Source: a bacterium (lineage in GTDB: Bacteria; Fidelibacterota; UBA8477; JABMPR01). From it: a stretch of DNA of 58,244 bases. Below are positions 1 through 58,244 of this stretch, piece by piece. Made by a program: the position numbers and the translations under genes. A model generated the notes under the pieces. The model was not told the origin of the DNA and did not search any database. It was given only the letters and a program-made list of their open reading frames with translations. The DNA is taken from the NCBI GenBank assembly GCA_013202895.1, contig JABMPR010000225.1, positions 1 to 58,244 of the forward strand, given 5' to 3'. How positions within the stretch are numbered: the stretch's first letter is position 1; every line of letters starts with the position of its first letter.

Positions 1-46
1 CAACCACGTTGGCAACGTGGAGCTCTACCAACTGAGCTACTCTCGC
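1..46 (-). tRNA. tRNA-Gly (GCC), cut by window start
   Basis: On the minus strand the sequence begins GCGAGAGTAGCTCAGTTGGT, a typical acceptor 5' strand and D-arm, followed by an anticodon stem CCACG/CGTGG closing the loop TTGCCAA, whose anticodon is GCC (glycine). Only the 5' part is inside the window; the variable loop, T-arm and 3' acceptor strand lie beyond base 1. The D-loop has the usual AGTTGGTA. Identity rests on the visible anticodon. Confidence 0.93.
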
Positions 47-510
47 ATTCTTTTGTCTGGCTTGCAGATAGCCTAAAAGCGGCGTGAATATAAATCTACT
101 CAAGGGTGCTGCAAACTCTTTTGATTCAAAAAAGAGGATCGAGTTTTGAATTATCCTAGCTCATATTATTTGCAGCGTATGTTAGCGGCCGACGACACAA
201 TCTTAATCCAAACTATCCATACTATTATCTAAGAAGAATTTGAAATTGTCACCTCTGGGAAGGCTTATTATTTCTATCATATTTGACTCTATTAAGCATA
301 AGATATGATACAAATATTGTCATAAAATATGATATCATGCTGATATATTTATATATCAGCATGAGGTATAATATTGTTCAGCATGAAGTATTTAAAATAT
401 CTTAAGTATAAATAAATCAACACTATAACTCATGTATTAGTGCTTTGGCATATGCTTTGTGAAAGGTATGTATACAATCAGAAACGATTAATACAAAAAG
501 GGAGATAATC
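47..510. other. AT-rich spacer with repeats, no gene seen
   Basis: No convincing coding frame is visible in this 464-base stretch between the tRNA and the TonB-C gene. Its second half is strongly AT-rich and holds a perfect inverted repeat (335-364), two near-identical copies of CAGCATGA(A/G)GTAT beginning in the right arm of that repeat and again near 379, and several copies of ATATGATA on either strand between 277 and 335. The reading frame on the minus strand at 423-644 overlaps the TonB-C gene and is taken as a shadow. The spacer probably carries the promoter of the 511 gene. Confidence 0.6.
335..364. repeat. Perfect 13-bp inverted repeat, 4-nt loop
   Basis: CATGCTGATATA, then TTTA, then TATATCAGCATG form a perfect 12-bp stem, extended to 13 bp by the flanking T335-A364 pair. 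There is no following T-run, so it is not a classical terminator. The right arm continues into CAGCATGAGGTAT, and a close copy, CAGCATGAAGTAT, follows about 20 nt downstream. It lies about 150 nt upstream of the TonB-C gene; it could be an operator or an mRNA leader structure, but which is not decidable from sequence. Confidence 0.75.
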
Positions 511-879
511 ATGGTAAAAACAAAACTCACAATCGCAGTATTAGCCCTGATTCTTGCAGGAACAATTTTACATGCTAAGCCAATGAACATTGCTAGCACT
601 AGCCAACCCACACCCCGAGGTGGGATCCGCACCCTTGAACTCAACGCGACCTATCCGCTCTGGGCAAAAGCAGAACAAATAGAGAGCAATGTTATTCTAC
701 AATTTTATGTAGATAGAGAGGGGAACGTTTCTAATGTTCATATCACTAAAAGTGGTGGCAATATATTCGATCAATCTGCAATAGATGCAGTCTTGAGTAC
801 AAAGTGGGAGCCTGCCAGACAGGATGGATTCCCCGTAGCGGTAACATTCGAGCTACCATTTGAGTACCGTTCCAAATAG
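511..879 (+). CDS. Small exported TonB C-terminal-domain protein
   Basis: This 122-residue protein has an N-terminal signal sequence (basic MVKTK, hydrophobic core to about residue 20, AxA-like site near HAK) followed directly by one TonB C-terminal-type domain, recognisable from VILQFYVDREGNVSNVHITK, SGGNIFDQSAIDAVLSTKW and the terminal VTFELPFEY. Classical TonB couples the proton motive force of ExbBD to outer-membrane receptors; this one lacks the inner-membrane anchor plus proline-rich linker (unless the signal is uncleaved) and has no exbBD neighbours, so it may be a free periplasmic domain. The start is set by AGGGAGATAATC before the ATG. It ends at a terminator at 927-961. Confidence 0.85.
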   Translation: MVKTKLTIAVLALILAGTILHAKPMNIASTSQPTPRGGIRTLELNATYPLWAKAEQIESNVILQFYVDREGNVSNVHITKSGGNIFDQSAIDAVLSTKWEPARQDGFPVAVTFELPFEYRSK

Positions 880-926
880 TGTGCAGTAATTAGATTTTTG
901 ACAGATCATCCATTTAACAAAACTTG

Positions 927-961
927 CAGACAGGATGTGTAGTTATTCTGTCTGTTTTTTT
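927..961 (+). terminator. Intrinsic terminator after TonB-C gene
   Basis: CAGACAG and CTGTCTG form a 7-bp stem around a 14-nt loop, followed directly by a run of eight T. It sits about 50 nt past the stop at 879. The T-run touches the 3' end of the convergent regulator gene. Confidence 0.8.
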
Positions 962-1256
962 AGAGTGGCTTTATTTTAATTTCTACCTTAATCATGTTGT
1001 ACTTCAGAGTTTTGAGGGCATCGATTGCCGCATCGATATCAATATTAAAAGTGTCTTCATGTCCATAGTTTAATAGGTGGGGAACTGAAAGCTCATAAGC
1101 CGATGCAATCTTTTCTAATGTTGAATAAGTAGGATCACTCATTCCGCGTTCTAATTTGCTGATATAACTTCGATCTAGACCTGCATTAGTAGCCAGATCC
1201 TTTTGTAACAATCGATGAGCTTTTCTTACAATCTGTAATTGTTTTCCTATTTCCAT
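960..1256 (-). CDS. XRE-family helix-turn-helix regulator
   Basis: This 98-residue protein consists of a Cro/CI-type HTH domain in residues 1-60: IGKQLQIVRKAHRLLQKDLA, then the recognition segment AGLDRSYISKLERG and the conserved SDPTYSTLEKIASAYEL. The tail of about 35 residues (FNIDIDAAIDALKTLKY) is a short helix-rich extension that may mediate dimerisation. The ORF track starts at a TTG (1280), but the ATG at 1256 preceded by GGGGAG is the natural start and begins at the domain. It is convergent with the TonB-C gene and divergent from pcm. Target genes are unknown; the inverted repeat near 335 is far away and not a clear operator for it. Confidence 0.88.
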   Translation of the reverse strand: MEIGKQLQIVRKAHRLLQKDLATNAGLDRSYISKLERGMSDPTYSTLEKIASAYELSVPHLLNYGHEDTFNIDIDAAIDALKTLKYNMIKVEIKIKPL

Positions 1257-1398
1257 ATTAAAATTTCTCCCCAATTTCAATGGTACTCTCAGACTATTTC
1301 GTCAAATGAAGAATTCGTCGAATATAAGTGCTATAGAGCCAATATTAATGATTTTCGATAAGTTAATGGATGCCTTCATAAATGGGTTAAATTGAATC

Positions 1399-2085
1399 AT
1401 GACAGGTATCTGGGATATAGAAAATACCCTTGAATTGCGACATAGAATGGTTACTGAGCAGTTACAGAATAGGGGTATTAGCAACATTGATATACTGCAC
1501 GCTTTCGAAGAGGTCCCCCGTCATATGTTTATTCCAAATGTTCCTGTCAATGACGCCTATGGCGATTATCCTATCCCAATAAAGGCAGGTCAAACTATAA
1601 GCCAGCCTTTTATCGTGGCCTTAATGCTTTCTTATCTTGAACTTAGATCGAATCATGAGGTCTTTGAGATTGGCAGTGGAAGTGGATATGCTACTGCCAT
1701 TATAGCCAAATTATGCAGGCATGTTGACGCACTGGAGGTTTACAATAACTTAATCCGGGATTCAATTTCTGTTTTAAAGCAGCTCGGGGTATCAAATTTA
1801 TCAATACAGCACCGTAGTGCATGGGAACAATTGCAAACCCTAAAGGTATATGATCGTATTATTTTGTGGGCTAGTCCACCTCGCATCCCACAGCATCTTT
1901 TTGAATGCTTGTCCGATAGTGGAATATTAGTTACACCTGAAGGGAAATCTGATCAATACTTATGGATTTATAAAAAGATTAATGGGCGGATAACCAAGGA
2001 AAGAAAAGATGCTGTCAGGTTTGTTCCCCTGGTGCGGGGTAGCGTGAATGAGATTGACAGCCCTCAAGGAGGGGAAAATGAATAG
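1399..2085 (+). CDS. pcm: Protein-L-isoaspartate O-methyltransferase
   Basis: PCMT uses S-adenosylmethionine to methylate L-isoaspartyl residues in damaged proteins, starting their repair in the cytoplasm. The 228-residue length is usual. Visible family signatures are PRHMFIP near residue 40, the substrate-loop motif GQTISQPFIVALM, and the SAM-binding motif FEIGSGSGYATAI near residue 95. The start at ATG 1399 gives the normal N-terminus (HRMVTEQLQNRGI) although the ribosome-binding site is weak. Its last codons overlap the PspC gene by 8 nt, so the two are translationally coupled. Confidence 0.95.
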   Translation: MTGIWDIENTLELRHRMVTEQLQNRGISNIDILHAFEEVPRHMFIPNVPVNDAYGDYPIPIKAGQTISQPFIVALMLSYLELRSNHEVFEIGSGSGYATAIIAKLCRHVDALEVYNNLIRDSISVLKQLGVSNLSIQHRSAWEQLQTLKVYDRIILWASPPRIPQHLFECLSDSGILVTPEGKSDQYLWIYKKINGRITKERKDAVRFVPLVRGSVNEIDSPQGGENE

Positions 2086-2710
2086 ACTCTACAAATCAAA
2101 TACAGATAAGGTTTTTGATGGTGTATGTGGTGGTATTGGTGAATATTTCAACATTGATGCGGTCATCGTGCGCTTATTGTGGGTGATCCTAGTTATATTC
2201 GGAGGCACGGGAGTTCTGGCATATCTGGTAGCAATGTTAATCATACCCAAAAACCCGGGACAGACAGATGCTGCAGAAGTGTCCCAAAAACGAGTTCACA
2301 GTAGTTCCATTTCACAAAGATTTTGGGGCATATTATTAATCATTGCTGGTGTATTTCTCCTTCTTGGCCTGATTGGTCCGGTGGGTGGATTCTTTGCTGG
2401 CGTCAGTATCGTTATGGGACATGTTCTCTGGCCGCTGATAGTTATTACTCTGGGCTTGTATCTTATCTTCAATAATTCAGATCATAAAGATATCAAATCC
2501 TCAATTGATGAAGCCTTTCCTCCCGGTCGAAAATTGTACAAGTCACGGAATGACAAACGAATTGCTGGTGTCTGCGGCGGAATTGGCATCTACTTCAATA
2601 CAGATTCGAATATCATCAGAATCTTTTGGGTTATGGCAACCCTAGGCTCCTTTGGTTTTGGATTGCTGGCATATTTCCTTCTGGCTATCTTTTTGACTGA
2701 TGCTGAATAA
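2078..2710 (+). CDS. Membrane protein with two PspC domains
   Basis: Two PspC domains flank a central membrane region in this 210-residue protein. The first (residues 2-60) reads RLYKSNTDKVFDGVCGGIGE and the second (about 150-208) KLYKSRNDKRIAGVCGGIG; each is followed by a hydrophobic helix pair. The middle part (RFWGILLIIAGVFLLLGL and VLWPLIVITLGLYLIF) resembles the membrane segments of LiaF-type stress proteins. PspC proteins sense or relay envelope stress, but no PspA or PspB is nearby. The track's start at 2048 is too early: AAGGAGGGGAAA just before ATG 2078 is a near-perfect ribosome-binding site. Confidence 0.88.
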   Translation: MNRLYKSNTDKVFDGVCGGIGEYFNIDAVIVRLLWVILVIFGGTGVLAYLVAMLIIPKNPGQTDAAEVSQKRVHSSSISQRFWGILLIIAGVFLLLGLIGPVGGFFAGVSIVMGHVLWPLIVITLGLYLIFNNSDHKDIKSSIDEAFPPGRKLYKSRNDKRIAGVCGGIGIYFNTDSNIIRIFWVMATLGSFGFGLLAYFLLAIFLTDAE

Positions 2711-2757
2711 CAGCAACGGGAGTTATTTGAGGATCCAAAATTACTGACATATTTAAA

Positions 2758-4401
2758 TTGAGAATTATCAGCGTCCTCACACTTGTTATGGGTCTCTATA
2801 GCCTGAGTTTTACCCAAGGTGTCTATGAAAATGGCACTTTTGTAAGCTTACCTGCAGGTAAGCATGTTAATCACAGTTACTATGGTACATGGAATGCATA
2901 TTTTGCTGTTGAGGATGGTGTGTTGGTTTATAACCATCATGAAGAGCATTGGTTAGACCCCATAACATCCAGCAATGGACTATCACAGTATCCCGCTTTA
3001 TTGGTTTGGCAAGATCCTGGAACTCAAGAGGTTTGGATAGTCACTCCAGATTTTGTTTTTATATATGATCCTTTAACTCAATGGATGGAACATCAACCAT
3101 TGCCGAAAGATTCAAAATTCTCAGGGAAATATGAGTTGGGAGTCTCGCTAAATCGTGTCGTAATAACTTCCAGAAATATTGAGACAGGTGAGAGTTACTC
3201 TGCATTATTTATAAAGAGCTCGGGGAACTTTGATTCCTGGGGTCAGGACTCCACTCTGGATGTTGAGTGGGATGCCATCGAACGTTTTCAGGCCATCGAT
3301 CCAACTTTAACTGACCTGTACGGGTCACTGGCTGTTCAAACCATCTCAAATGGTAACTTTGATTCAGATGGCCTGGTACACCTGGATGGATATCCCAATC
3401 AATCATCAAGCTCTGTTTCTGCATTATCAGGACTTTCAGGCTCTGGCGATGTATTTTTGAGCACCTATGGGATGGGTGTGTTTCATCAAAAAATCAGTGG
3501 TGGTGAATTTATCCAACTTCCATTTGGCTTACTATCTCCTGATGTCATGTCACTTAAAATAATTGGTGATCAGTTGTTAGTTGGTGGACGAGCAGGATTG
3601 ACACTTATGAAGGCTTACGATGTAGAATATGATGAAGCTATCAGGGATACCTATTTCGACTATTCATTTATTTCTGCCATAGATAGTACAAACTCTGATC
3701 TATGGGTTGCCGGTAGAGGAGGCGTGTTTAAAAAATCTAGAAAAAGCGGTGAGTGGCAACGAATAGTAAGCAAACAGGATTTAACCAGCACTCGTATTTA
3801 TTCTATCGCTGCTGGGATTGATGGTAATCTCATGATCGCTACTGAACGTAATGCCTTTTTATACCATGAATCTGGTCTGGTACTACAGATATTATTTCCG
3901 GAAGGACTTGACTGGCCAGTTTTTGATATAACTTATCTCGATGGTAAATTTTATATCTCTACTTTGATGGGGCTATTTATATATGATGAATTCAATCAAA
4001 ACTTTAGCGCCAGAGTTGACGGTTATGGTGAGATGCATCCACCTCAGTCTGAGCCCGCAATAGATCCTATATACAAATGTTTGATAATAGATGAGATATT
4101 ATGGGCAACAACCAGTAGAGGACTGATGACATTCAACCTGGTTGAAGCAAATGGCAATTCTTTCCTTGCACCTCATGCACCATTCAAACCAAGAGGTCTC
4201 ACTTTTGTCGGTGGGCGAGCGTGGATTGGTACGGATATTGGAATGTATACTTATGATTCCAAATCGTCAACTTGGCGCCATTATACCACAAATGATGGGA
4301 TAATAAGTAACTTTGTAACTGATTTGGCTGCTGACTCTGACTATATTTGGGTTGGTACGAATCTAGGACTAACGAGGGTAAAGTGGCAAAATCTATATTA
4401 G
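2758..4401 (+). CDS. Secreted beta-propeller protein (Reg_prop type)
   Basis: A 547-residue exported protein of unknown role. The first 20 residues (RIISVLTLVMGLYSLSFTQ) are a signal peptide, which supports the TTG start at 2758. The rest consists of repeats ending in tryptophan/glycine-rich blades, e.g. DLWVAGRGGVFKKS, KFYISTLMGLFIYD, RAWIGTDIGMYTYD and YIWVGTNLGLTRV, like the two-component-regulator propeller family. No histidine kinase, sensor or T9SS sorting domain follows, so it is a free propeller, probably periplasmic or surface-exposed. It overlaps the GWxTD lipoprotein gene by 19 nt, suggesting a joint function. Confidence 0.75.
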   Translation: MRIISVLTLVMGLYSLSFTQGVYENGTFVSLPAGKHVNHSYYGTWNAYFAVEDGVLVYNHHEEHWLDPITSSNGLSQYPALLVWQDPGTQEVWIVTPDFVFIYDPLTQWMEHQPLPKDSKFSGKYELGVSLNRVVITSRNIETGESYSALFIKSSGNFDSWGQDSTLDVEWDAIERFQAIDPTLTDLYGSLAVQTISNGNFDSDGLVHLDGYPNQSSSSVSALSGLSGSGDVFLSTYGMGVFHQKISGGEFIQLPFGLLSPDVMSLKIIGDQLLVGGRAGLTLMKAYDVEYDEAIRDTYFDYSFISAIDSTNSDLWVAGRGGVFKKSRKSGEWQRIVSKQDLTSTRIYSIAAGIDGNLMIATERNAFLYHESGLVLQILFPEGLDWPVFDITYLDGKFYISTLMGLFIYDEFNQNFSARVDGYGEMHPPQSEPAIDPIYKCLIIDEILWATTSRGLMTFNLVEANGNSFLAPHAPFKPRGLTFVGGRAWIGTDIGMYTYDSKSSTWRHYTTNDGIISNFVTDLAADSDYIWVGTNLGLTRVKWQNLY

Positions 4402-5651
4402 GGTCAACGAGTTCATTATTGTTATTAGGTCTCCTTTTAGGGGGATGTGCAGAACAAAAAGTTAATCCGGAGAAAGATCTGACTTTACCAGAATTCTCAT
4501 TTGTTGGTCTTTCGGAACCAACATCCGATAAACAAAATATCAAGCTTTCAATCCATGTTAAAATTCCTCACACAGAACTTCAATTCACGCGTTCCGATGA
4601 CAATTTCCTGGCTCGTTATGAAGTAGGTGTAACTATATCGGATGAAAATAATGAACGGATCGCCGGAAATATCTGGAGTGATTCACTCTGGCTTGATGTA
4701 TACAAAGATACCAGAAAAACCGACAAAACAGTCCTTACTATGAAAAGTTTTGTAGTGCCTGCTGGTGAATTAAATTTGAGTGTACGAGTAACAGATCTCT
4801 ACACTAATAAGACCAGAATTCTGAGCAAAACTGTTGATCAATCACAGATGTATTCAGGAGAGTTAGCTCTGGGAAATATCGTGATTATGGACAATCGAAC
4901 AGACCAGGAATCAGAGCTATTAATGGACCAATCTTTTTTTGAGATAGTTGATACCCTTGTATTTATGGCTCGAATTATGGGGGAGAATCATCCCTACAAA
5001 GTCACTTACGAATTAACAGCAAAAGATAAAAGTGTCGCCAAAAACAGTCTGGTCTTGGACTATTCAGGAGCAATTGATTCGCTTTTATCCTTTCGCATTC
5101 CATTAACGGACATGCGTTATTCTAACTATACTCTGCACCTTTCAGCAGAGGATGGCAATGAAAATCATGTAAATACCAAGGCACATTTTAGAGTGCGGAT
5201 TCGTGGTATCAATTTCGATGTTGGTGATCTGGATGAAGCTGTAAAACAATTAATCTATATCGCCGATGAGCGCCAGATTAATGACATATTGTCAGGAAAC
5301 ACCGAAGATGAAATGATTAAATTTAATGAGTTCTGGGCTGAATTAGACCCAACACCAGGATCTAATATCAATGAACTTATGGAAGAATATTATCGTCGAG
5401 TAGCTTTTTCACTGGAGGCTTTTACTGTGGTTCAGCCTGGTTGGAAGACTGACCGGGGGATGATCTATATTCTATTCGGACCGCCAGATGAGATTCAAAG
5501 AGGACCTTTCGAGCTAAACCAGAAACCATATCAAATCTGGGAATACTATCGTTTGGGTAAGCAGTTTGTTTTTCGTGATCATACCGGTTTTGGAGATTAC
5601 CGATTGGACCAGACTTACCTGGATAATAACGATTGGCGCTTTAGATATTGA
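4383..5651 (+). CDS. GWxTD-domain lipoprotein
   Basis: A 422-residue lipoprotein whose C-terminal third carries the GWxTD signature: QPGWKTDRGMIYILFGPPDE around residue 353, then the conserved YQIWEYYRLGKQFVF and a DYRL tail. The family is found mainly in Bacteroidota, Acidobacteriota, Marinimicrobia and relatives; its function is not established. The N-terminus has a hydrophobic core and lipobox LLGGC with the lipidated Cys near residue 22. The track's TTG start at 4347 gives an implausible leader; GTG 4383 with GAGGG five bases upstream begins exactly at the signal peptide. The middle part resembles Ig-like beta-sandwich sequence. Confidence 0.88.
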   Translation: MAKSILGSTSSLLLLGLLLGGCAEQKVNPEKDLTLPEFSFVGLSEPTSDKQNIKLSIHVKIPHTELQFTRSDDNFLARYEVGVTISDENNERIAGNIWSDSLWLDVYKDTRKTDKTVLTMKSFVVPAGELNLSVRVTDLYTNKTRILSKTVDQSQMYSGELALGNIVIMDNRTDQESELLMDQSFFEIVDTLVFMARIMGENHPYKVTYELTAKDKSVAKNSLVLDYSGAIDSLLSFRIPLTDMRYSNYTLHLSAEDGNENHVNTKAHFRVRIRGINFDVGDLDEAVKQLIYIADERQINDILSGNTEDEMIKFNEFWAELDPTPGSNINELMEEYYRRVAFSLEAFTVVQPGWKTDRGMIYILFGPPDEIQRGPFELNQKPYQIWEYYRLGKQFVFRDHTGFGDYRLDQTYLDNNDWRFRY

Positions 5652-5839
5652 AGATCCCGACGGAACTCAGTTCCAGCTAGGCCTAATTATTAAATAAAAC
5701 ACTTTATATTACACTCCTAACTCCCTAAAATATCGAGATTTTAGCCCAATTAGTAAGTGCTATTGGACAAAAATATTCTAAATTTCGCACTGCCTGAAAA
5801 AAGACATCGCAGGCTAGGGTTTTAGAACAGTTGCAAAGA

Positions 5840-5858
5840 CCTGAAAGCACCTTTCAGG
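5840..5858 (+). promoter_or_regulatory. Leader hairpin before mreB ribosome-binding site
   Basis: CCTGAAAG, CAC and CTTTCAGG form a perfect 8-bp stem with a 3-nt loop, ending three bases before the GAGAGGG ribosome-binding site of mreB. No T-run follows. The 220-nt spacer 5652-5871 also contains GCCTG/GCAGGC arms near 5794-5816. A role in mRNA stability or translation control of the cell-shape operon is inference. Confidence 0.55.
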
Positions 5859-5871
5859 CGTGAGAGGGTAG

Positions 5872-6894
5872 ATGACCACAAAATTTTCAAATTTTCGAAA
5901 CTGGATGGGTGTTGATATTGCAGTAGATTTGGGAACTGCAAACACACTTATTTATGTCCGAGGACAGGGAATCGTTCTGAATGAACCATCCATCGTTGCC
6001 AAGTCCAAATCAACTTCCAAGGTTATTGCAGTTGGAAACGAAGCCAAGCAGATGGTTGGTAAGGTGCATCAGGAAATCGAGACTATTCGACCCTTACGCG
6101 ATGGTGTTATCGCTGATTTTGAGATGGCTGACGGTATGCTCCAGGGATTTCTGAATAAATTGCCCATATCAAAGTTGGCTCGACCCAGAATGGTAATCTG
6201 TGTACCTTCAGGTATTACAGAAGTGGAGAAACGGGCTGTAAAAGAATCGGCTGAAAGGCGTAACGCACGGGAAGTATTTTTGATTGAGGAACCAGTAGCA
6301 GCGGCCATCGGAATTGGAATTGATATTAGTGAGCCCGTTGGAACCATGATAGTTGATATTGGGGGAGGGACGACTGAGATTGCTATTATTGCCCTCAATG
6401 GTATTGTAACCAAGGAATCCTTGCGTATTGCAGGCGACGAAATGGATGAAGCCATTATTCAGCATTTTAAACGAGATCACAATCTGCTCATCGGCGAGCG
6501 TACTGCTGAGAGCATTAAATGTAATGTCGGTTCTGCACTTCAGGGTTCAGACTATAAATTATCAGTTAAAGGCAGGAATATGATTGCCGGTATCCCCAAA
6601 ACAATTGAAGTCTCTTCTGCAGAAATTCGAGATGCACTGAGAGATACGATAGATCTTATTGTTGATGCAGTAAAAATGTGTCTGGAGCGGACACCGCCTG
6701 AGCTTAGCTCTGATCTTCTGGACCGAGGTATCATACTTACAGGCGGCGGAGCACTTTTGCGCGGTTTTGATAAACGTATGCGCCTGGAGGTGGATTTACC
6801 CGTTAATGTCGCAGAGTATCCTTTACTTTCTATTGTTCAAGGTACAGGGAAGGTTCTTGACAATATTGCCCGTTACGAGGATGTACTCTATTAA
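5872..6894 (+). CDS. mreB: Rod-shape actin-like protein MreB
   Basis: MreB is the cytoplasmic actin homologue that forms membrane-bound filaments and guides lateral wall synthesis. The 340-residue protein is full length. Actin-fold motifs are visible: phosphate-1 VDLGTANTLIYVRGQGIVLN, phosphate-2 MIVDIGGGTTEIAIIALNG, and the adenosine motif GIILTGGGALLRG. The ATG has GAGAGGG upstream. It heads the operon with mreC 28 nt downstream, followed by overlapping mreD, mrdA and rodA, the standard elongasome order. Confidence 0.97.
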   Translation: MTTKFSNFRNWMGVDIAVDLGTANTLIYVRGQGIVLNEPSIVAKSKSTSKVIAVGNEAKQMVGKVHQEIETIRPLRDGVIADFEMADGMLQGFLNKLPISKLARPRMVICVPSGITEVEKRAVKESAERRNAREVFLIEEPVAAAIGIGIDISEPVGTMIVDIGGGTTEIAIIALNGIVTKESLRIAGDEMDEAIIQHFKRDHNLLIGERTAESIKCNVGSALQGSDYKLSVKGRNMIAGIPKTIEVSSAEIRDALRDTIDLIVDAVKMCLERTPPELSSDLLDRGIILTGGGALLRGFDKRMRLEVDLPVNVAEYPLLSIVQGTGKVLDNIARYEDVLY

Positions 6895-6922
6895 TGGGTT
6901 TGACGCTGTGTTAGGATAGATC

Positions 6923-7711
6923 TTGGTCACTGCAGCAATTCCAATATCTCGCTATAGATCTCTAGCAAATCTTCTTGTGGCAATCGCCTTGTCTCTGGTG
7001 ATAATTGCCTCTGATGACAATTCTACCCTCCAAAGAACCCGAGGTCTAATACTTGATGCATCGGCATATCTTTATCTTCCCTTACAATGGGTTGAAACCC
7101 TATTCACAATCCAGAAAGATCATCGTGAACTACAGCAGCGTCATATTCAGGCCCAAATTGATTTAAATAAATACAAGACTCTTGTAAGCGAAAATAGACG
7201 CTTAAGAAATATGCTGGGCTTTAAAGGGGAGAAAAGCTTTCTACTTATACCAGCCAATGTCCTTTCCGATGTTGGGAGTCATACTATGAACAGTTTTACA
7301 GTCGATCAGGGATCCAACGACGGCGTCGAATTGCTTGCAGGAGTCGTGGATGCTCAGGCTCAATTAGTTGGAAAAGTTGTCGCTATTTCACCGAACACCT
7401 CGTTGATTCAACTGGTTAATGATAAAAATTTTCGAGTATCAGTAAGGGAAATGCGATCCAGAAATGTTGGTATTTTGAGCTATTCATTGAAAAAGGGCTA
7501 TATGATTCAGGATGTTCCCAAAAATGCTGAGGTGATTGCCGGTGACTCAGTAGTAACCTCTGGATTTAGCGATATTTTCCCAGAACATATATTTGTAGGA
7601 TGGGTTTCTGACATATCCCCGGTGGTAGAGGACTATGTCAAGTCTGTTCAGGTAGATTTAGGTACCGATTTTAACCGTCTCGAAGAAGTCTTTATACTAA
7701 AAACAAAATGA
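6923..7711 (+). CDS. mreC: Rod-shape-determining protein MreC
   Basis: MreC is a bitopic inner-membrane protein whose periplasmic beta domains activate the PBP2-RodA synthase. Seen here are a hydrophobic segment LANLLVAIALSLVIIASDD, a coiled coil (about 60-95, QKDHRELQQRHIQAQIDLNK) and the beta domain with GVVDAQAQLVGKVVAISPNT and RNVGILSYS. It is 262 residues long, which is normal. The start is a TTG preceded by AGGA, and the stop overlaps the ATG of mreD. No missing part is evident. Confidence 0.93.
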   Translation: MVTAAIPISRYRSLANLLVAIALSLVIIASDDNSTLQRTRGLILDASAYLYLPLQWVETLFTIQKDHRELQQRHIQAQIDLNKYKTLVSENRRLRNMLGFKGEKSFLLIPANVLSDVGSHTMNSFTVDQGSNDGVELLAGVVDAQAQLVGKVVAISPNTSLIQLVNDKNFRVSVREMRSRNVGILSYSLKKGYMIQDVPKNAEVIAGDSVVTSGFSDIFPEHIFVGWVSDISPVVEDYVKSVQVDLGTDFNRLEEVFILKTK

Positions 7712-8184
7712 TTGATATTTTAAAGTATAGCCTATTGGGTCTGCTCGTTTTGATATTCCAATGGATGTTGGGCGATGTTTTTAGCATATTTGGAGTGACT
7801 CCCAGTTTTCTGGTTATTTTTATCATTTTAGTAGGTCTCACACGTAGCCAGGTAATGGCCATTTGGTTAGGATTTATCCTGGGATTTATCATTGACGCTT
7901 TAACAAGCACATCATTACTGGGTATCACCGCGCTTGCATTATCGGTCGTAGGGTATCTGGCTGGTATCTTTCAAGATCGGATTGTTCGTATCCCCATACC
8001 TGTCCAATACCTGCTTCATACTGGATTTTTACTGGTCTTTTTTATACTTACAGTAATGATTTCCTTACAGAATTCTCAATGGTCTGCAGGTGATATTGTC
8101 TTTCTCGTTTTAATGCCTAAAACCCTTTATACGCTAGGAGTACTCAGTGCCATATTCGTTCTCCTGCGTGTTGGGGCGGAGTAG
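7708..8184 (+). CDS. mreD: Rod-shape-determining membrane protein MreD
   Basis: A 158-residue polytopic membrane protein with about five hydrophobic helices, in the position always taken by MreD between MreC and PBP2. It shows the family's acidic residues in a helix (LGFILGFIIDALTSTSLLG) and matching length. MreD bridges MreB to the MreC/PBP2/RodA synthase in the inner membrane. Its ATG overlaps the mreC stop, and its stop overlaps the GTG start of mrdA, giving tight translational coupling. Confidence 0.92.
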   Translation: MIDILKYSLLGLLVLIFQWMLGDVFSIFGVTPSFLVIFIILVGLTRSQVMAIWLGFILGFIIDALTSTSLLGITALALSVVGYLAGIFQDRIVRIPIPVQYLLHTGFLLVFFILTVMISLQNSQWSAGDIVFLVLMPKTLYTLGVLSAIFVLLRVGAE

Positions 8185-9962
8185 TGCTACAGGGAAAGAA
8201 TATCGTAGAAGTCTGGCGATCTCTCCTGGTCCATGGCCTGCTGGCATTCATCTTCCTGATTCTTATGGGGCGCTACTATTATCTGATGATAGTGCTCCAT
8301 GAAAAATATTCTGAAAAAGCCACTGCAAATCACATCCGTGCTGTTCCTGTACTAGCTTCTCGTGGAATAATATATGATACTGAATATAATATCCTCGTGG
8401 ACAATGCACCCAGCTATACCATATTAGTCATCCCCATCGAAGTAAAGAATAAGCCTGAATCCCTCGAACGCTTATCAAAAATCATGGAAGTATCAGTAGA
8501 AGAGATCAATCGTCGAATTCAAAAGAATCGTCGTGGATCTTTTGCTCCTGCCAAAGTATTTAGTCGTGTTCCCTTCGAGAAAATATCACACTTGCAAGAG
8601 CACCGTTTGGAACTAATTGGTGTAACCTATAGTATTGAGCCTATTCGTAAATATGTCTCTGATCTCGATCTGACCCACTCTTTGGGTTATACACGCGAGA
8701 TAAATAGAGATGATCTAGACAGGTATAGCAGTGATTTGGATTATCAACCTGGCGACCAGGTTGGCTGGAAAGGTATCGAAAAATTTTATGAAGCTGAGCT
8801 TCACGGACAACGCGGGTTTCGTTATCTCGAGGTCAACGCCTTCGGACAGGAAATAGGAGAATCAGATGACCGAGCCCCAATAAATCCCAAGCCAGGCCAC
8901 GATTTGCTACTTACAATAGATCCATTTCTTCAGTCTATTGCGGAGAAGGCATTGGCTGATTCTTCAGGTGCTCTGGTAATCCTCAATCATCAGACTGGTG
9001 AAATCCTGGCATATGCCAGTCGTCCCGGGTATGATCTGGAAAAATTATCCGGGCGTATCTCTTCCAAGGATTGGAATGCCTTAAGGGAAGATCCCCGGAA
9101 ACCACTATATGACCGCGGAATTCAAGGACTTTATCCTGCAGGTTCAACCCTGAAACCATTGGCCGCCCTTTATTCTCTCGAGAATCATTCAAATGCCAAA
9201 GAACGGCGTTATATTTGTAGAGGCGGCTATCGATTGGGAAATAGAACTTTTGGGTGCTGGAAGAAATCAGGTCATGGGAAAGTAAATCTACATGAAGCAA
9301 TAGAGCAATCATGTAATGTTTTCTTTTATAATTTGATTCAGGATATTGGACTTGAAGATTGGGCGCACATGGCACGCAGTTTTGGACTTGGACAGCTGTC
9401 TGGAATTGACATTCCGGGAGAGAACAAGGGTCTGGTGCCAGATACACGTTATATGAATCGTAAATATGGTGTGAACAATTGGACCCGAGGTAACCTGCTA
9501 AATATCGTCGTTGGACAGGGTGATGTCCTTGCCACCCCGCTGCAATTGGCTCAATTTGCAGGAATGATAGCAACTAAAGGTGTCCTGCAAAGACCCCATT
9601 TCGTCAACCGAGTCATCTCAAAAAGTGGAGTGATTGTCGAGGAAATTAATCCCAAATCTGAAACAAAAGTAAATGCCTCCAACGCATCCTGGAATTTCAT
9701 TCAAGAGGCCATGTGGGCTGTTGTCAATGGTCCTCATGGTACAGCAAAATCTGCTCGCCAAAAGGATTGGGAGATATATGGGAAGACAGGCACAGCCCAA
9801 AATCCACATGGAGAGGATCATGCCTGGTTTATTGGATTCAGCCTTGATGAACGATACCCATATTCCTGGGCTCTGCTCCTTGAAAATGGCGGTGGTGGCG
9901 GAGGGAAAGCTGCGCCTTTGGTCGGAAAAGTTCTTCGTCAAATTGCGAGAAAGGATTTGTGA
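8184..9962 (+). CDS. mrdA: Penicillin-binding protein 2, elongasome transpeptidase
   Basis: This class B PBP crosslinks peptidoglycan during cell elongation. Of 592 residues, a short cytoplasmic N-terminus and one membrane helix (LLVHGLLAFIFLILMG) lead into the non-catalytic pedestal domain (to about 230), then the transpeptidase. The catalytic triad motifs are all present: STLK at 321-324, SCN at 376-378 and KTGTAQ at 534. The start is a GTG overlapping the mreD stop; the stop overlaps the GTG start of rodA. It is anchored in the inner membrane, facing the periplasm, and works as a pair with RodA. Confidence 0.96.
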   Translation: MLQGKNIVEVWRSLLVHGLLAFIFLILMGRYYYLMIVLHEKYSEKATANHIRAVPVLASRGIIYDTEYNILVDNAPSYTILVIPIEVKNKPESLERLSKIMEVSVEEINRRIQKNRRGSFAPAKVFSRVPFEKISHLQEHRLELIGVTYSIEPIRKYVSDLDLTHSLGYTREINRDDLDRYSSDLDYQPGDQVGWKGIEKFYEAELHGQRGFRYLEVNAFGQEIGESDDRAPINPKPGHDLLLTIDPFLQSIAEKALADSSGALVILNHQTGEILAYASRPGYDLEKLSGRISSKDWNALREDPRKPLYDRGIQGLYPAGSTLKPLAALYSLENHSNAKERRYICRGGYRLGNRTFGCWKKSGHGKVNLHEAIEQSCNVFFYNLIQDIGLEDWAHMARSFGLGQLSGIDIPGENKGLVPDTRYMNRKYGVNNWTRGNLLNIVVGQGDVLATPLQLAQFAGMIATKGVLQRPHFVNRVISKSGVIVEEINPKSETKVNASNASWNFIQEAMWAVVNGPHGTAKSARQKDWEIYGKTGTAQNPHGEDHAWFIGFSLDERYPYSWALLLENGGGGGGKAAPLVGKVLRQIARKDL

Positions 9963-11191
9963 GCTTGCGAAAATATGTGATCGGACGCCTAAAAGAGTTT
10001 GAAATGAGTACGCTTGTTCTGGTGTTGTTTCTCTCCGCCAGCGGACTTCTGGCGATCTATAGTATCGAAGTCCACCATACTTCAAGTTCTAACTATTTGC
10101 TTCGGCAAAGTGTTTGGGTTACGCTTGGTTTAGGTCTTTTTTTTGTAGGCTATCTGGCTCCTCGTAAAGTAATACACAATCTGTCATACATTGCTTATGC
10201 AGCTGGGATATTACTTTTGCTTATTCCTATCGGAATAAACCGTGGAGCAGGAGTCAACCGTTGGATCTCCTTTGGTAGTTATGGCGTTCAACCATCAGAA
10301 TTTATGAAAATTCTGCTGTTGATTGCTTTGGCAAGATATTTTGCCGATCACAAACGGAGCTTGTCTGCCATAAGGGAACTAATGACACCGTTTGCAATGA
10401 CGATGGTTCCCACTGCCCTGGTATTAATGCAGCCTGATTTAGGAACCGCCCTGGTGTATTTCGGAACCTTTATTGTTGTGATCTTCTGGGCTGGGATTAG
10501 ACCCCTCTATTTCTTTCTTTTGCTGGCTCCGGTAATATCCATGTTAGCAGCGTTTCAAACATTATCATTTTTTCTGTGGATGGGACTGATTATTGTTATC
10601 CTCTATTTTGGGAATCTCCCCTTCTGGACAAAGATATTCAATTTCAGTATAAACGTTGGTCTGGGAGGGATTACCAATTTGCTTTGGGCTCTACTCAAAC
10701 CTTATCAGCAACAAAGAATTCTGTCTCTTATAGATTCAGAATCTGACCCACTTGGTGCCGGGTATCAGGTCTCACAATCTTTGACGGCATTTGGAGCGGG
10801 CGGACCATTTGGCAAGGGTCTGGGCGAAGGGACACAGACGCAATTAAAGTTCCTTCCCGAACAGCATACAGATTTTATTATGACGGTCATCGGGGAAGAA
10901 TTCGGCTTTATTGGTGTCATGATAGTAATTACGTTGTTTTATTTGCTTATCGCCAGACTGGTGAACCAGGCATACAGCAGCAAATACCGCTTTGATAGTG
11001 TAATCCTAATTGGGTTCGCCTCTGTATTGCTATTCCATGTATTTGTTAATCTTGGTATGATTGCCGGCATCATGCCTGTCACAGGCATTCCCTTACCATA
11101 TATTAGCTATGGCGGATCATTTATGGTGACGACTATGATATTCGCTGGGTTATCCACCAATATGGCTACTTCAGGTAGAGCGGCTCGCTGA
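9959..11191 (+). CDS. rodA: Peptidoglycan glycosyltransferase RodA (SEDS)
   Basis: RodA polymerises lipid II into glycan strands in complex with PBP2. The 410-residue protein has about ten hydrophobic helices and family signatures: NRGAGVNRWISFGSYGVQPSE early, LMQPDLGTALVYF in the middle, and near the end EQHTDFIMTVIGEEFGFIG and TGIPLPYISYGGS. The GTG start overlaps the mrdA stop by four bases. It is the last gene of the elongasome operon; about 110 nt of unremarkable spacer follow. Confidence 0.96.
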   Translation: MSLRKYVIGRLKEFEMSTLVLVLFLSASGLLAIYSIEVHHTSSSNYLLRQSVWVTLGLGLFFVGYLAPRKVIHNLSYIAYAAGILLLLIPIGINRGAGVNRWISFGSYGVQPSEFMKILLLIALARYFADHKRSLSAIRELMTPFAMTMVPTALVLMQPDLGTALVYFGTFIVVIFWAGIRPLYFFLLLAPVISMLAAFQTLSFFLWMGLIIVILYFGNLPFWTKIFNFSINVGLGGITNLLWALLKPYQQQRILSLIDSESDPLGAGYQVSQSLTAFGAGGPFGKGLGEGTQTQLKFLPEQHTDFIMTVIGEEFGFIGVMIVITLFYLLIARLVNQAYSSKYRFDSVILIGFASVLLFHVFVNLGMIAGIMPVTGIPLPYISYGGSFMVTTMIFAGLSTNMATSGRAAR

Positions 11192-11303
11192 GATAAAAGC
11201 GCCATCATTCTAGGACATTTAGCGTTGCTAGACTCTTTTCAATGGTTAAATTTACGGCCGTATGATTTCTTGTCCTAACTCCCAGCAGAAAGCGATATAA
11301 GCC

Positions 11304-12473
11304 ATGCAAAAAAGACAGTTCGGGTACCTCTTGATACTTGCTTTGGTCATTGGATGTTCGGGTACCAAAGACCTCAAAAAAGAAATTGAACAAGTCAAAC
11401 AGGAAGGTCAGGGTACCGACAGTGTACTTTTCATGTTAGATGAAAGGTTGAAAGAGTTCTCGAGAGAGGTCAAAGCCATGCGTGAGACCTACAATGAAAA
11501 TCATATCAGTCTCGAAAACCTCTATAAATTAAATGCTGATACGAAGCGCAATGTTGACCAACTTGCCACCGATGTGGATGGAAAACTTCTGAGTGAAAGA
11601 AATCGTATAGATTCGCTGGCATTATTATCTGATCAGTTGAATGAGCAACAAATAGCGGGCTTACAAGCTGAGCAGGCAGGTATTCGTGAATCTCTCACGG
11701 GCCTGAGTTCCTCTCTGAAAACAACCCAATTTCAGGTAGATAGCATATACACTATGCTGGATCCGGAAAAAATGTCAGTCATGGAAGATAATTTATTAAA
11801 TATTAAGAATCAGGTATCTCTGCTGGATTCATCCTTTACCGATTTCCAATTAACTGTGGCTGACCACATTATGAATTCAGAAGGCCAACTATTAACATTG
11901 GAGAATCACGCCAAGGTACAAGACAGTGCTAACTACGATATATTATCTCAATTGGTACTGCTTGAGAATAAAATAATTTCACTAACTAATTCATTTAATG
12001 AGTTGATGGCTATGCCCGGTACAACGCCAAATATACCATCATCTTCGCTCTCACAAGCCCAAACACCAGTAACTTCTTCAGCAGCAGTAGCAACAATGGA
12101 TTATGAAACATATAAACAAAACTATATTGACGCCCTCAGTTCCTACCAGAATGGTGATTTCATGGGTGCAATTGACCAATTCGAAATGCTCATCCGTAGC
12201 GATTCTCAGAATGATCTCGCTGACAATGCTCAGTATTGGATCGGAGAGTGTTATTACGCCTTAGATGAATATTTTCGTGCAATCGAAGCCTTTCGCAAAG
12301 TGTTGAATTATTCTGACTCTAATAAAGCAGACGCTGCACAATTTAAAATCGGATACTCCTATCTCAACAGTGGAGATAAAACTCGTGGTTATAATGAATT
12401 AGAACGGCTTCTGGATATGTTCCCCGAATCTACCTACCGGGAAAAAATTAAACAAATCCTCGCCTCTAGATAA
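11304..12473 (+). CDS. CpoB/YbgF-like coiled-coil TPR lipoprotein
   Basis: A 389-residue predicted lipoprotein: leader MQKRQFGYLLILALVIGC with the lipidated Cys at about 18. Residues 20-240 are a long coiled coil (repeated KEIEQVKQEG, LDERLKEFSREVKAMRETY patterns), followed by a serine/threonine/proline linker and C-terminal TPRs (DYETYKQNYIDALSSYQNGD, DLADNAQYWIGECYYALDEY, DAAQFKIGYSYLNSGD). CpoB/YbgF works with Tol-Pal and PBP1B in the periplasm; the coiled coil here is much longer than in E. coli CpoB, and no tol or pal genes are adjacent, so the functional transfer is only probable. Confidence 0.82.
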   Translation: MQKRQFGYLLILALVIGCSGTKDLKKEIEQVKQEGQGTDSVLFMLDERLKEFSREVKAMRETYNENHISLENLYKLNADTKRNVDQLATDVDGKLLSERNRIDSLALLSDQLNEQQIAGLQAEQAGIRESLTGLSSSLKTTQFQVDSIYTMLDPEKMSVMEDNLLNIKNQVSLLDSSFTDFQLTVADHIMNSEGQLLTLENHAKVQDSANYDILSQLVLLENKIISLTNSFNELMAMPGTTPNIPSSSLSQAQTPVTSSAAVATMDYETYKQNYIDALSSYQNGDFMGAIDQFEMLIRSDSQNDLADNAQYWIGECYYALDEYFRAIEAFRKVLNYSDSNKADAAQFKIGYSYLNSGDKTRGYNELERLLDMFPESTYREKIKQILASR

Positions 12474-12498
12474 TAGGTTATCAAAAATAAAAAACTCT

Positions 12499-13332
12499 AT
12501 GGCTACAAAAATTTACTATCTCTCTGCTGAAGTTTCACCATTTAGTGAAGCAACAGATCTCGCTAGGATTTCAAACAAAATTCCCACTCATTTTCAAGAG
12601 AAAAAACAAGATTTTAGAATATTCACACCACGCTATGGATTTGTTAGCGAAAGGCGTTTTGTTATTCGCGAAGTCATTCGACTTAAAGAGATAGAGGTTG
12701 AGTTTAAGGGCGAAATCAATTTTGGATCTGCGAAATCAGCATTTGTACCATCAACAAAAGTGCAGGTCTATTTCATGGAATACCTTCCGTATTTCGGAAG
12801 CAAAAATAAAACACTCTATAAAGTCGCTGAAAATCGCTATAATCAGAGAAATGCTGAGAAGTATTTTTATTTTTCCAAAATTGCCATTGAGAATTTGACA
12901 TATCTATATTGGCAGCCCGAATACATCATGTGTAATGATTGGACTACAGCTTTAGTGCCAGTACTCTTAAAGACCGTTTATTTAGAAGAGGAATTCTTCG
13001 CAGACATGAAAACAGTCTTAAATCTGGTCAATATTACTGAAATGGGCAAGGTAGCAAAAAAGCATTATGAAATGGCGGGAATTGCCGCTGAAGATTATGA
13101 GGGATTTGAAGACAATCTATTGGGTTTGGCTATCAAACACGCTGACGAAATCATTAGTATTTCAATCGATGGTAAAGACAATAAAAAAGAAATCGAAGCG
13201 AACAATAATATTCAAAAAGCGCTCAAGGCTACTGGTAAAAAGGTTAAATATTTTACTGTTTCAAATGAAAGTGAAGAAGATTGGGACCAACTCTATTTAG
13301 ATTTGGAAACATTTTTCGGAGTTGAGTATTAA
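12499..13332 (+). CDS. Stand-alone GT5 N-domain-like protein, degenerate
   Basis: The 277 residues match only the N-terminal Rossmann half of glycogen/starch synthases: IYYLSAEVSPFSEATDLARI aligns with FVSAEVAPFSKAGGLADV of the true GlgA at 44944-46359. The substrate-binding KxGGL motif is replaced (E17, T19, D20), and the whole C-terminal nucleotide-sugar half is absent, including the FEPCGL region. It is therefore unlikely to be a glycogen synthase. As far as I recall, similar short proteins occur in Bacteroidota next to exported lipoproteins (DUF4270) and are commonly named glycogen/starch synthase; here too a lipoprotein gene follows. Function unknown. A strong terminator lies downstream at 13371. 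Confidence 0.8.
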   Translation: MATKIYYLSAEVSPFSEATDLARISNKIPTHFQEKKQDFRIFTPRYGFVSERRFVIREVIRLKEIEVEFKGEINFGSAKSAFVPSTKVQVYFMEYLPYFGSKNKTLYKVAENRYNQRNAEKYFYFSKIAIENLTYLYWQPEYIMCNDWTTALVPVLLKTVYLEEEFFADMKTVLNLVNITEMGKVAKKHYEMAGIAAEDYEGFEDNLLGLAIKHADEIISISIDGKDNKKEIEANNNIQKALKATGKKVKYFTVSNESEEDWDQLYLDLETFFGVEY

Positions 13333-13370
13333 AAACTCTCAGAGTTGGCAACCTTTACACTAAATCGTTT

Positions 13371-13402
13371 AAGTCAAGTGTTCGAACACTTGACTTTTTT
13401 TA
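13371..13402 (+). terminator. Perfect palindromic terminator or attenuator
   Basis: AAGTCAAGTGTTCGAACACTTGACTT is a perfect 26-bp palindrome followed by five further T, a strong intrinsic terminator 38 nt after the GT5-like gene. The AAGGGG ribosome-binding site of the next gene begins within a few bases of its end and the ATG is only 12 nt away, so no promoter fits between them; it may act as an attenuator of the downstream operon. Confidence 0.85.
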
Positions 13403-13413
13403 CCAAGGGGCTT

Positions 13414-14544
13414 ATGAAAACCAAGATTCTTTTCCCACTAATTTCAATCATATTCTTTCTTTCTTCTTGCGAAGATCCTCTACCGCACGAAAATTCATCA
13501 TTTGTATACATTCCATTTTCATTCCGCACAGACACACTTAATAATATTGAAACTATTCAATATGTGCCAAATGAAATTGAATGGGACTCTCATTTACGGG
13601 CCTGGGTTGGCGAAACACGCTTTTATAAGTCCGGTTTTGCCGTAGAAATTGATTTTGCTGACACGAATCTAGATTTCAGTAACATAGAAAACATCCAATT
13701 TTCATTAAGACACCAAATGACTTTCCCTGAAAATGGGGGAGATACCCTCATTAACGAATATGCTATTTTTGATTTCTATGAAACTGATGGCCAGCAAATA
13801 GACATGAATAATGCTGCCAGCTTTGGGACTCTATTAGGTTCTGATTCCATGAACGTCAAAGGCGGTAATGATATCTGGTCATTTACCCTACCGGATGGAA
13901 TAATCGCTACCGGAGACAGCAGTATTGGTCTAGGGATATATCCACAAGAACAGGGTCTGCTATCTGCCATCTATGGTGCAGGAACAACCATTCGGCCGGT
14001 TCTTATTTTTAACTTTAAAGAGCCCGACACAACCGGAGGGGACAGTATTACCTTTCTTTCATATTCTGCCGATACTTTGTATTTGGATCTCGTGGAAAAA
14101 CCAAGTGCTTTTAATCGATCTGATCAGAATTACCTGAGTCAATTAAGCAACGATTCACTATTATATACCCTTTATTTGGAGGGGCTTAAACCTGAGGGAG
14201 ACACATTGATGCATGTGGCCTCATCAAGTTTTTTACCTGGCATCCTTCCCGATTCATCAGAATTGTATTTTTCCTCATCAGCTGATTCATTACAGAGATT
14301 CGGTGTTCGTCTAACAGATGCCACAACTCTATTCTCGGTGGATGTTGAAGTTCTAGCCAATAGCTTCAGCTTCCCAAACGAGATTAATTATATGATTCAA
14401 GCCGCATTAGATGATGAAAGAACTGAATTAGAATTAATAATGCAACCCCTCTTGCCTGGATACGGACCTGGATTTATAGCATTTTCAACCGCTGAAAATC
14501 AATCTACGCTTTCGTTGAGTACATCAATGGGGGTGCGACCATGA
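13414..14544 (+). CDS. Exported lipoprotein, possibly DUF4270-like
   Basis: A 376-residue predicted lipoprotein: MKTKILFPLISIIFFLSSC with the lipidated Cys at 19, and Glu/Asp after it. The remainder is beta-rich without motifs I can name; SNIENIQFSLRHQM and a long Asp/Ser-rich middle are typical of extracytoplasmic beta-sandwich proteins. Its position after the GT5-like gene recalls the DUF4270 lipoproteins of Bacteroidota, but the similarity is positional and weak. The track's start at 13345 would place the terminator hairpin inside the gene; ATG 13414 has AAGGGG upstream and begins the signal peptide. It overlaps the next gene by four bases. Confidence 0.7.
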   Translation: MKTKILFPLISIIFFLSSCEDPLPHENSSFVYIPFSFRTDTLNNIETIQYVPNEIEWDSHLRAWVGETRFYKSGFAVEIDFADTNLDFSNIENIQFSLRHQMTFPENGGDTLINEYAIFDFYETDGQQIDMNNAASFGTLLGSDSMNVKGGNDIWSFTLPDGIIATGDSSIGLGIYPQEQGLLSAIYGAGTTIRPVLIFNFKEPDTTGGDSITFLSYSADTLYLDLVEKPSAFNRSDQNYLSQLSNDSLLYTLYLEGLKPEGDTLMHVASSSFLPGILPDSSELYFSSSADSLQRFGVRLTDATTLFSVDVEVLANSFSFPNEINYMIQAALDDERTELELIMQPLLPGYGPGFIAFSTAENQSTLSLSTSMGVRP

Positions 14545-15719
14545 GAATGAAATTAATTTTACTCCTGATCCTATGTATCTCGCTTTCAGGTCAATCTGCA
14601 TACTACCGTCTTGGTTATGGTGATTTATTTCCATCGACAGACCCTATGGGGAGCGGTGCAGGGACCGGAGTAATTGCGCTCCAGGATTCGGCGCTTATCA
14701 ACATGCATAACCCAGCAACTCTAAACAATCTTAAACGTGTTTATTTTGGTGGATACCTTGGATCTGAATATCGCTCTGTCTCTGAAACAATGTCAAATAA
14801 CACCCGTTTGGAGCAGGTCAGCTTTGCTCTACCTCTGGGCAACAAAATTGGAATGAGTCTGGGTGCCCTGGCAGTTTCTGATTTTGAATCAATATATGGG
14901 ATTGAGCTGGATGATGGTGAGATCACAGAGAAATCAAGCGGGGGTATATGGGATTACCAACTGGGTCTTGGATATACCTTGAATCCCACCATGAGTCTTG
15001 GTATTAAACTTCACTCACTGCGGGGTCAATTCAGACGACAAACCATGTTGATTTCCGACACCCATGCCGAATTATACGTTCTCAAGGGTACTATCCATGG
15101 CAAGAGTCTGGAGCTTGGAATGATCTCCCAACTAGGCCAAAAAGTAACTTTAGGTGTAACGGCAGATATTGTCACGCAGATCCCTATTCTTGAAGGTCGA
15201 GATAGTCTCGCGGGCACTGCCGAATACGTCGAGTTTAGTGAGAAGTTAGCCGCCTGGCCAACCACTATTAAACTGGGTGTCGTATACCACTACTCCGATT
15301 ATACCAAGATAGTTACTGGAATAGCTCAACAATTGTTTCCGGAAAACGGTTTTCAAGATGCCAGTGTTTTTTCTCTACCCGATGGTTGGCATACGGTTCC
15401 TGTGGCTTCTTTTCAATCATCATTATTGCACCTGGCTACGGATAGAAATTCACGACAGTGGACCAAACGCACGAGTTGGCAAGCAGGTGTTTCTTTTAAA
15501 AATTATTATCTATCCTCCAGCAGCAATAAGCTTTTTTATGAGCTTGCGTTTATTTCAGGAATCAGACTTGGATTAAGGACTGGAAAAAGTTTATTTGAAG
15601 TATCGGGAGAATTTGGATCCCGAAGTGGAGATGAAAGTTTACCTGAAGAGCTATATGCTCGAATTAAATTTGGAATACAGGTAAACGATACGTGGTTTAA
15701 AAAAGTAAAAAGAAGATGA
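14541..15719 (+). CDS. Predicted outer-membrane beta-barrel protein
   Basis: A signal peptide (KLILLLILCISLSGQSA) precedes about 370 residues of alternating amphipathic beta strands. The start of the mature part, GYGDLFPSTDPMGSGAGTG followed by ALQDSALINMHNPATLNNL, resembles the N-terminus of PorV/FadL-type barrels (SARAAGMG...DD...WNPAGL). Strands of the kind KIGMSLGALAVSDFESIYGI and a C-terminal YARIKFGIQVNDTWF fit an outer-membrane barrel. It is coupled to the upstream lipoprotein (ATGA overlap) and 10 nt before a TPR lipoprotein gene, suggesting one outer-membrane complex. The substrate is unknown. Confidence 0.72.
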   Translation: MRMKLILLLILCISLSGQSAYYRLGYGDLFPSTDPMGSGAGTGVIALQDSALINMHNPATLNNLKRVYFGGYLGSEYRSVSETMSNNTRLEQVSFALPLGNKIGMSLGALAVSDFESIYGIELDDGEITEKSSGGIWDYQLGLGYTLNPTMSLGIKLHSLRGQFRRQTMLISDTHAELYVLKGTIHGKSLELGMISQLGQKVTLGVTADIVTQIPILEGRDSLAGTAEYVEFSEKLAAWPTTIKLGVVYHYSDYTKIVTGIAQQLFPENGFQDASVFSLPDGWHTVPVASFQSSLLHLATDRNSRQWTKRTSWQAGVSFKNYYLSSSSNKLFYELAFISGIRLGLRTGKSLFEVSGEFGSRSGDESLPEELYARIKFGIQVNDTWFKKVKRR

Positions 15720-15729
15720 GGACTAACTC

Positions 15730-17004
15730 GTGAAATCAAGATCAGCTTCAATACTAGTCATGGGCATCATGTTGTTCACAATGGTGATATCAGCCTGCAT
15801 GCCACCAGCGGCAACAGCTGAGGAATTAGCCCTACGCGAAAAGGCACGCAAGGATTCTGTAAGGAAAGCAAATTCGCGATACTGCATGAAACACTTGAGT
15901 TTTGCAACTGAGTATTATAAGAATAAAGCTTATGCCGATGCCTTATTTAACTATCAGAAACTGTTTGAATATGAATGCGTTGATGAGGAGATGGCTCAAA
16001 ACGTTTATGTATTTATAGCAAACTGCTATCGTGAACAGGGCAATCTAGACTCTGCTCTGCTTTATTACGATGAGGGATTATCGATTATTCCCGATAATAA
16101 ATATCTCTGGGATAGCAAACTATTTGCATTGACCATGATTGGCGACGATGAATCTATCATGAAAACTAAAATCGATATGTTCCGACAGTTTCCAGAAAAT
16201 TACGCCCTCGGGGAAGAAATAGCTGAAGATTATATAGCCAGTGGAATGTACGACGAGGCTAAAGCCATGGCCGAATCTCTATTGGTAACTGATCCAGAAA
16301 ATAAAAATCTGACAAATATTATCCGTGAAGCCGTGGAAGCAACCGGTGGGGATGTTCTTGGATTCCTGGAAACAGAATACAAAAATAACCCTGACAACAT
16401 TTCAAATGCGCAGGAATATGCTCGAGAATTACGGGCAGCCGGTGAAACGACTACCGCCATCACCGTATTTGAGAGTATCCTCAATATTGCTCCCGATATG
16501 ACCAATATTATGAAAGATTTGGTTCAAACATACGGTGAGGTAGGTCAAACCAAAGATGTCATAACAATTCTAAAAAAATTGAATACAATGAATCCTGATA
16601 ATATCCGCATCTACTTTGATATGACCGAAGCCTATATTAGTGATAATCAACTCAAATCAGCGATGAGCTGGGCCACAAAAGCCCTTAAGCTGGATGGTGA
16701 AAACGGCCAGGCATATGCAAATCGAGCAAAAGTTTTTGAAGCAGTTGCAACTCAGTGTACTGGAGCTGTACCGGATTTTGATGATAAATTGGTTTTTATG
16801 ATGGCATATGAGGACAACTTAACCGCCAAAGCCAAAGAATATCATAAGGTCACCAATAAGATAGATTTTCTTAAAGAAGCCCGGATTCCACAAAGTGGTG
16901 ACTGGTTCTTCAACAAAGATGATTACGTTAAAAAAGGACAGGCCAAACCCAAAAAAGAGTGCTACGGTTGGCTCAATCGTAGCGTAACGGCTCCTACCAA
17001 ATAA
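15730..17004 (+). CDS. TPR-repeat lipoprotein
   Basis: The 424-residue protein has an N-terminal signal with lipobox VISAC (Cys at about 23), then a basic coiled region (ALREKARKDSVRKANSR), then at least seven TPR-like helical pairs, e.g. AYADALFNYQKLFEYECVDEE, GNLDSALLYYDEGLSIIPDN, GMYDEAKAMAESLLVTDPEN and NQLKSAMSWATKALKLDGEN. The last 70 residues are not TPR and contain conserved-looking Cys residues. The start is GTG with GAGG upstream. It closes the envelope group that begins with the 13414 lipoprotein. Presumably it is a periplasmic adaptor; no partner can be named. Confidence 0.8.
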   Translation: MKSRSASILVMGIMLFTMVISACMPPAATAEELALREKARKDSVRKANSRYCMKHLSFATEYYKNKAYADALFNYQKLFEYECVDEEMAQNVYVFIANCYREQGNLDSALLYYDEGLSIIPDNKYLWDSKLFALTMIGDDESIMKTKIDMFRQFPENYALGEEIAEDYIASGMYDEAKAMAESLLVTDPENKNLTNIIREAVEATGGDVLGFLETEYKNNPDNISNAQEYARELRAAGETTTAITVFESILNIAPDMTNIMKDLVQTYGEVGQTKDVITILKKLNTMNPDNIRIYFDMTEAYISDNQLKSAMSWATKALKLDGENGQAYANRAKVFEAVATQCTGAVPDFDDKLVFMMAYEDNLTAKAKEYHKVTNKIDFLKEARIPQSGDWFFNKDDYVKKGQAKPKKECYGWLNRSVTAPTK

Positions 17005-17016
17005 CGGCTAAACCCA

Positions 17017-17469
17017 ATGAGAATTGCCCTAGGTTCTGATCACGCTGCTTATGAGGCTAAAGCTCATATAAAACAGTATCTTGAATCTTCAGGCAATGAG
17101 GTTATTGATGTAGGTACTCATTCGATTGAGTCTTGCGACTATCCAGATTATGCTGAAAAAGTTAGTCTGGCAGTGCAATCTGGAACTGTGAATCGTGGTG
17201 TTTTAATTTGTGGCACTGGGTTAGGGATGTCTATGGCCGCTAACCGCTATACCGGCATTCGAGCTGCACTATGTCATACTGAAGAATTAGCCTCACTTAG
17301 TCGATTACACAACGATTCAAACATATTGTGCCTTGGTGCAAGAACCCAATCACTGGCCATGATGGAAAAAATACTAATGATCTGGCTGGATACTGTTTGG
17401 GAAGGTGACCGGCATGCCAGGCGTGTTCAGAAAATTGATTCAAACCCGAGAGGTCAACATGCTGAATGA
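17017..17469 (+). CDS. rpiB: Ribose-5-phosphate isomerase B
   Basis: RpiB interconverts ribose 5-phosphate and ribulose 5-phosphate in the pentose phosphate pathway. The 150-residue protein is full length and carries the N-terminal [12 protein letters not shown], the catalytic-Cys segment [17 protein letters not shown], and the [23 protein letters not shown] block with the acid/base histidine. It starts 12 nt after the TPR gene and its end overlaps glyA by 11 nt, a gene pair also seen in many other bacteria. Confidence 0.96.
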
Positions 17470-18757
17470 TCTTAGAGTGGCTGATCCTGAAGTCTATGCA
17501 TCAATTATTGCAGAGCGCGATAGAGAAAATGATACGCTGGAACTGATCGCATCGGAAAATTTTGTTAGCAAAGCAGTACTCCAGGCTGCTGGAAGCGTCA
17601 TGACCAACAAATACGCTGAGGGCTATCCGGGTAAACGCTACTATGGTGGCTGTGATGCTGTTGATATTGCAGAGGATCTGGCAAGAGATAGAGTTAAACA
17701 ACTCTTTAACGCAGAATATGCTAATGTACAGCCACACTCAGGAAGTCAGGCTAATATGTCGGTATACTTCACCCTGGTAAAACATGGTGATACGGTATTG
17801 GGAATGGATCTGGCTCATGGCGGTCATCTGACACATGGATCAGCGGTTAACTTTTCTGGGCGCTTTTATAATATTGTGGCTTATGGTGTTGATCCAGAAA
17901 CGGGACGGATTGATTATGACATGGTCCGGGATCAGGCAAAAAAGTATCAACCAAGGATGATCATTGCTGGTGGGAGTGCCTATCCACGACACTATGATTT
18001 TAAAACATTTCGCGAGATTGCAGATGAAGTCGGGGCTTTCTTAATGGCTGATGTTGCACACCCCGCTGGATTAATTGCTGCAGGCGAACACCCAAGCCCC
18101 ATACCATATTGTCATGTTGTCACCTCAACCACCCATAAGACACTTAGGGGTCCGCGGGGAGGTCTGGTCATGATGGGGAAAGATTTTGAGAATCCTTTTG
18201 GTATCGTTGCCCCAAAGAGCGGTCGCACGAAATTGATGAGTGAATTGCTGGATAGTACTGTTATGCCAGGTATCCAGGGTGGACCGCTCATGCATATCAT
18301 TGCCGCCAAAGCAGTGGCTTTTGGAGAAGCTTTGAAACCTGACTTTAAAAATTATGCAAAGCAGGTAATTGCCAACGCAAAGGCCCTGGGCAAAGCCTTG
18401 AGTAATTATAATTTTGATTTAATTTCTGGTGGGACAGATAATCATCTATTGCTCATCGATTTGACAAAAATGGATATCAGCGGTAAGAAAGCTGAACGAA
18501 TTCTGGAAGAATCTGGTATGACCACAAACAAGAACATGGTGCCTTTTGATAAGCGCAGTCCCTTGATTACCAGCGGTATCCGAATTGGAACTGCTGCTTT
18601 AACCACACGCGGTTTCAAAGAAACTGAAATGCAAGCTATAGCCGGATTAATTAATGAAGTATTGTCTGATCAGGATAACGAAGCCGTATTCAAATCTGTG
18701 AAGGCCAAGGTTAGAGAAATGGTCCAGGGTTTTCCCCTTTATCAGGATGTGGAGTAA
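17459..18757 (+). CDS. glyA: Serine hydroxymethyltransferase
   Basis: GlyA is the PLP enzyme that converts serine and tetrahydrofolate to glycine and methylene-tetrahydrofolate. Typical segments are [50 protein letters not shown], and the PLP-lysine motif [14 protein letters not shown]. Full length at 432 residues. The track start (17405) lies deep in rpiB; ATG 17459 with GAGAGG upstream gives the usual N-terminus. The order rpiB-glyA-nrdR ties one-carbon and nucleotide metabolism together in one transcript. Confidence 0.97.
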
Positions 18758-18762
18758 TTCTG

Positions 18763-19206
18763 ATGAATTGTCCACAATGCCAACACGGTGATACTAGGGT
18801 AATTGACTCGAGACATACCCAAGATGGGCGGGCAATTCGGCGCCGAAGGGAGTGTGGAAGTTGTTCATTCCGCTTCACGACCTATGAATATGTGGAAACT
18901 CAGCCATTGTTGGTGATAAAAAGCAATCAAAGACGCGAACCATTTGATCGTGAAAAAATCTTGATGAGCATAGCTATCGCTTGTAGTAAACGCCCCATTA
19001 ACAGCACTCAAATGAATCAAACTGTTGACCTTATTCTTCAGGATGTAAATTCTTTTGGATCCTCCGAAGTTCATGCGAAAGATATAGGTGAACTGGTTAT
19101 GAAACATCTCAAAGGTCTGGACGAGATTGCTTATGTGCGATTTGCCAGTGTTTACCGGAAATTTGAGGATGTTAATGAATTCAGAGCAGAATTGGATGAT
19201 ATCTAG
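18763..19206 (+). CDS. nrdR: Transcriptional repressor NrdR
   Basis: NrdR represses ribonucleotide reductase genes by binding NrdR boxes when loaded with dATP. The 147-residue protein shows the zinc ribbon (CPQC near the N-terminus and CGSC about 28 residues later), the basic DSRHTQDGRAIRRRREC segment, and the ATP-cone (PFDREKILMSIAIACSKRPI to IAYVRFASVYRKFEDVNEF). The ATG follows glyA by 5 nt. No ribonucleotide reductase gene is within the window. Confidence 0.97.
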   Translation: MNCPQCQHGDTRVIDSRHTQDGRAIRRRRECGSCSFRFTTYEYVETQPLLVIKSNQRREPFDREKILMSIAIACSKRPINSTQMNQTVDLILQDVNSFGSSEVHAKDIGELVMKHLKGLDEIAYVRFASVYRKFEDVNEFRAELDDI

Positions 19207-19241
19207 TTCAAACCCTTATTTTTAAATAGATTCAGTGCGTT

Positions 19242-19991
19242 ATGATCAAAATCAATAATGTACATAAGGCCTTTGGTGATCTCATTGTGTTGAGTGGAGT
19301 TAGCACAGAGGTAAGTGATGGGCAAAGTTTGGTTGTAATGGGGAAAAGTGGTCAAGGCAAAAGTGTATTACTCAAACTCATCACCAGACTTCTTTATCTC
19401 GACTCTGGGCAAATCTTCATTGATGATGATGATCTTGGAACGCTAAATGGTAAAGATTTAGACGTTTGTCGCTTGAAGTTCGGTATGCTGTTTCAATCGG
19501 CTGCACTTTTTGACAGTCTAAATATATTTGACAATGTGGGGATTGGGCTCAAAGCCTATAATCGTTATTCTGAATCTGAGATCAAATCTATTACTACAGA
19601 TAGTCTTGCTCGTGTTGGTCTGGTTGATGTTGAAGAGAAATACCCGGCCCAATTGAGTGGGGGCATGCGAAAAAGAGTGGGACTGGCGCGGGTGGTTGCG
19701 ATGCGACCCCAGTATATCCTCTACGATGAGCCTACAACAGGCTTAGATCCTGTCACAAGCTCCCAGATTGCCAAGCTGATGAAACAGATGCAGGTTGATT
19801 TAAATGTTACCAGTATCATTGTGACCCATGATATCCCTACTGCATTTTTTCTGGCAGACAAAATTGTTTTGCTGGAAAACGGGAACTTTTCATTTACTGG
19901 AAGCGTGGAAGATATGAAAGCTTCAGAGCTGGAATCCGTGCAGGATTTTATTAGTGGTTATAAAGAGGAAGCAGATTTGAATAGAAGATGA
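19242..19991 (+). CDS. Mla-type ABC transporter ATPase, orphan
   Basis: A 249-residue ABC ATPase closest to MlaF (phospholipid retrograde transport): Walker A GKSGQGKS near 33, Q-loop MLFQSAALFDSL, signature LSGGMRKRVGLARVVA, Walker B YILYDEPTTGLDP, and switch His in IVTHD. The SGGMRKR form and the GLDPVTS continuation are typical for the Mla group. MlaF normally sits next to mlaE (permease) and mlaD; none is here, so its partners must be elsewhere. It is 35 nt after nrdR. A broken ORF follows directly. Confidence 0.88.
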   Translation: MIKINNVHKAFGDLIVLSGVSTEVSDGQSLVVMGKSGQGKSVLLKLITRLLYLDSGQIFIDDDDLGTLNGKDLDVCRLKFGMLFQSAALFDSLNIFDNVGIGLKAYNRYSESEIKSITTDSLARVGLVDVEEKYPAQLSGGMRKRVGLARVVAMRPQYILYDEPTTGLDPVTSSQIAKLMKQMQVDLNVTSIIVTHDIPTAFFLADKIVLLENGNFSFTGSVEDMKASELESVQDFISGYKEEADLNRR

Positions 19992-19995
19992 TATA

Positions 19996-20195
19996 TTGAA
20001 GGAATTAAAAAATAATGCAGATGCTCTTGGTATTGAAAAATTGGAAAATAGCGAGTGCATTCTTACGCATAATTACCTAATTAGTAGCTGCGTTAGCTAT
20101 ATCACAGGAGCGCCTAATTATCGGAATATCCTTTGATTAGCGCAGGTTGGAAAACTATATTCGCCCGATTTTATGAGGAGAAAATAAACAGATAA
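19996..20195 (+). pseudogene. Possible small frameshifted gene remnant
   Basis: From TTG 19996 one frame stays open for 46 codons (ADALGIEKLENSECILTHN onward) to TGA 20134-20136. In the -1 frame the sequence then continues as PLISAGWKTIFARFYEEKI up to TAA at 20193-20195. Joined, the two parts read like one protein of about 65 residues, which suggests a recent frameshift or a gene remnant directly after the ABC ATPase. No family is recognised, and the ribosome-binding site is weak. It could also be chance coding-like sequence. Confidence 0.3.
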
Positions 20196-20272
20196 ATCGT
20201 TATTAGGAACTTTTGAGGATATTCCTCGCAATATGAATTGGAACATGGCGTTCATCTTTTAATAAGTTTGAT

Positions 20273-20304
20273 ACCGAATGAGATATAGACCATTCGGTTT
20301 TTTT
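20273..20304 (+). terminator. Terminator-like hairpin before PorV-like gene
   Basis: ACCGAATG and CATTCGGT form a perfect 8-bp stem around a 10-nt loop, followed by eight T. It lies about 135 nt after the last coding-like sequence and ends only some 6 nt before the GAGGAG ribosome-binding site of the PorV-like gene. Read as a plain terminator it ends the nrdR-mlaF transcript; being so near the next start it could equally attenuate the downstream operon. Confidence 0.8.
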
Positions 20305-20325
20305 GTGAATGAGGAGTTTGATAAA

Positions 20326-21618
20326 ATGAGATTAAATAAAGCTTTGATACTGGGATTGGGGTCTTTACTGCTGTTTTCAACAGCATTTTCCCAGAGTGCG
20401 TTATTTTTATTAATTGCCCCGGGCGCACGTGCTGCCGGGATGGGAGAGGCGCAAGTCGCTGTGGCTGATGATTCATATGCAACCTATTGGAACCCTGCCG
20501 GTCTTGGTTTTCAGGAAGGCTACGAATTATCCGGAATGCATGTAAACTGGTTGCCTGGTCTTGTTGATGATATGTATTACGACTTTCTAGCTGCTCGCGC
20601 ACCCGTTGAAAATCTAGGTGTATTTGGAACACACATTATCTATTTGAATGCCGGTGAACAACAGCATACTGGCCCAAACCAGGAAGATTTAGGAACCTTT
20701 TATACCTACTTCACCTCGGGAGCAATCAGCTATAGTACTTTAATCTCTGAAACCTCCAGTATTGGATTCAACTTCAAAATTCTTTACCAACACTTAACTG
20801 ATTCAAATGTTGGGGTAGGTACGGAAGAAACAAAGGGAACGGCAACCAACTTTGGATTTGATGTTGGCTACCTAAGTAAAAACCATTTTAATGACAAATT
20901 AGATTTTGGTGTTATGGTGGCAAATTTGGGTCCCAAGGTCATTTTTAATGATAAAGAACAAGCTGATCCCATGCCTACGAACTTAAAACTTGGTTTCAAC
21001 CTGCGTGCCTATGAGTCCCGCTACAATCGTCTGAATCTCGTTTATGATGTAAATAAGCTTCTGGTGGGTGAGTATGCTGCAATGGATTGGGATGGTGACG
21101 GCTTGATCGGTGGCTTTGATGATTCGGGCTCCGCAGATCTTAATGGAGATTATAATAGCGATAGTCAAAAAGAAATTGCCCATACTGATTCATGGTGGCA
21201 AGGGATTGTCACTTCCTTTTTTGATGATTGGTATTTAGGTGGCGACCGTGATTTTGACGGCAATAAAATTATAGGTGGTTGGGATTTGATCGAAGGTACA
21301 GATTCTACCTTTACTCAAGCTTCCGCAAGTGGAATCTACAACGAGGATGGTGTAAAGGAGTTGGGAAGCAAAGATGATCGCAAAGTTTCTGCGGAATTTG
21401 AAGCCCTTATACACTCTGTCGGTCTGGAATATTGGTATAATGACATGTTTGCCATTCGAGGTGGTTATTATTACGATTCGGAAGGCAAGATAACAACGCC
21501 TACTGTTGGTGCCGGGATTCGTTACGGCAACTATGGCTTTGATTTTGGGTACACAGTAGCTGAGGAAGCACACCCCCTCAACAACACCATGCGGTTTTCG
21601 CTCATGCTCAAGTTTTGA
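20326..21618 (+). CDS. PorV-family barrel with EF-hand-type loops
   Basis: A 430-residue outer-membrane protein of the PorV/PorQ type: signal peptide to about residue 23, then IAPGARAAGMGEAQVAVADD and YATYWNPAGLGF, the PorV family N-terminus, followed by barrel strands to the C-terminal TMRFSLMLKF. PorV recruits T9SS cargo at the outer membrane, and a T9SS cargo gene follows. Odd: residues about 250-330 form an Asp-rich insertion with two 12-residue calcium-loop patterns, DWDGDGLIGGFD (254-265) and DFDGNKIIGGWD (309-320). The ATG at 20326 has GAGGAG upstream; the track start is 48 nt too early. Confidence 0.87.
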   Translation: MRLNKALILGLGSLLLFSTAFSQSALFLLIAPGARAAGMGEAQVAVADDSYATYWNPAGLGFQEGYELSGMHVNWLPGLVDDMYYDFLAARAPVENLGVFGTHIIYLNAGEQQHTGPNQEDLGTFYTYFTSGAISYSTLISETSSIGFNFKILYQHLTDSNVGVGTEETKGTATNFGFDVGYLSKNHFNDKLDFGVMVANLGPKVIFNDKEQADPMPTNLKLGFNLRAYESRYNRLNLVYDVNKLLVGEYAAMDWDGDGLIGGFDDSGSADLNGDYNSDSQKEIAHTDSWWQGIVTSFFDDWYLGGDRDFDGNKIIGGWDLIEGTDSTFTQASASGIYNEDGVKELGSKDDRKVSAEFEALIHSVGLEYWYNDMFAIRGGYYYDSEGKITTPTVGAGIRYGNYGFDFGYTVAEEAHPLNNTMRFSLMLKF

Positions 21619-21713
21619 GCTGGGTAATAGCCAAAGGTGATCTAGACTTCGTCATTCAGATTTTATAGCCCAAAACAGTCGGGGATATTATCGTTAAGAG
21701 ATTTGTCATAGTA

Positions 21714-24536
21714 TTGCTGGTCATGGTATTGGCCATTCCGGGTTCAGCTCAAAATTTAAAGATCGCAGTTATCAGGGTTGCCTTTCAAATAGATGACTCA
21801 CCTGCTACAACAGGGGATGGTAGTTTCGTAATCGAAGATACTGTTGATCTTGATTGTCCAGACTGGGTACTTGATCCACCTCCTCATGACAAAACATATT
21901 TTCTTGACCACCTCCGAGCCGCAGACAATTACTGGCAGCGGGTCAGTAATGGTAACGTCAGTATCAACCTGGCAAGTTCTGAATCCATGATTTTTCCTGC
22001 TGGAGAAACAGAAGCATTTCCACTACCCCATGACATGCTTTACTATCATCCCTATCTCCAGGACTTTGATGAAACAGCCAAATTATTTGAGCTGAGTCGT
22101 GATGCGCTTAACTTGGCTGATTCAGCGGTGAATTTTAATGACTTTTCGACAGTAATTGTGGTCCACGCCGGAATGGGTGGCGATTTTGCCTTTGCTCTGG
22201 ATCCAACACCGGGAAATATCCCTTCAGCCTATCTCACAGCAAGCGATTTTAGCGAATATGGTGAGTTAGTTTATGATGGTATAGTGCTTAAAGATCTGAT
22301 TATTATACCTGAATCACAAAACTTTCTTCAATATAAAGAAACCAGGAGTTTGTTTACCAATACATCAGATCCCTGTTTTTATCAGGTAGGATTGAATGGA
22401 ACCTTAGCCCTGATGCTTGGCTTTCATCTCGGCTTACCGCCTCTCTATAATACTGAATCCGGCATGTCCCTGGTAGGTGGATTTGCGCTTATGGATCAGG
22501 GTTCTAATAACTTTCACGGGATTGCTCCTGCCTATCCGGATCCTTATACAAGGATTAGAGAGGGGTGGATAAGTCCAAATATTATGCGTATTGGCGATAA
22601 TATCAATTTGACTGTGGATGATGATCCCATCCGTATTTCCATTTCTGATAGTGAATATTATCTAATCGAGAATCGCCAACGAAATCTAATTCAGCCTGCT
22701 GGGATGACCCAATGGATAGATGTACCAGGTTTCGACACAGTTTCGGTCGACACCAGTTTAAACGGAGTTGTGTTGCAGGTTGATGAACAACACGCAGGTT
22801 TACCTGGAAACGGTCTCTACATCTGGCATATTGATGAATCTGCCTGGTATTCTGATGAAAACCCGAATGGTGGTGATCTTCAATTGGTGGATTTTGTTGA
22901 AGCTGATGGTGCTCAGGATATGGGGCATACTACTCAATTACTTTTTGCAGAATATCTGGAAACGGGTTGGTGGTTTGATCCCTGGTTTGCTACAAATGAA
23001 GGCTGGTTTCACCTGAACCGAACCCAGGAGGTGGTAGGAGATAGTCTACTCAGTTTTAATTCCTCAACCTTTCCATCTACTCTTTCAAATAGTGGTATTC
23101 CCAGCCACCTCAGTATTGAGAATATATCGAAAAATGGCTCGTCCATGTCATTCTCCATTTCATCTGATAGAGAAATACAGTTGGATTCTGTCTCTACAAT
23201 TATTGGACTCGGTCAAGAGGCTGGAAAAATCTGGTGTTTTAATACTGATTCATCTGAAATATTGGTTGGCCAGCTAGAAAGTGATCCTTTTGTCCTCATT
23301 ACAAGTCCAATCACACCAGATATGATTTATAGTGGAAGCATAAATAACTCAATTGTATTTCAATACCCCTGGCTGGTTACTCAAGTGTCCTCGGGTATTC
23401 GGTTTATGAATATGGAAGATGGCATTATTCAATTCGACAACGATCATCAAACTGTCTCTGACATCACACTGGCCGAGAATGTTGTACGGTATATAGGTTA
23501 CACTGATTCTACTCAGAACTTGATTGAATGGAATATCGTAACTGGCGGCATCCAATCAGAAATACTTCAGGATCATCCGCTAGCTTTTTTTACGACGACG
23601 ATGGGAACCGAAGTGTTTTACGGCAATAGTGGAAACGATGCTCCAAAACCCGTCGCTGTCAGTCATGTTTCTGATCATAGTCAGACAACCTCGGACGGTT
23701 CGGGATATTATTATCAGGAAGCAATGACTGTAATAGGTTGGAACAATAGTGAACATTCAGTCACACAGACCCATTTGCCAGATGGATCAAGCACCAGCAC
23801 TCCAGCTGAAAGGCCTGATTTTATCATCCCTTTGGATACGGATAATGATGGGGCTTACGAAATCACACTTTTTTATGCTGATGAATTCAAAATTATTAAT
23901 CAGGTAAGTACGCTATGGAATGGTAATCCTGTTAAGGTCGACCCCTATTTTGGAACCCCTCTCATCATTCCTTTCTTATTTGAGGATCACGGGATTTTCT
24001 TGCGACATTCGGATCACTATGGCGTCTATTCCATAACTGGTGAGTTATTAGATCAGGGAGTTCTGCCACTAACACAAACCTCTCTAGAAAACGTTGTGGG
24101 CTATGTTTCTGGTCACCTCTGGGTGATTCAGAGTGGAAATAGATTACTTAAGTTTGAGAAAATGATGGTAGAATATACCTCTAATGGATGGTATAGTGGG
24201 GATGGTCGACCCAATGGTGATCGCACCGTGATTCTACATGGAGAGCCTGCTACCGATATCCCTGATATCAAATCCGGATCCGCATACAATTACCCTAATC
24301 CGATCAAGGGGAGTAGTACAACAATCAGAGCTTGGATTGGTGAAGTGGATACCTGGTCAGTGGAGATATTTTCATTATCTGGTGCGCAGATCAAATTCTT
24401 TGATCAAGATGTCGGTCAAAATAATGCTTATAACGAGTTGATCTGGGATGCCGGCGGTGTATCAAATGGTGTATACCTAGCCCAGGTCGTGGCCGGTGAA
24501 CAGTCCGAGATCATCAAGATTGCCATAATACGATGA
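21714..24536 (+). CDS. T9SS-sorted M6-peptidase-like protein, site lost
   Basis: A 940-residue secreted protein. The N-terminal 300 residues follow the M6 (immune inhibitor A) domain layout: LKIAVIRVAFQIDD, a DHLRAADNYWQRVSNGNVSI helix segment, and LGLPPLYN with GFALMDQG. The HEXXH of that family aligns with L233-M-L-G-F237, so the zinc site is absent. The rest is beta-rich, with a DTDNDG segment. The last ~85 residues are a T9SS type A sorting domain (YNYPNPIKGSSTTIRAWIG ... SNGVYLAQVVAGEQ). Start uncertain: TTG 21714 gives a signal lacking basic residues, whereas in-frame upstream codons add VKRFVIVL behind a GGGG motif but offer no ATG, GTG or TTG start. Confidence 0.8.
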   Translation: MLVMVLAIPGSAQNLKIAVIRVAFQIDDSPATTGDGSFVIEDTVDLDCPDWVLDPPPHDKTYFLDHLRAADNYWQRVSNGNVSINLASSESMIFPAGETEAFPLPHDMLYYHPYLQDFDETAKLFELSRDALNLADSAVNFNDFSTVIVVHAGMGGDFAFALDPTPGNIPSAYLTASDFSEYGELVYDGIVLKDLIIIPESQNFLQYKETRSLFTNTSDPCFYQVGLNGTLALMLGFHLGLPPLYNTESGMSLVGGFALMDQGSNNFHGIAPAYPDPYTRIREGWISPNIMRIGDNINLTVDDDPIRISISDSEYYLIENRQRNLIQPAGMTQWIDVPGFDTVSVDTSLNGVVLQVDEQHAGLPGNGLYIWHIDESAWYSDENPNGGDLQLVDFVEADGAQDMGHTTQLLFAEYLETGWWFDPWFATNEGWFHLNRTQEVVGDSLLSFNSSTFPSTLSNSGIPSHLSIENISKNGSSMSFSISSDREIQLDSVSTIIGLGQEAGKIWCFNTDSSEILVGQLESDPFVLITSPITPDMIYSGSINNSIVFQYPWLVTQVSSGIRFMNMEDGIIQFDNDHQTVSDITLAENVVRYIGYTDSTQNLIEWNIVTGGIQSEILQDHPLAFFTTTMGTEVFYGNSGNDAPKPVAVSHVSDHSQTTSDGSGYYYQEAMTVIGWNNSEHSVTQTHLPDGSSTSTPAERPDFIIPLDTDNDGAYEITLFYADEFKIINQVSTLWNGNPVKVDPYFGTPLIIPFLFEDHGIFLRHSDHYGVYSITGELLDQGVLPLTQTSLENVVGYVSGHLWVIQSGNRLLKFEKMMVEYTSNGWYSGDGRPNGDRTVILHGEPATDIPDIKSGSAYNYPNPIKGSSTTIRAWIGEVDTWSVEIFSLSGAQIKFFDQDVGQNNAYNELIWDAGGVSNGVYLAQVVAGEQSEIIKIAIIR

Positions 24537-27500
24537 GATCAATTCCTTGCATTGTATGCATTTTACTGTTCACTGGAGTAGGCTTTAGCCAGGGATTTAA
24601 CCACCCGGAACTCGAGTGGAAGACCATAGAAGGTGAACATTTCATTGTTCATTATCATCAGAACACAAGCTGGACAGCGAATGAAGCGCTGCATGTTGCC
24701 GATGATATATTCCCGGCAATCACCAGTTTATATCAATACCAACCTGAAGAGAAGACCCATATAATTATTCGTGATACAGACGATTATGCCAATGGGGGGG
24801 CCTATTATTACGATAATAAAATCGAAATATGGGCCATGCCTCTTGATTACGCATTACGCGGATCTCACTATTGGCTGCGCGATGTAATCACCCATGAATT
24901 TACTCATATTATTAGTCTGAGAGCTGCTCGTAAGATGCCAGGCAATGTTCCGGCGGCATATTTTCAAGTGATCTCTTATGAACCTGAACGTAGAGAGGAT
25001 GTCCTTTACGGTTATCCCAATGGGATTGCATCCTATCCCTTACCATCGGTCTCGGTCCCCATGTGGTGGGCTGAAGGAATCTCTCAATTTCAAACCGATT
25101 CCATGCGTTGGGACTGGTGGGATAGCATTCGTGATATGATGTTAAGAGATCGGATAAAATATGATAAAGTGCTGACTCTCAATGAGATGGACGGTTTTGG
25201 TAAAGTTGGAATCGGGAACGAAAGTGTTTATGATCATGGTTTCAGTTTTGTTGGCTATCTTGCTCAGGAATTTGGTCAGGATATCATACGTCGTATCACT
25301 ACCCGCATCAGCAAGCTTTCACACTATGGATTTTATACAGCAATGGAAGCAGAGACCGGAGTTGAATCAAAAGAGTTGTGGAGTCGCTGGAAGAATGATC
25401 TTGCTACTAGACAGGCATTATCCTTTGAGAAAAATGAAACAATATCTCCAATCAAGTTTATTCAGCGGGAGGGCGATGCTAATTTTTATCCTCGCTGGAA
25501 TAAAACTGGAAACGCTTTGGGATTCATCTCCAACGCAGGAGAGACCTACTTATCAAGAACAGCTCTCTTTGTTAAAGATTCTACAAAAGATGCTGAACTG
25601 CTCGTACCTGGCGCAGAAGGATTTGATTGGAGTCCAGATAGTATGGTTTTTGTGTATGCGAGGAAAGAATTTTACGATGGCGGAATACCAGATCCCAGAA
25701 CCAAGCGTCACAAAAACCACCATCTCGATCAACTTGGACAGCATCAGGAAGCCGTCAGCTGTGATCGATGTCAATTTCTTATGAGCGGGTCGCGATATTC
25801 CGATCTATTCATTGCACACCGGGACAGTCTCGAAATTGAAGAACAACTAACATTTGGGGAAAGGGTGAAGAATCCCGTTTGGTCGCCATCAGGGGATAAA
25901 ATTGCATTTGTAAATCTGCGGGATGGGACCAACAATATTTGTATTGCCTTTCCTGGAACCCCGGATAGCATTCAACAACTCTCCTTTTTTGAGCCTGGTA
26001 CTCAGGTTTACACACTGCGCTGGTCACCTGACGGCAGAAGTATCATCTTCGATTATACTGGGGGTAGTAATCGTGATATTGCCATCTATGATACAAGGGA
26101 TGAAAAGATATTGCCCCTTCTTAATGAGATTTGGGATGAAAGGGATCCAGTCTTTAAAGACAACTATCAGATCCTATATAGTGATGACCGCACCGGCGTT
26201 TTCAATATTTACAGCTATGATATCATCAGCGGAGATAATAAGCGCCTGACCAACGTTACAGGTGGAGCATTTCAGGCTGAATGGCACGAAGATAAAATGT
26301 ATTACTCACTGTATGACAGTTTGGGTTTTAATATTGCCGTCTTGGACGATTCTGAACTTCTTAATACATTCACATTACCGCTTGATATGTCTCTCGAAAG
26401 AATTATTCCTCCCACCTGGGAACGACATGTCGAAAAATTGGCTGCAGAGAATTACATCCTACAGTATGGCCCAATGTTTTTACTACCCCGATTGCAGATC
26501 GAAATTGATCAATCGAAGGGTGACGTATTGTATAAACCAGGTTTCTATTTTTTTTCAGATGAAATCCTGAGCAATTATTCCATGGTGGGTGGGTTTGGTC
26601 TGGCTCCAAATCTAGATATGGATTTATTTATTTCAACCCAGTATCGAGGCTTTCTACCAACCCTCACTTTCGAGTTTTATCAAATGGTGAGACACACACA
26701 AGAAGAATTATGGTATTATGACCATGTCTGGCCGGCACAAAGTGAACTGACCTTCAGCCTGACCCAAGGCGTTTTATCTGCAGATATTCTAATACCTCCC
26801 ACCCATAGATTAATCCTGGACATTTCCGCTTCCAATTATAGGACTTCCATTGGACTGCACACGGTTGGACAAGGGCTACCAGCAGGCGGCATCAGTTATG
26901 ATTACTTTAAAGGCTGGGATTGGGGCTTGAAATGGTCCATGTCCCATATCAACCTCCGTCAGGAACGGAGTATCAATCCTTCAGGTTATAAAGCCAGTTT
27001 TTCCGTACGGGATAACCACCATAAATTCCTGGATGAGTATGGATATGATGAATCTACGGAACGCTGGGGAAATATCTTCAGTTCCTACCATTATGCAAAA
27101 TTAAACGCTTCGGGTTTTTATGGCTACCTCTTACCAGTTAAGGGCCAGTTTGTAATTTCAAATGAGACAGAAATTAATCTCATCGATAACAATAGAATTG
27201 ATGATTTCTTTTATGAATTTGCCGGGGGATTACCAGGCTTAAGGGGTTATCCATTTTATAGTATGAAAGGCAGTCGGCGATTTGTTTCTACATCTACGCT
27301 AAGATTTCCAATATTTCGGGATAATTATAGCCGCCTCGCGCATATGATGCTACGGGATTTATATCTTGGACTGCACGGTCAGGTCGGTGCTGCCTGGTCA
27401 GCTGACCCGGAAAACGTTGAGATTGGAGAGCTGAAATCATGGATGAAGCACGAACGAGATCAGATTGATCTGGTACGGGATGTTGGAGTAGATCTGCGAT

Positions 27501-27655
27501 TTGCACTTAATTCCTATTATGCTTTTCCAACTGCTTTTGAATTGGGGGCTTATTATGGCCTGGATGAGGTCTCGGTAACCACCAATAATGATGAGTTGAT
27601 CAGATATGGCGGGGAATGGCGCTATTACTGGAAGGTGTTGTTTGGTTTTGAATAG
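24533..27655 (+). CDS. Metallopeptidase-propeller-barrel fusion protein
   Basis: A 1040-residue exported protein with three parts. Residues 25-290 form a gluzincin-like peptidase domain with the zinc motif HEFTH at 121-125 and a likely third ligand E181 in WWAEGISQF. Residues about 300-610 are TolB/PD40-type propeller repeats (NFYPRWNKTGNALGFIS, NPVWSPSGDKIAFVN, TLRWSPDGRSIIFDY). The C-terminal 400 residues look like an outer-membrane barrel, with LPGLRGYPFYSMKGSRRF near 900 resembling the BamA/surface-antigen LRGY strand. A CDRC pair lies near residue 410. It overlaps the preceding gene by four bases. Probably an outer-membrane peptidase facing outward or inward; the substrate is unknown. 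Confidence 0.78.
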   Translation: MRSIPCIVCILLFTGVGFSQGFNHPELEWKTIEGEHFIVHYHQNTSWTANEALHVADDIFPAITSLYQYQPEEKTHIIIRDTDDYANGGAYYYDNKIEIWAMPLDYALRGSHYWLRDVITHEFTHIISLRAARKMPGNVPAAYFQVISYEPERREDVLYGYPNGIASYPLPSVSVPMWWAEGISQFQTDSMRWDWWDSIRDMMLRDRIKYDKVLTLNEMDGFGKVGIGNESVYDHGFSFVGYLAQEFGQDIIRRITTRISKLSHYGFYTAMEAETGVESKELWSRWKNDLATRQALSFEKNETISPIKFIQREGDANFYPRWNKTGNALGFISNAGETYLSRTALFVKDSTKDAELLVPGAEGFDWSPDSMVFVYARKEFYDGGIPDPRTKRHKNHHLDQLGQHQEAVSCDRCQFLMSGSRYSDLFIAHRDSLEIEEQLTFGERVKNPVWSPSGDKIAFVNLRDGTNNICIAFPGTPDSIQQLSFFEPGTQVYTLRWSPDGRSIIFDYTGGSNRDIAIYDTRDEKILPLLNEIWDERDPVFKDNYQILYSDDRTGVFNIYSYDIISGDNKRLTNVTGGAFQAEWHEDKMYYSLYDSLGFNIAVLDDSELLNTFTLPLDMSLERIIPPTWERHVEKLAAENYILQYGPMFLLPRLQIEIDQSKGDVLYKPGFYFFSDEILSNYSMVGGFGLAPNLDMDLFISTQYRGFLPTLTFEFYQMVRHTQEELWYYDHVWPAQSELTFSLTQGVLSADILIPPTHRLILDISASNYRTSIGLHTVGQGLPAGGISYDYFKGWDWGLKWSMSHINLRQERSINPSGYKASFSVRDNHHKFLDEYGYDESTERWGNIFSSYHYAKLNASGFYGYLLPVKGQFVISNETEINLIDNNRIDDFFYEFAGGLPGLRGYPFYSMKGSRRFVSTSTLRFPIFRDNYSRLAHMMLRDLYLGLHGQVGAAWSADPENVEIGELKSWMKHERDQIDLVRDVGVDLRFALNSYYAFPTAFELGAYYGLDEVSVTTNNDELIRYGGEWRYYWKVLFGFE

Positions 27656-28403
27656 ATTAAAAATTATAACCGTAATTTTATTTGTTGGTTTAGTCATTGG
27701 TTCAACGACCTTTGGTCGGGAACTTCACAATGCACCGACTAAACTGCCGGTCAATACCAAGATGATGACAAATTTTCTAAAATCTCTAATCATCCCCGGA
27801 TGGGGACAATGGTCCAATGGCAACAAAGTAAGAGCGGTAGCCTACCTCGCTGCAGAAGTTGCCAGTATTTATGGTTATCAGGAAAACTATTCCACAGGAA
27901 AAGATGGTGAAAGGGATTTCAAAAACTTTGCCAATGAACACTGGTATTACGGTCGCTGGTCACCAAATAATGATGGTGAAACAGCATGTGGCAATAATTT
28001 ACGTACCCACCAAATGCCTACACTTACGGATATTTATGGCAACGATATATATGATGATCTGGGCTTTCTAATTCCATTAAAGGATCACCATTTCTATGAG
28101 AATATTAGTAAATACCCTGAGTTCGTGTGTGGCTGGGATGATATTGCAGATCAATGGAGTGAAGACGAAAAAATTTATACACCTAACAAGTTGACATATA
28201 TTAAGATGAGAACCCTCTCCAATGACCATTACCGCAATGCCCAGGTAGCCGGGACACTTATCATGATAAATCATTTGGTCAGTGCCTTTGATGCTGCGTT
28301 GGGGACAGATATAACATCATTTGAGACAACTAATTTCACTGGAAAATTCTATATTAATCCGATGAATGCTGTAAACGGCATCAGACTGGAGGTAAAATTT
28401 TGA
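27642..28403 (+). CDS. Exported or membrane protein, DUF5683-like
   Basis: About 253 residues, unknown role. An N-terminal hydrophobic segment (LKIITVILFVGLVIGSTTFG) is followed near residue 45 by FLKSLIIPGWGQWSNGNKVRAVAYLAAEVASI, the short helix pair with the PGWGQ motif typical of DUF5683/TM2-like proteins. A polar region rich in Asp, Tyr and Asn follows, then IMINHLVSAFDAAL and a terminal NGIRLEVKF. No ATG is available: TTG 27642 has GGAAGG six bases upstream and is favoured over the TTG at 27648. It overlaps both neighbours, within the outer-membrane operon leading to bamD. Confidence 0.6.
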   Translation: MVLNRLKIITVILFVGLVIGSTTFGRELHNAPTKLPVNTKMMTNFLKSLIIPGWGQWSNGNKVRAVAYLAAEVASIYGYQENYSTGKDGERDFKNFANEHWYYGRWSPNNDGETACGNNLRTHQMPTLTDIYGNDIYDDLGFLIPLKDHHFYENISKYPEFVCGWDDIADQWSEDEKIYTPNKLTYIKMRTLSNDHYRNAQVAGTLIMINHLVSAFDAALGTDITSFETTNFTGKFYINPMNAVNGIRLEVKF

Positions 28404-29197
28404 TGGCTCGCTTTACCAGGACAATAAGATTTATTATTTTAGGTCTTTTAATGGGGATCACAATCCAATTTTGTGCCTCACAAAAGGGGGATCTCGAATC
28501 TACAGATATCGCTGAAACTTTTCAGCGGGGGATGGATTACTATGAAAAAAACAATTTCATCAAAGCCGAAGAACTCTTCACCTTTATTATCTATAATGAT
28601 CCAGGTGGTGCCTATGCTGATGATGCTCAATATTATCTCGCTGAAACCTATTTTGCCAGGGATGATCTGTTAGTCGCCATTAGTGAATATGATCGGCTCA
28701 TTAGACGCATGAAAAATTCTGAACTTGTAGAAGACGCTTTCTGGCGCAAGACCGAAGCCTATTGTGAATTATCTCCAGATTATCGACTTGAGAAGGATAT
28801 GACCGACAAGGCACTGCGTTATTTATATGATTTTGTTGAAATCTATCCTGAAAGCAAGTTTAGACCGGATGCCGAATCCCGCATTCTCGAGATGAAGGAA
28901 AAACTGGCCACCAAGTTGATTGAGACAGCCAAATTATATGATACCCTGCGTGAACATGAGTCTGCTTTGTTTTATTATGATAGCGTGATCGAAGATTATT
29001 CTGAAACTAGGCAATATGCTTCCGCCAGGTTGGGAAAAGCTGGTGATATGGCCATGCTTGAGCGTTGGAAAGAAGCCCGTGAACTACTGAATTCTATCGC
29101 TTTAGATGGACGTGATGATTTAAGTGCAAAAGAACTTATCAAATTGAAAACTCTGGCTGCAAAAATACTTGAAGAGACTGACTCACCAGGGAATTGA
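28400..29197 (+). CDS. bamD: BamD-like outer-membrane assembly lipoprotein
   Basis: BamD is the TPR lipoprotein that helps BamA insert barrel proteins into the outer membrane. The 265-residue protein fits the family: TFQRGMDYYEKNNFIKAEELF, GGAYADDAQYYLAETYFARDD, FVEIYPESKFRPDAESRI and a C-terminal YYDSVIEDYSETRQYASARLG. The expected lipid Cys is in QFCASQ; Phe at the -1 position is unusual for a lipobox, which normally has Gly, Ala or Ser. The ATG overlaps the preceding stop. The next gene, nadD, is 10 nt away. BamA is not in the window, though the 24533 gene has a BamA-like barrel end. Confidence 0.85.
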   Translation: MMARFTRTIRFIILGLLMGITIQFCASQKGDLESTDIAETFQRGMDYYEKNNFIKAEELFTFIIYNDPGGAYADDAQYYLAETYFARDDLLVAISEYDRLIRRMKNSELVEDAFWRKTEAYCELSPDYRLEKDMTDKALRYLYDFVEIYPESKFRPDAESRILEMKEKLATKLIETAKLYDTLREHESALFYYDSVIEDYSETRQYASARLGKAGDMAMLERWKEARELLNSIALDGRDDLSAKELIKLKTLAAKILEETDSPGN

Positions 29198-29207
29198 GTC
29201 CTAAGCC

Positions 29208-29804
29208 GTGAAACTATGTCTCTTTGGTGGTACATTTGATCCACCCCATAACGCTCATTTCATCATTGCTGAGGCTATCCGAGAATCACTGGATCTGAAC
29301 AAGATCGTATTCATTCCGGCCTATAATCCACCACACAAATTTGACAGTAAACCGGTAACAGCAGTTGAACACCGTACTGCTATGTTGAAATTGTGTATTG
29401 ACGATGTTCCTCAATTTGAGTTTTCCGATATCGAACTAAAAAGGGGGGGCGTGTCATATACAATTGATACCATTAGGGAAATAAAGCAGAATCTTGGTAT
29501 CAAGTCTCAGGATTTACACTTTCTTATAGGCAGTGACAGCCTCGCACAATTTAAGTCATGGCGCCAGTGGGGCGACATCCTGAAGGAGAGTAGGGTCGTT
29601 GTTGCAAGGCGTCCTCGCTTCGAAAAAACAGATATCGATGCAGATTTAATCGATCAGGTGACTTTTTTAAATCTGCCCCGTATGGAGATATCAAGTACAG
29701 AGATACGAGATCGTTTTTATAGCGATCGCATGACACGTTTCTATGTTCCGGCAGTCATTTCAGACTATATTAAAAAACATAAACTTTATGGAACAGAATA
29801 TTGA
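29208..29804 (+). CDS. nadD: Nicotinate-nucleotide adenylyltransferase
   Basis: NadD adenylates nicotinate mononucleotide to deamido-NAD in NAD synthesis. The 198-residue protein has the nucleotidyltransferase motif LFGGTFDPPHNAHF at the N-terminus, PAYNPPHKFD, the LHFLIGSDSLAQFKSW segment, and the closing motif ISSTEIRDR. The start is GTG with weak upstream Shine-Dalgarno sequence. Its end overlaps the exchanger gene, so both are read from the bamD transcript. Confidence 0.96.
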   Translation: MKLCLFGGTFDPPHNAHFIIAEAIRESLDLNKIVFIPAYNPPHKFDSKPVTAVEHRTAMLKLCIDDVPQFEFSDIELKRGGVSYTIDTIREIKQNLGIKSQDLHFLIGSDSLAQFKSWRQWGDILKESRVVVARRPRFEKTDIDADLIDQVTFLNLPRMEISSTEIRDRFYSDRMTRFYVPAVISDYIKKHKLYGTEY

Positions 29805-30793
29805 ACGCACTGGTCAATTCAATCGGTATGGTGGGAAACAGCATTATCATTGCAATGAGTGCTGCCCTACTATTCTTAGGTGCCGATTGGCTTGTACAAG
29901 GGGGGAGCCGCCTCGCTAAACAATTTGGTGTAAAACCCCTAATTGTAGGCTTATCGATTGTTGCATTTGGGACATCGATGCCTGAATTTGTGGTCAGTCT
30001 GATCGCCAATGTCTGGCAAGATTCTTCTACGATTGCAATTGGAAATATCATTGGGAGCAATGTCACCAATATCGGGCTAATCCTGGGTCTCAGTGGTCTT
30101 ATCTTTCCAATCACCCTCCATTTCAGCCGCATTTACAAAGGACTTCTCTTTCTTTTTGCCATCAGTCTTCTGCTATATGTTTTGTCCCTGGATGGAGCTA
30201 TTACCAGATGGGAAGGACTTAGTATGGTCCTTATCCTACTTGCATATGTACTTTACTTGTATTGGCATCCCCAAGAGGTCCCTGATAACGAAATAACCCC
30301 GGAATTGGGGACATATCGCAACAATATTTTGCTGGTGGTAGTCGGGAGCGTGGCGCTTTCTTTTGGTGCATGGCTATTTGTCAAAAGCGCTGTCTGGATT
30401 GCAGATGAATTTAATATCTCCAAAATGGTGATAGGTTTAACCATTGTTGCTGTTGGCACAAGCCTACCTGAGTTGGCAACCTCATTAGTTGCCGCATTTC
30501 GGAAACATGGTGAAATATCCGTTGGGAATATCATAGGCAGTAATATTTTTAATATCCTATTTATTATGGGTGGTGTTGGATTTATTAAGCCGCTGAGTGT
30601 AATGGAAACTATGACTGTTGAGGGACAAAGTGTTCAAATATTTCCACACACGCAATATATCATTATGATGATATTCGGTCTCGTTCTGATTCCACTTGGA
30701 TTGCGTCATCGCATTGGCCGTTTGACTGGTACAATTCTTGTCTCAGGATATATTGCTTTTTATATCTACCTGTTTTTCGGTAGCGTTGGATAG
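29801..30793 (+). CDS. CaCA-type Na+/Ca2+ exchanger family protein
   Basis: A 330-residue inner-membrane antiporter of the YrbG/CaCA group with ten to eleven helices in two homologous halves. Both alpha-repeats are clear: GLSIVAFGTSMPEFVVSLIA with AIGNIIGSNVTNIGLILGLS, and GLTIVAVGTSLPELATSLVA with SVGNIIGSNIFNILFIMGG. The acidic residues in the GTS(M/L)PE motifs bind the cation. Ion specificity cannot be read from sequence. The start is a TTG overlapping nadD. Confidence 0.93.
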   Translation: MNALVNSIGMVGNSIIIAMSAALLFLGADWLVQGGSRLAKQFGVKPLIVGLSIVAFGTSMPEFVVSLIANVWQDSSTIAIGNIIGSNVTNIGLILGLSGLIFPITLHFSRIYKGLLFLFAISLLLYVLSLDGAITRWEGLSMVLILLAYVLYLYWHPQEVPDNEITPELGTYRNNILLVVVGSVALSFGAWLFVKSAVWIADEFNISKMVIGLTIVAVGTSLPELATSLVAAFRKHGEISVGNIIGSNIFNILFIMGGVGFIKPLSVMETMTVEGQSVQIFPHTQYIIMMIFGLVLIPLGLRHRIGRLTGTILVSGYIAFYIYLFFGSVG

Positions 30794-30809
30794 GACTTCT
30801 CCTTCCAAA

Positions 30810-31565
30810 ATGGAAACGCAGAACCTTCTCAATATTCAACCCTATCAGCGCCTGGCTGCCTATTATGATCAACTCATGGACTATATTGATTATGATATTT
30901 GGGTAGCTGATATAGAAGAACTGACAAAATCTTTTAAATCCGATTCAAAATGGCTGGATATATCATGCGGCACCGGATCTATGGCACTCAGACTTGCCCG
31001 ACTTGGTCGAAATATGACCGCTGTGGATCTTAGCCCACACATGATCGATATTGCAGCTGCTAAAGCAAAATCAGATGGGGTCCAAATAAATTTTCAAGTT
31101 GGAGATATGCTCACCTTTAATAACAATGAGCACTATGATGTCATAATCAATTTGCACGATGGCTTAAATTATCTTCTCACAACGACCGATATTCAGGTCT
31201 TCCTGGCAAACACCTTTGCACTATTGAAACCTGGCGGAGTACTACTCTTTGATGTGGTCACCCCGCTTTTATGCCAGACTCATTTTCGGGGTTATCGTGA
31301 AATTTTCAATGACGATCAAGGTGGCTACGAACGCTACACCAATTATGATCCCATCACTCAACTGGCAGAATCTATTTTCACTCTGCAAACGAACCAAGAC
31401 GATACGAGTGAGGTTGAAACTCATATTCAAAAGGCATATGAACTGAGTGATGTTGAGGGTTTTTGTCGCGATTCTAAATTTAAATCCTGGCAGATTTTAG
31501 ATGATGAATCCATGGAAGCGGGTGATGCTGAATCTGAGCGCTATCTGGTACGGCTGATAAAATAA
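30810..31565 (+). CDS. Class I SAM-dependent methyltransferase
   Basis: A 251-residue protein with the Rossmann SAM-binding signature DSKWLDISCGTGSMALRLARLGRN, followed by AVDLSPHMIDIAAAKAKSDG and, after a strand, YDVIINLHDGLNYL; PGGVLLFDVVTP is the post-IV motif. The substrate is unknown; the C-terminal 60 residues (AESIFTLQTNQDDTSEVETH to the YLVRLIK end) match small-molecule methyltransferases more than rRNA ones. ATG 30810 is preferred over the track's 30738 start, which lies inside the exchanger gene. Two bases separate it from ftsE. Confidence 0.85.
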   Translation: METQNLLNIQPYQRLAAYYDQLMDYIDYDIWVADIEELTKSFKSDSKWLDISCGTGSMALRLARLGRNMTAVDLSPHMIDIAAAKAKSDGVQINFQVGDMLTFNNNEHYDVIINLHDGLNYLLTTTDIQVFLANTFALLKPGGVLLFDVVTPLLCQTHFRGYREIFNDDQGGYERYTNYDPITQLAESIFTLQTNQDDTSEVETHIQKAYELSDVEGFCRDSKFKSWQILDDESMEAGDAESERYLVRLIK

Positions 31566-31567
31566 TT

Positions 31568-32230
31568 ATGATCCATTTTGATAAAGTTCATTTACGCTTC
31601 GACACTGGAATCTCCTTGAGAGACCTTTCCTTCGACATTCAGAAAAATGAATTTGTGTATCTTTTTGGACCTTCTGGAAGCGGCAAATCCTCCGTCCTGA
31701 ATTTGATCTATATGGATCTTTTTCCAAATGACGGAGATGTAAAGATATTCGATTACAATTCCAGTGCTGTCAAAAGGCGTGATATCGCAAATGTTAGACA
31801 AAAAATTGGGATGATTTTTCAGGACTTCAAACTTCTGGCCGACAGAGACGTATTTAGTAACATATCTTTGCCGCTTGAACTTCAGGGTTTCAAATCGAAT
31901 GCTGTTAAATCGAAGGTAGTCAGGCAGGCGGATGCGCTTGGGCTACGATCTAGATTGACTCATTATCCCAGCGAATTGTCAGTCGGTGAGCAGCAGAAAG
32001 TTGCATTAGCTCGTTCCATGATCTTGTCACCGGATATCCTCCTGGCGGATGAGCCGACTGCACATCTCGATGAAAAATCAACCGCTGATGTACTAGATTG
32101 GATCTGGAAAGTTCACGAAGCTGGAACAAGCGTTTTATTTGCGACTCATAACGAACAGTTGCTTAAACAAAACCCTGCCAGAAAAATAACCCTCTCAGCA
32201 GGTGAGATTGTTGAGGATCGATCATTTTGA
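31568..32230 (+). CDS. ftsE: Cell-division ABC ATPase FtsE
   Basis: FtsE binds FtsX and powers activation of periplasmic cell-wall hydrolases at division. The 220-residue protein has Walker A GPSGSGKSS near 36, the Q-loop IGMIFQDFKLLADRDVFSN typical of FtsE, Walker B ILLADEPTAHLD and switch LFATHN. The ABC signature is LSVGEQQK rather than LSGGEQQ(R/K): the second Gly is Val. The stop overlaps the TTG start of ftsX. The gene pair order is standard; no EnvC-type hydrolase activator follows. Confidence 0.93.
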   Translation: MIHFDKVHLRFDTGISLRDLSFDIQKNEFVYLFGPSGSGKSSVLNLIYMDLFPNDGDVKIFDYNSSAVKRRDIANVRQKIGMIFQDFKLLADRDVFSNISLPLELQGFKSNAVKSKVVRQADALGLRSRLTHYPSELSVGEQQKVALARSMILSPDILLADEPTAHLDEKSTADVLDWIWKVHEAGTSVLFATHNEQLLKQNPARKITLSAGEIVEDRSF

Positions 32231-33099
32231 AGCTAGGCTACATAATTCGAGAGGGGATAATCGGGATCCGACGATCAAGAATGCCCTTCATGATATCTGT
32301 ATTCTCCTTAACGGTTGCCTTAGCCTTAGTGGGAATCGGGACACTTGCTGTAGACAATGGTCTACAATATATTGGGGATCTGCAGGCAGATTATGATCTT
32401 GAAGTGTTTTTGGAAAATGAAACAAATACTATTCAAAAACGAGAGATCGCAAAGATTATATCCGAATATCCTGGTGTATTCCGCATGGATTATCTTTCAA
32501 AAGAAGATGCAGCTGCACTTTATAATGCCGAGTTTGGTGAAGATGTACTTTCCCTCCTCGATGATAATCCTTTACCAAGCTCATTTAGAGTCACGTTCTC
32601 AGAAGATTATAGGTCTGCACTTTATATACAATCTTTTATCCAATCAATTGCGCTATTAGATGCTGTTGACGAAGTGATGTTCAAAAAGGATCTTTTTGAT
32701 CGAGTCCAGGGCATCTTGAAATCAATTTATGCCCTGGCTGCTGCAGCAATCTTTCTGATTATTCTTTCTACAGTTTTTTTGACAGCCAATAATTTGCGCT
32801 TAATGATACTTGCCCGTTATGAGTTTATAGAAACAGTCCGACTTTTGGGTGCCAGTGATTTTATGGTCAAAGCGCCTATTTTTCTCGAAGGGGGCATCTT
32901 GGGATTTATAGGCGGTATTATAGCTGTGCTAATCATAGCAGGTCTTGAAACGGCCTTAGAAACCTATCATATTATCGATTTACCGGTTCGAATCCTGCAC
33001 CATCCGGAAGTAATCATCGGAATGCTTCTTTTTGGAATGAGCCTTTCAGCTCTGGGTGTTTTGAAGGCAGTTCGGCGAATGCTTCGATTTGTAAGCTGA
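32227..33099 (+). CDS. ftsX: Cell-division membrane protein FtsX
   Basis: FtsX is the four-helix membrane partner of FtsE with a large periplasmic loop that contacts hydrolases or their activators. The 290-residue protein shows the first helix (FMISVFSLTVALALVGIGTLAV), the periplasmic domain with YDLEVFLENET and the MDYLSKEDAAALYNAEFG segment, then the three C-terminal helices (AAAAIFLIILSTVFLTANNL, IFLEGGILGFIGGIIAVLII and the last one). The start is a TTG overlapping the ftsE stop; it is the family's normal length. Confidence 0.94.
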   Translation: MKLGYIIREGIIGIRRSRMPFMISVFSLTVALALVGIGTLAVDNGLQYIGDLQADYDLEVFLENETNTIQKREIAKIISEYPGVFRMDYLSKEDAAALYNAEFGEDVLSLLDDNPLPSSFRVTFSEDYRSALYIQSFIQSIALLDAVDEVMFKKDLFDRVQGILKSIYALAAAAIFLIILSTVFLTANNLRLMILARYEFIETVRLLGASDFMVKAPIFLEGGILGFIGGIIAVLIIAGLETALETYHIIDLPVRILHHPEVIIGMLLFGMSLSALGVLKAVRRMLRFVS

Positions 33100-33288
33100 T
33101 ACCCTTCATCACTTTTCGAGGCAAATAATTATTTTAAGCCTGGTTTTCTACCATCTCATGGTAGCAGTTCAAGACACAATGCGATAATTATACCATAATG
33201 TCAATTGTGGGTCCCCATCCCTTATATAGCACTCTTTCAGCATTTAAAACCTTGTATTAAATGAGACGAAAAATTATTATGCTTGGTC
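33100..33288 (+). promoter_or_regulatory. Spacer upstream of hrcA: hairpin and half CIRCE
   Basis: CTACCAT, CTC, ATGGTAG (33148-33164) is a perfect 7-bp stem with a 3-nt loop but no T-run. At 33226-33234 ATAGCACTC resembles the left arm of the CIRCE operator (TTAGCACTC), but the right arm GAGTGCTAA is not found at the expected spacing. TTGTAT and TATTAT with 17 bases between them lie at 33254-33282 and could be a promoter close to the start codon. Regulation of the hrcA operon by HrcA itself is expected from the family but is not proven here. Confidence 0.35.
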
Positions 33289-34344
33289 ATGATACGCAAT
33301 GAAGAAAACCAGCCGCAAGAACTAAAATCCCGCGAGGAAAAAGTCCTCAAATGGTTAGTAAGGGATTATGTTACCTCAGGCAATCCCGTGGGTTCATCCA
33401 GGCTGGTTGCGATGGACTATTTTCAAGTTGGCTCGGCTACCCTTCGACATGTTTTGAGTGATCTGGAAATGGGTGGATATTTATTTCAGCCCCATACATC
33501 GGCAGGTCGAATACCAACTGAAAAGGGATATCGATATTTTGTTGATCGTCTCATGCGCACTGAAGTCCCTGAACCTGAGGTGAAATTGGATTACGAATCA
33601 GGATTGGATGACATAGGCCGTGATCTTGATCGCTTAATTAAGAATACTGCTCAATTCCTGGGGGATATGTCTCATGCTTTAGTGCTCATGTCAAAACCCC
33701 AGGAAAATACTACTCGGATTAGATCACTGGCACTGCATGAGCTAGATCATGAAACCATTCTACTCATCGTGCACATGTCTCTCGAGCAAGTAAAGACCAT
33801 TGCTTTTGAATTAGAGAGTCAACTTTCTAGAACCGTACTCCGTGAAGCTGAAAATATTTTAAATGATCTTTTCGCAGATATGGAGATAGAAGATGTCCAG
33901 AATCTAGTAAAAAATGAAACAACTAAAGTGGCCTGCAAAAATCCAATCATCGATCAGATTCTGAAACGATTTGGTGCAGTACTTTCCAGCTCTTCAAGCA
34001 GCGAATATCGGGTTTATGGAGCGCATCAACTTTTACACTATCCTGAGATAGTAGCACCCGGTAATCTTGAAATCCTGCTAGAAGCAATCGAGACAGATAG
34101 TTTGCAGAGGTATTTACCAGCTCCAATGCTATCTGGTAAACCCTGTATTCTTATCGGGGGCGAGCTTGGTAAAAATTTATTCAACAATATGTCTCTCGTC
34201 TCAATCGCCTATAACGGAGCTAATTGCAGTGGTGAGATTCATATCCTGGGACCGACCAGAATGCCTTATGAACGAATAGTTGGGCTGGCAGAGTTTACTG
34301 CAGAAAAATTAGAAATATTAATTAATACGAAATACATAAAGTGA
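33289..34344 (+). CDS. hrcA: Heat-inducible transcription repressor HrcA
   Basis: HrcA represses chaperone operons through CIRCE elements. The 351-residue protein begins with a winged-helix domain (REEKVLKWLVRDYVTSGNPVGSSRLV, then SATLRHVLSDLEMGGYLFQPHTSAGRIPTEKGYRYFVD), the family hallmark, followed by the GAF-like dimerisation domain ending near ILGPTRMPYERIVGLAEF. ATG 33289 is chosen over the TTG two codons upstream. It is followed by grpE and dnaJ, the common heat-shock order without dnaK. Confidence 0.94.
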   Translation: MIRNEENQPQELKSREEKVLKWLVRDYVTSGNPVGSSRLVAMDYFQVGSATLRHVLSDLEMGGYLFQPHTSAGRIPTEKGYRYFVDRLMRTEVPEPEVKLDYESGLDDIGRDLDRLIKNTAQFLGDMSHALVLMSKPQENTTRIRSLALHELDHETILLIVHMSLEQVKTIAFELESQLSRTVLREAENILNDLFADMEIEDVQNLVKNETTKVACKNPIIDQILKRFGAVLSSSSSSEYRVYGAHQLLHYPEIVAPGNLEILLEAIETDSLQRYLPAPMLSGKPCILIGGELGKNLFNNMSLVSIAYNGANCSGEIHILGPTRMPYERIVGLAEFTAEKLEILINTKYIK

Positions 34345-34346
34345 TA

Positions 34347-34934
34347 ATGGTAGAGAAAAAAAAGAGTACACCTAAGAAAAAGACTGTCCCTCGCAAACCT
34401 GAAGCAAAACCAAAATTAACCGCCCGCGAGAAAGCAATGTCCAAAACCATTGTTAAACTGGAGGATTTAGTAGTAGATCTTGAGTTAAAAATGGAGGACA
34501 ATCGGGAACGGGTACGGCTGGCAGAAGAGAAAATGTTGCGGGTTGTTGCAGAATATGAAAATGGCAAAAAACGAATGGCTCGGGAGAAAGAACGTTCATT
34601 GGTTTTTGCCAAAGATCGTGTGATACTAGGATTATTTCCGATTATTGACAATCTTGAACGATCTGCCAAGTATGAAAAAGAGCATGAGGAAGTAGACACT
34701 CAGAAACATGGGGTCACACTCGTACTTGAACAAATCAAGAAGTTCTTGTTGGAGATCGATAATGTCGAGAGTTTCGATCCCATCGGCGAACCATTTGATC
34801 CAGAATTACATGAGGCAATGGCCATGCAGCCTGCCAAGGATGTAAAATCAGGTATGGTCATTGAGGTTTTTGAAAAAGGCTATAAAGCCGGTGATCGAAT
34901 TTTACGCGCTGCAAAAGTAATCGTGAGTCAATAA
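34347..34934 (+). CDS. grpE: Nucleotide exchange factor GrpE
   Basis: GrpE releases ADP from DnaK. The 195-residue protein has a Lys/Pro-rich leader, a long coiled coil (residues 30-85, ENRERVRLAEEKMLRVVAEY-like heptads), and the C-terminal beta domain with ESFDPIGEPFDPELHEAMAM and the GYKAGDRILRAAKVIVS end, all GrpE hallmarks. A GTG at 34341 overlaps the hrcA stop, but the ATG two codons later is equally possible and chosen here. dnaJ follows after two bases; dnaK is absent from the window. Confidence 0.94.
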   Translation: MVEKKKSTPKKKTVPRKPEAKPKLTAREKAMSKTIVKLEDLVVDLELKMEDNRERVRLAEEKMLRVVAEYENGKKRMAREKERSLVFAKDRVILGLFPIIDNLERSAKYEKEHEEVDTQKHGVTLVLEQIKKFLLEIDNVESFDPIGEPFDPELHEAMAMQPAKDVKSGMVIEVFEKGYKAGDRILRAAKVIVSQ

Positions 34935-34936
34935 TT

Positions 34937-36088
34937 ATGGCTAAACGTGATTATTACGAAATATTAGGATTATCAAAGGGTGCTGCAAAAGACCAGATTA
35001 AAAAATCTTATCGCAAAATTGCTATGAAATACCACCCGGATAAGAATCCCGGTGACAAAGAAGCCGAAGCTAAATTCAAAGAAGCCGCTGAGGCTTATTC
35101 AATTCTTAGCGATGAGCAGAAAAAGGCTCATTACGATCAATTCGGACACCCTCCAGAAGGCGGAATGGGCGGGAACCCTTTTTCTGGATTTGGCGGAGGT
35201 GGCTTTGGAGTCGATCTATCAGATGCCTTACGGATATTTATGGAAGGCTTCGGTGGAGGAGGCGGACTTGGGGATATCTTTGGCAGTGGCGGGTCACGTG
35301 GCCGAAGCCAGGCTAGAGGTGCTGACCTGAAAGTTAAACTTCCACTTACTCTGGAGGAAATTGCAGCAGGTGTGACAAAAAAATTAAAAGTGCAACGCTT
35401 CGAAAACTGTCCCGACTGCCATGGAAGTGGTGCTCGAAAAGGGACAAGTAAATCAACTTGTTCGGTGTGTCATGGTCGGGGAGAGATTCAGCAGATGACT
35501 CGCTCCATGTTTGGACAATTTGTTAACATCCAACCGTGCACAAATTGTGATGGATCTGGTGAGGTTATTTCAGATCCCTGCAGGACCTGTCGCGGTGACG
35601 GTCGTGTTCGAACCGAATCCGTTGTTTCTGCAAAGATCCCAGCTGGCGTTCATGCTGGAAATTATATGACCCTGAGAGGGGAAGGTAATGCCGCTCGACG
35701 AGATGGTCAGAGAGGAGATCTAATCGTTTTGATTGATGAGAAAGAACATGATCTCTTTATTCGAGAGGAAGATAATATTTATCTCGAAATTGGTATTAAT
35801 ATGTCACAAGCTGTCATGGGGATAGATTTGGAAATCCCAACGCTCACAGGTAAAGTGAATCTCAAGATTCCAGCCGGTGTGCAGTCGGGAAAACTCCTAC
35901 GCCTACGCGGTAAAGGAATGCCCAGATTAAATAGTCATCTGGTCGGTGATCAAATGGTAAAAATCCAGATTGAAACACCGACGAAACTCAGTGGCCAGGA
36001 GCGGGAGATATACCAGCAACTGGCAGAGCATTATGACGGATCGAAAAAGAGCAGCAGTATATTTAGAAAAATTAAATCCTTGCTATGA
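34937..36088 (+). CDS. dnaJ: Chaperone protein DnaJ
   Basis: DnaJ delivers clients to DnaK and stimulates its ATPase. The 383-residue protein is full length: J domain with KYHPDKNPGD at residues 30-40, a Gly/Phe-rich linker (GGMGGNPFSGFGGGGFG), four zinc-binding CxxCxGxG repeats (CPDCHGSG, CSVCHGRG, CTNCDGSG, CRTCRGDG), and the C-terminal client-binding domain. It is two bases after grpE, in the hrcA-grpE-dnaJ operon. Confidence 0.97.
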   Translation: MAKRDYYEILGLSKGAAKDQIKKSYRKIAMKYHPDKNPGDKEAEAKFKEAAEAYSILSDEQKKAHYDQFGHPPEGGMGGNPFSGFGGGGFGVDLSDALRIFMEGFGGGGGLGDIFGSGGSRGRSQARGADLKVKLPLTLEEIAAGVTKKLKVQRFENCPDCHGSGARKGTSKSTCSVCHGRGEIQQMTRSMFGQFVNIQPCTNCDGSGEVISDPCRTCRGDGRVRTESVVSAKIPAGVHAGNYMTLRGEGNAARRDGQRGDLIVLIDEKEHDLFIREEDNIYLEIGINMSQAVMGIDLEIPTLTGKVNLKIPAGVQSGKLLRLRGKGMPRLNSHLVGDQMVKIQIETPTKLSGQEREIYQQLAEHYDGSKKSSSIFRKIKSLL

Positions 36089-36101
36089 TGAGACTGGAAA
36101 C

Positions 36102-36584
36102 TTGCTAAATTTTACCCGCCAGGAACGTGTTGTCATATATTTTTTAGTTATTACGCTTGGCGTCGGAGCTATTTTAAAAATGGTGCGATACCGGCGTTTA
36201 GAAAAACAATTAGAACCTACACGTTTTTATGCTGAAGAGCAACGCTTCAATGAGATCTCAAAACAGATCAATTCGGGGTCGATTGTGCTCATTGATAGTA
36301 CAGATATCGGAGCTACCTTAACGCAGGGGACAGACAACGTTGTTGCGGATGTTTTGCTGCCTGGTTCTACGGCGATCAATATAAATATCGCAGATTTGGA
36401 TGAACTTTGCACACTTCCTGGCATAGGGCCTGCAATAGCTAAAAGGATCAGAGCATATATTGACGAAAATGGTCCTTTTAAAAACAAGGCAGATATTCTT
36501 CAGGTCAAGGGGATTGGAGAGATATTATATTCCCGTATTGAGGGGCTTATTACAATAGATTTATCGAGGAGGACGCGTGATTAA
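36102..36584 (+). CDS. Membrane-anchored helix-hairpin-helix protein
   Basis: About 160 residues. An N-terminal membrane helix (VVIYFLVITLGVGAILKMV) is followed by a polar linker, and the last 65 residues are a ComEA-type double helix-hairpin-helix domain: ININIADLDELCTLPGIGPAIAKRI and KNKADILQVKGIGEILYSRI. Such domains bind double-stranded DNA; ComEA is the DNA receptor of natural transformation. Here it heads a cluster with a PilM-like gene rather than comEC. TTG 36102, just after the dnaJ stop, has GAG upstream; ATG 36033 inside dnaJ is an alternative. It overlaps the next gene by 8 nt. Confidence 0.82.
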   Translation: MLNFTRQERVVIYFLVITLGVGAILKMVRYRRLEKQLEPTRFYAEEQRFNEISKQINSGSIVLIDSTDIGATLTQGTDNVVADVLLPGSTAININIADLDELCTLPGIGPAIAKRIRAYIDENGPFKNKADILQVKGIGEILYSRIEGLITIDLSRRTRD

Positions 36585-38808
36585 AGACGTTTTTGACAGT
36601 CATCGGAATAACACGATTATTATTCTGGTTCTGGTTGCACTATTTATAAGTGTAATTTATTTCCCGAAATCGATATGGGAGTATGAAGCTGAACTTAAGG
36701 ATGAGTCACACTTTCGTATGCAGACGATCAATCTTGCAGAGAAACTTCACTATCAATTAGCAAAATCATATACCACTGATACAGAAGCTTTGCTGGCTGT
36801 GGTTAATGGAGTCAGAGATAGTATTCTACTTGCAGAAAATGATACAAGCTACGACTATTACGGTAATCAACGCGTTGCCCTGCCTGGTAAAACAATACCT
36901 GTAAACTACTCAGATGATTATATTGACTATTATAATGAACTTCATCTCCAGCTTTTCAAACTTCTGGAACCAAACCATTTCATGGATGCCAACTCGGTTG
37001 ACCACATTCTCGATACCATTAAAACATTATTCGACGCTGGTAACTACATTGGCGAGCAGACTTTAGAGCTTGATAGTGTTTCCCTAAGTTTCAATGTTTC
37101 GGATAAATATCACATTCTGTACCAAAATATTAATACATCCATGTTCAATGCGCTAACAAATAGCTACACTAAATATCCAAATTTCTCAAATCCCCTAGTA
37201 AATGCGGTTATGGACAGCATTGGCCTTAATCCAGAACTGAGCGGAAGAGTTGATTTTACGGGCGTCTATGATAGCCCAGTTCGTGTTGATTTTATTATCC
37301 CCTTCACATTTGAAGAGAATTTGGAAAAAACAAGGTTGGCATTGAAAAAACACTTTGTCATCGACTCGTATGATTCGGCCACCTACGGTGATACACTTTA
37401 TGAAATGGCTCTATCAGAATTTCTGGTCCAGAATGATACACTTGAGTTCATGCCTGAATCTCTAACTTTAATGTATACGGATACCAGTTCAGAAAAGATC
37501 GCTATTCCTGTTGGAGTCAAATTCGAAGATATGGAAGCAGCGCTCACAAAAAGACGCAATACACTTTACACAATGCTCACAGGGTATAGCGAGCCAAGTG
37601 CCCATATTGCGAAAGAGATTATTAAAGTAGCTCTTGATTCTCTAGCGTCAGCAGGTGTGGGTATTGATTCCATTCATTATGATATTGATTTAACGGATGC
37701 AGTATTTTCCATTAATATGCATAATAATATTCTAGATTATTTTAATAAAGTGAGTCTGGATCAGGCTTATTATAAAACCGCGGTGAATCTGAGCAATCTC
37801 GATTGGAATAAAGCTGCAGTCGAGGTAGTAGAATTTGTAGCAGCAACCCTAAAGAAAAAATCTGATTTTAAAAATTGGCAAATTGTTGAAGCTGAAACAG
37901 ATACATTCAATATTAATATATTTGAAGATTTTATGAGAGTTTATGATGATATGAATCTGAAACTCTACGAAAAACTTACCGGTAAATTTACGAATATTCA
38001 TAATTATGCATTTGAGGTTCTCAGCCTTGCTGGACATTTTGCTGGAATAGATAGTCTGGCCTGGAGCGGAGAGCAAGAGCTTGTGATGGCACCTGATACA
38101 ATCCCGGTAAATGTTTTTATAACGTTCATGGCTGAGTATGACACTACTTTTACAATTATGAGAGATACTGTTGCCCAGCTTAATGATAGTACTTTTAGTG
38201 GCGTATGGTATCGACATAAACTTGGTGTCACCCAAGAATTTTCTCTCGATTCTCTTGAATTTTTGAGTCTGGGGGATAATTCTAAATATATCTATGATTT
38301 TGGAGGCACTGATAGCGTGAGGTCCATCAATATCATTGAAAAAAGCGACACAGCTCGCGTGGAAAAAGTCTACTTCGGCATGGATACTTATATTTTGACC
38401 TTCAGTGACGATAGCCTAATGGAAAATCTATATCGGATAACTGATGAATTTTCCATATATGATTCAATTCAAATCGATAGCCTCAATGTTGTTTCCGATG
38501 AATTTGTTGTTGATGACAAAGAAAAGGACCTTTTTATGTCGAAGGACTCATTTGGCGGATGGCAAGATACATTGATATCCAAAAAATATGAAAAGATTCA
38601 ACTATTTTCTCATTACCTGTTTAATCCCGAACATACACGCTGCTCTGTCACCGATATTCCTTTTCGAGTTACGGTTAGAAATAACGTGAATCTCTCTATT
38701 GAATCGCCAATAACATCGCCTATCAAGACAAATCGTTATCTCTTCTTCTCTCAGATTGATTCCAGTCATGGTAGTATCCATGATGGAGAAGAGAGCTGGG
38801 CAGAATAG
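36577..38808 (+). CDS. Bitopic protein with internal repeats, unknown
   Basis: I do not recognise this 743-residue protein. It has a short cytoplasmic N-terminus, one membrane helix (NTIIILVLVALFISVIYF) and a large periplasmic part with no cysteine until near the end. Four or five copies of a ~40-residue helical unit are visible, each of the form L..LL......A..I....D..: LHYQLAKSYTTDTEALLAVV near 55, LHLQLFKLLEPNHFMDANS near 130, LYQNINTSMFNALTNSYTK near 195, TLYTMLTGYSEPSAHIAKE near 335 and NLKLYEKLTGKFTNIHNYA near 460. GTG 36577 with AGGAGG upstream. It is coupled to the ComEA-like gene and 17 nt from the PilM-like gene, so probably part of one envelope complex. Confidence 0.75.
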   Translation: MIKDVFDSHRNNTIIILVLVALFISVIYFPKSIWEYEAELKDESHFRMQTINLAEKLHYQLAKSYTTDTEALLAVVNGVRDSILLAENDTSYDYYGNQRVALPGKTIPVNYSDDYIDYYNELHLQLFKLLEPNHFMDANSVDHILDTIKTLFDAGNYIGEQTLELDSVSLSFNVSDKYHILYQNINTSMFNALTNSYTKYPNFSNPLVNAVMDSIGLNPELSGRVDFTGVYDSPVRVDFIIPFTFEENLEKTRLALKKHFVIDSYDSATYGDTLYEMALSEFLVQNDTLEFMPESLTLMYTDTSSEKIAIPVGVKFEDMEAALTKRRNTLYTMLTGYSEPSAHIAKEIIKVALDSLASAGVGIDSIHYDIDLTDAVFSINMHNNILDYFNKVSLDQAYYKTAVNLSNLDWNKAAVEVVEFVAATLKKKSDFKNWQIVEAETDTFNINIFEDFMRVYDDMNLKLYEKLTGKFTNIHNYAFEVLSLAGHFAGIDSLAWSGEQELVMAPDTIPVNVFITFMAEYDTTFTIMRDTVAQLNDSTFSGVWYRHKLGVTQEFSLDSLEFLSLGDNSKYIYDFGGTDSVRSINIIEKSDTARVEKVYFGMDTYILTFSDDSLMENLYRITDEFSIYDSIQIDSLNVVSDEFVVDDKEKDLFMSKDSFGGWQDTLISKKYEKIQLFSHYLFNPEHTRCSVTDIPFRVTVRNNVNLSIESPITSPIKTNRYLFFSQIDSSHGSIHDGEESWAE

Positions 38809-38825
38809 AATAATTCTGAGGTAGT

Positions 38826-39767
38826 ATGCTGGCTATCCACATATCCCGCGATACACTGAAATTCGCTCAATTGGTGAATTTCAAAGGAACTCCTTTTATC
38901 GAAAGTCTGGGGAAGCTCTCCATCAAGGAAGGACTTCAAGTCCCCGATACCACGAATTCAGAAGTAATACTTGGTTTGGCTGAGCAAATCACGAACATCC
39001 GAAATTCTGCTGAATTCCCTGATAATGCAACTCATATTGTGATAGATAGTGATTGGTTTCCACTTTCGATTCACCAGGTTGACAGTGTCCTGGACCATTC
39101 TGAAAAAGAAAAATACCTGACCTGGAGAATGTCAGAAATGCTTGAAACAGCATATGATCAATATTCTTTGGTTCACCAGGTATTAAGACAAGTTGATGCT
39201 ACAAGCGATGAATACCTTTCGTTGGGAATTCCTCATTCGTTTTCAACATGGATCGATAAAATTGTTTCTCCCTCAGAACTGGGAACCAAAAACGTTATTT
39301 TGGATATCCAGGCTCTTGGCGATATGCTGGCGGTAAGCGGTCAATTGGATAGTGATGGTGGAATCCAGGTGGTAATGGAAAATCAGGAAAATGCTATTCG
39401 ATGTCATATTTTCCAAAACCTGGAATTCTGCGCACTTTTCCATGCAGCACTCAACTGGGACTACACTATCACAGTAGATAATGTACGTGGGAACTCTAAA
39501 ATGGTGGATCAGGTTGCTGAAGCCCTGGGCAGAGCCCTTAAAGGCAAACAGAATCCTGATAACGCCATCACCAATCTATTCTATTTCAATTCTAGCGGTG
39601 ACCCGGCCGTACTGCATAATCTAGCAAAATATGGGACGAGCTGTCAAAAACTGAATCTGGCTGATCATTTTAATTTTCGTGATCCGGATTTTGAGAATAT
39701 AGATGAATATGCCGTTGTTCTCGGCGCACTAAGTGTTGAGATTCAGGAGCGTTTCAGTGAAGATTGA
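38826..39767 (+). CDS. Degenerate PilM-like protein
   Basis: A 313-residue soluble protein that reads like PilM/GspL-type actin folds: an N-terminal strand pair LAIHISRDTLKFAQLVNF in place of the usual GIDIGxxSIKLV, a KYLTWRMSEMLETAYDQYSL segment (family EKYxxWR), and NVILDIQALGDMLAVSGQL like the VDVExxAL part. Nucleotide-binding glycines and Asp of the phosphate loops are not conserved (HISRD; VVMENQENAIR where DxGxxxT is expected), so ATP binding is doubtful. The ATG has GAGGTA before it. It overlaps the next gene by 11 nt. PilM family identity is inferred from pattern and context, not certain. Confidence 0.6.
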   Translation: MLAIHISRDTLKFAQLVNFKGTPFIESLGKLSIKEGLQVPDTTNSEVILGLAEQITNIRNSAEFPDNATHIVIDSDWFPLSIHQVDSVLDHSEKEKYLTWRMSEMLETAYDQYSLVHQVLRQVDATSDEYLSLGIPHSFSTWIDKIVSPSELGTKNVILDIQALGDMLAVSGQLDSDGGIQVVMENQENAIRCHIFQNLEFCALFHAALNWDYTITVDNVRGNSKMVDQVAEALGRALKGKQNPDNAITNLFYFNSSGDPAVLHNLAKYGTSCQKLNLADHFNFRDPDFENIDEYAVVLGALSVEIQERFSED

Positions 39768-40866
39768 CCTCAGAAAAGATTTGGGGATGCTTGATTCTAT
39801 CAAGTTTGCTGCTTCCGAAGCTGCTGAGTCGGAAATGACAGAGGATGAACGGATCGCAGAGACCATGCACAAGCGACAAACCCACGTGGAGTCGGTTGGT
39901 AGAACTGAAACTCAAACCAAGAGTGTGGGTGAAGAGCTAAAATCTGACCGAAAACCTGTGCGAGAGTTTTTTCTTTTAATAACTGTATTGGCGGTTGCTG
40001 TATACTATTTCATGAATACTGGGATACATAAGCCCTGGTATGATATCATCAGCAACTATTGGTTGGATGTTTTTGGGCTGGCCAAAGAAGAAATCATTCC
40101 GATGCCGTCCTATGAGGAGGAAATTAATGAGCTGGAGAAATTACTTTCAAATGAAGCTTTTGATTCCCTCATGCCTATGACCGATGATATTGCAGCGCTC
40201 GCTGACTCTATGGACTTTTTCGGATCAGACTCTATTTTTGCTGAAACCCTATATGTTAAGTACAAAATCTCAGATACTTTGATGAACTTTTTACCTGTTG
40301 CTGACGACCCAATTCAACTCTCAGACGATGATTTAAAAATTATTAATAATCGGTCCCTACTACTGATGCTGATTGAATTTATTGATGTTTTTCCTCCGGA
40401 ACACGGGAGTGGAAATATATTCTTGAAACGCGATGCATTAAGCATTACTGCTCCGAGTGGTGGAGTATGGGTGCAATTTGTCAAGACCGCGTTGGATAAA
40501 TTTGTCCTGGGCAGCTTTGATGAGAACTACAGTTCTGGAAATATAAGAATGACCAGCAAGTTTGAGATCATCATGAATGCTGAAAAAGATTTTCAGGCAC
40601 AGGTCCTGGATGAAATGGGTTTACTTGATGCTCTAGCACATCCATTCAATGAATATTTGGAGCAAATCATTATTGATCTTAGCAAGGGAGTTAATGACAA
40701 CCCGGCACAATTCATGTTCGCAGGATCGCCACGACAGATTCAATACATTCTATCCTCATGGGCAGAGACCAGAAGCAACATATTGCTTAGATCTGCCGAA
40801 GTCGAGTATCAAGGACAGGATCTGATACTTACTCTCGATATTCTATTCTTTAATTATTCACTATGA
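39757..40866 (+). CDS. Bitopic membrane protein, PilN/O position
   Basis: I do not recognise this 369-residue protein. It has a cytoplasmic N-terminus of about 65 residues rich in Glu, Lys and Thr, one membrane helix (EFFLLITVLAVAVYYFMNTG), and a periplasmic part with acidic helices (SYEEEINELEKLLSNEAFDS), a beta segment RDALSITAPSGGVWVQFVK and a C-terminal beta stretch VEYQGQDLILTLDILFFNY resembling the small beta-rich ends of PilN/PilO/GspM-type proteins. GTG 39757 with AGGAG seven bases upstream is the best start. It overlaps the PilM-like gene and rsmD, so it closes the cluster. Confidence 0.65.
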   Translation: MKIDLRKDLGMLDSIKFAASEAAESEMTEDERIAETMHKRQTHVESVGRTETQTKSVGEELKSDRKPVREFFLLITVLAVAVYYFMNTGIHKPWYDIISNYWLDVFGLAKEEIIPMPSYEEEINELEKLLSNEAFDSLMPMTDDIAALADSMDFFGSDSIFAETLYVKYKISDTLMNFLPVADDPIQLSDDDLKIINNRSLLLMLIEFIDVFPPEHGSGNIFLKRDALSITAPSGGVWVQFVKTALDKFVLGSFDENYSSGNIRMTSKFEIIMNAEKDFQAQVLDEMGLLDALAHPFNEYLEQIIIDLSKGVNDNPAQFMFAGSPRQIQYILSSWAETRSNILLRSAEVEYQGQDLILTLDILFFNYSL

Positions 40867-41402
40867 CACGGATTGTAGCCGGAGAATGGAAAGGTCATTC
40901 TCTGCCAAGATTAAAGGCTGGGTCTGCAAGACCAACGACTGATAGAGCGCGCACCATACTCTTTGACACTTTACATAATGTGCAGGAGATGCACGTGTTA
41001 GATTTATACAGCGGGACGGGTGCCCTGGGTTTTGAGGCTTTAAGTCGTGGAGCTAAATCGCTGGTGTCAATTGATCACGATCGGGAATACATTTTGCAGC
41101 AAAAGGCTTGGATTAAGCAACACCAGAAACCTTTTCAAGCATTTGTTGGTGATGTGAAAAAAGTGTTGGGAACCCTTAAAGAGAAATTTGATCTCATTCT
41201 GGCTGATCCACCCTATGATAATGAGCTGCCTCCTGAAGTATTAAATCTTATTAAAGAACATGCTGCCTTCAATTCAATATTTGTATATGAACGCCATCGA
41301 CAAAACAATTCAAAACTTGATTCGATGAAGTTTATTCTTGAAAAAGAAAAAGTGGTATCTGAGACAAGAATTCAATTTTATAAGGTGACAAGTCATGAAT
41401 AA
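40863..41402 (+). CDS. rsmD: 16S rRNA (guanine966-N2)-methyltransferase
   Basis: RsmD methylates G966 of 16S rRNA using SAM. The 179-residue protein has the N-terminal RIVAGEWKGHSLP, the RPTTDRARTILFDTL motif, the SAM loop VLDLYSGTGALGFEALSRGA, and the catalytic DPPYD motif at about residue 117. It is coupled by ATGA to the preceding membrane gene and overlaps coaD, the classical rsmD-coaD pair. Confidence 0.96.
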   Translation: MTRIVAGEWKGHSLPRLKAGSARPTTDRARTILFDTLHNVQEMHVLDLYSGTGALGFEALSRGAKSLVSIDHDREYILQQKAWIKQHQKPFQAFVGDVKKVLGTLKEKFDLILADPPYDNELPPEVLNLIKEHAAFNSIFVYERHRQNNSKLDSMKFILEKEKVVSETRIQFYKVTSHE

Positions 41403-41886
41403 TAATTTAGCAATTTACCCTGGTACCTTTGATCCCATTACGCTTGGCCATCTTGATATCATCGAAAGATCTGTTTCCATCTTTGAGGAAGTTATTGTGG
41501 CAGTTGGTCGAAATATTGGGAAACAACCCTTGTTCTCTGTTGAAGAACGAACAGATATGATCGAAAAAACCACGGCGCATCTTTCAAACGTCAGAGTTTC
41601 AAATTTTGATGGACTCATCGTTGATTATGCAAAAAAAATGAATGCCAAAGCTATGATACGTGGGCTTAGAGCCATGTCAGATTTTGAATTTGAGTTCCAA
41701 ATGGCATTGGTCAACAGAACACTTCACCCAGACCTGGTGCAAGTATTTCTCATGCCCCATGAAGCTTATACACATTTGAATTCCACCATTGTACGTGAAG
41801 TATCCAGCTTTGGCGGTGATATTAGTTCATTTGTCACTCCTTATGTTGCCAAAGTCCTATTGGCAAAATTTCACAAAAAATATTAA
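41395..41886 (+). CDS. coaD: Phosphopantetheine adenylyltransferase
   Basis: CoaD makes dephospho-CoA from phosphopantetheine and ATP, the penultimate step of CoA synthesis. The 163-residue protein has the adenylyltransferase motif YPGTFDPITLGHLDIIER, the IRGLRAMSDFEFEFQMALVNRTL segment and the closing STIVREVSSFGGDIS motif, all family-typical. It is coupled to rsmD. The zinc-ribbon gene follows after 16 nt. Confidence 0.97.
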   Translation: MNNNLAIYPGTFDPITLGHLDIIERSVSIFEEVIVAVGRNIGKQPLFSVEERTDMIEKTTAHLSNVRVSNFDGLIVDYAKKMNAKAMIRGLRAMSDFEFEFQMALVNRTLHPDLVQVFLMPHEAYTHLNSTIVREVSSFGGDISSFVTPYVAKVLLAKFHKKY

Positions 41887-41902
41887 GTAATAGGTTGATT
41901 GC

Positions 41903-42193
41903 ATGCCCACCTACGAATATGAATGCCTGAATTGTGGAACTAATTTTGAGGCATTCCAAAAGATGTCTGATTCCAACCTGGATAAATGCATAAAGTGTCA
42001 AGGAGCTGTACGACGAGTAATTAGCGGTGGCAGTGGCTTAATATTTAAGGGATCTGGTTTTTATATTACAGATTATGCTAAAAAACAAGCAACACCAGAC
42101 CCAAAAAAGAAAACGAAATCTGAGACTAAATCTGAGACTAAATCTGAGACTAAATCAGATTCAATAGATAATAGTAAAGAATCGACCAAGTAA
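41903..42193 (+). CDS. FmdB-family zinc-ribbon protein
   Basis: A 96-residue protein with an N-terminal zinc ribbon [20 protein letters not shown] and CIKC, the pattern of the FmdB/CxxC_CxxC_SSSS family, followed by [17 protein letters not shown]. The C-terminal 30 residues are a Lys/Ser/Thr/Glu tail built from three copies of SETK, encoded by a 12-bp tandem repeat. Suggested functions in the family (regulatory or rRNA-binding) are not established. It lies between coaD and icd, probably on one transcript. Confidence 0.88.
42116..42151 (+). repeat. Three tandem 12-bp repeats in coding sequence
   Basis: AAATCTGAGACT occurs three times in a row, with the start of a fourth, inside the FmdB-like gene, giving the SETK repeats of its tail. 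The unit is a multiple of three, so copy-number change would alter length without breaking the frame. Confidence 0.9.
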
Positions 42194-42213
42194 TCCTGAA
42201 AGAAGAGGGGATC

Positions 42214-43605
42214 GTGTTTAAAAATCTTAACCAACCTACAAATGGTAAAAAAATTAGTTACGACAATGGAAAAATTAATGTTCCGGATAATCCAATTATA
42301 CCTTTTATCGAAGGAGACGGAACTGGACCCGATATATGGGCAAGCGCAATCCGGGTTCTAGATGCCGCGGTAAATAAAGCTTATGGTGGCAAGAAAAAAA
42401 TTGAGTGGTTTGAAGTTTATGCCGGTGAGAAAGCATTCAACAAATATCAGGAATGGTTGCCAGAAGACACTATTACCGCCTTTCGCGAATATCTCGTTGG
42501 CATAAAAGGTCCTCTCACAACTCCCATAGGTGGGGGAATCAGGTCGCTTAATGTAGCTCTGCGCCAAATGCTTGATCTCTACGTTTGCCTGCGTCCTGTG
42601 CGCTACTTCAAAGGTGTACCTTCACCTGTTAATAAACCTGAAGACGTGGATATGGTAATTTTCCGTGAAAATACTGAAGATATATATGCTGGCGTCGAAT
42701 GGCAGGCAGGTTCTGATGAAGTTAAAAAGGTTATGAAATTCATGCAGGAGGAAATGGGCGTGACCAAAATCCGGTTTCCCAACACATCCGGACTGGGACT
42801 CAAGCCAATCTCCTCCGAAGGGACCACACGACTTATGAATGCTGCTATTGAGTATGCCATTCGCGAAGGGCGCAAATCTGTGACTATTGTCCACAAGGGC
42901 AATATTATGAAGTTTACTGAAGGTGCTTTTAAATCCTGGAGCTACGAAACTGCTGTTAAGAATTATCGTCAGGATGTGGTAACACAACGGGAATCCTGGA
43001 TTATTGATAACAAAGATCAAAATCCTGAGCTCAGTATAAAGGATAATGCCATAGCAGTTGAACCAGGCTATCATATGATGGCTGCAGATAAACAATTCGA
43101 AATCCGTGCTGAAGTTGAGACTGCGCTGACATTGATGGCAACTCATGGAAATGGCCAGTGGAATTCAAAAGTGATGATTAAGGATACCATAGCTGACATC
43201 ACGCTCCAGCAAGTATTGACTCGCGCTAAAGAATTTGATGTCATAGCAACAATGAATTTAAATGGCGATTATTTATCAGATGCTCTAGCTGCCCAGGTAG
43301 GTGGAATTGGCATCGCCCCAGGAGCCAATATAAACTATATAACTGGACACGCGATATTTGAAGCGACCCATGGTACAGCGCCAAAATATGCGAATATGGA
43401 TAAGGTGAATCCTGGTTCAGAAATTCTATCTGGTGTTTTGATGCTGCAGCATTTACAGTGGACAGAAGCTGCCGAATTGATCGTTGCAGCGATTGAGAAG
43501 ACTATTGATCAAAAAGTTGTCACATATGATTTTGCCCGTCTCATGGATGGAGCAAAAGAAGTGAAATGTTCCGAGTGGGGTACTGCACTTATCGAAAATA
43601 TGTAA
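42214..43605 (+). CDS. icd: NADP-dependent isocitrate dehydrogenase
   Basis: Icd oxidises isocitrate to 2-oxoglutarate in the TCA cycle. The 463-residue protein is a clear member of the NADP-type family: [18 protein letters not shown], the substrate loop [20 protein letters not shown] with the phosphorylatable serine, [35 protein letters not shown], and near the end [17 protein letters not shown] and [12 protein letters not shown]. The PKY and TYDF residues match NADP rather than NAD specificity. It has an insert of about 45 residues relative to the E. coli enzyme ([15 protein letters not shown] to [10 protein letters not shown]). The start is GTG with AGGGG upstream. Confidence 0.97.
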
Positions 43606-43622
43606 ACTTGCATTATTACGGT

Positions 43623-43650
43623 AAAAAGGCTACCCAAAGGTAGCCTTTTT
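43623..43650. terminator. Two-way terminator between icd and glgC
   Basis: AAAAAGGCTACC and GGTAGCCTTTTT form a perfect 12-bp stem with a CAAA loop, followed by further T on the plus strand; the left A-run gives a T-run on the minus strand. It lies between the convergent genes icd and glgC and can stop transcripts from both. Confidence 0.9.
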
Positions 43651-43685
43651 TTATATACAGCAAATGACTCGATTATGAGCTTGAA

Positions 43686-44930
43686 TTATATCTCATAATT
43701 GTCTGGAACGATGGCATTCTTGGGTACTATAATGATACCATCCTTTATCGTAATATTTTCACTTTGAAATTCTGATAACTCATCTTTATTGATCAGCTTC
43801 ACGTTCCGCCCAATCCTTACGTTTTTGTCCACGATAACATTTTTCAGGATTGAGTTTTTACCAACTCCCATGGGAATATCACCTGGCTCATCGGATTCAT
43901 CGTAATAATCTGCTCCCATGAAGTAGGTACGATCCAATTCCACGCCATCATCAATAATGCTCCGAATTCCAATTATAGAATCTTTAATCCGAGCGTTTCC
44001 AATTTTGCATCCTTCAGAGATTATAGTATGATCAATTCGAGCACCCCTGATTTCACTACCAGGTAAAAAGCGTTGCCTAGTGTATATGGGATTGCCCTCA
44101 TTGTAAAAAGTGAAATGCGGGTTTTCCTGGGTGAGTGCAATATTCGAATCGAAGAAGGTGCGTATAGTCCCAATATCTTCCCAATAACCTTTGAAACGGA
44201 AGGCTGTGGTCTTTAGTGTTTTAATTGAATGTGGTATGATATTTTTGCCAAAGTCATCACCTTTAATTTTTAAAACTTCAGTGAGTGCTGCTTTATTGAA
44301 TATGTAAATACCCATGGAGGCCAGTACTTTTTCTTCGCCATCAACTTCATCAGCAAGATCATGAATAAGCTCATCTGTCTGGGGTTTTTCAACAAATCTG
44401 ACAATACTGTCGTTCTTATCTACCTTGAGAACACCTAGCTCTGAGGCAGTAGAGAGTGGCATGGGGCGGACGGCAACTGACACATCGGCACCCGTCTCAA
44501 GGTGTCGATCAAAAAATTCTGAATAATCCATTTTGTAGAGATGATCACCGGCAAGAATGATGTAATGGCTTGCATTCATTTGCTCGAATCGATCCCAGTA
44601 CGAGCGCACGGCATCAGCTGTCCCTTGAAACCAGTCTTTGTTCTTGGTTGTTTGTTGTGCAGCCAGAATCTCAATATCGCCACCTGAATAAATATCAAAC
44701 TTATAAGTGCGCGAAATATGGCGGTGCAAAGAGGTGGTATTGAATTGCGTTAATACATGGATGAGATTAATTCCAGAATTTATGCAATTACTGATAGGAA
44801 CATCGATAAGTCTATATTTACCACCAATATGGACGGCCGGCTTAGCCCGGTACGAGGTAAGGGGAGAGAGTCTTTCGCCGCGTCCACCACCAAGAATAAT
44901 TGCGCCTAACCTTAGTTGTGACTTTTTCAC
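43686..44930 (-). CDS. glgC: ADP-glucose pyrophosphorylase
   Basis: GlgC makes ADP-glucose from ATP and glucose 1-phosphate, the committed step of glycogen synthesis. The 414-residue protein shows LGAIILGGGRGERLSPLTSY, KPAVHIGGKYRLIDVPISN, FQGTADAVRSYWDRF, ILAGDHLYKMDY, and the C-terminal beta-helix domain. The track's ATG 44954 lies upstream of the glgA stop and has a poor ribosome-binding site; GTG 44930 with GAGG five bases upstream, 14 nt after the glgA stop, is the better start. Final gene of the minus-strand operon. Confidence 0.95.
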   Translation of the reverse strand: MKKSQLRLGAIILGGGRGERLSPLTSYRAKPAVHIGGKYRLIDVPISNCINSGINLIHVLTQFNTTSLHRHISRTYKFDIYSGGDIEILAAQQTTKNKDWFQGTADAVRSYWDRFEQMNASHYIILAGDHLYKMDYSEFFDRHLETGADVSVAVRPMPLSTASELGVLKVDKNDSIVRFVEKPQTDELIHDLADEVDGEEKVLASMGIYIFNKAALTEVLKIKGDDFGKNIIPHSIKTLKTTAFRFKGYWEDIGTIRTFFDSNIALTQENPHFTFYNEGNPIYTRQRFLPGSEIRGARIDHTIISEGCKIGNARIKDSIIGIRSIIDDGVELDRTYFMGADYYDESDEPGDIPMGVGKNSILKNVIVDKNVRIGRNVKLINKDELSEFQSENITIKDGIIIVPKNAIVPDNYEI

Positions 44931-44943
44931 CAGAGCCTCACTT

Positions 44944-46359
44944 TCATATTTCATACAAGTTTAAATATTGTTTGGCTGATTGATCCCAGGAAAAGTCCTT
45001 GGACATTCCTCTTTTAATAAGATCCGTCCATTCTTCCTTTAAACGAAAAGTATCTATCGCCCGCTTCATTGCAGCGCGCAGTGAGTTAAGGTCATATGAA
45101 TCAAAAACAAAGCCTGTTCCTGAACCAGGTTGCCAGTTCTCAACCGTATCACCTAGGCCACCAGTATTGTTCACAATCGGAATTGTGCCATATCGGAGGC
45201 TATATAATTGATTCAATCCACAGGGTTCGAAGCGACTGGGCATAAGAAACATGTCTGAACCTGCTTCGATGAGGTGTGCAAGAGGTTCATTAAATCCATC
45301 ATCAAATGCTATTTTTCGCGGATGTTTCACACAGGCTTTACGTAGTTGAGCAGCAATGATGGGATCTCCAGAACCAAGAAAAACAAATTTTACTCCGCGC
45401 TTAACGAATTCATCTAAAAGTTTTACAATTAATGGAAACCCTTTGTTTTCAACCAGACGAGAGATCAAGCCCAGCACAGGTGCTTTAACGTCAGTATCCA
45501 ACCCCATGCTCGTAAGCAATTCAATCTTATTCTTGAGTTTTCCCTCCAAAGATTCTGCAGAGAAGTGATGGGGAGTATATTGATCATTCTCAGGATCCCA
45601 GTATTTGGTATCTATCCCATTGACAATACCGCTAAACTTGTGCTCAGCATATCTCAGACGTATGAGACTATTTGCGTCCACATTATCCCCAGCCAGCAGC
45701 TCTCTGGCATATCCTGGACTCACTGTATTTACTCTATCTGCATTATCAATACCTTCCAACAGACTACTGTAATTATCCCACTGGGTCAGTGTGTATGACC
45801 CGGAAAATACATCAGGTAGTAACTTGCTATCTTCCTTTGAGAAATGACCATGATACAGAAAATTATGTATGGTAAAAATGCTTTTAATCTTCATATCAAG
45901 CGATTTTGTCATACTGGGCAAGAGCCCCGTATGATGATCATTACAATGCAAAATATCCACATCGAACACTCTTTTGTTAAGAAGATCTAATACGACGAGC
46001 TGAAAGAAAAAGTAACGTTGGATATTATCCTTAAAACCCTCACCATCAGCTTTGGTGTAGATCCCATTTCGAGCAAAAAACCGATCATTGCTAACAAACC
46101 AGACGGGTATGCTGCCATTTGGGTGTTCTGCCATAAACATTGTGTAGGGGATATGCTCCATCCCGAGAGCTACTTCGCCTGAGACTTCAGTCGCTATAAT
46201 ATCAAACTGCTTTTTATTAATATGACCGTATAAAGGGCTAATAATACCTACCGATTCTGCATACGGTGTGAGAGCGCCAGGTAAACTACCCGCGACGTCA
46301 GCTAAACCACCAGCCTTTGAAAAAGGGGCTACTTCTGCTGAAACAAAAAGGATATTCAT
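44944..46359 (-). CDS. glgA: Glycogen synthase (ADP-glucose)
   Basis: GlgA extends alpha-1,4-glucan from ADP-glucose. The 471-residue GT5 protein is complete: the ADP-glucose motif FVSAEVAPFSKAGGLADVAG at the N-terminus, and in the C-terminal half FEPCGLNQLYSLRYGTIPIV and GTGFVFDSYD. It stands between a nuclease-fold gene and glgC in the same operon. A second, short and degenerate GT5-like protein is encoded at 12499-13332, but only this one has the catalytic elements. Confidence 0.96.
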   Translation of the reverse strand: MNILFVSAEVAPFSKAGGLADVAGSLPGALTPYAESVGIISPLYGHINKKQFDIIATEVSGEVALGMEHIPYTMFMAEHPNGSIPVWFVSNDRFFARNGIYTKADGEGFKDNIQRYFFFQLVVLDLLNKRVFDVDILHCNDHHTGLLPSMTKSLDMKIKSIFTIHNFLYHGHFSKEDSKLLPDVFSGSYTLTQWDNYSSLLEGIDNADRVNTVSPGYARELLAGDNVDANSLIRLRYAEHKFSGIVNGIDTKYWDPENDQYTPHHFSAESLEGKLKNKIELLTSMGLDTDVKAPVLGLISRLVENKGFPLIVKLLDEFVKRGVKFVFLGSGDPIIAAQLRKACVKHPRKIAFDDGFNEPLAHLIEAGSDMFLMPSRFEPCGLNQLYSLRYGTIPIVNNTGGLGDTVENWQPGSGTGFVFDSYDLNSLRAAMKRAIDTFRLKEEWTDLIKRGMSKDFSWDQSAKQYLNLYEI

Positions 46360-46365
46360 TATTGA

Positions 46366-47391
46366 TTAGTATTCAGAAAACACAACACGACAAATAATCG
46401 GTAGATGATCCGAATATCCACCCTGGTATTGACCACCTCTGAACATGCGAAAGGGCCAACCAGCATATTCCCCCTTTGATTCAATGAGATAATCCTTGTG
46501 AAAGGGTTTACTTGAACCTGACACCCAGGAATAGTCCGTTTTGTCCATCATACCATATGAAATAATAATTTGATCAAGTACTACCCAACTACCCTTATAC
46601 ATACATGTCCCGGCAGTTGGATCTTCGTTAAGCTCCCAGGTCGTATTGATTAGATCGCCAGGGTAGGGATCAATTCTAAATGCTGCCGCTCTGAGTACTT
46701 CAATAAGCGATGGATCATTGGGATAGTCATTAAAGTCACCCATGACAATGATATCTGCTTTTGGCTTACTCATGAGGATTTGATCGATACGAGTCCGCAG
46801 GGTAAAGGCAGCGCTACGTCTTAGTGGATCGGTCTGTTCCTGACCACCCCAACGGGAAGGCCAATGGTTAACAAAAACAAAGAGGGAAGACCTACCTGCT
46901 GCATTTACTGGCTTGAACTCAGCTTCAATAATATCACGTGTTTTTTCGGTCCCTGCTAAAAAGACAGTGATGAAGTGATGATTTACTAATTCCAGTATCG
47001 CAGGTTTGAAAATAAGGGCACAATCAATACCACGTTCATCGGGAGACTCCTTGTGAACGATCTCATATCCACTACCGACGAAATCAGTATTGAGTCTGTT
47101 CAAAATCTTATAGTTCTCAATCTCAGCCAGACCTAACAAGGCCAGATCATTTTCTTGATCCATGTCGTGAATGACCTTGGATAGATCATTCATCTTTTTT
47201 TGGAGGCGTGTTTCAGTCCACTCATAACGACCGAGGGGCGTGAAATCAACATCGTTTATACTGGCTGCATTTGTGGTATCAAAAAGGTTTTCTACATTCC
47301 AAAAGCCAAGCTGAAATTCAGATTGTCCGGTAAGAGTTGCAACCCCACAGGCTATAGTAGAAATAAGCAGTAGAAAACTAGAAATCTGCAT
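46366..47391 (-). CDS. Exported endonuclease/exonuclease/phosphatase protein
   Basis: The 341-residue protein has an N-terminal signal peptide (SSFLLLISTIACGVATLTG) and the EEP fold: FQLGFWNVENLFDT, the LLGLAEIEN metal-binding glutamate, FVNHWPSRWGGQ and the MGDFNDYPNDPS motif, ending SDHLPIICRVVF. Family members are DNases, phosphatases or inositol phosphatases; the substrate cannot be told. It is most likely periplasmic or secreted. It is 6 nt before glgA and overlaps the symporter stop by one base. Confidence 0.88.
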   Translation of the reverse strand: MQISSFLLLISTIACGVATLTGQSEFQLGFWNVENLFDTTNAASINDVDFTPLGRYEWTETRLQKKMNDLSKVIHDMDQENDLALLGLAEIENYKILNRLNTDFVGSGYEIVHKESPDERGIDCALIFKPAILELVNHHFITVFLAGTEKTRDIIEAEFKPVNAAGRSSLFVFVNHWPSRWGGQEQTDPLRRSAAFTLRTRIDQILMSKPKADIIVMGDFNDYPNDPSLIEVLRAAAFRIDPYPGDLINTTWELNEDPTAGTCMYKGSWVVLDQIIISYGMMDKTDYSWVSGSSKPFHKDYLIESKGEYAGWPFRMFRGGQYQGGYSDHLPIICRVVFSEY

Positions 47392-49487
47392 TACATTTCT
47401 TTTTCAGCGAGCAGTTCTCTACCCTCAGCAAATAGACCAGATTCGATGAGATCTGGAGTTAAATAAACAATGCCATCTTCAGAGTGGGGTTCAGCATATG
47501 TCGAATGGACAGATTTTAGCCCCCCCAACCAGCTGCGTTTATCAGAAAGATATACAAGATCTCCCTGTTTTGCACTCATTTGGTCCATATCATTTGATGA
47601 AAAACCCATTGAGCTTGCATCACTTTCGAAAAGCCTCCAGTGGACTAGTATTTTCTCACCTTCCTGATCATTTGGGTCGCTACCTTTAAATTGTTTTCGC
47701 GCGATATGAATCGAACTCGCAGTTAATCCCAGAGTATTGTCTTCCTCATCATAATGAACAAAATAGGTAACTGCTAGTGGAACCAGAACAATCACTCCTA
47801 CGGCAGCAGCAACTTGAAGTGTAAGCCCTGCAATACCGAAGGCGACAATCCCAAAGAACAGGATAGCTACAACAAGTATTCCATTCATTAATAGCGTGTT
47901 ATTGGCCTTACTCCGAATATTTGAAATCAAGCTGACTTGCAACTGAGTTGTAAGGGTTGCCAATACGGCTACACCTGAGCATACAAGCGTATTGTATAAA
48001 GCACGAATGTAAGAATATGGATGTGCTTGATTCATTTCGATTCCATGATCAAATGGGGCGATTAATATGCCAGGATATCTGGCACCAAGAATCATAAGGG
48101 CTACGCCACCGACAAAAGTCGTAATAACTGCCGAAGCCGTAAACCGTTTCCAAAATACACCCAGGAATATGCCCACAACCAGGGGTGGAGTTAATGTGGA
48201 ATGAAAATATCCATGAGCTTCGTAAACCGTTGGAAAGTTTTTAAAAGCCAGAACTGCCAAAACGCCCAGGATGGTTACACCAACCGATGCATAGCGTGCT
48301 GCCCCCAATTCTCTACGGTCATTTTCTGGGCCTGGGATGACATTCTTTTTAAGATATTGTCGGATCGGTCGATATATATCATTGATATAAATCGCAGCTG
48401 TCGCATTTATGAGTGTATCTACCGTGCTCATAAGTGCAGCAGTTAGGGCAGCCATTATAAACCCGAACACCCCGGGACTTGAAATGATGTTTGCCACAAC
48501 GACAAATATTTGATCTGGTGAGACCGACGGGCTTACGACTTCGGGACTTGCTATAGATATTGCCTTACCTATCCAACCAGCATTACCGACTACAATGGCA
48601 GAGATAGGCAGGACGAATAGAATGTTAATTGCAGCAGCTTTACGACCCTCATTGACATTTTTACATGCCATAAACCGCATAATTAATCCTTGATTCATAA
48701 ATAAAAACCCGATTGATCCTGCAATGGCATCCTGCCAGAAGATTCCCACAAAATTAAAACTTGACGGCTGGTTAAAGTCAGCCATTGGAAGTTTCCACTC
48801 GGTAGGCAGGAGATCCCAGAAGATATCAAATCCCCCAAGGTAGGTAATGCCAAAAAAGAACAGCAGCAATCCTGCAAAAAGAAGGATAAATCCCTGTAAA
48901 AGGTCTGTAAAAATAACAGCCGTTTGACCACCGAAAGTAATGTATACACCGGTGACAATAGCGATGACAATGATGGCGCCCATAAGGGTTATCGGTATAG
49001 TCAAACCAAATAGGGTGAAGGCAACTGGCAGCATGGGAATGACCGCCTTGCCAAGGGTAAGGAATCCGATGCCAATATAACCGATCATGTAGAGCAATAA
49101 GAGGATTGTAGCTAAAAATCGTGAAGATGGGCTAAACCGCTTTTCAAAATATTCCGGGATGGATCGTACCTTTGAATAAACTATAATTGGAAGCCATCCA
49201 AACATGAAAAAAGCAATAAAAAACCAATCATTCAGATAAGTCATTGTGGATGATATACCATGCTCAAATCCCTTGGCTGAATATTTTACAAAACTGTGAC
49301 TTCCAACGCCAGTAGCTACAATAGACATAGTAATCAGCCACCACGAAAACCGACGACCACCAAAGAAAAAGTCTGAGGTATTTTTTGTATAGCGACCGAA
49401 ATAACTGCCAAAAAGCATAATAGCGATAAAATAAACCACCATGACAATCCAGTCGGCGGTCGTTCCAATACTGTGAAACGTCTGCAT
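47391..49487 (-). CDS. Na+/solute symporter with cytoplasmic tail
   Basis: A 698-residue sodium:solute symporter family protein. After FHSIGTTADWIVMVVYFIAIMLFG come about 13 helices with the family segments SDFFFGGRRFSWWLITMSI and GVYITFGGQTAVIFTDLLQG; the final ~125 residues form a soluble extension (IHIARKQFKGSDPND, WRLFESDASSMGFSSNDMD) that is not a known domain to me. The substrate is unknown; location before glgA-glgC suggests a sugar or related carbon source. The track's start at 49598 lies within the upstream gene; ATG 49487 with GAGGGC overlaps that gene's stop. Confidence 0.87.
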   Translation of the reverse strand: MQTFHSIGTTADWIVMVVYFIAIMLFGSYFGRYTKNTSDFFFGGRRFSWWLITMSIVATGVGSHSFVKYSAKGFEHGISSTMTYLNDWFFIAFFMFGWLPIIVYSKVRSIPEYFEKRFSPSSRFLATILLLLYMIGYIGIGFLTLGKAVIPMLPVAFTLFGLTIPITLMGAIIVIAIVTGVYITFGGQTAVIFTDLLQGFILLFAGLLLFFFGITYLGGFDIFWDLLPTEWKLPMADFNQPSSFNFVGIFWQDAIAGSIGFLFMNQGLIMRFMACKNVNEGRKAAAINILFVLPISAIVVGNAGWIGKAISIASPEVVSPSVSPDQIFVVVANIISSPGVFGFIMAALTAALMSTVDTLINATAAIYINDIYRPIRQYLKKNVIPGPENDRRELGAARYASVGVTILGVLAVLAFKNFPTVYEAHGYFHSTLTPPLVVGIFLGVFWKRFTASAVITTFVGGVALMILGARYPGILIAPFDHGIEMNQAHPYSYIRALYNTLVCSGVAVLATLTTQLQVSLISNIRSKANNTLLMNGILVVAILFFGIVAFGIAGLTLQVAAAVGVIVLVPLAVTYFVHYDEEDNTLGLTASSIHIARKQFKGSDPNDQEGEKILVHWRLFESDASSMGFSSNDMDQMSAKQGDLVYLSDKRSWLGGLKSVHSTYAEPHSEDGIVYLTPDLIESGLFAEGRELLAEKEM

Positions 49488-49789
49488 TATGCCCTCGCTT
49501 TCTTTCCAAATCGCAATGTTACAACAATAAATATTGCTACCTGAGCAAGCAGAATTATTGGTACTGCGTATGGAGAGATGGTTCCGAGTGCCGCCCATGT
49601 CATCAAGGCATGCATGCTAAAATACCAGAAAAAACCAAAGAGCAAAATCCACATCCATTTTCTGTGTGCAGGACGTTTTAGATCAAATGAACCTGCTTTT
49701 AATGTGATTATGATTCCTGCAACAAAGAGGATTCCTCCGAGCCCATAAAGGTATATGAAAGGAAGCCAAGAATGTGAAAATAAGTTCAT
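49487..49789 (-). CDS. Small three-helix membrane protein
   Basis: A 100-residue protein with three or four hydrophobic helices (FIYLYGLGGILFVAGIIITL, WMWILLFGFFWYFSMHALM, AVPIILLAQVAIFIVVTLRF) and basic ends. It is translationally coupled to the sodium symporter (TAATG overlap). Small membrane subunits of this kind accompany some SSS transporters (as DUF4212 proteins do with acetate-type carriers), so a helper subunit is likely but no family is identified. ATG 49789 with GGAG upstream replaces the track start at 49816. Confidence 0.65.
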   Translation of the reverse strand: MNLFSHSWLPFIYLYGLGGILFVAGIIITLKAGSFDLKRPAHRKWMWILLFGFFWYFSMHALMTWAALGTISPYAVPIILLAQVAIFIVVTLRFGKKARA

Positions 49790-49947
49790 GTATACTCCTA
49801 TGAATTGAGAATACAAAATAATTTATGGACGAAATAATCAAACAGAATTCGGTTCTTAATAGACGTTCTCTATTTTGATTTAAGGTAGGATTTAATAATT
49901 ATTTCAGTGAAGAATTGATATTACTACAATAGAATATTTCAGTCTAA

Positions 49948-49957
49948 ATGGTGCCAA
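49948..49957. promoter_or_regulatory. ATGGTGCCAA motif shared with 52720
   Basis: The ten bases ATGGTGCCAA in this 247-nt divergent spacer also occur at 52720-52729, inside the symmetric element between the MFS and malic enzyme genes. Unlike that site, neither strand here has a good -12 (TTGC) box at the sigma-54 distance. Nearby GAATATTTCAGTCT (49932-49945) is roughly the inverse of AGTCTGAAATATCT near 52668. The spacer also holds an AATAGA/TCTATT hairpin near 49858. A shared operator is possible. Confidence 0.35.
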
Positions 49958-50036
49958 ATATTGGTAAAATTGATGATTCCTTTATGATCTTACAATTTCG
50001 ACTTTGACATGGATCAATGCCGTCTATTATACTAAG

Positions 50037-51338
50037 GTGAAAAACAACAATAAAACCGTGGCATTTCATACCCTGGGATGCAAACTCAATTATGCAGAAA
50101 CCTCAACTATCGCAAGACAATTCGAAAAAGCAGGCTACCAGCGCGCAGCGTTTCGAGATTCCGCTGATCTTTATGTCATCAATACATGTTCAGTTACAGA
50201 GAATGCGGATCGAGAATTCAGGAAAATTGTTAATCGGGCTAAACGCCTGGCACCAGAATCTAAAATTGCGGTAATCGGTTGTTATGCTCAACTAAAACCT
50301 GAGACCATAGTTGAAACATCGGCAGTGGATCTCGTGTTAGGTACCAAGGAAAAATTTAATATACTTGAGCATCTGCAGTTTAGCAATAATACTGAAAATC
50401 CATTGATTGTTCACGAATCATCCGTAGAGAATCTCCATGGCTGCATTCCTTCCTATTCGATTGGAGATAGAACACGATCATTTCTAAAAATTCAAGATGG
50501 TTGTGATTATCCCTGTACATATTGTACTATACCGCTAGCCCGTGGTCCTAGTCGTAGTATTGATCCCGAGATTCTTGTCCAGCAGGCTCAAGAAATCGCC
50601 TTAAATGGCGTGAAGGAAATAGTGCTCACAGGTGTCAATATTGGAGATTATCGCTACAATAATGAATCAGCCCTGCTTTATCTTTTACAACAGCTGGATC
50701 AGGTGGATGGTATCGAACGTATTCGGATATCCTCAATCGAACCAAATTTGTTAAGCGATGAGATTATTCATTTTGTTTCCCATTCAATGTGCATTTTACC
50801 ACATTTTCATGTTCCACTTCAAGCCGGGTCGAATACGGTTCTGAGCCGAATGAAAAGACGCTATGATGTTGAGCTATTCCAGGATAGGATCAGAGCAATC
50901 ATTTCAGAACATCCACAAGCAGGCATCGGCGTGGATGTAATTGTTGGTTTTCCCGGAGAATCTGAAATAGAGTTCCAACAGACCTACACATTACTGGAAT
51001 CGCTTGATATCAGCTATTTGCATGTTTTCACCTACTCGGAGCGACCTGATACCGCCGCGGCTGCTTACACTGAGAAAGTAGCTATGGAAGAACGAAAAAA
51101 ACGTAATCGTATCTTGACCAAGCTCTCAGAAAAGAAAAGGCAGGCATTTATTTTAAGTCAGATGAATCAGACTCGGGAAGTGCTATTTGAAAAATGGGGG
51201 GCTGGATATCTTTCAGGTATGACAGAAAACTATATGAAGGTACATGTCAGGAGTGCGGATAAAAACTTGATTAATAATGTGAAAGACATTGAATTGACTG
51301 CCTTTAAGGATGACAAACTTTTCGGTGCTCTAAAATAA
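50037..51338 (+). CDS. mtaB: tRNA t6A37 methylthiotransferase
   Basis: MtaB is a radical-SAM enzyme that adds methylthio groups to t6A37 of tRNA. The 433-residue protein has the N-terminal UPF0004 domain with three iron-sulfur cysteines (TLGCKLNYAE, NTCSVTENADREFRK, VIGCYAQ), the radical-SAM motif DGCDYPCTYCTIPLARGPSRS near 140, and a C-terminal TRAM-like domain (VLFEKWGAGYLSGMTENYMK). KLN after TLGC is MtaB-like. The track begins at TTG 50004; GTG 50037 gives the usual N-terminus. A terminator overlaps the stop. Confidence 0.94.
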   Translation: MKNNNKTVAFHTLGCKLNYAETSTIARQFEKAGYQRAAFRDSADLYVINTCSVTENADREFRKIVNRAKRLAPESKIAVIGCYAQLKPETIVETSAVDLVLGTKEKFNILEHLQFSNNTENPLIVHESSVENLHGCIPSYSIGDRTRSFLKIQDGCDYPCTYCTIPLARGPSRSIDPEILVQQAQEIALNGVKEIVLTGVNIGDYRYNNESALLYLLQQLDQVDGIERIRISSIEPNLLSDEIIHFVSHSMCILPHFHVPLQAGSNTVLSRMKRRYDVELFQDRIRAIISEHPQAGIGVDVIVGFPGESEIEFQQTYTLLESLDISYLHVFTYSERPDTAAAAYTEKVAMEERKKRNRILTKLSEKKRQAFILSQMNQTREVLFEKWGAGYLSGMTENYMKVHVRSADKNLINNVKDIELTAFKDDKLFGALK

Positions 51339-51370
51339 AAAAGAGACCACCAAAGGTAGTCTCTTTTTTA
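51338..51370. terminator. Two-way terminator between mtaB and MFS gene
   Basis: AAAAAGAGAC and GTCTCTTTTT form a 10-bp stem, extended after one C-A mismatch by ACC/GGT, with a short A-rich loop. It sits right after the mtaB stop and 17 nt from the end of the convergent MFS gene, with T-runs on both strands. Confidence 0.88.
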
Positions 51371-51386
51371 TAGTGAATTATTTAGT

Positions 51387-52640
51387 TTAAGCAATCATAG
51401 TTTTCTTCGGCGGTTTAATCTGGGACATGATTCCAGCAGCGATTAGACAAAGAACTCCACATATACTAAATGCCATGGGGAAGTTGCCCATATCTCCCAG
51501 CCAACCACCCATGACGGGTCCCAGAATTCCACCAAAGCCATATGCCAGAAAGATCCAACCATAATTTTGACCTATAAATTTACTTCCAAAAGTATCAGCA
51601 GTGACCGTTGGGAAGAGTGAGAAATTACCACCAAAGTTAAATCCGATTAAGGCAGCACCAAGATATAGCAATGCCGGTGTTGCAGCCATCCATTGGAAGA
51701 GGATTACAAAAATTCCCTGTGTGGCCATCATGATAATGATAGACCGCTGGCGACCCAAGCTATCACTTATGGCTCCCCAGGCAATTCGTCCAATTCCATT
51801 TGCTAGGGAAAAAAATACTGCCATGGCAGTTCCTGCGATGGCACTTGCTGCAACTTGATCGATACCATTACCCGTAAGTGCAACCATAGGGAATAGTTTC
51901 ATCAGACCAATGCTCATTAAACCAGCACTGGCACCAAAAGCGAAAGTCATTGAAATGAAGTGAAATTGAGGCGTTTTTAGCATTTCGATACTATTGAAAT
52001 CCTCTGCTCCATCTCCTGCCTTACCACTTGCCGATACAGAAGGTGCATATCCTTTTGGTAACCAACCTTCAGCTGGGAAAATCATCCATATTGCTCCAAC
52101 AAGAATCATAAGCATAAAAATCGCGCCCAGGACAATGAAGGTCATACTGAGCCCATAAAGAGCCAATAGCTTCCCCCAGGAACCTGCCAGCTTAACCCAA
52201 AGTGTTGCTCCAAATCCAAATCCTGCTACTGCTAATCCGGTGATCAAGCCTTTTTTGTCTGGAAACCAGCGCATGCCAACGGTTATTGGTACAACATAGG
52301 CGAGGCCAATACCTGTCCCACCGATAATTCCGATAAAGATTAATAAGGCTATAAAATTAGTTCCCCCAAATAGACCAGCTAATAAATACCCTGATCCTAG
52401 CACGAATCCGCCTGCCATGGAAACCTTCCGTGGTCCTAGTTTTGGCATAATTCTGCCAGCGATTACCATGGTAATAGCAAAAAAGAATAATCCTGTAGCA
52501 AATACACCCTGGGTCTGAGCTTTAGTCCAACCAGCTTCTACCAGCAGTGGTGTAAATACTGACCAGGCATAAATTGCCCCTAGTGACAGCTGAATCAAAA
52601 TGGCACCGACCACAACCAACCAACGATTTTTAACTTTCAT
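51387..52640 (-). CDS. OFA-family MFS transporter
   Basis: A 417-residue major facilitator of the oxalate/formate antiporter (OFA) family with 12 helices: NRWLVVVGAILIQLSLGAIYAWSVFTPLLVEAGW at the N-terminus is the OFA signature; GRIMPKLGPRKVSMAGGFVLG is the conserved MFS loop, and RIAWGAISDSLGRQRSIIIM the equivalent in the second half. Substrates of the family include oxalate, formate, pyruvate-like acids; none can be assigned. It is divergent from malic enzyme, which suggests transport of a C3 or C4 acid. ATG with GGGATGGG upstream. Confidence 0.9.
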   Translation of the reverse strand: MKVKNRWLVVVGAILIQLSLGAIYAWSVFTPLLVEAGWTKAQTQGVFATGLFFFAITMVIAGRIMPKLGPRKVSMAGGFVLGSGYLLAGLFGGTNFIALLIFIGIIGGTGIGLAYVVPITVGMRWFPDKKGLITGLAVAGFGFGATLWVKLAGSWGKLLALYGLSMTFIVLGAIFMLMILVGAIWMIFPAEGWLPKGYAPSVSASGKAGDGAEDFNSIEMLKTPQFHFISMTFAFGASAGLMSIGLMKLFPMVALTGNGIDQVAASAIAGTAMAVFFSLANGIGRIAWGAISDSLGRQRSIIIMMATQGIFVILFQWMAATPALLYLGAALIGFNFGGNFSLFPTVTADTFGSKFIGQNYGWIFLAYGFGGILGPVMGGWLGDMGNFPMAFSICGVLCLIAAGIMSQIKPPKKTMIA

Positions 52641-52712
52641 TTCCCATCCCTAATTATATAAGTAAACAGTCTGAAATATCTTTAAATAAAAATTTGATCA
52701 TGCGCTCATTTG

Positions 52713-52736
52713 TGCATGAATGGTGCCAAGTTTGCA
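52713..52736. promoter_or_regulatory. Symmetric element, sigma-54-like both ways
   Basis: The 24 bp read TGCA, N4, TGG, N2, CCA, N4, TGCA, a dyad centred at 52724/52725 in the divergent spacer. On the minus strand TTGGCACCATTCATGCA (52729-52713) fits the sigma-54 consensus with one mismatch in TTGC and GG/GC ten bases apart; it would start the MFS gene with a leader of about 60 nt. On the plus strand ATGGTGCCAAGTTTGCA (52720-52736) has an intact TTGCA box and GG-N10-GC but a weaker -24 box, pointing to malic enzyme. It could instead be the operator of a dimeric repressor or activator. Confidence 0.5.
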
Positions 52737-52841
52737 TCATTTTTGTATAATTAATATTTTTACAAGGAAAAGCCAAAAAGGACCGATTTCATAGATAAGA
52801 TCAGATATTATTAAATAAATTCATTTAACGAAGGGGACATC

Positions 52842-54542
52842 ATGAGTATTGTAAAAAAACGTCGCTATCAAATGGAAAGTAAAGATGAAGCATTACAGGT
52901 TGTAGTAAGGGGAACTGATGTATTAAATGAGCCTCTATTGAACAAGGGTACAGCTTTTTCTTTAGAGGAACGTGAAGAACTTGGGCTGCGGGGACTTGTG
53001 CCTCCCAGGGTTGTAGGATTCGAAGCGCAAGTGGCCAGAGTCTTGGAAAATTATCATCGCAAAACAGATCCATTAGAAAAATTTATATTTCTAACCAGCC
53101 TTCACGATCGCAACGAAACTCTCTACTATAAAGTTCTTATGGAAAATTTGATGGAAATGACACCCATAGTATATACACCTGTTGTTGGCGCAGCTTGCCA
53201 GCAATATGGTCACATCTATCGGAAAAATAGAGGGATGTATATTTCTCATCATGACAGAGGGCATGTGCGTGAGATGTTCAATAACTGGAATCAGGAAGAA
53301 ATTGACATTATTGTTGTTTCTGATGGTAGTCGAATCCTGGGATTAGGTGATTTAGGAGCAAATGGAATGGGAATTCCCATTGGAAAGCTCGCTCTATATG
53401 TTGCAGGTGGGGGAATCTTTCCTTGTAAAACATTACCCATACTACTTGATACGGGTACAAATAATAAAGAACTACTCAATGACGCCCTTTATTTAGGTGT
53501 AGACGAGGAAAGAATTGAAGATGACGAATATTATGCGTTGGTTGATGAATTTGTACTGGCTGTTCAAGATCGCTGGCCAAAAGCACTGATCCAATGGGAG
53601 GATTTTACAAATAATCATGCCTTCCCGCTTCTTGAGAAATACAGGGATAAGGTATTAAGCTTCAATGATGATATCCAGGGTACAGGGGCTGTTGCATTAT
53701 CTGGACTTTTAGGTGCAATGCGTATAAAAGGTGAAAAACTGGCTGAGCAACGGATCATTTTTTATGGTGCTGGATCAGCCGCAGTGGGGATCGCCGACAT
53801 GATTGTAGCCGGTATAGTTGAAGAAAGCGGCATGAGTGAAGAAGAAGCCAGGAAATTATTCTGGCTATTGGATAGTCAGGGCCTGGTTGTTAAAAATGGA
53901 CCTCGAGCTCTTCAAGCTCATAAAATACCATATGCCAGAGACGACAAGCATATTGATAATTTGATGGAGGTAATTAAAACAGTAAAACCAACCATAATTG
54001 TAGGCGTTAGTGGCCAGGGACAAACTTTTACCGAAGACATTATTAAAGAGATGTATGCTCATGTAAAACAACCCGTCATTTTTGCTCTTTCAAATCCCAC
54101 AACAAAATCCGAGTGCACAGCTGAACAGGCCTATCAATGGACCGAAGGGAATGTCATATTTGCCAGCGGTAGCCCATTTGATCCAGTCCGACTTGATGGT
54201 AAGATCTACATCCCTGGTCAAGGAAACAATATGTTCATATTTCCTGGTGTTGGTCTCGGTGCATCGATCTGTCAATCAAGAAAAGTTACAGATGGAATGT
54301 TCTATATCGCGGCTAAAACGCTTGCCCATATTGTGACTGATGAAGAACTGGCCCTTGGAACGGTTTATCCGGATCTTACAAAAATACGTCTTATCTCAGT
54401 CACTATCGCAACAGCTGTATGTCGCCTAGCCTTTGATTCAGGATTGGCAGGAATCGATGAACCTGATGACATCTTCAAATATGTCGAAGAGCGAATGTAC
54501 CAACCAGAATATCCACGTTATGTAGCTGCTGAAGAAAACTAA
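52842..54542 (+). CDS. NAD-type malic enzyme
   Basis: Malic enzyme decarboxylates malate to pyruvate, linking the TCA cycle to C3 metabolism. The 566-residue protein belongs to the large family (as E. coli MaeA, about 565 residues), shown by YTPVVGAACQQYGHIYR, SDGSRILGLGDLGANGMGIPIGK, ENYHRKTDPLEKFIFLTSLHDRNETLYY, the Rossmann motif FYGAGSAAVGIADM, and FALSNPTTKSECTAEQAY. NAD preference is inferred from family. The ATG has AAGGGG upstream. It is transcribed away from the MFS gene from a shared spacer, and ends at a long hairpin. Confidence 0.95.
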   Translation: MSIVKKRRYQMESKDEALQVVVRGTDVLNEPLLNKGTAFSLEEREELGLRGLVPPRVVGFEAQVARVLENYHRKTDPLEKFIFLTSLHDRNETLYYKVLMENLMEMTPIVYTPVVGAACQQYGHIYRKNRGMYISHHDRGHVREMFNNWNQEEIDIIVVSDGSRILGLGDLGANGMGIPIGKLALYVAGGGIFPCKTLPILLDTGTNNKELLNDALYLGVDEERIEDDEYYALVDEFVLAVQDRWPKALIQWEDFTNNHAFPLLEKYRDKVLSFNDDIQGTGAVALSGLLGAMRIKGEKLAEQRIIFYGAGSAAVGIADMIVAGIVEESGMSEEEARKLFWLLDSQGLVVKNGPRALQAHKIPYARDDKHIDNLMEVIKTVKPTIIVGVSGQGQTFTEDIIKEMYAHVKQPVIFALSNPTTKSECTAEQAYQWTEGNVIFASGSPFDPVRLDGKIYIPGQGNNMFIFPGVGLGASICQSRKVTDGMFYIAAKTLAHIVTDEELALGTVYPDLTKIRLISVTIATAVCRLAFDSGLAGIDEPDDIFKYVEERMYQPEYPRYVAAEEN

Positions 54543-54563
54543 ACCTCTGGATGATAGCTAAAT

Positions 54564-54595
54564 TGCCCCCATATACTAAACGGTATATGGGGGCA
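54564..54595 (+). terminator. Long hairpin after malic enzyme
   Basis: TGCCCCCATATAC, TAAACG, GTATATGGGGGCA form a perfect 13-bp stem with a 6-nt loop, starting 22 nt past the stop. The following bases (TTATCTTG) are only partly T, so it may terminate or stabilise the mRNA end. Confidence 0.75.
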
Positions 54596-54683
54596 TTATC
54601 TTGTCCTGCCTCCCCAATTGCTTAAACTATTAAAATTCTAAATCGATCGCTTGGATTCTTAGAGATTAGACCAAGATTGGAAC

Positions 54684-55583
54684 ATGGACCGATCTGAGAG
54701 AACCACTTTATATGTGATATTGATAATTGCCATGTCGGTTTGGGGGCTGTCATGGACCAATGGTAAAATATTGGGTCAATATACAAGTATTCCGATTCTT
54801 ATGACCCTGCGCTTTTTTATAGCAGCAATCTCCATGCTGATAGTCCTCTTAATCAGGAATACCCCAATCAAGATCGAAATAAGGGGCGCTTTGCCCATCA
54901 TCTATAGTGCTATACTCCTGGTTCTATATAACCATTTCTATTTTACGGGGACTCGTCTGGGCTCAGCAGGAGCCGGGGGAGTATTGGTCACAACCTTAAA
55001 TCCCGTGCTAACCTTTGTCCTGATATCATTTGTACAGAAAAGCATTCCCCATGGCCGCCCTCTCGTTGGTATAATATTAGGAATTCTGGGTGGTACCATC
55101 CTGATAAATATCTGGCAAGAAGGTTTGACTGCAATATTCTCCAGTGGGAATCAATATTTCGTTCTCTGCGCCATTAGCTGGGCTTTTCTCACTCTTATCT
55201 CAGCAGGTATTAATAAACATATGAGTACATTAACATACAGTTTCTGGTTATATCTCCTGAGTTCGCTCATATCAGTGGTTTTAGTAAGAGATCAAGATTT
55301 ATTTGTTGTATTTAGCTTCGACTTCAAATTTTGGTTAAATCTTTTATTGGTATCTGTTGGGGCAATGGCCTTTGCCACGACGGCTTATTTCATAGCTGCA
55401 ACAAAATTGGGCTCCGAAAAAGCTTCTGCATTTATCTTTACGGTTCCAGTCAGTGCAATGCTATTTAGCATGCTTATTCTAGATGAACCATTGAAACTAA
55501 ACGTGCTTATCGGAGGGGCGGTTTCGATAATAGCGGTATACCTCATTAATTCAAATAAAAAAGATTATCAAAAGTCAGAATGA
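54684..55583 (+). CDS. EamA-type (DMT) transporter
   Basis: A 299-residue inner-membrane protein of the drug/metabolite transporter superfamily with ten helices in two EamA halves: MSVWGLSWTNGKILGQYTSI in the first, TRLGSAGAGGVLVTTLNPV, and in the second AATKLGSEKASAFIFTVPVSAMLFSMLILDE, both family-typical. Such proteins mostly export amino acids or metabolites; the substrate is unknown. It begins with ATG behind a weak ribosome-binding site, about 90 nt after the malic-enzyme hairpin. The spacer before it contains CTTGG ... CCAAG near 54652-54675. Confidence 0.87.
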   Translation: MDRSERTTLYVILIIAMSVWGLSWTNGKILGQYTSIPILMTLRFFIAAISMLIVLLIRNTPIKIEIRGALPIIYSAILLVLYNHFYFTGTRLGSAGAGGVLVTTLNPVLTFVLISFVQKSIPHGRPLVGIILGILGGTILINIWQEGLTAIFSSGNQYFVLCAISWAFLTLISAGINKHMSTLTYSFWLYLLSSLISVVLVRDQDLFVVFSFDFKFWLNLLLVSVGAMAFATTAYFIAATKLGSEKASAFIFTVPVSAMLFSMLILDEPLKLNVLIGGAVSIIAVYLINSNKKDYQKSE

Positions 55584-55621
55584 AGTTCTGATTTTAGTTA
55601 AAATGATTTTATATTAATCAA

Positions 55622-56575
55622 ATGCATAAACGTTTTATACACTTTGTATTTATTTGTATTTTCCTGTATTCGTGTGGTAATCAACAGGGCGATTCAGATA
55701 ATAGTAATCGTTTTATCCTGAATTGGATACCAGTAGACTCCCTTAATCAAGAATTGCCCAGAGGTATTGAGGTATTCCACGCCATCCATGTAGGGTCAAA
55801 TCTAAGAGCATGGTATGTAAAAGTTGAAGAGGCACTTCCAAATATTGAAACCCGCGTAGTTGTTTCTGATGATAGCGATGGTCGGGAAAGCGTCTCACAA
55901 TTTTCTGCCCGTCTTAATGCCCCGGTTATTATTAACGGTGGCTATTTCAGGATGGATTTAAGCCCAGCGAAACATGTTGGGATATTGAAGGTTGATGATG
56001 ATTTGATTCATGCGGCGACATCCTCAGTACTAAGAGGGGAGCAAAGGTTTTATCTTAACCGGGCAGCCATAGGTTTTGATGAGAATGACAAGATTCAAAT
56101 CGAATGGGTATCCAGCCAGGGAGATTCTATTTATCTTTGGGAAAAACCCATTGCAAACCTCCCGGGTATTCCAGGCATCCTGCCAGATACAACTTATCGA
56201 AAACTATGGGCGGCTCGCGATATACTAGGAGGTGGACCTCAATTAATCCGCGATGATAAAATTTACATTTCTACCGATGAGGAAGTCTTTTTTGGTACAA
56301 GCATCCCAATGGTTCATCCAAGAACAGCTGCCGGGATAACCCAGGAGGGTGATCTGATTCTACTTTTAGTAGATGGAAGACAATTAATCAGCCGTGGTGT
56401 TGATTTGTCAGAACTGGCCAGAATACTTTATGATCTCGGTTGTCGCGATGCCATCAACCTGGATGGGGGCGGATCATCCGCGCTGGTTGTGAATGGAATC
56501 TTACTGAACCGCCCTGCGGGAACCACAACAGAACGAGAAGTCATGTCTGCCTTGGCGGTGTTTGCTCACAAATAA
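55622..56575 (+). CDS. NAGPA-domain lipoprotein
   Basis: A 317-residue predicted lipoprotein (MHKRFIHFVFICIFLYSC, Cys at 18) of the phosphodiester glycosidase family (NAGPA, PF09992). Motifs: INGGYFRMDLSPAKHVGILK, RDILGGGPQLIRDDKIYIS, MVHPRTAAGITQEGDLILLLVDG, and CRDAINLDGGGSSALVVNGI. In mammals the domain uncovers the mannose-6-phosphate signal; bacterial homologues act on cell-envelope polymers, but substrates are mostly unknown. It follows the EamA gene by 38 nt. A two-way terminator follows. Confidence 0.9.
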   Translation: MHKRFIHFVFICIFLYSCGNQQGDSDNSNRFILNWIPVDSLNQELPRGIEVFHAIHVGSNLRAWYVKVEEALPNIETRVVVSDDSDGRESVSQFSARLNAPVIINGGYFRMDLSPAKHVGILKVDDDLIHAATSSVLRGEQRFYLNRAAIGFDENDKIQIEWVSSQGDSIYLWEKPIANLPGIPGILPDTTYRKLWAARDILGGGPQLIRDDKIYISTDEEVFFGTSIPMVHPRTAAGITQEGDLILLLVDGRQLISRGVDLSELARILYDLGCRDAINLDGGGSSALVVNGILLNRPAGTTTEREVMSALAVFAHK

Positions 56576-56584
56576 TAGATACAA

Positions 56585-56612
56585 AAAAGCGGGCTAAAGA
56601 GCCCGCTTTTTA
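56585..56612. terminator. Two-way terminator after NAGPA gene
   Basis: AAAAGCGGGCT, AAAG, AGCCCGCTTTT form a perfect 11-bp stem with T-runs on both strands. It ends the lipoprotein gene (stop 56575) and, on the minus strand, the convergent small membrane-protein gene that stops at 56632. Confidence 0.9.
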
Positions 56613-56631
56613 TTATAACTGTAATCGTAGC

Positions 56632-57006
56632 TTACTGATCTTTATCAAGTTCCTTTTTAATTATTTTAATACGTTTTTCAGCACCTCTGCCGTGACCTTT
56701 CATCTTCTTCATAAATACATTTCCGTGTTTGGTCTCAAAATCTTTGATATCCATGGTCTCGCCATTGATAGTTATTATCAGCGTAGAATCACCATCAATT
56801 AAATTTTCTACATCGACGTTAATATCCATATCCTCAAAATCGCAATCATCAGAACCATACCCCATCATGCCATGATGGGAGGATCTGTCGCAATCGTTCA
56901 TATGAACTCTTTGTGCATGTGATCTACCGATATTAGCGAATCCGTAAACCAAAACGATCAATAGCAGATATTTCCACAATAGATCGAGTTTTTCCTTTGT
57001 TGTCAT
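56632..57006 (-). CDS. Small membrane-anchored acidic protein
   Basis: A 124-residue protein, unknown family. A basic N-terminus and hydrophobic helix (KLDLLWKYLLLIVLVYGFANI) form a signal or anchor, followed by a His/Met/Asp-rich stretch (VHMNDCDRSSHHGMMGYGSDDCDFEDMD) with two Cys, then a beta-type segment DSTLIITINGETMDIKDFE and a Lys-rich tail. The acidic, histidine/methionine-rich part could bind metal, though no motif proves it. ATG 57006 with AAGGAG seven bases upstream is the start; the track's longer ORF from 57099 has no support. Convergent with the NAGPA gene. Confidence 0.65.
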   Translation of the reverse strand: MTTKEKLDLLWKYLLLIVLVYGFANIGRSHAQRVHMNDCDRSSHHGMMGYGSDDCDFEDMDINVDVENLIDGDSTLIITINGETMDIKDFETKHGNVFMKKMKGHGRGAEKRIKIIKKELDKDQ

Positions 57007-57361
57007 TTCTATCTCCTTGTTCACTATGCATCCCAGGCGGCGTTTGAGATGGTTGTTTGATTTGCTTCTCTTACCCTGCTCAATTCCCTTTTGTTCCATT
57101 TATATTTTGAATCAGTGGATATGGGAATGGAACAGTTGTTAAGCGCTATCTTGTGAAAGTTTAATCGGACGATATTCTTATATATCTTGACATTCATATT
57201 ACCATAACCGTAATTAATTACACAATTTTAAGAGATACAAATTAAGATTTACATAATCAGAGAAAATATCTGATTTTTGAAAGCGTATATTCTGTAGATT
57301 GTAGAGCTAAACCGTTTCTATGCAATATTGAAAAATGATTCAGCGCAAGTGAGAGGGTAAA
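57007..57361. other. Divergent AT-rich spacer, no gene seen
   Basis: This 355-nt divergent spacer contains a 12-bp perfect palindrome GTAATTAATTAC (57210-57221) and a weak hairpin AATCAGA/TCTGATT followed by five T (57255-57278). The first ~90 bases are the extended ORF of the small gene but have no other coding signal. The MORN gene's ribosome-binding site is GAGAGGG just before its ATG. Promoters for both directions probably lie here. Confidence 0.5.
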
Positions 57362-58201
57362 ATGAAAAAGATATTATATTTAATAATTATTCCATATTTT
57401 CTTTTTTCTGCCGACAGACCAATAAACCTAAACAGCTTAAAGTTTAATGAAAAGTCCGAGATATATTTGGATCAAAAAACCAATAAACCTTATACTGGTC
57501 CCGTATACGAGGCCAAAGATAAACTATTGCGGACGAGTGGATTGCTGGTTCAAGGTAAAAAAGATGGTGAATGGAAGACTGTTAAAACGATCTCACAAAC
57601 CCTTGGTATTGAGATATATGATAAGAATATTAAGGTAGGCACCTGGGAAACATGGTATGAAAACGGACAATTGAAAGAGCGCGGTTCCCATAAAAATGGG
57701 GGAAAAGATAGACAATGGATTAAATACTCTTCTGAAGGGGTACTTCTCAGTCAGGAAAATTACAAAACAAATATATTAGATGGGGATCAAATATATCGCT
57801 ATCCAAGCGGAGATCTAAAAGCCAAAGGTCGGTACGAGTATGGACAGAAAGATGGTATGTGGGTCACATACGACTCAAATGGGACAAAGATTGCCGATGA
57901 GTCTTATCGGGACAGTGTACTGTCCGGGCTACAAATCTCATATTATCCGAATTCACTAAAAAAAGAAATGGGCCGTTTGAAAAATAGGCAGCGTGAAGGT
58001 ATCTGGAAGTCATGGTATGAAAGCGGTCAATTAAAAGACGAGATCACCTATCGTAACGGGCTACGAGAAGGATTTTCCATGACCTGGCATGAGAATGGTG
58101 AATTAAAAATGTCTGGCGCCAGAAAATCAGATGCCCGGGTGGGGAAGTGGACCGGTTTTAACAAGCGGGGGCAAGTCAACTATCGCGAAATGTTTTATTA
58201 G
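57362..58201 (+). CDS. Exported MORN_2/YwqK-like repeat protein
   Basis: A 279-residue exported protein: signal peptide MKKILYLIIIPYFLFSADRP, then at least six tandem copies of the ~22-residue MORN_2 unit, e.g. KVGTWETWYENGQLKERGSH, KDGMWVTYDSNGTKIADES, REGIWKSWYESGQLKDEIT and REGFSMTWHENGELKMSGA. Such repeats form a beta-roll; YwqK-like proteins act as antitoxins in some Bacillota, but in this phylum they are usually free-standing surface or periplasmic proteins. No toxin gene is adjacent inside the window. The ATG follows GAGAGGG. Confidence 0.85.
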   Translation: MKKILYLIIIPYFLFSADRPINLNSLKFNEKSEIYLDQKTNKPYTGPVYEAKDKLLRTSGLLVQGKKDGEWKTVKTISQTLGIEIYDKNIKVGTWETWYENGQLKERGSHKNGGKDRQWIKYSSEGVLLSQENYKTNILDGDQIYRYPSGDLKAKGRYEYGQKDGMWVTYDSNGTKIADESYRDSVLSGLQISYYPNSLKKEMGRLKNRQREGIWKSWYESGQLKDEITYRNGLREGFSMTWHENGELKMSGARKSDARVGKWTGFNKRGQVNYREMFY

Positions 58202-58244
58202 TCACCTATTGATAGACAAATAGATTATCATCAAGAAATGAGAC

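Follow-up and report, generated by a model that had tools for sequence, protein, structure and literature searches.

A predicted zinc protease on an Omp85-type outer-membrane barrel and its pairing with a pseudo-protease bearing a type IX secretion tail in Neomarinimicrobiota and related bacteria

The window analysed here, a contig of 58,244 nucleotides (JABMPR010000225.1) from a Neomarinimicrobiota genome, carries a reading frame at 24533-27655 that opens with an ATG at 24533 and continues without interruption to the stop at 27655. Its first four bases (24533-24536) overlap the end of the preceding gene, here called M6i. The features of this region, all on the forward strand, are the following:

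20278-21618, forward strand: PorV/PorQ-family outer-membrane protein (NF033709, 257 bits, above the cut-off), with its upstream position kept in several phyla
21714-24536, forward strand: M6i, an M6-like pseudo-protease with a type IX secretion (T9SS) sorting tail (NF052323, TIGR04183, no HExGH)
24533-27655, forward strand: peptidase-propeller-barrel gene, 1040 residues, open frame, with full-length relatives in several phyla
24533-24592, forward strand: signal-peptide-like N-terminus (residues 1-20), with the hydrophobic stretch MRSIPCIVCILLFTGVGFSQ, modelled with low confidence
24596-25432, forward strand: predicted gluzincin-type metallopeptidase domain (residues 22-300), from its fold, Peptidase_MA_2 in relatives and conservation
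24893-24907, forward strand: HEFTH zinc motif (residues 121-125), with H121, E122, F123 and H125 invariant in 42 of 42 sequences
25064-25078, forward strand: WWAEG (residues 178-182), with W178, A180, E181 and G182 invariant and Glu181 as the expected third zinc ligand
25457-26347, forward strand: TolB-type beta-propeller (residues 309-605), from TIGR02800 and PD40 matches
26348-26476, forward strand: linker leading from the propeller into the barrel (residues 606-648), lacking a POTRA domain in the secondary structure of the model
26477-27652, forward strand: predicted 16-strand Omp85-type outer-membrane barrel (residues 649-1040), from model strands, geometry, a profile match and PF01103 in relatives
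27185-27274, forward strand: loop L6 of the barrel (residues 885-914), between strands 11 and 12, with GLRGY at residues 902-906 (LRGY at 27239-27250)
27606-28403, forward strand: DUF5683-like protein (PF18935, E 0.001), whose true start is probably further downstream
28400-29197, forward strand: BamD-like lipoprotein, a neighbour in Neomarinimicrobiota (TIGR03302, 102.5 bits, above the cut-off; synteny)

An AlphaFold2 model of the whole protein, built from 41 aligned sequences (mean pLDDT 82.8, pTM 0.83), divides the chain into an alpha/beta domain (residues 29-295), the propeller strands (309-605) and exactly 16 strands between residues 649 and 1036. When the 1040 residues are compared with Pfam and NCBIfam, the TolB-like propeller is recovered together with a sub-threshold match to Peptidase_MA_2 (19.5 bits, for a cut-off of 32.4), the barrel region stays blank, and neither TIGR04183 nor PF18962, the T9SS sorting domains, is matched. 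Taken together, sequence and model describe a single outer-membrane protein in which a zinc protease, apparently active, is joined to a propeller and to a barrel that spans the membrane.

The first-pass annotation of this DNA had described an intact HEFTH motif followed by a downstream glutamate, and both are borne out by comparison, as H121, E122, H125 and E181 are invariant in all 42 full-length Neomarinimicrobiota homologues. Glu181 lies 56 residues past the second histidine, and the same spacing between HExxH and WxAEG is found in 130 of the 131 sequences having both motifs, in a search whose pattern overlooked the overlapping HELTH of sister paralogues. When the N-terminal domain was modelled separately (pLDDT 85.5) and compared with the PDB using Foldseek, it resembled M30 lugdulysin, M9 collagenases, M1 aminopeptidases and one M61 enzyme, all 17 matches at E <= 0.001 being gluzincins of these families. 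The motif is thus placed in a peptidase fold, and Peptidase_MA_2 is matched by 36 of 41 relatives. With these clan MA gluzincins (M30 lugdulysin, M9 collagenases, M1, M61; Peptidase_MA_2) the domain shares the fold, the HExxH and a downstream glutamate on a helix (residues 156-165 of the domain model); unlike them, it is part of a chain that continues into a propeller and then a barrel, with 56 residues between HExxH and Glu. A thermolysin (M4) type is rejected by the same structural matches; of the architecture originally expected, the barrel at 649-1036 stands, while "thermolysin-like" is inexact for the N-terminal domain. The peptidase is also the best-conserved part of the protein, with a mean pairwise identity of 55% as against 38-39% in the propeller and the barrel, which argues for an active enzyme. 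On these grounds of sequence and model, we consider the domain to be a predicted zinc peptidase that is apparently active.

The central domain agrees with the TolB-type propeller claimed previously, both by sequence (TIGR02800, E 1.5e-17) and by fold, since TolB and S9 propellers are its best structural matches. It is not TolB proper, for which the 63.6 bits obtained against TIGR02800 fall far below the equivalog cut-off of 343.

For the C-terminal region, a barrel of the BamA type with an LRGY strand had been put forward, and the model is in agreement with this, as it has 16 strands, with LRGY in the loop that follows strand 11, and rejects a second propeller at this end of the protein. No Pfam family matches the barrel of the 1040-residue protein, and nothing significant was returned when its profile was searched against the PDB; an Omp85/BamA-like assignment is beyond the reach of this sequence by itself and is made because of the strand count, the loop position, the relatives matching PF01103 (3 of 38, best E 1.3e-7) and a profile match to the barrel of a paralogue, itself recognised as Omp85. 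This paralogue comes from a relative, its Peptidase_MA_2, PD40 and Omp85 domains all exceed their cut-offs, and the barrel profile aligns with its barrel at E 1.1e-6 (hhalign). A paralogue in the genome studied here (L006) likewise exceeds all three cut-offs, and hhalign of the barrel profile against it gave nothing useful. Within L6, a stretch modelled with low confidence (897-910) carries GLRGY, which is the conserved BamA loop position. Residues G898, G902, G905 and Y906 are invariant, and position 904 is K in 26 sequences, R in 9 and Q in 6; the L6 arginine, which the present protein has, is therefore K or Q in most relatives, a replacement suggesting that its mode of action may differ from that of BamA.

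No POTRA domain is present in the model, where the propeller is followed by a 43-residue linker and then by strand 1. The loops after odd-numbered strands total 96 residues, versus 43 for the turns after even-numbered strands, L6 to L8 being the longest. The peptidase and the propeller both precede the barrel, whose even number of strands brings its two ends to one face, with the long loops at the other; from the model and by analogy, we infer that both domains would be located in the periplasm. This bears on the proposal that the protein is a surface protease, in which the barrel would deliver or hold the peptidase and propeller outside the cell for nutrient breakdown or defence. Such an arrangement resembles an earlier proposal for type Vd secretion, type V systems do include barrel-anchored exoproteins, and display would place the peptidase beside the exported M6i. 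We nevertheless regard it as improbable, as the modelled loop geometry would have the peptidase and propeller facing the periplasm, and conservation in most genomes of several phyla, together with an active site that hardly varies, has the look of a housekeeping function. Moreover, PlpD, the Omp85 protein that would serve as its model, has an enzyme domain that was placed experimentally in the periplasm (PMC11116518), so that "surface protease" becomes the weaker half of what the first-pass annotation had suggested.

The gene with a T9SS tail directly upstream and the nearby bamD-like gene noted in that annotation are both confirmed, the bamD-like gene lying downstream. The upstream product, M6i, matches NF052323 (E 2.3e-92; 310.6 bits, under the cut-off of 600), has a C-terminal sorting tail that scores above the TIGR04183 cut-off, and lacks HExGH in 97 of 97 sequences checked; judged by its sequence, it is an M6-like protease with its catalytic residues lost. 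This is also the description of the NF052323 family (T9SS-dependent M6-like inactivated metalloprotease), M6-like proteins with lost catalytic residues and a T9SS tail, although the family model names no partner, whereas M6i is paired here with the neighbouring protease. Neomarinimicrobiota, KSB1, Calditrichota and Ignavibacteria all show the order porV-family gene, M6i, peptidase-propeller-barrel gene and DUF5683 gene, and the four genes form an operon-like block, with DUF5683 adjoining the protease gene in 116 of 136 loci. Further downstream, bamD and then nadD follow in the Neomarinimicrobiota loci, and adjacency to bamD is found almost only there.

A search for homologues with the same architecture yielded full-length relatives in several phyla; in a scan of genome contigs, these were Neomarinimicrobiota, KSB1, Calditrichota and Ignavibacteria, and the architecture is conserved together with the HExxH...WxAEG site in Neomarinimicrobiota, KSB1, Calditrichota and Bacteroidota. 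By tblastn, some match is found in 144 of 149 Neomarinimicrobiota genomes, and 127 pass the cut used for orthologues (E <= 1e-28). Both genes occur in 123 genomes of this phylum, each occurs alone in 4 and neither in 18 (the tally put to a Fisher test), and the eight genomes with a single gene have listed completeness of 57-89%. In the phylum of a KSB1 record, the protease gene is found in 73 of 79 genomes and M6i in 72, with a few mismatches both ways; as nearly all genomes have both genes, this phylum is uninformative on pairing.

The Bacteroidota phylum (including Ignavibacteria) is more telling. The protease gene reaches orthologue level in 95 of 248 genomes, M6i is found in the identical 95, and the other 153 have neither, absences having been called by a first-look filter in which three candidates were scored per genome. 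As the gene is never without M6i among these 248 genomes, the earlier suggestion that the protein could be "self-contained" is doubtful. SprA is present in all 95 genomes with the pair, and 96 of the 191 SprA-positive genomes have neither gene, which leads us to reject the protein as a core T9SS part. In a SprA tree of 60 genomes (a single protein in a fast alignment, and not a species tree), the joint label takes nine changes, at least eight of them on supported branches, that is, at least eight independent gains or losses in the same direction for both genes.

The two genes are at most 5 kb apart in 85 of the 95 genomes, and this adjacency would make joint loss by one deletion easy. It might thus be proposed that they are only co-inherited, as parts of an old common operon lost together, each with a separate function. 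In a clade including G159, G241, G279 and G291, however, the genes lie on different contigs or, in G159, 861 kb apart, and both are still kept in every sampled genome; in G159, a reading frame in the porV position (judged by position only) remains beside M6i. Since, in addition, the gene order is kept across phyla, we find mere co-inheritance hard to credit. Joint absence of linked genes can also reflect a missing contig or an incomplete assembly, and, because missing contigs can mimic joint loss, the argument depends on the clade with separated genes and on the repeated changes in the tree. The evidence for the pairing of the two genes is strong, and the two proteins probably work as a pair.

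Reduced genomes are consistent in this respect: genus g8 of Neomarinimicrobiota, with genomes of about 0.9 Mb, has kept SprA and has neither M6i nor the protease gene. Matches to PorU in this genus are absent or only weak. A role of the protein as a replacement for the PorU sortase is not supported, as most Neomarinimicrobiota genomes also have PorU.

A different function has also to be considered, namely outer-membrane assembly or quality control. The barrel would insert or hold clients (e.g., PorV or T9SS components) and the protease would remove failures, as if a BamA-type insertase were fused to a BepA-type protease, with M6i as a client or reporter and not as a subunit. The barrel is of Omp85 type, the model places the protease in the periplasm, bamD adjoins in Neomarinimicrobiota, and propeller-Omp85 proteins were suggested by Heinz and Lithgow to act in assembly (PMC4104836). 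By contrast, there is no POTRA domain on which clients could dock, the L6 arginine is mostly replaced, bamD adjacency is almost confined to one phylum, and strict pairing with one pseudo-protease appears too specific for a general factor. We therefore judge such a role unlikely, if less so than surface display or simple co-inheritance.

Type IX secretion is the main surface route in many Bacteroidota and their relatives, and we know of no enzymes for several of its outer-membrane steps. On balance, we lean towards the view that the outer-membrane-anchored zinc protease supplies the enzyme activity in a device of two proteins linked to this system. After Sec export, the protein would be inserted as a 16-strand Omp85-type barrel, as the model and motifs suggest, with the gluzincin domain and the propeller hanging under it in the periplasm, where the propeller would probably select or gate substrates. 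M6i, judging by its sorting tail, would be carried by the T9SS to the cell surface; there it may form the outer half of the device, binding the large barrel loops L6 to L8 or a PorV-type protein, and such binding could couple the state of the surface to periplasmic proteolysis. Most likely, the device would mature or clear proteins, either T9SS cargo or those of the outer membrane. Paralogues with identical architecture are present in the same genome, an observation counted against a T9SS-tied device, as the architecture by itself implies no T9SS role. More tentatively, and with the chances rather against it, one might envisage a trans-envelope protease system of FCB-group bacteria, in which the exported pseudo-protease would control the periplasmic zinc protease through the Omp85-type barrel, so that surface events would switch inner proteolysis. 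In any case, a conserved, apparently active outer-membrane protease and a dead protease with a T9SS tail make a concrete and testable pair.

Parts of this architecture are already known. In 2014, Heinz and Lithgow named a WD40-Omp85 subfamily of the propeller-Omp85 type and accepted Omp85 subfamilies devoid of POTRA domains (PMC4104836). The likeness is one of architecture, as the same TolB-like propeller stands N-terminal to an Omp85-type barrel with no POTRA, but their text on this subfamily mentions no peptidase domain, T9SS link or M6i partner (PMC4104836). The Bacteroidota BAM complexes (BamA/D/G/H and others) have in common with the present protein a barrel with an LRGY loop, and they include a propeller subunit and BamD; none of the subunits described in two papers on these complexes is a peptidase-propeller-barrel protein (PMC12611786, PMC12578637). 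A search of the open literature (most subscription papers and bioRxiv being outside it) returned no study of the protein or any account pairing it with M6i, and, for combinations of propeller-Omp85, gluzincin or M6/T9SS, only the 2014 survey was relevant. Consequently, we provisionally consider that, while propeller-Omp85 proteins are known, the peptidase domain and the pairing with M6i are apparently new. PlpD, the patatin-Omp85 protein of type Vd, likewise bears an N-terminal enzyme domain on an Omp85 barrel, but it is a lipase, has a POTRA domain and lacks both a propeller and a T9SS partner; the protein described here lengthens the short list of enzyme-carrying Omp85 proteins.

The gene at 24533-27655 (+), which encodes the peptidase-propeller-barrel protein, has at least two related ORFs elsewhere in its own genome (G000). 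In one of them (stretch L006, contig C98), the peptidase, PD40 and Omp85 domains all score above the Pfam cut-offs, and the peptidase motifs read HELTH and WLAEG, and the other (L005, contig C209), for which no C-terminus is visible within that stretch, carries HEFQH and WWMEG. In the barrel, the Arg of the Omp85 L6 motif is retained in the window protein at residue 904 (window 27242-27244), and this position is occupied by Lys in 26 and by Gln in 6 of 41 relatives.

PF00149 is presumably the calcineurin-like phosphoesterase family. It is the defining domain of the ‘Metallo’ Omp85 subfamily, despite the naming of this subfamily as a metalloprotease (PMC4104836, section 10), and the window protein is distinct from that subfamily.

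With regard to the T9SS, the f7/g8 Neomarinimicrobiota genomes considered here (G006, G028, G036, G064, G087, G098, G102, G115, G121, G125, G133 and G148), which are reduced to about 0.7-1.0 Mb, retain a SprA homologue, and their matches to the sortase PorU are absent or only weak. Apparently, they have a T9SS core that lacks the known sortase. Both M6i, the M6-like upstream partner, and the peptidase-propeller-barrel gene are missing from them.

In three genomes of the phylum Bacteroidota (G398 C6, G274 C8 and G326 C9), the peptidase-propeller-barrel gene lies 4.3-4.6 kb from SprA. In two stretches (L232 and L233), two ORFs separate these genes, and a likeness to LptF/LptG was noted by eye.

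Within the window, two long ORFs (36577-38805 and 38826-39764) yielded no NCBIfam matches at E 1e-5; they lie directly downstream of hrcA, grpE and dnaJ.
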